A stretch of DNA of 34,082 nucleotides. Origin: Butyrivibrio sp. (GTDB lineage: Bacteria; Bacillota; Clostridia; Lachnospirales; Lachnospiraceae). Numbering within the stretch: position 1 is the stretch's first letter; each line of letters starts with the position of its first letter. The stretch is taken from the NCBI RefSeq assembly GCF_017635265.1, contig NZ_JAGBLU010000021.1, positions 1 through 34,082 on the forward strand, in the 5' to 3' direction. Below, one piece after another: positions 1 to 34,082 of this stretch. Both the position numbers and the translations under genes were made by a program. Below the pieces are notes generated by a model. It was not told the origin of the DNA. It worked only from the letters and a program-made list of their open reading frames with translations, and did no database searches.

Positions 1-119
1 ACTACAAAAGCTGCCTGATATCTAATTTGTCATTTTCAATGTGCTATAAATGAATTAGCTTTATTAAGGTTACCCAAAATGCAGGTAATGGCTAATTTCT
101 AACATTTTCAATTTACTCC

Positions 120-147
120 TTGACATTTCTTAGCTGGACTCTAATAA
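120..147 (+). promoter_or_regulatory. sigma-A-like promoter candidate
   Basis: A perfect -35 box TTGACA (120-125) is followed after 16 bp by TAATAA (142-147). No gene follows on this strand, so a transcript would cover the hairpins at 173-220 and could stop at the 380-419 hairpin. The -10 hexamer is itself one arm of an inverted repeat, so the match may be coincidental. Confidence 0.4.
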
Positions 148-172
148 CGCGGTTTATTATCTGACATAGTCC

Positions 173-220
173 GGTCGGATGCGGATACCGTAACCGACCC
201 AAATACGGTCGCTAACGGTA
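173..220 (+). other. mutually exclusive hairpins, unidentified RNA structure
   Basis: GGTCGG (173-178) can pair with CCGACC (194-199). Alternatively CGACC (195-199) pairs with GGTCG (207-211) inside an outer stem TACCGT (186-191) / ACGGTA (215-220). The two folds cannot coexist, which is the layout of a switching RNA. I compared it from memory with common riboswitch and ribozyme cores and recognised none. Strand is assumed from the promoter candidate at 120-147. Confidence 0.4.
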
Positions 221-379
221 ACCAGCTCCTCATAAAATAAGGCTTTATGTGAATTTGTGTTTGTTGTTCTATTACAACTATAACACAGAAAAAGATAATG
301 TCAAATATTATTTCGTTATTGTTATTTTCCGGCCTGCATCATTATTTTTCTATATATGTTCAGGAAAGATGTTCACAGC

Positions 380-419
380 AAAAAGACAGGGACTGTGATG
401 AGGGCAGTCCCTGTCTTTT
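380..419 (-). terminator. intrinsic terminator of the surface protein gene
   Basis: A 15-bp perfect stem (381-395 with 405-419) and a 9-nt loop lie 40 bp past the stop codon of the minus-strand surface protein gene. Read on the minus strand the stem ends in a run of five T. It is nearly symmetrical and could also stop a plus-strand transcript. The stem core GGGACTG/CAGTCCC is of the same general kind as the GGGGACGGTT palindrome at 25568-25615. Confidence 0.8.
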
Positions 420-460
420 GCAGAACTATATGAAAGTTTTAAAAGGGGTTCAATTAAATA

Positions 461-2683
461 TTATCTGAGAATAGCGCTCTTTGTTGTTTTTCTTATAACT
501 GTGATTGATGTAAATGCTGCAAGGAGAATGAGCATTATTCTTGCAGGTGTATTTGTTGTATCTTCAGTTGAAGCTCTTCTTGCGCCGAGTACTGCAGCTT
601 CATTATTTGTATCTCTTGTTGCTCCAAGGACAGCTGCTTCTTCGAAAGTAGCTGCTAATGGGGTAGGAGCTTCCGGAATTGTTATAGCTTCCGGAGTAAC
701 CGGTGTAGTTGTAACAGTATCATCAGTTGTTGTATCGTCTGTGTCTGCTGTGTCGTTGTCAGTAGCATCTTCGTCATTATTTACAGGCGTTGGAGATGCT
801 GGAACCGGTAAATCAGGGATAATCGGTGTAACTATAAGTTCAGGATCTGGAGCCGGTGTAATAATAGGTTCAGGATCGGAAATCGGTGTGACAATAGGTT
901 CCGGCGCTGGAGTTGGTGTAACTATCGGGTATATTACAGGAACTGGAGTAATTTCAGGTGTTACCTCGGGTTCAGGAGTAACTGTTGGTTCTGGATCAGG
1001 TGTAGGAGTAACTGTAGGTTCCGGATCAGGTGTAGGTACTACTTCGGGTTCTTCCAGAAGATCCATAAGACTAATGCGACTTAAATATGATCTTTTGCTG
1101 GGTGCTGTGAGCTTTTCAAGGATATTTGGGGTATAGTCAACAAGATTTAAAGTTGGTTCTACAGGTGTGTTATAGGTTTTGTAGACTCTAAGTGGCATCC
1201 ATGCGTAGTCATAAATCATATCTATATCAGTTATATCACTGGCATGGTTTGTCCCGTCTTTATAAGTCAAAGTATGGCTATCGCCACTATTCCATGACCA
1301 GGAAGATGTGACTGCGTTGTCCATTAGCACACTTCCTGCACTTATCCAGTATCCCATGCTGTGATTTTCATCGGTGTTCATATAAAAGCATGCATAACCG
1401 GGATTGGTAGTTTCAAGCTGGGCACCGGCTGAATTAAATGTAATAACGTCGTTTTCATCAATTTCGAAATCTTCAAAATAGTAGAGACCTATTTCTGAAA
1501 AGTTGTGCTCGATATGTATTTTTACAGCATTGCCGGATTTTTCAGAAGCTTCTTCAATAGTATAGGAGTTACCGATTGAAAATACTGCGTTCTCATCTGC
1601 ATTTTTTTCTACGGAAGTGTTTGCAGGATTGTTGTAATAAGTATTTATCGTGTTGTTGTACTGCTCTACAGAATCATATCCGGCTGCTTTGATTCTTTCT
1701 TCCATAGCAAGATCTTTTTCATACTGAACAAGATCTTTTTCATACTGTGCTTGAAGTTTTTCGTTTTCTTTTCGGATTTCCTCGACCTTTTCAAGTTCAG
1801 CCTGATTGTTGGCTTCTATTTCTTCATTTCTTTTTTCGGTATCAACTATAGCCTGCTCATATTCAGCATCAACTGCGCTGTTGTATTCATCAACCTGCTG
1901 ATTATAATTTTCAGCTTCTGAATTGTACTGGCGGATAATGTCGTTGTTTATTTCGCCTGTAGGCTCTTCAGGTTTTGTCGGTTGTACAGGACAGGAAGCA
2001 TTAGTACTATCATTAGAATTTTCTGCTGCATTTTCTAAACTTAGTGTATTTGTTTTTTCTCCGGCAGCTGTTGCATCATCTGAACTATTGACTGACTGTT
2101 CATCATCTGTTGTAGCATTTGTGTTATCACTTTCTTCTTCGGTGGAGTTTAAGTCATTCCGGCTATTTTCATTATCTGCATCACTTTCGTTTTGCTCATC
2201 AGACTTATTGGCTGAATTATCTTCAGTTTGCTCATCAGACTTATTGGCTTTATTAACTTCAGTTTGCTTATCAGACTCATTGGATGCATTAACTTCAGTT
2301 TGTTCATCAGATCCATTGTCTGAATTATTTTCGTTTGAATCTCCGGATTCATTATTTCCGGTGTTTACATCATTGTGGTCCTGCTTATTATTTTCTTTAT
2401 TATCATTCTGGTCATTCTGGTCTGCATTTTCGTTTCCGGTATCCTGATTTTCATTATCGTTGTTATTATCATTATTTTCGTTACTGCTACCAGTGTTGTT
2501 TTCGTTATTTACATCTGATTCATTGTTGTTTTCTTCAGATTCAGAAGCTTCGTTTTCCTGCTGATTGTCATTGGCGTAGGATGTAATTGGCATTCTCATT
2601 GTTCCGGAAAATGTAATTAATGTTGAAAGAAATACTAACATCCAGGTTCTGAATTTGTGGTTTCCTAAATTTTTTCTCATCAT
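461..2683 (-). CDS. large cell-surface protein with coiled coil, Pro-rich wall region and C-terminal membrane anchor
   Basis: This is probably an exported wall-spanning surface protein. It has an N-terminal signal peptide ending near SYAND, then about 200 residues rich in Asn, Asp, Glu and Ser with 12-residue repeats. A coiled-coil stretch follows that contains tandem QYEKDL units resembling the A-repeats of streptococcal antigen I/II, then a compact mixed domain ending near MPLRVYKTYN. Next come a Pro-rich spacer of PDPEPTVTP repeats and an Asp/Thr linker. The C-terminus holds two copies of AAVLGA(T/R)R, a hydrophobic segment (IMLILLAAFTSITVI) and a basic end, the layout of a sorting signal, but there is no LPXTG. 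I chose the ATG at 2683 because GAGGGTGA lies 8 bp upstream; an in-frame ATG at 2704 lacks a well-placed ribosome site. It is monocistronic, ended by the hairpin at 380-419. Its ligand is unknown. Confidence 0.85.
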   Translation of the reverse strand: MMRKNLGNHKFRTWMLVFLSTLITFSGTMRMPITSYANDNQQENEASESEENNNESDVNNENNTGSSNENNDNNNDNENQDTGNENADQNDQNDNKENNKQDHNDVNTGNNESGDSNENNSDNGSDEQTEVNASNESDKQTEVNKANKSDEQTEDNSANKSDEQNESDADNENSRNDLNSTEEESDNTNATTDDEQSVNSSDDATAAGEKTNTLSLENAAENSNDSTNASCPVQPTKPEEPTGEINNDIIRQYNSEAENYNQQVDEYNSAVDAEYEQAIVDTEKRNEEIEANNQAELEKVEEIRKENEKLQAQYEKDLVQYEKDLAMEERIKAAGYDSVEQYNNTINTYYNNPANTSVEKNADENAVFSIGNSYTIEEASEKSGNAVKIHIEHNFSEIGLYYFEDFEIDENDVITFNSAGAQLETTNPGYACFYMNTDENHSMGYWISAGSVLMDNAVTSSWSWNSGDSHTLTYKDGTNHASDITDIDMIYDYAWMPLRVYKTYNTPVEPTLNLVDYTPNILEKLTAPSKRSYLSRISLMDLLEEPEVVPTPDPEPTVTPTPDPEPTVTPEPEVTPEITPVPVIYPIVTPTPAPEPIVTPISDPEPIITPAPDPELIVTPIIPDLPVPASPTPVNNDEDATDNDTADTDDTTTDDTVTTTPVTPEAITIPEAPTPLAATFEEAAVLGATRDTNNEAAVLGARRASTEDTTNTPARIMLILLAAFTSITVIRKTTKSAILR
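785..1045. repeat. Pro-rich tandem coding repeat
   Basis: Degenerate units of about 30 bp encode (P)DPEPTVTPTP-like repeats in the surface protein. The copies at 970-1045 are nearly identical and the distal ones have diverged. Such repeats commonly span the cell wall and vary in copy number. Confidence 0.75.
2185..2328. repeat. four 36-bp tandem coding repeats
   Basis: Four consecutive 36-bp units (about 2185-2220, 2221-2256, 2257-2292, 2293-2328) encode 12-residue repeats with a SD(E/K)QTE core in the Asn/Asp-rich part of the surface protein. The copies differ by a few bases each. Confidence 0.85.
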
Positions 2684-2860
2684 AACATTCACCCTCACTT
2701 TCATTTTTGTTGCTTCGCCCTTTTGTTAGCTTCATAATAGCAACGGCACAATCATAGGAATAATCATAATTGCGCTCAAAAATGTAAGTTAACTGAATGT
2801 TTATGAGTGCTTTATTTTCTTTACTTTTTTGTTATTTTCTCCACATAAATTTTTAGAAAA

Positions 2861-3043
2861 TTAAGAAAATTTATTGTTGACTTTGTCATATATATAGCCT
2901 ATCGACTCTAATTTAGATACAATATCTTGTAGCTCACCTTTTGACAGATCCAGCCCTTCGGCAAGAGAATCCAGATTATCGTATTCGTCTCTAAGCTTCA
3001 TATTTATGTAGCTGAGCAGCATAACAGGGTCCTGTGGAATCAT
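2861..3043 (-). CDS. DUF4250 family small protein
   Basis: This 60-residue protein begins MIPQDPVMLLSYINMKLRDE, which matches my recollection of the DUF4250 family. That family consists of short cytoplasmic proteins of unknown function common in Clostridia. The rest is acidic and predicted helical and could form a small winged-helix-like fold (LDLSKGELQDIVSKLESIGY), but I cannot assign a function. A good ribosome site (AAAGGAG) lies just before the ATG. It stands alone between the surface protein gene and the envelope operon, divergent from the latter. Its length equals what I recall for the family, so it seems intact. Confidence 0.8.
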   Translation of the reverse strand: MIPQDPVMLLSYINMKLRDEYDNLDSLAEGLDLSKGELQDIVSKLESIGYIYDKVNNKFS

Positions 3044-3151
3044 TTTTTATCTCCTTTTCGAATAAACTTTTTGCTCTATAATATCACATTCCAACAATAT
3101 TTTTTCTTCACCCAATATATTGGTTAAAATTTTATAAATTACCACACTATA

Positions 3152-3181
3152 TTGAAACAGCAGAAAATAAGGGTGTATAAT
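3152..3181 (+). promoter_or_regulatory. promoter of the envelope polysaccharide operon
   Basis: TTGAAA (3152-3157) and a perfect TATAAT (3176-3181) are separated by 18 bp and sit 65 bp before the first gene. A 12-bp palindrome CCAATATATTGG (3112-3123) lies upstream and a 10-bp palindrome TGATATATCA (3187-3196) lies at the probable start point. Either could be an operator, though both are AT-rich. Confidence 0.7.
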
Positions 3182-3246
3182 TAGTTTGATATATCATATA
3201 TTTTTGTGCGGTCTTTCAAAAAAGCATTTCAAAGGTAGATACAAAA

Positions 3247-3972
3247 ATGCAGGCTTGTATTGATATTCATTGTCATGTAATGCCCGGAGTTGATGACGGC
3301 TCGCCGGATGCGGAAACGAGTCTGAAAATGCTACAGATGGCTGAAAAAGACGGAACTGTAGCTATGATACTTACGCCACATCATAAGCCTATGCATCATA
3401 ATGTAAGTCCTGATCATAATAAAGCATATACAGAGGGGCTTCTTAACAAGGCAAAATCTCTAGGCTTAAAAATAAAACTCTATTCCGGAAACGAAATATA
3501 CTACAGTGAAAAGATCCTTGAAGAACTTGAAAATGGGGAAATATGCACCCTGGCTGGATCAGACTACGTACTTGTTGAGTTTCATCCAACCAATCCCTAT
3601 AAAGCGATTCATAATGCCGTATATCAGATTTTGGGAGCCGGCTACATTCCCATAATTGCTCATATTGAAAGATACAGTGACATAGTTTCCCATCCATCAT
3701 ATGTTAAAGAACTGATAGATATGGGATGTTATATACAGGTAAATGCGTCGAGTGTCATGGGAAAATATGGATTTTTAATATCCCATTTTACAAAGAAACT
3801 GATAAAAAAGCGTCTGGTTCATTTTGTGGCATCTGATGCCCATGATACTAAAACAAGAGCACCGCTTTTGCAGGATTGCAGGAGTTATGTTGATAGAAAA
3901 ACAGATGCTGATTATGGAAGGAAGATATTTTTAGAAAACCCGTTAAGTGTTTTAAAAAATGAATTGATCTGA
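3247..3972 (+). CDS. cpsB: CpsB/YwqE-type PHP tyrosine-protein phosphatase
   Basis: This is a metal-dependent protein tyrosine phosphatase of the PHP superfamily that dephosphorylates the CpsD kinase tail and so tunes capsule or exopolysaccharide synthesis. The N-terminal metal motif DIHCHVMPGVDDG (H8, H10) is canonical. Other expected metal ligands are visible: E83 in SGNEIYY, the His in AHIERY, and SDAHDT near residue 200. Its length of 241 residues is close to the usual 240-255. It is the first gene of the operon, 28 bp before the chain-length gene, as in many Firmicute clusters. The ribosome site is modest (AAAGG). Family assignment is firm; the actual substrate is inferred from the kinase two genes downstream. 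Confidence 0.93.
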   Translation: MQACIDIHCHVMPGVDDGSPDAETSLKMLQMAEKDGTVAMILTPHHKPMHHNVSPDHNKAYTEGLLNKAKSLGLKIKLYSGNEIYYSEKILEELENGEICTLAGSDYVLVEFHPTNPYKAIHNAVYQILGAGYIPIIAHIERYSDIVSHPSYVKELIDMGCYIQVNASSVMGKYGFLISHFTKKLIKKRLVHFVASDAHDTKTRAPLLQDCRSYVDRKTDADYGRKIFLENPLSVLKNELI

Positions 3973-4000
3973 TACTTTACAAGCATCAAGGGAGATTAGT

Positions 4001-4738
4001 GTGAACAAAAGAGATGACATAATAGAAATTAATCTTGGGGAACTGTTTGCAATTCTTTTAGGGAGAGCCTTTTTGATAATAAGTGCCGGAGTCTTTTTTG
4101 CTTTGGCAGGACTTTTTATCAGTAAATTTGTGCTTCACCCGATTTATGAATCAACAACAAAAATTTACATTCTTAATAAGGAAGAGAATCAGACTGTTAC
4201 ATATTCTGACGTGCAGATATCTACGCAGCTCACTCAGGACTATGCTGAACTAATTAAGAGCAGATATGTTCTTGAGGAAGTTATTCAGAGATTGAATCTT
4301 GTGGAAATGGATTATAAGGATTTATCCGATGTTCTTAAAGTGGATACGCCATCTGATACCAGAATAGTTGCTATAACGGTCAGGGATGAAGATCCGCTTA
4401 TGGCCATGAAGATTGCCAACTGTATCCGTGAAGTTGCAAGTGAGCATATTACAAATGTTATGGATATTGACGCAATAAATGTTGCGGAAACAGCAAATGT
4501 TCCAACGGAGAAGGCCAGTCCCAGCGTTGGAAAATGGACTGTTTTTTCAGGATTTATCGGTGCAGTTATAATGGCGTTCTTTGTGATCCTGGGATATCTT
4601 TTGGATGACACAATAAAGAACAATGATGATGTTGAGAGATATTTGGGACTAAGTACACTGGCACTGGTTCCTTTGACAGTTGACGAACAGGATAAAAAGA
4701 AAGCAAAGAAGGCAAAGAATAAAGCTGGTAAGAAGTAA
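4001..4738 (+). CDS. cpsC: Wzz/CpsC-like chain-length and kinase-activating membrane protein
   Basis: This polysaccharide co-polymerase sets polymer chain length and activates the tyrosine kinase encoded next to it. It has an N-terminal membrane helix (about residues 20-46), an extracellular alpha/beta region with QTVTYSDVQISTQLTQDY, the pre-membrane Pro-rich motif VPTEKASPSVGK, and a second helix (about 178-202). The cytoplasmic tail is short and Lys-rich. The start is GTG at 4001 with GGGAGA upstream. At 245 residues it matches the YveK/CpsC class, in which the kinase is a separate protein. It lies 12 bp upstream of the kinase gene. Confidence 0.92.
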   Translation: MNKRDDIIEINLGELFAILLGRAFLIISAGVFFALAGLFISKFVLHPIYESTTKIYILNKEENQTVTYSDVQISTQLTQDYAELIKSRYVLEEVIQRLNLVEMDYKDLSDVLKVDTPSDTRIVAITVRDEDPLMAMKIANCIREVASEHITNVMDIDAINVAETANVPTEKASPSVGKWTVFSGFIGAVIMAFFVILGYLLDDTIKNNDDVERYLGLSTLALVPLTVDEQDKKKAKKAKNKAGKK

Positions 4739-4750
4739 AGTGGGGGAATT

Positions 4751-5578
4751 ATGCAGAACGCAAAGCTTCATTTTAGTCAGGCGGAAAATAATTATCAGAT
4801 AAAAGAAGCGTACAAGACCTTGCGAAGCAACATAGAATTCAGTGGTCAAAATGTCAGGATTATATCTGTGACAAGCTGTACGCCGGGCGAAGGAAAAACT
4901 ACGGTAGCTATGGCTCTTGCCAGAGCTTTTGCTGAAGCCGGAAAAAAGACAATTCTGGTAGATGCCGATATGAGAAAGTCTGTTCTTGTGGGAAGATACA
5001 GAACAGGTTCCGTGAGGCTTGGGTTAACCCATTGTCTTGTGGGTAGAGAAAGACTTTCGAGTGTTATTTGCGAAACGGATACACCTAATTTATATGTGGT
5101 ATTTAGTGGACCGGTTCCTCCCAATCCCAGTGAACTTTTGGGCGGAAGAATATTTGAAAAAGTTTTGGAGAACATGAAGCAGGTATTTGATTATGTAATA
5201 ATCGATACTCCGCCGCTTGGAAGTGTAATAGATGCGGCGGTTGTTTCCAAGCTGTGTGACGGGACAGTTATGGTCGTTGAAAGTAATGCCATCAGCTATA
5301 GATTTGCACAGAGAGTAAAAGATCAGCTTGATAAGGCCGGAGCTAAAATACTTGGAGTTGTTCTTAACAAAGTGGATATTTCCGGTAAAGGATATTATGG
5401 ACACTACGGCAATTACTATGGCAAATATTATGGTAAATATTACGGTAATTACTATGGTAAAGAGGCAGACAGTACTACGGGGGTAAATAGCAGACCCAGG
5501 GAAAAGGAGCCTTCACCTCCCGATGATGACCTTGACGAACTTAGCTATCTTGCGGAAGTTACCAGAAAAGACGGATGA
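4751..5578 (+). CDS. cpsD: CpsD/YwqD-type BY-kinase
   Basis: This is a cytoplasmic bacterial tyrosine kinase that autophosphorylates on a C-terminal Tyr cluster and acts with the Wzz-like partner. Walker A is TPGEGKTT (K49), Walker A' is ILVDADMRKS and Walker B is VIIDTPPLG. The tail at about residues 215-240 holds eleven Tyr in a near-tandem GNYYGKYYGK pattern, more regular than the few Tyr usual in the family. About 35 residues of charged tail follow, which is also longer than usual. The ribosome site GTGGGGG lies before the ATG. Its neighbours, the phosphatase and the activator, complete the standard phosphorylation module. Confidence 0.94.
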   Translation: MQNAKLHFSQAENNYQIKEAYKTLRSNIEFSGQNVRIISVTSCTPGEGKTTVAMALARAFAEAGKKTILVDADMRKSVLVGRYRTGSVRLGLTHCLVGRERLSSVICETDTPNLYVVFSGPVPPNPSELLGGRIFEKVLENMKQVFDYVIIDTPPLGSVIDAAVVSKLCDGTVMVVESNAISYRFAQRVKDQLDKAGAKILGVVLNKVDISGKGYYGHYGNYYGKYYGKYYGNYYGKEADSTTGVNSRPREKEPSPPDDDLDELSYLAEVTRKDG

Positions 5579-5604
5579 TCAATTAAAATTAATTGGAGGA
5601 GCAG

Positions 5605-6072
5605 GTGAAAGGGAATATTTTCGGTATATTTTTTACCATATTAAGTGGGGTTCTGGTAGTGCTTATAGTTCTGGCATATGGGAGAAGTGATAAGCTGCCG
5701 CCGGAATTTAGATTTACTGCGCTGAATCTTACCTATGGTTCCGAAACAACAGATAAGGATCTGCTTGCAGGAATAAATGCTTATGATTCAAAAGACGGAG
5801 ATCTTACTTCCAGGATTGTAGTTGAAAAAGTCGTACTTAACAGAGATCAGGAGACAGCGGTAGTTTATTATGCTGTGGCTGATTTCAGCGGAAATGTGAC
5901 AAAACAATCCAGAGTTTTTCCGGCAGATATCAAAGATATAGACAATAATGGCGATGCTGTGGATGTAATGGAGGATGGTCTTTTCCCTGATATGTTGATG
6001 GGAGAAACGCTTGAATCCGACCGGGACAATAGCGCAGATGCTTCGTCAAACGGAAATTCTTTGGAGGATTGA
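5605..6072 (+). CDS. membrane-anchored protein with Ig-like (DUF5011-like) domain
   Basis: This is a short bitopic protein of unknown role. A single N-terminal helix (IFFTILSGVLVVLIVLAYG) is followed by an extracellular beta domain with the sequence AYDSKDGDLTSRI and YYAVADFSGNVT. These are the DGD(L/I)T and (D)xxGN marks of bacterial Ig-like repeats such as DUF5011. The tail is acidic and Ser/Asn-rich. I chose GTG at 5605 because GGAGGA (5595-5600) precedes it at normal spacing; a TTG at 5593 would overlap that site. It lies between the kinase and the LCP gene in a tight operon, so it may bind or present the nascent polymer or wall. That role is inference only. Confidence 0.75.
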   Translation: MKGNIFGIFFTILSGVLVVLIVLAYGRSDKLPPEFRFTALNLTYGSETTDKDLLAGINAYDSKDGDLTSRIVVEKVVLNRDQETAVVYYAVADFSGNVTKQSRVFPADIKDIDNNGDAVDVMEDGLFPDMLMGETLESDRDNSADASSNGNSLED

Positions 6073-6088
6073 CAACAGGAGATAATAC

Positions 6089-7147
6089 ATGCGTGGAGCA
6101 GTAAAGGTCTTTCTCATAATCTGGGCTGTACTTATGACCATTACTACACTTGGTCTTGCCGGGTTTGAGGTAATGCGAATATTTGGAAAAACAAATCTTG
6201 ACTCTAAATCCGCAACATCAACGCCAATGATGGCTCAGACGGATACGGCAGTCTATGAAGATACTTCTGCCACATGGGAAGATGACTGGATCACATATGA
6301 CGGCAATGTTTATGACTATAACGATGATATAACAACTTTCCTGATTATGGGAATAGATAAAGATGATGATACGGTAGTAAAGGTTGCCGAGGGAACGGAT
6401 GGAGGCCAGGCAGATGCGTTGTTTTTGCTGGTCCTCGATCCTCATGATCAGTCAATCAAAATAATTGGTATTAATAGAAACTCCATGACAAATGTTGATG
6501 TTTATGATGAATTTGGCAGGTATCAGACCACAGTAATTGCTCAATTAGCCACACAGCATGGCTTTGGAGACGGTATGGAAGAAAGCTGTGGTTATCAGGT
6601 AAAGGCTGTTTCAAATATGTTTTATCAGCTTCCGATACATGGATATGCGGCTATTAACATGAGCGCTATTCCAATTATAAACGACCAGGTTGGAGGTGTG
6701 GATGTAACTGTTTTGGAGGATTTGACCAAGTGGGATAAAACACTAAAGAAAGGTGCGCAGGTCCATCTTGAGGGAGACAGTGCTTTTTACTATGTTAAAT
6801 CCAGAGATGTAAGTGTATTCGGGTCTAATGAAAACAGACTTGAGAGGCAGAGGCAGTACCTTGAAGGCTTTATTGAGGCAGCAAAAGAGACTACTAAAGA
6901 AAACAATAACGCAGCGGTTGAGCTGTTTAGTGCCATAAGCAGCAAGATGGTTACAAATATTACTGCGGATGAGATAAGCTATCTGGCTCCGCTTATCTCA
7001 AATTTTGAATTTGATTCAGAAGACATAATTACGATTAAAGGTGAAAATGTTAAGAACGGAAAGTTTGAAGAGTTCTATGTAGATGATGACGATCTTTACA
7101 AAACAATAATTGATGTTTTTTATGAAAAAGTTGATGCTGTGGACTAA
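6089..7147 (+). CDS. LytR-CpsA-Psr (LCP) family wall-polymer ligase
   Basis: LCP proteins transfer undecaprenyl-linked polysaccharide or teichoic acid onto peptidoglycan at the outer face of the membrane. Here an N-terminal helix (about residues 5-28) is followed by a linker and the LCP domain. Its landmarks are FLIMGIDKDD, GGQADALFLLVLD, IKIIGINRNSM, GGVDVTV, LEGDSAFYYVKSRD and NRLERQRQYL, which include the Asp and Arg residues that hold the lipid pyrophosphate. At 352 residues it is of usual length. It starts with ATG after CAGGAGA. It is 16 bp downstream of the Ig-like gene and 4 bp upstream of the sortase-like gene, so the three are probably cotranslated. Confidence 0.92.
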   Translation: MRGAVKVFLIIWAVLMTITTLGLAGFEVMRIFGKTNLDSKSATSTPMMAQTDTAVYEDTSATWEDDWITYDGNVYDYNDDITTFLIMGIDKDDDTVVKVAEGTDGGQADALFLLVLDPHDQSIKIIGINRNSMTNVDVYDEFGRYQTTVIAQLATQHGFGDGMEESCGYQVKAVSNMFYQLPIHGYAAINMSAIPIINDQVGGVDVTVLEDLTKWDKTLKKGAQVHLEGDSAFYYVKSRDVSVFGSNENRLERQRQYLEGFIEAAKETTKENNNAAVELFSAISSKMVTNITADEISYLAPLISNFEFDSEDIITIKGENVKNGKFEEFYVDDDDLYKTIIDVFYEKVDAVD

Positions 7148-7151
7148 ATAA

Positions 7152-7886
7152 ATGAACAAAACCAGACGATATACAGATATAGATAGGGAAATTGTCAAAA
7201 AAATTATTTTAGTGGTACTTGTTTTTCTGGCAGTAACAGGATGCGCTAAAACAGATAAAGAAATAAATCCTTCGGACGGCGATGGGACACTGATTGATTT
7301 TGAAAGCCTAAGGGAAGAAAACGAGGACATTTTTGCCTGGATTTATGCTCCGGGCACAGGAATCAACGGACCGCTTTTACAAAATTCTGACGGTGATGAT
7401 GAGTTCTATAAGTCACATAACGTTGCAAAAGAGCCGGATCCAAACGGGTGCTATTACATAGAATCCGCGAACATGAAAGATATGTGTGATTTTAATGAGG
7501 TGGTTCACGGAGTTCCGACTGCAGAGCTTGGCAGATTCCTTGACAGAAGCTATTTTGAAAGTCATCAGTATATTCAGGTCTACATGGATGGCAATTCTCT
7601 TATTTACTACATAATGGCAGCATATACAAGAGACAATTCAAGGCTGCTTGAACAGTACGATTTTTCGTATGCGTCAGGATGTCAGCAGTTTATTGATGAG
7701 ATATATTCCGGAAGGTCTATGAATAAGAATATCAGATCCGGATGGGAAACAGGACTTGAACCCGGACATTTTCTTTTGACACTTACATCTGATGACAGTG
7801 ATAAGCAGACTGTGGTAATAGGTTGTCTTGTGGGAGATGCTGCAGGGAAAATTGACAGGGTGATTGACTGGGAAGATCAGGAGTAA
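7152..7886 (+). CDS. sortase B-like lipoprotein lacking all three catalytic residues
   Basis: An N-terminal lipobox (VTGC, C31) predicts an outer-face lipoprotein, unusual for a sortase, which normally has a plain membrane anchor. The body follows the class B sortase pattern: IFAWIYAPGTGINGPLLQ, then DDEFYKSHN, NEVVHG, YIQVYMDG, YYIMAAY and LLTLTSD. The catalytic YGH is replaced by HGV (His to V121), the TLxTC Cys by Asp (TLTSD, D214) and the active-site Arg position by Gln (Q219). The loop after the His is shortened. It therefore cannot be a working transpeptidase and may have become a binding or scaffold protein. It starts 4 bp after the LCP stop with a weak ribosome site, so translation is probably coupled. 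The fold assignment comes from reading the motifs; the loss of catalytic residues is visible directly. Confidence 0.8.
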   Translation: MNKTRRYTDIDREIVKKIILVVLVFLAVTGCAKTDKEINPSDGDGTLIDFESLREENEDIFAWIYAPGTGINGPLLQNSDGDDEFYKSHNVAKEPDPNGCYYIESANMKDMCDFNEVVHGVPTAELGRFLDRSYFESHQYIQVYMDGNSLIYYIMAAYTRDNSRLLEQYDFSYASGCQQFIDEIYSGRSMNKNIRSGWETGLEPGHFLLTLTSDDSDKQTVVIGCLVGDAAGKIDRVIDWEDQE

Positions 7887-7976
7887 GGAGCTTTGGCAAA
7901 AAAATTTGTTTCGCTGAAGTTTTTTTAAATAGAAAGTTATATTGTGCTTAGTAAAAGTATATGGAGGCAAAAGATT

Positions 7977-8918
7977 ATGAAGAAAATTCTTGCTCTCACG
8001 GTTGCAGGCATTTTGCTTGTAAGTTCATCTTTAAGCGTATTTGCGGCAGATGAAACTACGACAACAGGTTCAAAGAGTATTACTACAGAGGATCTGATGA
8101 ATAAGATTGAAGATCTGCAGACAAAGCTTGAAAGTGCTATTCAGGAAAGTGAAACAAACACTTCTGAGCAGGTTACAACTCTTAGAGAGAGCGTGGCTAC
8201 TTTGAGAGAGAATGTTGTTACTTTGCAGGAAAAAGTGCAAACGCTTAAAGAAGAGATAGCAGTTTTACAGACAAACGAGGAAGCGAATGCAGAACAGATT
8301 GCTGAACTTACAACAAAAATGGAAGAGTACGAAGTAATTCTTGAAGGATACGAGGAACAGCTTCAGAGTAGTACTGCTCAGCTGGCTCTTTTGACAACTC
8401 AGGTGCAGAATCTGGCAAATGCAATTTCTGCAAGCGGAAGTAAGGGCTCTAAGTCGTCAGGGTCTTCCGGTGGTTCAGGCGGTTCAGGTGGAGGAAGTTC
8501 TTCATCTGCAAATGATTTTTATAAGAGAAATAATATAGTTGGCTATGGCTCAACTATCGTAGGACAGGGCGGTCATGTAGAGATTAACGGTGGTAAGAGC
8601 AGTGTGACATTTGTACTTACTCCGGCTACCGGTGGGCAGCTTACTTCAGCAACCTCTCTTGCAGCAAGTGTTGGAGGAACGCTCCTTAATGTGGTGACAA
8701 CAAGTTCTCCCGGAGCTTCATTTAAAACAGCAAAGGTTAATTTCTACGTTAGTGGAGTATCTGTAGGAGATAATATCGCTGTATATCAGCTTCAGGGAAG
8801 TAAGTGGGTACAGCTTCAGGTGTCGGAAATTCGTAAAGAGCATGTAATTGTAAATATGTCACAGCATGGAACAGTAGCATTTATAAGAGTTCCTGTTATG
8901 GCATCCGCAACAAATTGA
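7977..8918 (+). CDS. exported coiled-coil protein with Gly/Ser hinge and C-terminal beta domain
   Basis: I do not recognise this family. A classical signal peptide (LALTVAGILLVSSSLSVFA, cut before ADE) precedes about 110 residues of helical heptads such as LRESVATLRENVVTLQEKV. A Ser/Gly hinge follows near residues 155-180, then a beta-rich domain of about 130 residues starting at DFYKRNNIVGYG and ending in HGTVAFIRVP. I chose ATG 7977 because GGAGG lies 10 bp upstream; a GTG at 7944 has no ribosome site. There is no membrane segment or lipobox, so it is secreted or held by the wall or polymer. Its place just before the priming transferase suggests a structural role in the polysaccharide layer, possibly as an oligomeric stalk. 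Confidence 0.8.
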   Translation: MKKILALTVAGILLVSSSLSVFAADETTTTGSKSITTEDLMNKIEDLQTKLESAIQESETNTSEQVTTLRESVATLRENVVTLQEKVQTLKEEIAVLQTNEEANAEQIAELTTKMEEYEVILEGYEEQLQSSTAQLALLTTQVQNLANAISASGSKGSKSSGSSGGSGGSGGGSSSSANDFYKRNNIVGYGSTIVGQGGHVEINGGKSSVTFVLTPATGGQLTSATSLAASVGGTLLNVVTTSSPGASFKTAKVNFYVSGVSVGDNIAVYQLQGSKWVQLQVSEIRKEHVIVNMSQHGTVAFIRVPVMASATN

Positions 8919-8989
8919 TTTGATTCTGCTAAAGTTCTATAGCGTAAGAAGTGTCTGCTGTCATTTTTGACCTATGAGGGGGCTAATTT

Positions 8990-9691
8990 ATGGCAAAAGC
9001 TGCTACAGTACCGGTAAGAGTCGAAAAAGTTTTGGCCGGTCGAAAGATAATTGAGCTTAATTATCAGGAAATATATGATCATAAGCCCAATGTGTACAAA
9101 TGGATAAAAAGGGCGTTTGATATAGTCGCATCAAGTATTGCAATCATTATGCTTTCGCCGATATTTATAGTGACAGCATTAGCAATCTTTTTAGAAGATG
9201 GCGGTCCTGTTTTCTTTACACAACAAAGAGCAGGCAAAGATATGAAGAGCTTCAAGATTTACAAGTTTAGAAGCATGTATAAAAATGCTGAAGCTCAATT
9301 TGAGAGAATGCAGGCTCAGAATGAACAGACAGGTCATGCATTTAAGATCAAGAATGATCCAAGGATTACCCATGTTGGTAAATTCATAAGGCGCTACTCC
9401 ATAGATGAACTTCCACAGCTCTTTAACATCATTAAAGGAGATATGAGCATTGTAGGACCAAGGCCTATACTTACAACTCAGATGGAAGAATGTAACGCTT
9501 ATGAGAAGCAGAGAACAATTGTTAAGCCCGGACTTACCTGCTACTGGCAGGTATGTGGGAGAGCCAAGATAAAATGGGATAAGTGGGTAGAGCTTGATCT
9601 TCAGTATATTCAGGACATGAGCATTGCAAAAGACATAGAGCTGATATTTAGAACCTTCCCTGCAATTTTCGGACAGGATGGAGCATATTGA
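8990..9691 (+). CDS. undecaprenyl-phosphate sugar-1-phosphate transferase (priming enzyme)
   Basis: This polyisoprenyl-phosphate hexose-1-phosphate transferase starts the repeat unit by moving sugar-1-phosphate from a nucleotide sugar to undecaprenyl phosphate. It is a short form of the family: one hydrophobic hairpin (about residues 44-68) and then the catalytic domain with GPVFFTQQRAGKD, FKIYKFRSM, IRRYSIDELPQLFNI, MSIVGPRP and PGLTCYWQV. The catalytic Asp-Glu pair lies in the DELPQL motif. The long N-terminal multi-helix region of WcaJ-type enzymes is absent. The ribosome site GAGGGGG is strong. It is the last gene of the operon and is followed by the terminator at 9720-9757. Sugar specificity cannot be read from the sequence. 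Confidence 0.93.
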   Translation: MAKAATVPVRVEKVLAGRKIIELNYQEIYDHKPNVYKWIKRAFDIVASSIAIIMLSPIFIVTALAIFLEDGGPVFFTQQRAGKDMKSFKIYKFRSMYKNAEAQFERMQAQNEQTGHAFKIKNDPRITHVGKFIRRYSIDELPQLFNIIKGDMSIVGPRPILTTQMEECNAYEKQRTIVKPGLTCYWQVCGRAKIKWDKWVELDLQYIQDMSIAKDIELIFRTFPAIFGQDGAY

Positions 9692-9719
9692 TAATCCTTA
9701 ATTTAATAACTGACAATAA

Positions 9720-9757
9720 AAAAAGCCTTGCAGCTTGATTTAGCTGTAAGGCTTTTT
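9720..9757 (+). terminator. intrinsic terminator of the envelope operon
   Basis: A 16-bp stem (9720-9735 with 9742-9757), one G-T pair and a 6-nt loop lie 28 bp after the last gene. The 3' arm ends in TTTTT. Confidence 0.92.
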
Positions 9758-9764
9758 AGCGTAA

Positions 9765-9899
9765 TTTAATAAAGAAGGGCAAAAACTAAAAGTAACAATT
9801 CCTGCCGGATATCCTGTTACAACTCTTCTTGATGGAAATGGTTATTGTGGATATATGCACCTTGTAGATATTTTTGGTGCAGTTGTTTTAGCAGAATAG
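9765..9899 (+). pseudogene. probable 3' remnant of a lost gene
   Basis: A 44-codon open stretch follows an in-frame stop at 9762-9764. It has no start codon near its 5' end and ends in TAG at 9897. The translation contains VTIPAGYPVTTLLDGNGYCG and then MHLVDIFGAVVLAE, which reads like real protein with normal codon use. I do not recognise the family. It lies directly after the operon terminator and is most simply the tail of a gene deleted in this lineage. Confidence 0.4.
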
Positions 9900-10006
9900 T
9901 CAAAGTAAAAAATAGCGGAAGGTACTTTTAGATATAGTGTAATAAAGTTCAAAGACCGAAGTCAGTACTAGTGACTGAATTATTGTTATAGTATGTTTAT
10001 CGGTGA

Positions 10007-10067
10007 AGATTAAGGGAGAGTTTTTTAGCGTAAGCAAAATGCTTGGCTAGAATACTCTCCCTAATCT
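10007..10067. other. 61-nt imperfect palindrome with internal stems
   Basis: The outer arms (10007-10021 and 10054-10067) pair over 14 bp with one bulged A. Inside them TAGC pairs with GCTA, and AGCAAAATGCT forms a closing stem. No T-run follows on either strand, so it is not a standard terminator. It lies 69 bp past the stop codon of the minus-strand zinc-ribbon gene. It may be an RNA structure, a small palindromic repeat or a mobile-element end. Confidence 0.5.
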
Positions 10068-10135
10068 ACAACTACTGTCATACCAGTTAACCATCATATT
10101 GTCTATTGAGTCCGTTCATAGGTATATTTTTCAAT

Positions 10136-10987
10136 TTACCAGTCAGAATCCCAGTCTGTTCCGCCTGAATCCCAGCTGTCATCTGAACTCCAGTCGTAAT
10201 CTGAGTCATAATCGGAGTTACTTGACGAATGATATTCCTCATAATAGGAAGAATTTTCCCAATTATCAAAAGTATATGAATCGTTCCAACCCTCTGAGAG
10301 ATAGTATTCGTCATAATTAGATTCAAGTTCTTTTGAAACTTCTCTTGCATAATCCGGACCTGCAACCTGTTCAAGCGGCTCCCAATCGTATACATCCCAA
10401 TAATACCAGTCACCCTGGTAGTTGTACAGGACATCCGAATTGTATTGATAGTAGCCGTTATGTCTGTTCTTGAACGGACTTACGATAAATGAGTTTATCA
10501 GAATCAGGATTAAGGCAAGAAACCATATTTTGGGTGCAATGTGTACAAGTTTGTCAACAAACCCCATTTCTTTAAATGATCTGATTGAACCGGAAACTGA
10601 TCTTTTGTTTCTTTTATCACTGTTTAGTTTTTTTTGATGGACTATTTCATCTTTTAATCTTTGATAAAGCTCATTTACAGCGTATTCTTCGTCTTTGCCC
10701 TGATATCTTACAGCCCGGCTCCCGTCAGCCTTATTTTTATAGACGATAAAATCACCGTTTTCATCCTTATATATTCCAAAGGCCCTTGGTCCCTCATGGT
10801 TTTCTCCGATAAAGAACCGGGTAATCTCATAGGAAGGAAGGTTTCTGTTTTTGTACCACTCCTTTAGTTCTTCAATTGATTTAGGCTTTCCGGAATTTTG
10901 ATGGGATGGATTTGGTGCTCCACAGGATGGACACTTTTCTAAAGTATCCTCATATGTGTTTCCGCAATAATCACATTTAATTTTCAT
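10136..10987 (-). CDS. zinc-ribbon, single-pass membrane protein with Asp/Ser/Trp-rich tail
   Basis: The family and function are unknown to me. The N-terminus is a treble-clef-like zinc ribbon (C5-x2-C8 and C19-x2-C22). A charged region with EELKEWYKNRNLPSYEI, FGIYKDENGDFIVYKNKADG and repeated basic residues follows. One hydrophobic segment (about residues 150-168) predicts a cytoplasmic ribbon and an extracellular C-terminal part. That part is rich in Tyr, Trp, Asp and Ser and ends in SDYDWSSDDSWDSGGTDWD, a very acidic tail. I chose the ATG at 10987 because AGGGGG lies just upstream; an in-frame ATG at 11047 adds 20 unlikely residues. The gene stands alone. Confidence 0.75.
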   Translation of the reverse strand: MKIKCDYCGNTYEDTLEKCPSCGAPNPSHQNSGKPKSIEELKEWYKNRNLPSYEITRFFIGENHEGPRAFGIYKDENGDFIVYKNKADGSRAVRYQGKDEEYAVNELYQRLKDEIVHQKKLNSDKRNKRSVSGSIRSFKEMGFVDKLVHIAPKIWFLALILILINSFIVSPFKNRHNGYYQYNSDVLYNYQGDWYYWDVYDWEPLEQVAGPDYAREVSKELESNYDEYYLSEGWNDSYTFDNWENSSYYEEYHSSSNSDYDSDYDWSSDDSWDSGGTDWDSDW

Positions 10988-11134
10988 TGATTTCCCCCTG
11001 ATAAAACATAAGAAAAGTGTAGTAGACTTTTTGGGCACTGTCAACAATGCAACTTAGTGTCATTCCGATAAACATGCGATTTTATGGATTTTTAATGGAC
11101 AAATTGAGGTTAAAAATATATTATTAAATGGTAT

Positions 11135-11148
11135 GGAAAACGATTTCC
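11135..11148. promoter_or_regulatory. operator-like site upstream of the LacI-type gene
   Basis: GGAAAACGATTTCC is an imperfect palindrome that differs by one core base from the perfect GAAAACGTTTTC sites before the phosphorylase gene. Its place 134 bp before the regulator start suggests autoregulation. The rest of 11048-11281 holds no gene, and I could not fix a promoter. Confidence 0.55.
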
Positions 11149-11281
11149 TAATTTTCGGATAAATAATCGTTACGGACAGATAATTGAACTTGTCTGGCAA
11201 TGAATAATTCTATTGGAAATAACCTGATTTTCAGAAAATTAGAGACATACCAAATAACATATAATAAATAACGAGGAAAAA

Positions 11282-12271
11282 ATGGTATCCATAAAAGATG
11301 TAGCCAAGGAGGCAGGGGTAGCGATTTCTACCGTTTCGAAGGTTTTAAATAACTATCCCAACGTAAGCGATAAGACAAAAAACAAAGTTAATGAAGTAGT
11401 TGAAAGGCTGGGGTTTGTTCCGAACGCCGTTGCCGTTTCGCTTTCATCCAAAAAGACGGGAAGAGTAGCGCTTCTTATAAAACTTAATTTAAACACTCAG
11501 GCCAGTGATGAAATCAATATGCAGTACATTTCAGGGGCAGTACATAAGGCAAAAGAACTGCAGCTGGATGTTATCACTGTTTTTGCCTCAATGATAGAGG
11601 ATATGACGGTTGACGAGGTTACAGGTTATTTTGAATCACAGGGAATCAGGGGAATCATAGTCTATGGTATGACAACTAAGGACAAAGTTATCCACAAACT
11701 TATAAACAGTGGGCGCTTTAAGATGGTTGTAGTGGATGCACCAATGGTAAATGATTCCACATCTTCTGTAAGTGTTGACCATGCTAAAGCTCAGTATGAC
11801 GTTGCCAAAAAGACTATTGCAGAGAACAAATGCAAGAAGGTTCTTTATCTTGCAGGAGAAGATACCGGATATGTCACAAAGGACAGACTCCTTGGCATAA
11901 AGAAACTTTGCGAGGAGAAAAATCTCAAGCTTACAGTAAGGAACGGACAGTTTTCCGAGCTTAGGGCAAGGGAGCTTACAATGCGTTTTGCCAAAAACGC
12001 AGACTGTGTAGTATGTGCATCGGATATGATGGCTATAGGAGCAATGAAAGCGCTTATTGATATGGATATTTTCAGACCTGTTTGTGGATTTGACGGGATT
12101 ATTCTCATGGGATATGTGGGAAAGCAGATGAATACAGTAAAACAGGACTTTACAAAGATATCTGAAAAGGCTATATGTGAGCTCAATAGATTGATGTCAG
12201 GCGAGACCGGACGAAAAGTTACAATAAAGCATGAACTTGTACGTATAAAGTACGAAGATATTATTGTATGA
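11282..12271 (+). CDS. LacI/GalR-family transcriptional regulator
   Basis: The N-terminal helix-turn-helix and hinge are canonical (IKDVAKEAGVAISTVSKVLNN, then FVPNAVAVSLSSKKTG) and the remaining 270 residues match the periplasmic-binding-like effector domain. At 329 residues it is of normal length. It starts at ATG 11282 with CGAGGA upstream. The next gene is alpha-glucan phosphorylase, whose promoter carries two perfect CG-centred palindromes of the kind LacI-family proteins bind. A related site precedes this gene. It is therefore probably the local regulator of glucan phosphorolysis, with a sugar or sugar phosphate as effector. The sites also resemble catabolite-responsive elements, so CcpA binding is possible. 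Confidence 0.92.
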   Translation: MVSIKDVAKEAGVAISTVSKVLNNYPNVSDKTKNKVNEVVERLGFVPNAVAVSLSSKKTGRVALLIKLNLNTQASDEINMQYISGAVHKAKELQLDVITVFASMIEDMTVDEVTGYFESQGIRGIIVYGMTTKDKVIHKLINSGRFKMVVVDAPMVNDSTSSVSVDHAKAQYDVAKKTIAENKCKKVLYLAGEDTGYVTKDRLLGIKKLCEEKNLKLTVRNGQFSELRARELTMRFAKNADCVVCASDMMAIGAMKALIDMDIFRPVCGFDGIILMGYVGKQMNTVKQDFTKISEKAICELNRLMSGETGRKVTIKHELVRIKYEDIIV

Positions 12272-12297
12272 CTTTTTGAACTAAAGTTCAGAAACCC

Positions 12298-12313
12298 GCA
12301 CCATTAGCGGTGC
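12298..12313 (+). terminator. weak terminator candidate after the LacI-type gene
   Basis: A 5-bp stem GCACC/GGTGC with a 6-nt loop is followed by TTTAAATATTTTATTT. It is short, so some readthrough into the phosphorylase gene is likely. Confidence 0.35.
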
Positions 12314-12348
12314 TTTAAATATTTTATTTAATTATCGGGAAAAAATGC

Positions 12349-12377
12349 TTGCAGAAAACGTTTTCCTATGATAATCT
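12349..12377 (+). promoter_or_regulatory. promoter of the glucan phosphorylase gene
   Basis: TTGCAG (12349-12354) and TAATCT (12372-12377) are separated by 17 bp. The first operator (12354-12365) fills the spacer and the second (12396-12407) lies just past the expected start point, so repressor binding would block both RNA polymerase binding and escape. Confidence 0.65.
12354..12365. promoter_or_regulatory. operator 1, GAAAACGTTTTC
   Basis: This perfect 12-bp palindrome with a central CG is the usual shape of a LacI/GalR-family operator. It overlaps the promoter spacer. Confidence 0.75.
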
Positions 12378-12395
12378 TATCACATAAATAAGAAA

Positions 12396-12407
12396 GAAAA
12401 CGTTTTC
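12396..12407. promoter_or_regulatory. operator 2, GAAAACGTTTTC
   Basis: This 12-bp palindrome is identical to operator 1 and centred exactly 42 bp (four helical turns) downstream, so both face the same side of the DNA and could be bound cooperatively. Confidence 0.75.
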
Positions 12408-12444
12408 CATAACCCCAGTTTTACTAACGAGAGGAGAAAGAATA

Positions 12445-14754
12445 ATGTCCAAGCACACAAACATGCAACGCGACGTACTTGTACTCAACCTTGAGGAGCA
12501 GCTTGAGGGAATTGCCGATGAGAAATTTGGCAAGACAATCAGGGAATGTACAGATCAGGAGACTTACTACATACTTTTAGAGATGTCTTCACGCCTTATG
12601 GATGTGGCTGAAGTTTACAACGGAGAAAAGAAAGTTTACTACATCTCTATGGAGTTCCTTATTGGTAAGCTTCTTTCAAACAATCTTATTAACCTTAGAG
12701 TTTATGACAGGGTTAAGGCTATTCTTGAAAAAAATGGCAAGGACCTTTCTAAAGTTGAAGAGTGCGAGCCGGAGCCATCACTTGGAAATGGCGGACTTGG
12801 AAGACTTGCTGCCTGCTTCCTTGATTCTATTGCAACATTAGGTCTTGCAGGTGAGGGAATTGGTCTTAACTATCACTTCGGACTTTTCAAACAGGTATTT
12901 AAGGATCATCTCCAGTGTGCTGAAAAGAATGACTGGATCGAGGAAAATTCCTGGCTTGAAAAGACAGATACTACTTTTGAAGTAGCTTTTGGTGATAAAA
13001 AAGTTGTTTCCCGCCTTTACAATATGAACGTTGTTGGCTACGACACAGGAGTAAACAAGCTTCGCCTCTTTGATATAGAATCAGTAGATGAGAGCCTTGT
13101 AAAAAAAGGAATTGATTTCGATAAGACTAAGATTGACAAGAACCTCACTCTTTTCCTTTATCCCGATGACTCTGATGAGGCAGGAAATCTTCTTAGAATT
13201 TATCAGGAGTATTTCCTTGTATCAAATGCTGCACAGCTTATCCTTCGTGAGCAGAAAGAGCGTCAGTATGACCTTCATGAGCTTCACAAACATGCAGTAA
13301 TTCAGATCAATGATACTCACCCAACAATGATCATTCCTGAACTTATCAGAATTCTTGTTGAGGAAAAGGCATTTAATATTGATGAAGCTATAAATGTAGT
13401 CAGCAAGACATGTGCATATACAAACCACACTATCCTTGCAGAGGCTCTTGAGACATGGCCGCTTAAGTATCTTGAGAAGGTAGTTCCACAGCTTGTTCCT
13501 TATATTAAAGAGCTTGATAAGAGAATCAGGGCTAAGTACAAGAACCCTAAGGTTCAGATCATCGACAAGGATAAAAAGGTTCACATGGCATTTATTGATA
13601 TCCACTATGGTTTCTCAATAAATGGTGTTGCTGCTATCCACACAGATATTCTTAAGGACAGCGAGCTCAACGACTTCTACAAGATCTATCCTGAGAAGTT
13701 CAACAACAAGACAAACGGTATCACATTCCGCAGATGGCTTCTTTCATGTAACCATCCACTGGCTGATTTCCTTTCAGAGACAATCGGAGATGGCTTTAAG
13801 AAGGATGCAAATAAACTTGAAAAGCTCTTAGAGCACATTGACAATCCGGAAGTTCTTGATAAACTTGAAGAGATTAAGATGGACAAAAAGAAAGAGCTTG
13901 CTTCTTATCTCAAGGAGCATGAGAATGTTGAAGTTGACCCTGATTCAATCTTTGATATTCAGGTAAAGAGACTCCATGAGTACAAGAGACAGCAGATGAA
14001 TGCTCTTTATATCATCCATAAATATCTCGAAATAAAGGGTGGCAAGAAGCCTGTAAGACCGCTTACATTTATATTTGGCGCTAAGGCTGCACCTGCATAT
14101 GTTATTGCAAAAGACATTATTCACCTTTTACTTGTGCTTCAGGAGATCATCAACAATGATCCTGATGTAAATAAGTATATGAAGGTTGTCATGGTAGAAA
14201 ACTACAACGTAAGCTACGCTGAAAAGCTTATTCCTGCATGCGATGTTTCAGAGCAGATCTCTCTTGCATCAAAAGAGGCTTCAGGAACAAGTAACATGAA
14301 GTTTATGCTTAACGGAGCAATTACTCTTGGAACTGATGACGGAGCCAATGTTGAGATCCATGAGCTTGTTGGTGACGACAACATCTATATCTTTGGTATC
14401 AGCGCTGACGAAGTTATTAAGCATTACAAGAAGGCTGATTACGTTTCAAAGGATTACTATAAGAAGAGCCCTGTTATAAAGGAAGCTGTAGATTTCATCG
14501 TAAGTAAAGAGTGCCTAAAGGTTGGACATAAAGAGAATCTTGAGAGACTTTACAACGAGCTTCTTAACAAGGACTGGTTCATGACACTTATTGATCTTGA
14601 GAGCTATATTGCCAAGAAAGACGAGATCTTCGCTGATTACGAGAATCGCGATAAGTGGAAAAAGATGATGCTTACCAATATAGCTAAGGCCGGATATTTC
14701 TCATCAGACAGAACAATCGCTGAATACAACAGAGACATCTGGCATCTCGACTGA
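12445..14754 (+). CDS. glgP: alpha-glucan (glycogen/maltodextrin) phosphorylase
   Basis: This GT35 enzyme uses phosphate to release glucose-1-phosphate from alpha-1,4-glucan ends, with pyridoxal phosphate as cofactor. Landmarks in order are [38 protein letters not shown], the phosphate/substrate region [25 protein letters not shown], and the cofactor motif [15 protein letters not shown], whose Lys is residue 619. Ser-Asn replaces the more common Gly-Asn there. At 769 residues it is at the short end of the bacterial range, and it appears intact. It starts at ATG 12445 with GAGGAGA upstream. It is controlled by the operators above, and feoB follows after 71 bp without a clear terminator. Confidence 0.96.
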
Positions 14755-14825
14755 TATTACTAAAATAAAAGGCTTGCACTTAACATAAAACACCCACGTT
14801 TCCTTAATGAAAGAGAGAAATTGAA

Positions 14826-17183
14826 GTGACAATAAAAGATTTACTTATTGGTGAAAGTGCACGAATTGATATTGTTGGCGGAGAGGGAGCTCTTCGCCAA
14901 CATTTTCTGGATATGGGAGTTATACCAGGGGCGGAAGTTACACTTGTTAAGCTTGCGCCTTTAGGTGATCCTATGGAACTTAGGATCCATGGGTATGAGC
15001 TCACACTTCGTCTTGCTGATGCTGAGAAAATTCAGGTGACTAAGCTATCTGAGGCAAAAGAACCTGGTAAGGCAGGACAGTCAAAAAAGAATTCTAAAAA
15101 GATCGAACACCCGGGACTTGGTGAGGAAGGTAAATATCATCCAAAGGGAAGCGGCAATCCTTTGCCGGATACAGCTCTTTTGACATTTGCTCTTGTAGGT
15201 AACCAAAACTGCGGAAAGACGACTCTTTTCAATCAACTGACAGGTGCAAATCAGCACGTTGGTAATTTTCCCGGAGTTACTGTGGACCGCAAGGATGGTT
15301 CAATACTCGGACAAAAAAATACAATGATAACGGACCTTCCCGGAATATATTCCATGTCTCCATATTCCAGTGAAGAGCTTGTCAGCAGGAACTTTGTGCT
15401 TGAGGAAGAGCCTGAGGCCATCATCAACATTGTGGATGCCACAAACATGGAGAGAAATCTGTATCTGACTATGCAGCTTCTTGAAATGGACATTCCTGTG
15501 GTGATTGCTCTTAACATGATGGATGAACTTAGGGGCAATGGTGGAACGGTTGATATTAACCTTATGGAGAGTATGCTTGGGGTTCCTGTTGTTCCTATTT
15601 CTGCAGCCAAGAATGAAGGCATAGACGAGCTTGTGCGCCATGCTATGCACATAGCCCACTATCAGGAGAGACCGGGACGCCAGGATTTTTGTGATGAAAA
15701 TGATAATGGCGGCGCTGTTCACAGATGTATCCACGCAGTTATGCATCTTATACAGGATCACGCTAAGACAGCAGAGCTCCCATTGAGATTTGCGGCCAAT
15801 AAGGCAATAGAGGGAGATCAGCTCATAATTGATAAGCTAAGTCTCGATGATAATGAAAAAGAGACACTTGAACATATTACAAAGCAGATGGAGGCAGAAA
15901 GAGGCCTTGACAGGGCAGCAGCCATTGCCGACATGAGATTTGCCTTTATCCACAAGATATGTGATGAATGCCTTGTAAAACCTCATGAGAGCAAGGAACA
16001 GATCAGAAGCCAGAAGATAGATAAAGTTCTAACCGGCAGATTTACTGCTATTCCGGTGTTTATTCTTGTAATGGCATCTATTTTCTTTTTGACCTTTAAT
16101 GTGATCGGAGCTTTTTTGCAGGGACTTATCGAAACGGGAGTTAGTGCATTGACAGGCCTTGTAGACAATGCCATGACGCAGGCAGGAGTTAATGCAGCAA
16201 TTCACAGTCTTGTGGTTGATGGTATTTTTGAAGGTGTGGGAAGTGTCCTTAGCTTTTTGCCTATAATCGTTACAATATTCTTGTTCTTATCACTTCTTGA
16301 AGACAGTGGATATATTGCAAGAGTTGCATTCTTTATGGACCAGCTCCTTAGGAAAATAGGACTTTCCGGAAGAAGTATCGTTCCGCTCCTTATCGGCTTT
16401 GGATGTACGGTTCCGGCGGTAATGTCGACGAGAACCCTTCCAAGTGACAGAGACAGGAAAATGACGATTCTTCTTACTCCATTTATGAGTTGTACCGCCA
16501 AGCTTCCTATTTATGCCTTTTTTGTGGCAGCATTTTTCCCTGATAAGGGTTGGCTGGTGATCACCGCGCTGTATTTTCTGGGGATTGTCTTAGGAATAAT
16601 AGTTTCTTTGATTTATAAAAAGACATTGTTTAAGGGCGAAGCAGTTCCGTTTGTTATGGAGCTTCCAAATTACCGCATGCCCAGTGCCAGAAGTGTAATG
16701 CAGCTGATGTGGGAAAAGTCAAAAGATTTTATTCAGAGAGCTTTTTCGGTTATTATGCTGGCTTCAATAGTTGTGTGGTTTTTCAAGAGCTTTGATTTCC
16801 ATCTGGAACTTGTGGACAGCACCAAGGATAGCATGCTTGCAGCAATTGCCGGAATTCTGGTTCCTATCTTTAAACCAATTGGCCTTGGGGATTTCAGAAT
16901 ATGCACATCTCTCATAAGCGGATTCATGGCAAAAGAGAGTGTGGTATCAGTTTTGGAAGTGCTGTTTGACGAAGCTGGCGGCGTTTCTGCTGCTATAAGC
17001 ACTCTGTCTGCAGTAAGCCTTCTTGTCTTTTCACTTGTTTATACTCCATGCGTTGCGGCTGTTGCTGCGATTGGCAGAGAGATGGGAAGACGATGGGCTG
17101 TTGCCGTTGTTTTATGGCAGTGTGTAGTTGCGTGGATCGCAGCATTTATTGTGTATTATGCAGGAATGCTTATAGGAATCTAA
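14826..17183 (+). CDS. feoB: FeoA-FeoB fusion, ferrous iron transporter
   Basis: This inner-membrane GTP-gated Fe(II) uptake protein has FeoA fused at its N-terminus. Residues 1-77 form the FeoA SH3-like domain (LLIGESARIDIV, FLDMGVIPGAEVTL). The G domain follows: G1 is GNQNCGKTTL (residues 125-134, Gln replacing the usual Pro), G2 NFPGVTVD, G3 DLPGIYSM, G4 NMMDE. Then come the membrane part with Gate motifs (GFGCTVPAVMSTRTL, PFMSCTAKLPIYAFF) and FeoB_C, ending with about eight helices. The start is GTG at 14826 with a purine-rich GAGAGAAA upstream. The 71-bp gap after glgP shows no obvious Fur box or terminator. The stop lies 4 bp from the convergent response regulator gene. Confidence 0.95.
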   Translation: MTIKDLLIGESARIDIVGGEGALRQHFLDMGVIPGAEVTLVKLAPLGDPMELRIHGYELTLRLADAEKIQVTKLSEAKEPGKAGQSKKNSKKIEHPGLGEEGKYHPKGSGNPLPDTALLTFALVGNQNCGKTTLFNQLTGANQHVGNFPGVTVDRKDGSILGQKNTMITDLPGIYSMSPYSSEELVSRNFVLEEEPEAIINIVDATNMERNLYLTMQLLEMDIPVVIALNMMDELRGNGGTVDINLMESMLGVPVVPISAAKNEGIDELVRHAMHIAHYQERPGRQDFCDENDNGGAVHRCIHAVMHLIQDHAKTAELPLRFAANKAIEGDQLIIDKLSLDDNEKETLEHITKQMEAERGLDRAAAIADMRFAFIHKICDECLVKPHESKEQIRSQKIDKVLTGRFTAIPVFILVMASIFFLTFNVIGAFLQGLIETGVSALTGLVDNAMTQAGVNAAIHSLVVDGIFEGVGSVLSFLPIIVTIFLFLSLLEDSGYIARVAFFMDQLLRKIGLSGRSIVPLLIGFGCTVPAVMSTRTLPSDRDRKMTILLTPFMSCTAKLPIYAFFVAAFFPDKGWLVITALYFLGIVLGIIVSLIYKKTLFKGEAVPFVMELPNYRMPSARSVMQLMWEKSKDFIQRAFSVIMLASIVVWFFKSFDFHLELVDSTKDSMLAAIAGILVPIFKPIGLGDFRICTSLISGFMAKESVVSVLEVLFDEAGGVSAAISTLSAVSLLVFSLVYTPCVAAVAAIGREMGRRWAVAVVLWQCVVAWIAAFIVYYAGMLIGI

Positions 17184-17187
17184 CGCA

Positions 17188-17922
17188 TTATTTCTGGTTC
17201 CTGAATTCCACCGGCGTCATGCCAAAGCTCTTTTTAAAGAGTCTGGTAAAATATGAGTAATTATCGTACCCGACGTGGAGTGCGATATCGTGAATTGAAT
17301 AATCGGTTTCTGTTAAAAGTTTTTTCGCAAGGGACAGGCGCTTTTCTATAACGTAATTTTTGTAGCTAAAGCCTGTCTCTTTTTTGAATATTTTAGTGAT
17401 GTAATCCGGATCAAAAAAGAACATTTCAGAAAGCTGCTCTCTGCTTATTTCTTCTTTAAAATGTTCGTCAACATATGCTAAAAGAGCCTTCTGCGCCGAT
17501 TCTGTATCAGATGTATCAAGCTTGTAAAAAGAGCTTTCGGAAGTGTCATTATCATAGGCTTCCTTTATGGCTTTTTTGATGATGCGGGTCAGCTCTGCAT
17601 AGTCAATTGGTTTTAAAAAATAGTGAAAACTCTTAAGCTCAATTGCCTTTTGGGCATAGGAAAAATCTGCATAGTTAGTCAAAAAGATAGTTGGTACCTT
17701 GTTTCCATGCTCGCGCAAAAAGCTCAGAAGATCCAGACCTGTACCATGCGGCATATCGATGTCGCTAAGGAGCAGGTCTATTTTATTTGAATTTATAATT
17801 TCTTTTGCCGAATTGATCTCGCCTGCTGTGAAAACTTCAGTAAATCCGAGGCTTTCCCAGGCGATTCCTTTTTGGAGCGCCGCAATGACAAAGCGGTCAT
17901 CGTCCACAAGTAAAACATTCAT
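17188..17922 (-). CDS. YesN-type response regulator (REC plus AraC DNA-binding domain)
   Basis: The receiver domain has the acidic pair D7-D9, the phospho-acceptor D54 in LLLSDIDMP, T82 and K104 (FLKPI). A linker of about 20 residues leads to two AraC-type helix-turn-helix units (ISREQLSEMFFFDPDYITKI; IALHVGYDNYSYFTRLFKKS). At 244 residues it is the compact form, without the large middle region of many YesN proteins. Its ATG directly abuts the TAA of the kinase gene, so the pair is one translationally coupled unit. The target is most likely the divergent ABC transporter operon, where direct repeats of AGTGCTAT lie 22 bp apart. Confidence 0.94.
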   Translation of the reverse strand: MNVLLVDDDRFVIAALQKGIAWESLGFTEVFTAGEINSAKEIINSNKIDLLLSDIDMPHGTGLDLLSFLREHGNKVPTIFLTNYADFSYAQKAIELKSFHYFLKPIDYAELTRIIKKAIKEAYDNDTSESSFYKLDTSDTESAQKALLAYVDEHFKEEISREQLSEMFFFDPDYITKIFKKETGFSYKNYVIEKRLSLAKKLLTETDYSIHDIALHVGYDNYSYFTRLFKKSFGMTPVEFRNQK

Positions 17923-19686
17923 TTATTGATACCTCTTTGGGAGCACCAGAGTAACTACGGCGCCGCCCGAAACGCTATTTTCTATAGATAGATCAAAGCT
18001 CCCGTCATATAGGAGTGAGAGTCTTCTGATGCAGTTGGTTATTCCGATGTGGCTGCCATCTTCTGTGAGATCTTCCTTGTTCTTTATTTTTTCTATGATC
18101 TCATCAGGAAAACCCTGACCGTTGTCTGCAATTGAGATGGCAACAAAAGAGCTGCCTTCCCTTTCAAGGTCTTTGCTGGATACTGTTATCTTTAACACAT
18201 TCCCCTTGGAATCCGCATGTTTGATGATGTTTTCGATAAAAGTTATAAGTAAAAGAGGCGGTATAAGAACATCCATGTGTGAATCATCGATATCGCAGTC
18301 GTAGTCAATGTCCTCCGATAGGCGCATCATCTGAATATCAAGATAATCTTCCGCATGAGAAATCTCATTGCTAAGTGTTACAAAATCCTTATCTGCCTGA
18401 AAAAGATATCTGAAATACTTGGAGGTAAAGCTGAGCATTTTCTGAGCTGCGCTGACGTCTCCAAGGCTTAGCATGCTGTCTATCGTAGTGAGGCAGTTTA
18501 AGTAAAAGTGCGGTTTTATCTGCTGCTGCAAAAAGTGGATCCTGAACTTGTTCTGGTCAAGCTCTGCTTCATAAATGTTGATGCGGAGCCTTGTTATTTC
18601 ATGGATAAGATTTTTGAACTGGTCATTTATCTGGTTTAGCTCCTGTAATTTGCCGTCAGTAAGATCAAGGGTTGTAACTTCAACACCTGATAGTGAGTCC
18701 ATTTTTGACAGGTTTTCGGAAAAAATCCTGATGGGCAGGATAACTTTTTTATATGTCAAAAGAATGTAGCCGCCCATGATAAAGGAAAGAGTTAGAGCGG
18801 TTAAAAATACCAGGAACTGAAGGAGAAAGATCTTTCCATAGTTACCGAGCATATCTGAGTTTACAACTAAAGTGAAAGGAAGACCTGCATCTTCACCGTG
18901 GAAAACAATCTCGTTATAATAATAGTCCAAAAATCCGCTGGGGCTGGCTGCAGTTTGATAATAGGTGTCACCTTTGAGGTTCTGAAACTTAATATTGCCG
19001 TGGTTTCCAAGGTTCAGACTGCCCAGTGGAGAGAGTAGATCTTCTATCGGGACCAGCGACACAAAAGTTCTATGGCTATAGGTAATTGCGTAGTACAGGT
19101 AGGTTTTGCCACCTATAACAGTAGGTATCCAGGATAGACCGCCTGATGTAAGCCCCTGCGAAACGTCAGATATTATCCTTTTCCTGATGGTCTTGTACCT
19201 GTCATAAGTAACTGCCATGTCAGAGGCATTAATGAACAGATTTCCTTCATCCCAGTAAAAGAAATACATATATTCTGAACCTGTTGAATACTGCATGTCG
19301 CTTACTCTTAGCCTCAGATCGGTACTGGCTTTTCTGTAATCCCCCATGTGACCTTCAATAGAAAAGCTGTCAAGAATAGGATCGTGGAAAACAGTCCATT
19401 GAACGAAGTGTTCTATGGCATTAAGTCTTTCGGTTAATTCTGTTTGATATATTGATACGGCATTCTCTACTGCAAGATTATTCTGCTTTCTTATTTCCAA
19501 AAATGAAAAGACACTTACTATCACAAAAATGATAACAACCGGCACAGAAATAAGTAGTGTTTTTCGAAGTATCTGCACAACAGGATATGCTCTGTTTCTT
19601 CCTTGGTTTTTCATAAGTTCATTATAATTTAAAGGTTTGGAGCCTGCCACAGTTTTTAGTTTCCTGTTCGGAAAAGTGCTATCCAT
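17923..19686 (-). CDS. YesM-type sensor histidine kinase
   Basis: This membrane kinase senses an extracellular signal and phosphorylates the adjacent regulator. TM1 is LLISVPVVIIFVIVSVFSFL, an extracellular Cache-like domain of about 240 residues follows, and TM2 lies near residues 285-310. The His_kinase domain has H393 in QQIKPHFYLN, then the N box (FIENIIKHAD), G1 (ADNGQGFPDE) and G2 (GSHIGITNC). Neither possible start has a clear ribosome site. The ATG at 19686 gives 587 residues, and the ATG at 19614 (MKNQGRN) gives 563. The downstream start would leave the AGTGCTAT repeats fully outside the gene. The signal is probably linked to the sugar imported by the divergent operon. Confidence 0.92.
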   Translation of the reverse strand: MDSTFPNRKLKTVAGSKPLNYNELMKNQGRNRAYPVVQILRKTLLISVPVVIIFVIVSVFSFLEIRKQNNLAVENAVSIYQTELTERLNAIEHFVQWTVFHDPILDSFSIEGHMGDYRKASTDLRLRVSDMQYSTGSEYMYFFYWDEGNLFINASDMAVTYDRYKTIRKRIISDVSQGLTSGGLSWIPTVIGGKTYLYYAITYSHRTFVSLVPIEDLLSPLGSLNLGNHGNIKFQNLKGDTYYQTAASPSGFLDYYYNEIVFHGEDAGLPFTLVVNSDMLGNYGKIFLLQFLVFLTALTLSFIMGGYILLTYKKVILPIRIFSENLSKMDSLSGVEVTTLDLTDGKLQELNQINDQFKNLIHEITRLRINIYEAELDQNKFRIHFLQQQIKPHFYLNCLTTIDSMLSLGDVSAAQKMLSFTSKYFRYLFQADKDFVTLSNEISHAEDYLDIQMMRLSEDIDYDCDIDDSHMDVLIPPLLLITFIENIIKHADSKGNVLKITVSSKDLEREGSSFVAISIADNGQGFPDEIIEKIKNKEDLTEDGSHIGITNCIRRLSLLYDGSFDLSIENSVSGGAVVTLVLPKRYQ

Positions 19687-19732
19687 AAAACTGAATAGTG
19701 CTATTTTTTGTTTTTTAAAATCTTTAAGATTT
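19675..19732. promoter_or_regulatory. divergent control region: direct repeats and palindrome
   Basis: AGTGCTAT occurs at 19675-19682 and 19697-19704, a 22-bp (two-turn) spacing typical of AraC-type binding sites. A perfect palindrome AAATCTT-T-AAGATTT lies at 19718-19732, 28 bp before the first permease gene. These are the likely binding sites for the YesN-type regulator and the divergent promoters. Confidence 0.5.
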
Positions 19733-19759
19733 AGAACATGAAATCAAGGAGAACAAAAA

Positions 19760-20668
19760 ATGAAGAATAAAATTTTTGGGAACATAAAAAAATACTATCA
19801 GTTGTATTTACTTCTTTTACCATCAGCAGTACTGCTATTTTGTTTTGCGTATCTTCCGATGGTCGGAATAGTGATAGCATTTCAAAACTATTCACCTGCT
19901 CTTGGAATTCTGAAAAGCCCTTTTGTGGGAATGAAAAATTTCATGCAGTATTTCAGATCATATCAATTTGCGGTGACCATAAAGAACACGCTGGTACTGA
20001 GTTTGTACAGTATACTTGTAGGATTTCCGCTTCCAATCCTTCTTGCACTTATGTGCAACCAGATGAAGACCAGGGGATTTAAAAAAGTATTTCAGGTGAT
20101 AACCTATCTGCCACATTTCATTTCAACAATGGTAATGTGCGGACTTATCCTGATCTTCCTCTCGCCAAGCAGCGGTCTTTTTGCAAATCTCTTTAAACTA
20201 CTGGGACATGAATTTCCGAATGTAATGTCAAGTGCCGCAGGATTTAAACATGTGTACGTATGGAGCGACATATGGCAGCACCTTGGCTGGGACAGCATCA
20301 TTTACCTTGCTGCGCTTGCGGGAATAGATCCTACATATTATGAGGCGGCAACAGTGGATGGGGCCAGCACACTTCAGAAGATAAAGTACATAGATATTCC
20401 CATGATCATGCCGACGGCAATGGTACTTCTCATTATGAGGGCCGGAAGCATATTGGGAATAGGTTTTGAAAAGGTATTCCTGCTCCAAAATGTTCAGAAC
20501 ATCATGAGCAGTGAGATCATTTCAACCTATGTTTACAAAATGGGTATGCAGAGCATGCAGTACAGTCTGTCTACTGCAATAGGTCTTTTCAATACGGTAG
20601 TTAATGTGATCGTGTTAGTGCTGGTAAATCTGATGGCCAAAAAGCTTACGGACAGCAGCCTGTTCTGA
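19760..20668 (+). CDS. ABC sugar transporter permease (LplB/MalF type)
   Basis: This is an integral membrane subunit of a CUT1-family carbohydrate importer. It shows about six hydrophobic segments, beginning LYLLLLPSAVLLFCFAYLPM, and the EAA loop that docks the ATPase, EAATVDGASTLQKIKYIDIP. Its length of 302 residues is typical. The ribosome site AAGGAGAA is strong. It is the first gene of the operon opposite the kinase, with the second permease 15 bp downstream. No ATPase gene is present, so a shared MsmX/MsmK-like ATPase from elsewhere is expected. Confidence 0.95.
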   Translation: MKNKIFGNIKKYYQLYLLLLPSAVLLFCFAYLPMVGIVIAFQNYSPALGILKSPFVGMKNFMQYFRSYQFAVTIKNTLVLSLYSILVGFPLPILLALMCNQMKTRGFKKVFQVITYLPHFISTMVMCGLILIFLSPSSGLFANLFKLLGHEFPNVMSSAAGFKHVYVWSDIWQHLGWDSIIYLAALAGIDPTYYEAATVDGASTLQKIKYIDIPMIMPTAMVLLIMRAGSILGIGFEKVFLLQNVQNIMSSEIISTYVYKMGMQSMQYSLSTAIGLFNTVVNVIVLVLVNLMAKKLTDSSLF

Positions 20669-20683
20669 TATTGGGAGGTAGAA

Positions 20684-21571
20684 ATGGTAAAAAAGAAAAA
20701 GTTTTCACAGGACGTTTTAGTAAATATCATATTTCATCTGATAGCAGTGCTCATGATAATTGCTGTTATTTATCCGCTTTGGTTTGTCATAATTGCCTCT
20801 TTTAGCAATCCTGCGGATGTGGCAAACGGCAAGGTGTGGCTGTGGCCAAAGACTATAGATGTAAGGGGATACCAAAAGCTTTTTGAACAGAAGCAGATCT
20901 GGAAAAGCTATTGGAACACCATAATATATACCATTTCCGGCACACTGGTTGCTCTACTGGTTAATATTACTGCCGGCTATGCCATGTCAAGAAAAGACCT
21001 GCCTGGTAGAAAGATAATAAATGTCTTTTACCTGATACCCATGTTTGTAGGTGGCGGCCTGATCCCTACATATTTGGTAGTTAAGCAGTTTGGCCTCCTG
21101 GATAATTTCCTCGTTATGGTAGTTCCGTTTGCGGTATCCACTTACAACATAATCGTGGCAAGGACATTTTTCCAGAATTCACTTCCCGAATCACTTTGGG
21201 AGGCAGCACAGATAGACGGCTGCAGCACTATAAGGTATTTCGTGCAGTTTGCAGTTCCTCTTTCAAAAGCAGTAATTGCGGTGGTTGGTCTGTGGACAGC
21301 AGTAGGTCTTTGGAATTCCTGGTTCAATGCACTTATTTATCTGCAAAACGAGAATCTGATTCCACTGCAGCTTTTACTTAGGAGAATCCTTATTTCCAAT
21401 GAGTCACTTCTTGGAGCGGCTACAGGCACTATGGCCCAGGAGCTGCGACAGCTTTCAGACATGATGAAATACGCATCAATTGTGGTTTCAACATTGCCGA
21501 TCATGGCTCTTTACCCTTTCCTGCAAAAGTACTTCAATCAGGGCGTAATGATAGGAGCAGTAAAGGGATAA
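20684..21571 (+). CDS. ABC sugar transporter permease (LplC/YtcP, MalG type)
   Basis: This is the second membrane subunit of the importer. It has six predicted helices and the EAA loop SLWEAAQIDGCSTIRYFVQF. The N-terminal LWFVIIASFSNPADVANGKV and the C-terminal end (FNQGVMIGAVKG) are the usual signatures of the YtcP/LplC group. Its length of 295 residues is normal. The ribosome site is GGGAGG. It pairs with the upstream permease and the downstream binding protein. Confidence 0.95.
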   Translation: MVKKKKFSQDVLVNIIFHLIAVLMIIAVIYPLWFVIIASFSNPADVANGKVWLWPKTIDVRGYQKLFEQKQIWKSYWNTIIYTISGTLVALLVNITAGYAMSRKDLPGRKIINVFYLIPMFVGGGLIPTYLVVKQFGLLDNFLVMVVPFAVSTYNIIVARTFFQNSLPESLWEAAQIDGCSTIRYFVQFAVPLSKAVIAVVGLWTAVGLWNSWFNALIYLQNENLIPLQLLLRRILISNESLLGAATGTMAQELRQLSDMMKYASIVVSTLPIMALYPFLQKYFNQGVMIGAVKG

Positions 21572-21606
21572 ATAGTATAAAATATTTTTAGAGAAGGAGA
21601 AAAATA

Positions 21607-23205
21607 ATGCGAAGAAAGTTTAATTTGGTAGCGGGAGCACTGGCACTGACAACTATGCTCGCGGGCTGTGGCCAGGCGGCTGAAACAGCAACAACTTCTG
21701 ACAGTACTACCACAGCAGCTGCGGTAGCAGAACAGGGAGCAGGTGCCAATGCAGCTTCTTACGAGGTAGCAACAGTAAGATGGGCTGATTGGGGAGAGGA
21801 TTACCACACAGGATTCCCTGATCAGGCAGCAGGTGAAGCAGGAATATCTGTAAAGTGGGATACTATCCTTAATTCAGACTGGGGTGACAAAAAAGCAGTT
21901 CTTTTAGCAGGAGGAGATCTTCCTGACGCATTTATGGGATCAATTTGTTTCTCAGAATCAGATGTCCTTACAAACACAGGATCATTCATAGCTCTTGACG
22001 ATTATATTGATGAGTATATGCCAAACTTTAAGAGCATCATTGAAAGTGATCCTACAATGAAGGCTCTTGCTACTTCTGCAGACGGACATATCTACGGGCT
22101 TCCATCAAAAAAGCCCTGCAGACCAACTGTAGCAAACCAGATGTTTATCAACAAGAAATGGCTTGATAACTTGGGACTTGAAGTACCACAGACTTATGAA
22201 GAATTTGAGAAGGTTCTTGTAGCCTTTAAGGAAAATGATGCCAACGGAAATGGGGATCCTAATGATGAGATTCCTTTCGGACAGGGCTATGCTGATTCAG
22301 TTATGTTCTTCTGCCTTCCATTTGGAACAACACTCGGCGCAGATGGAACATACATGATGGCTATCCAGAACGGTGAGCCTGTATATCTTCCTGTGACTGA
22401 AGGATACAAAAAAGGCGTTGAATGGATGCATGAGTGCTTTGAAAAGGGACTTATTGATCCTGAGCTTTTCACAGAAGATACTTCAATGCGTGATGCAAAG
22501 CTTATGAATGAGACACCTATCATCGGTGTAGCTCCGGGCTGGACAGCAGATGCAACATTTGGTGCCAATGCCGGAGAGTACGTGGCACTTCCTGCACTAT
22601 CTGGCCCTGATGGAGAAAAGTACATCTCCTCAGACCCTGAGCACTGGAATTACAGCAGATATGAGTTTGTTGTAACTTCAGCCTGCGAAAACCCTGGTCC
22701 ACTTCTTGCATGGGTAGATAAGTTCTACACAGAAGATGCATCAATCCAGAATTTCTATGGCTCTTTTGGAATCGGTGTTGAAAAGGCAGCAGATGGCACA
22801 TACACAGTACTTGAGCCACAGGATGGAAACTCAGCTGATACATTTGCATGGATCCAGTCGCTTAGAGACTTTGGACCAAAGTATGTAGCTGACGGATTTA
22901 ACGACAAAGTAAAGTACGCTGCTGAAAACGGTGATGCTTCCAAGCTTGCACTTGATAAGGAACTTAGCAAGTTTGCAAAAGAAGCCTTCCCTAATGTAAG
23001 TTATACAAATGACCAGCTTAGCACACTTGCAACTCTTTTCACTGATCTTGACGCATATGTTGCATCAAATCAGGCAACATGGGTTACAGAGGGCGGCATA
23101 AATGAGCAGTGGGATAATTATATCAAAACATTGGAGACAATGGGATATAACGATTTCATCAAGATCCAGCAGGATGCTTATAATACATACAATTCAAACA
23201 AGTAA
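21607..23205 (+). CDS. ABC sugar-binding lipoprotein (LplA/YtcQ type)
   Basis: This extracellular solute-binding lipoprotein captures the oligosaccharide. The signal sequence ends in the lipobox LAGC (Cys 21). A Thr/Ala-rich tether follows, and then the two-lobed binding fold of the long LplA class (532 residues, against about 420 in ordinary CUT1 proteins). The sequence DANGNGDPNDEIPF, a calcium-site-like motif characteristic of this class, lies near residue 210. Strong ribosome site AGAAGGAG. The gene lies 35 bp after the permease and 29 bp before the GH31 gene. The ligand cannot be read from the sequence, but the GH31 neighbour suggests an alpha-linked glucoside or xyloside. Confidence 0.94.
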   Translation: MRRKFNLVAGALALTTMLAGCGQAAETATTSDSTTTAAAVAEQGAGANAASYEVATVRWADWGEDYHTGFPDQAAGEAGISVKWDTILNSDWGDKKAVLLAGGDLPDAFMGSICFSESDVLTNTGSFIALDDYIDEYMPNFKSIIESDPTMKALATSADGHIYGLPSKKPCRPTVANQMFINKKWLDNLGLEVPQTYEEFEKVLVAFKENDANGNGDPNDEIPFGQGYADSVMFFCLPFGTTLGADGTYMMAIQNGEPVYLPVTEGYKKGVEWMHECFEKGLIDPELFTEDTSMRDAKLMNETPIIGVAPGWTADATFGANAGEYVALPALSGPDGEKYISSDPEHWNYSRYEFVVTSACENPGPLLAWVDKFYTEDASIQNFYGSFGIGVEKAADGTYTVLEPQDGNSADTFAWIQSLRDFGPKYVADGFNDKVKYAAENGDASKLALDKELSKFAKEAFPNVSYTNDQLSTLATLFTDLDAYVASNQATWVTEGGINEQWDNYIKTLETMGYNDFIKIQQDAYNTYNSNK

Positions 23206-23234
23206 TTTAATTTAGGATATAAGAGGTTGTTTTA

Positions 23235-25550
23235 GTGAAGACATATGAGTTTAAACCCATTTGTCCGAAGGAAAAAATAATTCAGGGAGCAAGCTTTCGT
23301 ATCAGTGTTTTGACGGAGAGCTTGCTCCGTCTGGAATATGAGGAAAACGGACATTTTACAGACAATGCAACGCAGGTTGTTTTAAACAGAGACTTTCCAC
23401 AGGTGGATGTGGATATTATCTGCGATGAAGAAGACAAATTGTTATTTAGGACAAAAAGGCTTGAAGTCGATTATGATAAAAGAGCTTTTTCTCCCAAAGG
23501 GCTTAAGATAAAGCTTTTAGATAACGGAATTGTCTGGAACTATGGAGAAAATGGTTGGAACCTTTTTGGAACTGTGAGAACTCTTGATGAGACCAACGGA
23601 GTAGTTCTTTATGAGAAAGGCCTTTTTTCAAGAGAGGGATACGCTTGGTTTGACGATGGAGAGAGCTGCGAACTTTCTGGGGAGGAGATCTTTGACAGAC
23701 AAAATCCTGAAAAAGATATTTATTTTTGGGGATATGGAAAGAGATTTAAAGAAGCTTTAAAGGACTTTTACTATTTGTGCGGCAAAGCACCAATGATTCC
23801 AAGGTATGCACTTGGCAACTGGTGGAGCAAGTATGAAAAGTACACGGAAAAAAGCTATCTTGAGCTGATGGACCGCTTTGAAAAAGAAAATGTTCCGATC
23901 ACGGTTGCTGTTATAGATATGGACTGGCATTTGACTGACGTAGGCAGTGAGTACGGAAGCGGTTGGACCGGTTACACATGGAATGAAGAGTATTTTCCGG
24001 ATTATAAGAGATTTTTAAAAGAACTTCATAAAAGAGGAAAAGCTGTTACATTAAATCTTCACCCGGCTGATGGCATCAGAGCTTTCGAGGTTATGTATGA
24101 CAAAGTGGCAAGGCGCATGGGAATTGACCCTGCTACCAAAAAAGCTGTTGATTTTGACCTTATGGATAAGAACTTTGTAGATGCCTATTTCGAAGAGGTA
24201 ATGCAGCCTTATGAAGAGGATGGCGTTGACTTCTGGTGGATAGACTGGCAGCAGGGCACTAAGGCAAAGTCAGGAAGTGTAGATCCTCTCTGGATTCTCA
24301 ACCACTATCACTACTTAGATCAGCTTCGCCGCGGTAAAAGAGCTATGATATTCTCCCGCTTTGCAGGAATAGGAAGCCATAGATATCCAATCGGCTTTTC
24401 CGGGGATACCTGTGCTACCTGGATAAGCCTTGATATTCAGCCATTCTTTACTTCAACCGCATCAAATGTCGGATATGGCTGGTGGAGCCATGACATAGGC
24501 GGACATATGCACGGAGAAGAGGACTGCGAGAGAACATGCAGATGGGTGCAGTTCGGCGTATTTTCGCCGATCATGAGACTTCACAGTTCATGCAATCCTT
24601 TCTTTTTCAAGGAGCCATGGAACCTTCCGGAGCCTATGCGCAGCATAGTGGATAATTTCATGAGACTAAGGCACAAAATGATACCTTATCTGTACACTGC
24701 AAATTATGAGGCGTACAGAAACGATGAGCCTCTCATGCAGCCTCTTTACTACAACAGTCCTGATTCAGAGGGGGCATACCATTCAAGAAACGGCTACTAT
24801 TTTGGAAGTGAGCTGATTGTTTTCCCTATCACTTCAAAGCTTGATGACGAGCTTATGATGGGAGAAGTTTTGAGCTTTATTCCTAAGGGAAGATGGATTG
24901 ATATCTTTAATGGAAGAGTTTACGAAGGCGAGAAGATGAGAAAGCTCTACAGGCCGATCGAGCAGATGCCTGTACTTATAAAGGCCGGAGGCATCGTTCC
25001 AATGTCCACAGTCATTGATGAGGATGTGAATAATCTTCCTTCAAAACTAACAGTTTATCTTGGAATTGGTGCAGATGGCGAATACACTCTTTACGAAGAT
25101 GACGGAAATACAAATGACTATATGAACGACAACGGAGGCTTTACTAAAATTAGCCAGCACTATGATAAGGCAACTGGAAGGCTTGTTATAAGGATACATG
25201 CAGCAACGGGGAAAACAGCTCTTTTACCTGAAAAGAGAAACTATAGGTTTGTTCTGTGTGGTGCAAATCCGGTTGAAGGCTATGACGAAAAATCCGGACA
25301 GGTCTATGTGGAGCTTTCTGGTGTTGAAACATCTGAGGGTGCAGAGATTGTAATAGAAAACGTTACTCTTGGCCGCAATGATCCTCAAAAAGATCTGTTT
25401 GATTTCCTAAAGAGATGCAAATTCAGCTATGACCAGAAACAGAGAATATATGATGCGTACCTTAGAGGAGAACTTGATTCTGAGGAAAGCATACGCAGGC
25501 TTGATATTTCTGAGAAGATGAAGGATGCGATATTGGAAGTACTGGGATAA
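23235..25550 (+). CDS. glycoside hydrolase family 31 enzyme (alpha-glucosidase/alpha-xylosidase type), cytoplasmic
   Basis: GH31 retaining enzymes remove alpha-linked glucose or xylose from oligosaccharides. The N-terminal beta-sandwich is followed by the TIM barrel with PRYALGNWWSKYEKY, VAVIDMDWH, the nucleophile D337 in FWWIDWQQG, and the acid/base D391 in GFSGDTCATW. Further on are GYGWWSHDIGGH and the C-terminal beta domains. The nucleophile region WIDWQQG differs from the WxDMNE of classical alpha-glucosidases, so specificity is uncertain. There is no signal peptide. The start is GTG at 23235 with AAGAGG upstream. At 771 residues it is within the normal range. It ends the import operon, so the substrate is cut after uptake. 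Confidence 0.93.
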   Translation: MKTYEFKPICPKEKIIQGASFRISVLTESLLRLEYEENGHFTDNATQVVLNRDFPQVDVDIICDEEDKLLFRTKRLEVDYDKRAFSPKGLKIKLLDNGIVWNYGENGWNLFGTVRTLDETNGVVLYEKGLFSREGYAWFDDGESCELSGEEIFDRQNPEKDIYFWGYGKRFKEALKDFYYLCGKAPMIPRYALGNWWSKYEKYTEKSYLELMDRFEKENVPITVAVIDMDWHLTDVGSEYGSGWTGYTWNEEYFPDYKRFLKELHKRGKAVTLNLHPADGIRAFEVMYDKVARRMGIDPATKKAVDFDLMDKNFVDAYFEEVMQPYEEDGVDFWWIDWQQGTKAKSGSVDPLWILNHYHYLDQLRRGKRAMIFSRFAGIGSHRYPIGFSGDTCATWISLDIQPFFTSTASNVGYGWWSHDIGGHMHGEEDCERTCRWVQFGVFSPIMRLHSSCNPFFFKEPWNLPEPMRSIVDNFMRLRHKMIPYLYTANYEAYRNDEPLMQPLYYNSPDSEGAYHSRNGYYFGSELIVFPITSKLDDELMMGEVLSFIPKGRWIDIFNGRVYEGEKMRKLYRPIEQMPVLIKAGGIVPMSTVIDEDVNNLPSKLTVYLGIGADGEYTLYEDDGNTNDYMNDNGGFTKISQHYDKATGRLVIRIHAATGKTALLPEKRNYRFVLCGANPVEGYDEKSGQVYVELSGVETSEGAEIVIENVTLGRNDPQKDLFDFLKRCKFSYDQKQRIYDAYLRGELDSEESIRRLDISEKMKDAILEVLG

Positions 25551-25567
25551 ACTTCAGGGAAGTCAGC

Positions 25568-25615
25568 GGGGACGGTTAATTTGACTTATTATCATTAGTC
25601 AAATTAACCGTCCCC
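25568..25615. terminator. bidirectional terminator / GGGGACGGTT palindromic repeat
   Basis: A perfect 19-bp stem (25568-25586 with 25597-25615) and a 10-nt loop lie between the convergent GH31 and TetR genes. Outer bases (AAGTCAG with CTGGCTT) extend the pairing. A T-rich run follows on the plus strand. Its GGGGACGGTT arms resemble a palindrome family that I recall as dispersed in clostridial genomes. Confidence 0.8.
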
Positions 25616-25629
25616 CTGGCTTTCCTTTT

Positions 25630-26235
25630 TTAATGTTTGATCGTATGAGTTTCTATGATGTTTCTAACTGTTTTTTCAAGATGTGGCTTAAGGTCATTAA
25701 GGGATACAGGATCGTTATACATAATGGAGCTGTAGCCGGTTGAACCAACAAGCTCTATTATAAGAAAGAGCATTACTTCCGGGTCTTGAAATTCAAGCTC
25801 GGACTCTTTTATCATTTTCCTGTATACTTCTCCAAAATCAATGTCTTCGCTGTTTGTAGGCGTGGTGAGAGCTTTTTTGAACACTGCCCAGGAAAGGTCT
25901 TTATATATAAAAGCAAGAAGCCCCTTGTTGGCTTCGAGCTCATCCAAAACATAGTCCATTATAAATATAAGTCTGTCTTCAAAGCCTTCAATTCCGGCAT
26001 CTCCGAGAGCCTCATAGGCTTTCATGAAGAGTTGACTTGATTTGTGGGCAATGAGTCTGTTCCTTATATCATATTTATCCTTAAAATAAAGATAAAAGGT
26101 TCCCTTGGCAACTCCAGCCTTATTAACAATATCTGAAATGGAAGTCTTGTTTATTCCCTGTGAAGTGAAAAGTTCAAAGGAAGTATTGAGAAGATTTTCC
26201 ATTTTTAATTTCTTATTATCTGCTGCTTTTCCCAT
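25630..26235 (-). CDS. TetR/AcrR-family transcriptional regulator
   Basis: The N-terminal helix-turn-helix (SISDIVNKAGVAKGTFYLYF) is canonical, and the ligand-binding half is helical and poorly conserved. Its length of 201 residues is normal. It is divergent from the MMPL transporter gene. The 253-bp gap holds two near-identical operator palindromes, each on the -35 box of one promoter, so it most likely represses both itself and the transporter operon and responds to a small hydrophobic substrate. The start ATG follows a weak ribosome site (CGAGGATATAAAA). Confidence 0.93.
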   Translation of the reverse strand: MGKAADNKKLKMENLLNTSFELFTSQGINKTSISDIVNKAGVAKGTFYLYFKDKYDIRNRLIAHKSSQLFMKAYEALGDAGIEGFEDRLIFIMDYVLDELEANKGLLAFIYKDLSWAVFKKALTTPTNSEDIDFGEVYRKMIKESELEFQDPEVMLFLIIELVGSTGYSSIMYNDPVSLNDLKPHLEKTVRNIIETHTIKH

Positions 26236-26360
26236 TTTTATATCCTCGTTTCACTAATTCTAACATATGACATTCCACGCTGCAATCTGCATAAATTCGG
26301 CTATTAATGCCTCATTTAAATGGCAATGGAATACTTAATAAAATTTTTATCTAAAAAATA

Positions 26361-26388
26361 TTGACCGATGGTCATATTCATGTTATAC
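26361..26388 (+). promoter_or_regulatory. MMPL operon promoter with TetR operator
   Basis: TTGACC (26361-26366) and TTATAC (26383-26388) are 16 bp apart. The palindrome TGACC-GAT-GGTCA (26362-26374) covers the -35 box, so a bound TetR protein would exclude RNA polymerase. Confidence 0.7.
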
Positions 26389-26389
26389 C

Positions 26390-26418
26390 ATAATATATAA
26401 AAAATGACTAGCGGTCAA
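26390..26418 (-). promoter_or_regulatory. tetR promoter with TetR operator
   Basis: On the minus strand TTGACC (26413-26418) and TATTAT (26390-26395) are 17 bp apart. The operator copy TGACTAGCGGTCA (26405-26417), one mismatch from a perfect palindrome, covers the -35 box. This mirrors the transporter promoter. Confidence 0.7.
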
Positions 26419-26488
26419 TAAACTATTTCTTAAATAATAGTTCCGCTTGAAATAAAAATTATTAAACGAAAAAGGGAGGCAGTTTGTT

Positions 26489-28606
26489 ATGAATAAGCTT
26501 TCACATTTAATTGTAAAGCTGAGATATGTTATACTGATAGTGGCAATAGCACTTCTTGTTCCGTCCGCAATCGGTTACTTTAACACAAGAGTCAACTACG
26601 ATATCCTTACTTATTTGCCTAAGGATATAGAAACCATGAAAGGTCAGGATATTCTTCTTGATCAGTTTGGAACAGGCTCTTTTGTCTTATATGTAGCTGA
26701 GGGCATGGAGGAAAAAGATGTTGCAAATCTTAAATCAAAAATCGAAAATGTGGACCACGTTGCAGATGTGATCTGGTACGACTCTGTAATGGACTTGTCA
26801 GTTCCAATGGAGATGCTTCCGACAGAAGTCTACGATGCCTTTAATAGCGATGACGCCACAATGATGTTCGTTGTATTTGATGAAGGAACATCATCAGACG
26901 GAACAATGCAGGCCATTGAGGACATCAGAAAGATTTCCGACAAGCAGTGCTTCATGAGCGGTATGAGCGCCATCGTAACAGATACCAAGAATATGGCAGA
27001 AAAAGAGACACCTATATATGTAGGAATCGCAGTACTTCTTGCAGTGATAGTTCTTTCACTGACAATGGATTCCTATCTGATACCTCTTTTCTTCCTTTTA
27101 AGTATTGGAATGGCAATCGTTTACAACATGGGTACCAACGTCTTTAAAGGAGAGATTTCTTTTATAACCCAGTCACTTAGTGCAGTACTTCAGCTGGGAG
27201 TTACACTTGACTATTCAATATTCCTGTGGCACAGCTACCAGGAAGAGCTTGAAAGAAATGATGACAAAAAGGATGCAATGGCAAACGCTATTTCAGCAAC
27301 CTTTACATCAGTTCTTGGAAGTTCAATAACGACAGTTGCAGGTTTCGTAGCCCTTATGTTCATGAGCTTCACACTTGGACTTGATCTTGGAATTGTAATG
27401 GCTAAGGGTGTTGTATTTGGTGTTATCGGATGTGTAACAATTCTTCCGAGTATGATCCTTGTATTTGATAAACTCATTGAAAAGACAAAGCACAAACCGC
27501 TTATGCCTGAGTTTGACAGAATTCCTAAGTTTGTGGCAAAGCATTACATTGCTTTCCTTGCTATATTCCTTGTGCTTTTGTATCCGGCAATTTACGGAAA
27601 CAATCACACAAGTGTTTATTATGACCTGACACAGACATTGCCAGACAGCCTTGAGAGTGTTCAGGGTGCGAACGAAGTTGATGAGAAGTTTGAAATGAAT
27701 TCAGCATACATGCTTCTTGTTGATAAAAACCTTGATTCAGCATCCATGAACCAGATGATAAAAGAGCTGAAAAGTACCGATGGTATTCTTTCAGTATTAA
27801 GTACAGATTCACTTATAGGACCAGCACTTCCAAGGGAGTTTATTCCTGAAGATGCGTTAGATAAGCTCGAGAGTGACGAGTGGAAGATGGTTCTTTTAAC
27901 AACTGATTACAAGATAGCTTCTGATGAAATAAATGCTCAGATCAATCAGGTAGACAAAATTGTTAAGAACTATGATCCGAAGGCTATGGTAGTTGGTGAG
28001 GCGCCTTGTACAAAGGATCTGATCAATATTACAAATCATGATTTCAACGTAGTTAACACAGTTTCAATCGGACTTGTATTCCTGATCATCGCTTTTGTAC
28101 TTAAGTCTGTATCACTTCCATTTATCCTTGTTGCGGTAATTGAGTTCGCTATCTTTGTTAACATGGGACTTCCGTTCTATACAAAGACAACAATTCCTTT
28201 CATCTCATCAGTCGTAATCGGAACAATTCAGCTGGGAGCCACAGTTGACTATGCGATCCTTATGACAACCAGATATCTCAATGAGAGAAGGAATGGGCAT
28301 GACAAGAAAGAGGCAACTTTGATAGCTCTTTCAACAAGCATGAAATCAGTAATTGTCAGTGCTCTTTCATTCTTTGCAGCAACATTCGGAGTTGGACTTA
28401 TCTCAAGTATCGATATGATAGGTTCACTTTGTAACCTGATGGCAAGAGGAGCAATCATCAGTATGTTCACAGTTCTTTTGGTACTGCCTGCGATGTACAT
28501 GCTCTTTGACTGGCTCATTGTTAAGACAACCTTCGGCATGAAGGGGGTTGAGGCTGTTCACCATGAGCACCATCATTTTGGGGATTTTATCCATCACGTG
28601 GCATGA
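26489..28606 (+). CDS. MMPL/RND-family transporter
   Basis: This proton-driven membrane transporter of the RND superfamily is of the MMPL type. Two homologous halves each have one helix, a large outer loop of about 150 residues and five further helices. The transmembrane Asp-Tyr motifs are visible in both halves (QLGVTLDYSIFLW and QLGATVDYAILMT), so proton coupling is expected. At 705 residues it is of usual length for Firmicutes. The C-terminus is His-rich (HHEHHHFGDFIHHVA). The ribosome site GGGAGG is strong. The promoter and operator are at 26361-26388. The substrate is unknown; lipids, peptides or toxic amphiphiles are typical. It forms an operon with the giant lipoprotein downstream. Confidence 0.93.
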   Translation: MNKLSHLIVKLRYVILIVAIALLVPSAIGYFNTRVNYDILTYLPKDIETMKGQDILLDQFGTGSFVLYVAEGMEEKDVANLKSKIENVDHVADVIWYDSVMDLSVPMEMLPTEVYDAFNSDDATMMFVVFDEGTSSDGTMQAIEDIRKISDKQCFMSGMSAIVTDTKNMAEKETPIYVGIAVLLAVIVLSLTMDSYLIPLFFLLSIGMAIVYNMGTNVFKGEISFITQSLSAVLQLGVTLDYSIFLWHSYQEELERNDDKKDAMANAISATFTSVLGSSITTVAGFVALMFMSFTLGLDLGIVMAKGVVFGVIGCVTILPSMILVFDKLIEKTKHKPLMPEFDRIPKFVAKHYIAFLAIFLVLLYPAIYGNNHTSVYYDLTQTLPDSLESVQGANEVDEKFEMNSAYMLLVDKNLDSASMNQMIKELKSTDGILSVLSTDSLIGPALPREFIPEDALDKLESDEWKMVLLTTDYKIASDEINAQINQVDKIVKNYDPKAMVVGEAPCTKDLINITNHDFNVVNTVSIGLVFLIIAFVLKSVSLPFILVAVIEFAIFVNMGLPFYTKTTIPFISSVVIGTIQLGATVDYAILMTTRYLNERRNGHDKKEATLIALSTSMKSVIVSALSFFAATFGVGLISSIDMIGSLCNLMARGAIISMFTVLLVLPAMYMLFDWLIVKTTFGMKGVEAVHHEHHHFGDFIHHVA

Positions 28607-28741
28607 GCTGAGAGGACTTGGCGAGGTTTTTTCGAGCCTAGTCCGAACGTGTTCTGGCGAGGCTTTAGCCGAGAGCAGAACTTCATTAGCTGAGAGGCCT
28701 TTTTGAGGCTTTAGCCGAGAGCAGAACTTCATTAGCTGAGA
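28607..28741 (+). repeat. intergenic repeat and hairpin array
   Basis: A 37-bp unit occurs identically at 28659-28695 and 28705-28741, 46 bp apart, and a degenerate beginning of a third copy lies at 28607. Each unit contains GGCTTTAGCC, which can fold on itself. GTTCT (28651-28655) can also pair with AGAAC (28678-28682). GGACT and AGTCC upstream flank another hairpin around TTTTTT. This lies between the transporter and lipoprotein genes and probably acts on the mRNA as an attenuator or stability element. Confidence 0.7.
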
Positions 28742-28773
28742 TTTAAAATAATAATATAGAGGAGAAATTAGTC

Positions 28774-31700
28774 ATGATCAGAAAAAGTTTAATGAAATCA
28801 TTTTCAGTTATAATGGCAGCAATGCTTGCTATGATGTCAGTAGCATGCGGCGCTAATACAGTTACAGATGAGACTGCAGCAGTTGAGACACAGGCTGAGT
28901 CAGAGATTGAAGAGAGCATGGTAACCAATTCAGCTGTTGCTTCAAGTGAGTCCGAGGCCGGCAAGGTTGAGACAGTATATGTAAAGACTGATGCCAATGG
29001 TGCAGTAAACGATGTCATCGTTAGCGAGTGGCTCAAAAATGCAGATGCATCAAGCGAGATGTCAGATGCTACAGAGCTCAAGGATATTGTGAATGTAAAG
29101 GGTTCAGAGACATTCACCGATAACGGCGACGGAACACTTACCTGGAATGCTTCAGGCGCAGATATTTATTATCAGGGAACTACAGACAAAGAGCTTCCTG
29201 TTGACATGAAGATAACATATACTCTTGATGGAAAAGAGATTTCTCCTGAAGAACTTGCAGGAAAGAGTGGTAGGGTAACAATCCGCTTCGATTATGAGAA
29301 TAAAGAAAAACAGACTGTAGAAGTTAATGGAAAAGAGATTGAAGTTTATACACCATTTGCAATGGTTTCAGGTATGATGCTTGATTCAGATAAGTTCTCA
29401 AACGTAGAGATATCAAATGGTAAGGTTATTTCAGATGGTGGCAACTACGTAGTAATGGGTGTTGCAGTTCCTGGTCTTAAAGAATCTCTTGATATTGATG
29501 ATGAGAAGTGGGAAGAGCTTAACGAAGACGGCGAGCTTGATGAAAAACTCACAAATCATTTTGAAGTAACTGCTGATACAACAGATTTCGAACTTGGTAT
29601 GACAATCACAATGGCAAGTTCAGATATTCTTTCTGACTTTGGTTTAACTGATCTTTCTGATTCAGACAAGCTTGATGATCTCAAAGATGACATGGGAGAG
29701 CTTAACGATGGTTCAACAAAGCTTGTTGACGGCAGTAAGGAACTCAAAGACGGTACAACAGAGCTTCGCGATGGTGTTACAGAGCTTTACGACGGAACCA
29801 AAGAACTCAAAAATGGCACAAGTGATCTTAAGGACGGAACAGTAAAGCTCTATGATGGTACAAGTAAGCTCTATGATGGAACAGGTTCATTATATGATGG
29901 AACCGGTAAGCTCTGTGATGGAACAGGCAGCCTTAAGGATGGCATAGTTGCATATACAGATGGTGCAAGCAAAATCAATGATGGTGCTGCAAAGCTTGCT
30001 GATGGAGCTTCATCAGCAAAAGCTGGTTCAACAAAGCTTAAAGATGGGCTTGCAAGTGCTAAGACAGGCGCTACAACTCTTGCAGCAGGTTCAAAGCAGT
30101 TCAGTGATCTTCTCTCAGCAAAACTGGGTGGATTTGATGAGACTAAGATAAAAGAGTTATCAACACAGCTTGAAGGACTTAAGACTCAGAGTGCAATGTA
30201 TCATGCAGCATATAACTACCTTATTTCCGGAGGAGAGTGTTCAGATGAGCTTTACGCTTTCATAAATACACTTGCAGGTGGAAAGATTGAAAGTAAAGAA
30301 CAGCTTGCACAGATGGTAGAAGCTGGAAAATCTACACTTCAGGCTACTTCAACAACATCAGTTACACAGCAGGCAAATGGCGATAATCTTGAGCAGGATG
30401 TAGAAACAGATACAATTACCAATCCTGAAAATGATACTGATGACGAAGATCTCGATGAAACAGAAGATACAGAAGAAGTTGAGGAAAATACTAAATCAGC
30501 TACAGAAACGACTACCACAGATACAACAACTACAGGCACGACAACAGAAACAACTACCACAGATACAACAACTACAGGCACAACAACAGAAACAACTACC
30601 ACAGATACAACAACTACAGACGCAGCAACAGATACAACGACTGCTGATACAACAGCTTCAGATACAATTACAGAAGATCAGCTTGTAGAATCAAAGACTT
30701 TAACTACAGGAACAACTACTCTTAGTTTAGACGAGCTTCAAAATGATTCACTAGGTCAGTATTATACAGATGAAGAAATTGCTGCTATGCTTGAGGAGAG
30801 CAAGGTTGTAACAAATGAAGATATCATTAATTATATTAATGATGAAGGAAAAGCTTATTTCGAATATCTTGTAAAGCAGGCAACAGAACAGTCTGTAAAA
30901 CAGTATTTGGAAGAGAATAAAGCAACTATTATCTCTAACCTTAAAGCTCAAGAAATTGCTGATGTTATAAAGACAATGGATGATGAAAAGCTGCAGGAAG
31001 TAGTTGGAGGATTAGATCCGGTTACGCTTGGAAAAGTAATGACATGTATGGATACTACAACACTTGGCGCACTTATCAGTAAGATGCCGGTTCAGACACT
31101 TGGAACAGTTATGGCAGGCGTTGATTCAACAACTCTTGGAGCAATCATTGCGAATATGGATGCAGATACACTTGTATCTATTATGTCTACAATGGATGAT
31201 TCCAAAATTGCTTCACTTATCAGCAGTCCTCAGATGCTTGCCAAACTTGGTTCTATCATGAGTACTCCGGAAGGACAGGCAGCACTTGCTCCTGTAATAA
31301 AAGAACAGGTTATGAAGAACGCACCTGTATTCACATCATATGGTCAGCTTGTAGGTGCTACAAAGGCAGGATATACAGCGATTGATCAGGTACTTGCAAA
31401 AGTACAGGCATCAGGACTTGATGTGTCATCACTTGGTAAGATTCAGGAAGCAGTTGCCGCTGCAAAACAGATTGCAGATGGAAGCGCAGCTCTTTCAGAT
31501 GGTATCAATCAGCTTTATGCAGGCGCAGGAACTCTTGATGATGGCCTTGGACAGCTTAGTAGTGGCGCATCACAGCTCCATGATGGAACAAAGGAACTTG
31601 TTTCTAACAATGGCAAACTTGTAGATGGAGCATCTCAGCTTAATGATGGAGCGGCACAGCTTAAAGATGGTGCATACCAGCTTAAAGACGGTGCATACCA

Positions 31701-32031
31701 GCTTAATGACGGCGCAAGACAGCTTGATGACGGTGCAGGAAAACTCAATGATGGAGCAATTGAGCTTAACGATGGCGTGGGCGAGCTCAATGATGGTGTA
31801 ATCGAACTTGATGACGGTGTTCAGGAACTCCTTGATGGCGTTATCAAGCTTGACGAAGAGGGTATCAAGAAGCTCTACGAAGCGTTTGATGGAGATCTTA
31901 CAGAGTTTGCAGACAGAATGACAGCTTTAAGAGAAGCCGGTGAGAACTACACATCATTTGGTGGCGCAAGTGAAGATATCGACAGCAGCGTTAAGTTTAT
32001 TATCAAGACAGATGCTATTAAGTCGCTTTAA
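28774..32031 (+). CDS. giant lipoprotein with two blocks of xDGxxxL heptad repeats (YhgE/Pip-like rods)
   Basis: A signal sequence ends in a probable lipobox (SVAC, C25; Ser at -3 is not ideal). A folded N-terminal part of about 280 residues follows. Block 1 (residues about 310-425) is about 18 heptads of the form (K/N/Y)DGTxxL. Then come a helical segment, an Asp/Thr-rich linker with 42-bp DNA repeats, a segment of 15-residue repeats such as MDTTTLGALISKM (MgtE/FliG-like), and heptad block 2 (about 903-1029). There is no C-terminal membrane helix. Heptads of this type are known from YhgE/Pip and some MMPL proteins, where they are joined to membrane domains; here they form a separate lipoprotein. 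Good ribosome site (GAGGAGA). It is probably the outer partner of the transporter upstream. Confidence 0.85.
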   Translation: MIRKSLMKSFSVIMAAMLAMMSVACGANTVTDETAAVETQAESEIEESMVTNSAVASSESEAGKVETVYVKTDANGAVNDVIVSEWLKNADASSEMSDATELKDIVNVKGSETFTDNGDGTLTWNASGADIYYQGTTDKELPVDMKITYTLDGKEISPEELAGKSGRVTIRFDYENKEKQTVEVNGKEIEVYTPFAMVSGMMLDSDKFSNVEISNGKVISDGGNYVVMGVAVPGLKESLDIDDEKWEELNEDGELDEKLTNHFEVTADTTDFELGMTITMASSDILSDFGLTDLSDSDKLDDLKDDMGELNDGSTKLVDGSKELKDGTTELRDGVTELYDGTKELKNGTSDLKDGTVKLYDGTSKLYDGTGSLYDGTGKLCDGTGSLKDGIVAYTDGASKINDGAAKLADGASSAKAGSTKLKDGLASAKTGATTLAAGSKQFSDLLSAKLGGFDETKIKELSTQLEGLKTQSAMYHAAYNYLISGGECSDELYAFINTLAGGKIESKEQLAQMVEAGKSTLQATSTTSVTQQANGDNLEQDVETDTITNPENDTDDEDLDETEDTEEVEENTKSATETTTTDTTTTGTTTETTTTDTTTTGTTTETTTTDTTTTDAATDTTTADTTASDTITEDQLVESKTLTTGTTTLSLDELQNDSLGQYYTDEEIAAMLEESKVVTNEDIINYINDEGKAYFEYLVKQATEQSVKQYLEENKATIISNLKAQEIADVIKTMDDEKLQEVVGGLDPVTLGKVMTCMDTTTLGALISKMPVQTLGTVMAGVDSTTLGAIIANMDADTLVSIMSTMDDSKIASLISSPQMLAKLGSIMSTPEGQAALAPVIKEQVMKNAPVFTSYGQLVGATKAGYTAIDQVLAKVQASGLDVSSLGKIQEAVAAAKQIADGSAALSDGINQLYAGAGTLDDGLGQLSSGASQLHDGTKELVSNNGKLVDGASQLNDGAAQLKDGAYQLKDGAYQLNDGARQLDDGAGKLNDGAIELNDGVGELNDGVIELDDGVQELLDGVIKLDEEGIKKLYEAFDGDLTEFADRMTALREAGENYTSFGGASEDIDSSVKFIIKTDAIKSL
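29701..30048 (+). repeat. 21-bp coding heptad repeat, block 1
   Basis: About seventeen consecutive 21-bp units encode xDG(T/S)xxL heptads in the lipoprotein, for example KDGTTEL and YDGTSKL. The most uniform copies are at 29760-29940. Confidence 0.85.
30502..30627 (+). repeat. three 42-bp Thr-rich coding repeats
   Basis: Units at 30502-30543, 30544-30585 and 30586-30627 are nearly identical and encode TETTTTDTTTTGTT. They form a flexible, probably glycosylated-type linker, and slippage could change its length. Confidence 0.9.
31480..31860 (+). repeat. 21-bp coding heptad repeat, block 2
   Basis: About eighteen 21-bp units encode heptads such as NDGAAQL and KDGAYQL, with Ala or Val after DG where block 1 has mostly Thr. 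Confidence 0.85.
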
Positions 32032-32043
32032 TAAGTAATGATC

Positions 32044-32087
32044 AAAACTCCTTTCTGTGGCATTTGAAGTCGCAGAGAGGAGTTTTT
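32044..32087 (+). terminator. intrinsic terminator of the MMPL-lipoprotein operon
   Basis: A 14-bp stem with one G-T pair (32044-32057 with 32073-32086) lies 12 bp after the lipoprotein stop. The 3' arm ends in TTTTT. Confidence 0.9.
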
Positions 32088-32114
32088 CGTTTCTATAAAT
32101 GATTGTGATATACT
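32086..32114 (+). promoter_or_regulatory. antiporter promoter candidate
   Basis: TATACT (32109-32114), with a TG at 32105-32106, lies 17 bp after a weak -35 match TTCGTT. It is 35 bp before the antiporter start and directly after the preceding terminator. Confidence 0.4.
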
Positions 32115-32148
32115 TATAGGATAATCTTTAAGAAATTGGGGGATGATC

Positions 32149-33723
32149 ATGAACATTAATCTATTTTATGATAGATTTGCCGCAGGAAATCAGGTTCCGG
32201 CAGATATTCTTTCCATGTCCATCATGCTTTTGGCAGGATTTCTTATGACAAGAATAACCAAAAAGCTTAAACTCCCAAATGTAACAGCATATATAGTAGC
32301 CGGCATACTGATTGGACCATATTGTTTTAATCTTATTCCTCAAAAATTTGTAGAGGCATCGGCTTTTTTGCCGGATTTAGCATTAGCTTTCATCGCCTTT
32401 GGAACAGGTCAGTTTTTTAAAATTGATACCTTGAAGAAAAATGGCCCCAAGGTATTTATAATCACGATATTTGAAGCTCTTTTGGCGACAGTTTTTGTTT
32501 TTATCCTGTGCTTTAATATGTTCAGGCTTCCAATGTCATTTTCAGCTGTTCTTGCAGCTTTAGCAGCTGCAACGGCTCCTGCTTCAACCATGATGACAAT
32601 AAGGCAGACCAAGGCAAAAGGTGAGTTTGTTGATACGCTGCTCCAGGTTGTGGCTCTTGATGATATGGTGGGACTTATAGCTTATAGTATTGCCATTTCT
32701 ATTGCTACTGTTTCCATTTCAGGCGGAAAAGTAAGTGTTTTTGGAACTATTGTGCCTCTAATTTTGAATCTTTCCATAATGGTCCTTGGTGGATTGTTTG
32801 GTTTTTTTATCAATCTTTTTATGAAAAACAAGCATAGCACTGATAACAGGCTTATAATCGCCATTGCTATGTTATTTGCTTTTTGTGGGATAGCGGCAAT
32901 TCTAGATACCTCACCTCTTTTAGGGTGCATGGCAATGGGATCAGTATATATAAATCTTTCGGATGATGACAGGCTGTTCAAACAGCTCAACTATTTCAGC
33001 CCTCCTATATTGCTGATATTTTTTGTCAGATCAGGAATATCTTTTAACTTAAGCGCACTTTTTAATGGAGGCAATTTTGGTTCTCTGCCACTTATAGTAG
33101 TGGGGATAGGGTATTTTGTTGTCAGGATTATAGGTAAATATCTGGGAGCATATTGGGGATGTAAGATTGTAGGTTCAGGAAACCTGGTAAAAAGATATCT
33201 TGGCTTTGCGCTCATTCCGCAGGCAGGGGTAGCTATCGGGCTTGCAGAGCTTGGGGCACGAACTTTAAAAGGCGAAATGGGGAGCGCTCTTTTAACAATA
33301 ATTCTTGCTTCCAGTGTGCTTTATGAGCTGATTGGTCCTGCAGCGGCCAAGTTTGCACTTTATAAATCAAAGTCTTACGGAGATGATCTGGATCTGACTG
33401 AAAATGTAAATAGTATAGAAAACGCTGAAAATCAGGCTGTAGAAGATGCTGAATCGGAAGTAGAAACTACGGTAGCAGATATTATTGGAACAAGTGCTGA
33501 CATGGGTATTGAGTTTTCAGTAACGATGATAGATTATGATGACGAAGTGAATATTGAAGAGAGGGCATTTGATGAAGCTGCAGAAGAGTACTTCCAAAAC
33601 CAATATAAAGAGGAAGAATTCAAGAAAGTAAAGAAAGATAAAAAATCCAAAAAAGAAAAGAAGGATAAAAAAAGCAATAAGAATAAGGACAATAAAGATA
33701 AGAAAAAGAAGAAAGACAAGTAG
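32149..33723 (+). CDS. CPA2-type cation/proton antiporter with charged cytoplasmic tail
   Basis: This membrane antiporter exchanges Na+ or K+ for H+. About 12 hydrophobic segments include KLPNVTAYIVAGILIGPY, the typical early CPA2 motif, and the ion-site pair D171-D172 in VVALDDMVG; two Asp suggest electrogenic exchange as in NapA. The core ends near residue 405. A tail of about 120 residues follows, first acidic with SVTMIDYDDEVN, then almost entirely Lys, Asp and Ser. No TrkA-N (RCK) domain is present. I chose the ATG at 32149 because GGGGG (32138-32142) lies at correct spacing; an ATG at 32143 directly abuts that site. It is a single gene. Confidence 0.9.
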   Translation: MNINLFYDRFAAGNQVPADILSMSIMLLAGFLMTRITKKLKLPNVTAYIVAGILIGPYCFNLIPQKFVEASAFLPDLALAFIAFGTGQFFKIDTLKKNGPKVFIITIFEALLATVFVFILCFNMFRLPMSFSAVLAALAAATAPASTMMTIRQTKAKGEFVDTLLQVVALDDMVGLIAYSIAISIATVSISGGKVSVFGTIVPLILNLSIMVLGGLFGFFINLFMKNKHSTDNRLIIAIAMLFAFCGIAAILDTSPLLGCMAMGSVYINLSDDDRLFKQLNYFSPPILLIFFVRSGISFNLSALFNGGNFGSLPLIVVGIGYFVVRIIGKYLGAYWGCKIVGSGNLVKRYLGFALIPQAGVAIGLAELGARTLKGEMGSALLTIILASSVLYELIGPAAAKFALYKSKSYGDDLDLTENVNSIENAENQAVEDAESEVETTVADIIGTSADMGIEFSVTMIDYDDEVNIEERAFDEAAEEYFQNQYKEEEFKKVKKDKKSKKEKKDKKSNKNKDNKDKKKKKDK

Positions 33724-33756
33724 AACCGCTATATTAAAAAATCATGCTCCCCATTT

Positions 33757-33778
33757 GCAGGTACCGCCTGGCACCTGC
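33757..33778. other. short hairpin after the antiporter gene
   Basis: GCAGGT pairs with ACCTGC, then one mismatch, two C-G pairs and a GCCT loop. It overlaps a second 10-bp palindrome ACCTGCAGGT (33773-33782). No T-run follows, so terminator function is doubtful. Confidence 0.45.
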
Positions 33779-33797
33779 AGGTGGATGAAGTATGTAA

Positions 33798-33829
33798 GAG
33801 AGTGTCAAATTAAGTGTGTAAGTTTTTTA
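33798..33829. mobile_element. possible inverted-repeat end of a lost insertion sequence
   Basis: The stretch containing GTGTCAAATTAAGTGTGTAA resembles, from memory, terminal repeats of IS256/Mutator-type elements in Clostridia. No transposase of that type follows, so it would be a relic or the target of the IS200/IS605 element next to it. Confidence 0.25.
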
Positions 33830-33868
33830 TTTTACTAAAATTTGATATTATAACAACGTGCGAGAAAA

Positions 33869-33894
33869 CCCCTTCCGATGAAATCGGTTGTGGG
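33869..33894 (-). mobile_element. IS200/IS605 right-end hairpin
   Basis: A subterminal imperfect hairpin lies just past the tnpA stop codon: CCC/GGG outer pairs, CCGAT (33875-33879) with ATCGG (33883-33887), a GAA loop and unpaired TT/TTGT between. This is the structure TnpA of this family recognises. The cleavage site is probably near TCAA at 33842-33845 (minus strand). Confidence 0.6.
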
Positions 33895-33904
33895 ATGAAT
33901 CGCA

Positions 33905-34081
33905 CTAGCTTTTCTTTTTGTATTTCCCAGTCTTAATGTATTTGCGTTTGTGTTCTTCTGTTCGCTGATCTTCGATGTATTTCTTAACGGTATCAAGAGA
34001 AACGCTTCCGGTAGTTGCACAAAAGTAACTTGCGCTCCAGAAGGGTGAATCTCCCCAGAGGTATTTCTCAACGTGTGTTCT
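33905..34081 (-). CDS. tnpA: IS200/IS605-family TnpA transposase, C-terminal part (cut by the window edge)
   Basis: The visible 58 residues are the C-terminal part of a Y1 (HUH) transposase that moves single-stranded DNA. They contain YLWGDSPFWSASYF, TTGSVSLDTV and the helix KKYIEDQ, whose Tyr is the expected catalytic residue. A Lys-rich end follows (KYIKTGKYKKKS). The upstream part with the HUH motif lies beyond base 34082, so I cannot tell whether the gene is intact or whether a tnpB is linked. The RE hairpin lies just downstream, as expected. Confidence 0.88.
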   Translation of the reverse strand, partial: RTHVEKYLWGDSPFWSASYFCATTGSVSLDTVKKYIEDQRTEEHKRKYIKTGKYKKKS

Positions 34082-34082
34082 A

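Follow-up and report, generated by a model that had tools for sequence, protein, structure and literature searches.

A conserved, catalytically dead class B sortase encoded beside an LCP ligase in Butyrivibrio

Why would an operon of capsule/exopolysaccharide type keep, next to a glycopolymer ligase, a sortase that has lost its catalytic residues? The question is raised by the window, the whole 34,082-nucleotide stretch of Butyrivibrio sp. DNA analyzed here, in which the open reading frame at 7152-7886 (+) encodes a 244-residue product. An earlier note on this DNA had read the product as a sortase fold put to non-enzymatic use on the membrane's outer side, working with the LCP (LytR-CpsA-Psr) ligase encoded 4 bp upstream. 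The spacing is as it claimed (the LCP stop codon ends at 7147), and the reuse is supported both by the predicted fold, which is that of SrtB, and by orthologs that lack His, Cys and Arg. The genes of this region are listed below.

3247-3972 (+): CpsB/CapC tyrosine phosphatase (PF19567, E = 3.2e-100)
4001-4738 (+): Wzz chain-length protein (CpsC type)
4751-5578 (+): tyrosine kinase with an AAA_31 match, which from gene order we take to be CpsD
5593-6072 (+): short protein whose N-terminal part has a hydrophobic segment; its Ig-like match is weak and under the cut-off
6089-7147 (+): LCP glycopolymer ligase (profile matches)
7152-7886 (+): pseudo-sortase of class B fold without catalytic His, Cys and Arg, predicted to be lipid-anchored
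7977-8918 (+): partner, a secreted protein with a coiled coil, a Ser/Gly linker and a C-terminal beta domain, without a sorting signal at its end
8496-8915 (+): C-terminal beta domain of the partner (AF2 pLDDT 85.0)
8990-9691 (+): bacterial sugar transferase of the priming undecaprenyl-phosphate type (profile matches)

A class B sortase fold without its catalytic residues

The homology of the 7152-7886 product to sortases is far beyond chance. It matches the NCBIfam class B sortase profile TIGR03064 with an E-value of 1.5e-18 and 67 bits, below the cut-off of 153.75, and sequences of SrtB in the PDB with a best E-value of 1.1e-10; a Pfam search gave no match at E ≤ 1, and the PF04203 cut-off (26.6 bits) was not reached. 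An AF2 model of the domain has a mean pLDDT of 90.8 and a pTM of 0.88, and its closest PDB match is SrtB (5b23_A, E = 1.7e-16, TM 0.76/0.82), with class B sortases filling ranks 1-19 of the best 50 of 607 matches. The class B framework proposed in the earlier note is thus borne out by the structure search, which returned an SrtB fold. The TIGR03064 cut-off is no clean divider of active from dead proteins: active sortases score 159.3 (L118), 185.7 (L087) and 176.6 (L096) bits and dead ones 102.5 (L114), 67.8 (L077), 116.1 (L106) and 121 (L179), while the active L004 reaches 142.3.

The residues that define the loss, the lipobox and the modeled domain lie as follows.

7242-7244 (+): codon of lipobox Cys31 (LAVTGC), in the predicted lipoprotein signal peptide
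7284-7883 (+): sortase-fold domain, the input to the AF2 model
7512-7514 (+): codon of V121, at the catalytic His position
7680-7682 (+): codon of C177, a new Cys
7791-7793 (+): codon of D214, at the catalytic Cys position
7806-7808 (+): codon of Q219, at the catalytic Arg position

C31, V121, D214 and Q219 are the residues that the earlier note had named. V121, D214 and Q219 were placed in the His, Cys and Arg columns by alignment with active relatives; at the Cys column the query is gapped by one position in one alignment and was read by eye as TLTSD. We searched 194 related genomes, 79 of which, including the window's own, belong to its genus; some of the genomes surveyed are incomplete. 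A close ortholog is present in 62 of the 79, and one copy per genome plus a truncated extra copy (L074) make up a main-clade set of 63 rows. The His column of these 63 holds S in 37, K in 10, V in 6, A in 6 and Q, N, P and Y once each, and never His. Cys is found in none of the 63 (five show a gap there, of which four are one-position shifts, in the query and L007-L009, and one is a truncation), and the Arg column of the 62 readable copies holds Gln in 60, Glu in one and Arg in one (L066). The losses of His and Cys are common to all 63 genus copies, each of which lies beside an LCP gene, and the survey found no ortholog that keeps all three residues. A GDxAGxIDR stretch near the C-terminus is a new conserved feature of these proteins, and 16 pairs (15 in the main clade, one in a second dead group described below) have dN/dS values of 0.056-0.452, with frames read from stop to stop and four pairs saturated (dS > 1.4).

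A simple recent mutant is ruled out by the 63 dead copies and the low dN/dS, and we regard a decaying pseudogene or sequencing artefact as hardly credible. One genome, G062, does carry a frameshifted extra copy (L074) and another with stops on contig C17; against this reading, the best copies of 60 of the 62 genomes have no stop within the match, G065 and G018 have one stop each yet contain open frames that run to the conserved C-terminal end, and both the dN/dS range and the new invariant residues argue for constraint. Decay is rejected for the family on its conservation; single copies could still be broken, the G062 extras being an example. With the sortase fold kept, the catalytic residues gone and purifying selection acting across species, the protein is a pseudoenzyme, and the family is a conserved, dead, LCP-linked sortase. 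The broken copies in G062, with frameshifts or stops, are of the LCP and pseudo-sortase region (L074 on contig C12; C17:17844-19719, L197), and an intact copy, L032, lies elsewhere in that genome.

The protein is also a predicted lipoprotein, with a signal peptide that ends in a lipobox and a conserved Cys; 59 of the 63 main-clade copies carry the lipobox by a strict rule and the remaining four by eye. The accompanying statement of the earlier note, that sortases are not normally lipoproteins, holds for our sample apart from one clear exception (L180) and one doubtful rule hit (L192) among 104 active rows. The exception, L180:2995-3918 (-), is a sortase with His, Cys and Arg intact and an apparent lipobox, FLLTGC, in a stretch without an LCP gene. 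A sortase can be dead without being lipidated, because two dead sortases, L106 and L179, have a membrane segment in place of the lipobox and keep the Arg; the dead L115 also fails the lipobox rule.

Several cysteines are new to the family: of 59 aligned pseudo-sortases, all 59 have C177, 55 have C112 and 56 have C225. A strict disulfide pair among the three is unsupported, as their losses do not coincide (C112 is Thr in L013, L060, L065 and L068; C225 is missing in L054, L058 and L075). This conservation is what would be expected if the protein were still an enzyme, its chemistry relocated to a new Cys, a reading we find unlikely. The Arg position is Gln almost throughout; no His is conserved near the old site (residue 119, which lies two positions ahead of the lost His, is mostly H and otherwise Y, L or N); C112 and C225 are lost in different rows (four and three, respectively) and so not as a pair; and the partner presents no sorting signal to act on.

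Linkage to LCP genes among dead and active sortases

The window's genes run CpsB, Wzz, CpsD-type kinase, Ig-like protein, LCP, pseudo-sortase, secreted coiled-coil protein and sugar transferase. The order from CpsB to the partner recurs in the main-clade loci with a stretch of sufficient length, L076 and the broken L074 excepted, and the Ig-like short protein precedes the LCP gene wherever main-clade stretches show it. All 63 main-clade rows have an LCP gene nearby, within 60 bases in 62 and at 218 bases in L075. Counted by genome, the LCP gene lies upstream in 61 of the 62 that hold a pseudo-sortase and tail to tail in L076, on a contig of 5957 bases. Conversely, an LCP search of the 79 genus genomes gave matches above 350 bits in 62, namely 61 pseudo-sortase holders and G048; the LCP of the holder G032 is cut by a contig end, and the G048 locus (L131) has a divergent dead sortase at the equivalent place beside its LCP gene. 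The LCP enzymes themselves appear intact: all 72 from dead-sortase loci, taken after filtering by length and score, have R131, R240, R251, R254, D91 and D110, and among those from active loci these residues are present in 65-68 of 68. The changes seen are confined to the active site of the sortase, its anchor and the tag of its partner.

To place the dead family among its relatives, we searched its profile, which reaches several sortase kinds, in 397 genomes of the bacterial family and found a match in 360. Thirty loci (two of them main-clade), then 60 and 40 among the matches listed, and 20 Butyrivibrio stretches were fetched, and the first sample comprises 180 rows. In this sample 68 active and 69 dead sortases have an LCP gene no more than 150 bases away, and a further seven of each have one within 1000 bases; the 29 rows that remain, with no LCP gene in that range, are all active. 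Because rows were picked by similarity to the dead family, the proportions do not stand for frequencies in the population. Forty further, lower-scoring family stretches contained no substituted triad, all keeping His, Cys and Arg save the truncated L250. Active and dead forms coexist: a main-clade pseudo-sortase is also present in 11 of the 15 Butyrivibrio genomes from which an active LCP-linked sortase (L116-L130) was sampled.

The dead rows total 76, the 63 of the main clade and 13 others, and 74 of them are in the window's genus. Five of the 13 (L077-L080 and L131) join the main clade in a quick tree, L131 on a long and unsure branch. A second dead group near LCP genes (L082, L083, L114, L115, L132 and L133) keeps the Arg, and five of its six members have a lipobox by rule; L114 (G000:C103:24500-32000) lies on contig C103 of the window's own genome. 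The only dead rows outside the genus are the singletons with a membrane segment, L106 (QHR at the three positions) and L179 (PHR). Searches of the surrounding genera (four genomes and one genome, respectively), in which short motifs were read, listed no other close dead ortholog. His occupies the former Cys position in L106, L179 and L075, three dead sortases that lie apart in the tree.

The tree covers 93 of the 180 rows, with main-clade and active rows thinned and active-site columns omitted. On it, the dead or active state of the sortase needs four changes, of which starred branches alone force two, and that of the partner's motif three; the fork holding 31 main-clade-like rows has a support of 88 and is unstarred. 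Independent losses are so few that a test on independent pairs had two pairs to work with (median p = 0.5), a number at which significance is out of reach.

A partner without a sorting signal

Directly downstream of the pseudo-sortase lies a gene that the earlier note had passed over. We read its start from the sequence as the ATG at 7977; the open reading frame listing puts the start of the frame at a GTG (7944), and 7974 was used in some searches. A PDB search with the model of its C-terminal beta domain gave no hit at E ≤ 0.001, the best being an ankyrin ZU5 domain (8e-3), with adhesion-GPCR GAIN domains also appearing, so that these weak matches are at most a hint of its fold. A profile seeded with the C-terminal 130 residues of five dead-locus partners only reached, on iteration, the SPxTG proteins of active loci (140 open reading frames from 138 loci, some loci having been fetched more than once), from which we conclude that the 7977-8918 product is homologous to those proteins. 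The window's locus thus has homologous LCP and partner genes adjoining the sortase-fold gene, as in the active trios.

The two kinds of locus differ in how the partner ends. All 57 readable, profile-matched partners in active LCP loci carry an SPxTG-type signal or a near variant: 32 were recognized by rule, 12 by eye, 10 came from extended stretches and three from a later sample. PxTG is found in 47 and a variant in 10 (L142, L146, L157, L161, L168, L189, L221, L228, L239 and L244). The 12 that the automatic rule missed comprise 10 whose sequence stops at the motif or directly behind it, and two with a variant motif and a hydrophobic segment; in L137 the partner picked by the rule scan belongs to a neighboring sortase, and the locus's own partner also ends in SPKTGR. 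None of the 73 readable partners of dead sortases, the window's among them, has a sorting signal. Partners are recognizable in 74 of the 76 dead loci; one is cut (L013), and L073 and L076 have none in the stretch. Dead-locus partners end at the beta domain or shortly beyond it, that of L194 having a longer tail without a motif, and those of the second dead group (L082, L083, L114, L115, L132 and L133) also have no signal. A permissive motif pattern hit nine of 74 dead-locus partners, by eye inside the domain and never as a C-terminal tag.

A raw scan for any sorting-signal-like C-terminus had hits in 37 of 74 active loci with LCP; at least two of these 37 are spurious (L089 and L101, frames on the strand opposite the sortase). 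Active loci lacking LCP gave six hits in 29, and the 75 dead loci scanned, those other than the window's own, gave a single one, a different, 806-residue protein in L077. Among active loci without LCP, 3 of 27 have a profile-matched partner, in all three with a signal. The trio is not universal: 26 of the 74 active LCP-linked loci had no profile-matched partner and in four it was cut. Of these 30, 17 were fetched at greater length; 10 then gave a partner with a signal, four (L214, L215, L220 and L230) a PxTG protein that the profile did not match, and three (L216, L218 and L219) neither. Four of the 13 left unextended (L134, L139, L145 and L186) also have an unmatched PxTG protein.

Two comparisons bring active and dead trios close together. 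Genome G402 holds two trios: in the active one (L104/L232) the partner's C-terminal end bears APQTG with a hydrophobic segment, and the other (L179/L195) is dead. Over the aligned part their sortases are 51% and their partners 47% identical. The dead L106/L194 groups with the active L105/L213, whose partner has SPKTG and a hydrophobic segment (SH-aLRT 87). Active site and tag appear to be missing together on about four lineages, and with so few losses the coupling is statistically unproven.

Some partners beside active sortases take an unusual form for a sortase substrate, ending at or just after the motif (SPKTGE, then stop) without a hydrophobic segment or charged tail (L112, L135, L136, L137, L143, L147, L149, L151, L161, L177, L217 and L251). 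Elsewhere in the window, 461-2704 (-) encodes a large, acidic, low-complexity protein of surface type whose C-terminus has a hydrophobic segment and a charged tail. VLGARRASTED stands before these two; partners such as that of L118 show VLGA...SPRTGD, and L077:1-2418 ends similarly.

A proposed change from enzyme and substrate to receptor and ligand

The dead active site, the lipid-anchor signal, the LCP neighbor and the tag-less partner together suggest that an enzyme-substrate pair has turned into a binding pair. We infer from these sequence features that the pseudo-sortase may bind the partner, and we give roughly even weight to the fuller reading that, anchored by its lipid, it keeps what used to be its substrate next to the LCP ligase with no covalent step, enzyme and substrate having become receptor and ligand. 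In the active trio, the sortase would fix the partner covalently to the wall, next to the LCP enzyme and its work of polymer attachment. The covalent step would be gone from the Butyrivibrio trio, and the lipid-anchored sortase fold would retain the binding role alone, tethering the partner at the membrane's outer face near the LCP enzyme and so acting as a scaffold on which polymer is attached or displayed. Sorting signals, one of the ligands that the earlier note had offered, are a weaker candidate, since the neighboring 7977-8918 product, a homolog of signal-bearing proteins, has none itself.

The LCP linkage by itself could mean something else: that the pseudo-sortase serves the LCP ligase as a subunit or activator, positioning lipid-linked polymer or a peptidoglycan acceptor, and that the partner is a bystander whose anchor was lost. 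The short distances in the main clade (62 of 63 rows within 60 bases, L075 at 218), the presence of an LCP gene within 1000 bases of all 76 dead rows, the lack of any dead sortase among the 29 LCP-less rows of the first sample and the intact triads of the 40 further stretches (apart from the truncated L250) are all consistent with such a role. Where it falters is the partner, which is recognizable in 74 of the 76 dead loci and has no tag wherever the sortase is dead and the partner readable; a bystander need not lose its tag, and we consider the subunit reading rather unlikely. Less probable still is a surface lectin whose old groove binds polymer or peptidoglycan independently of LCP and partner: the operon context would suit it, but the sequence searches and the best 50 of 607 matches of the fold search gave no sugar-binding family, and the tight linkage to both neighbors speaks against independence.

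The receptor-ligand reading has a possible extension, which we put forward more tentatively. The capsule of Lachnospiraceae would be anchored through a protein carrier, with the LCP enzyme loading polymer onto the partner and the sortase fixing the resulting glycoprotein to the wall; the Butyrivibrio pseudo-sortase would then be a lipid-anchored receptor that retains the carrier non-covalently. Protein-carried polymer would explain why LCP, sortase and SPxTG protein travel together. The trio and its dead counterpart would likewise offer a concrete hypothesis for the presence of a sortase in polysaccharide loci of gut and rumen Lachnospiraceae. If the carrier reading is right, the family would represent a conserved sortase pseudoenzyme, its ancestry visible in the way active site and substrate tag have disappeared in step. 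In the open-licence PubMed Central literature, titles and the starts of abstracts among the matches listed held no description of a conserved sortase pseudoenzyme or of an LCP-sortase-SPxTG trio.

Set beside class B sortases (TIGR03064/PF04203; the C. perfringens enzyme and S. aureus SrtB), the pseudo-sortase shares the whole-domain fold, the framework motifs and N-terminal membrane targeting. Unlike them, it lacks His, Cys and Arg, carries a lipobox, scores below both curated cut-offs and has a neighboring partner without a sorting signal. A system close to it by description is M. gnavus SrtB4, named class B, whose gene (srtB4, RGna_12035) adjoins by locus tag the LCP gene RGna_12040 in a CPS cluster (PMC13121745). 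As that 2026 paper reports, loss of srtB4 removes the capsule halo and strongly lowers cell-wall polysaccharide, a plasmid copy restores them, and the sortase is needed for capsule display and is unlikely to catalyze capsule production directly; candidate substrates near M. gnavus sortase genes are mentioned in its supplement (PMC13121745). SrtB4 is treated there as an enzyme, in a main text that does not use the word 'catalytic' (PMC13121745). A protein carrier, if it exists, would account for the need for a sortase in M. gnavus capsule display.

The A. oris system offers a precedent for an LCP enzyme acting on a protein: by the published account, LcpA glycosylates the secreted protein GspA, which is then sortase-anchored (PMC6381275). 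There, too, an LCP enzyme is genetically linked to a sortase-anchored secreted protein; it differs from the Butyrivibrio trio in that SrtA is an active housekeeping enzyme of an actinobacterium and that GspA has a sorting signal, being glycosylated even without it (PMC6381275). The closest counterparts are the Lachnospiraceae trios of LCP, active SrtB and SPxTG protein (for example L118, L098 and L156), three homologous adjoining genes that often lie with CpsB, Wzz and kinase genes. These differ from the window's trio in their intact triad, membrane-segment anchor and motif-bearing partner, and active and dead trios may serve as natural experiments that separate binding from catalysis.
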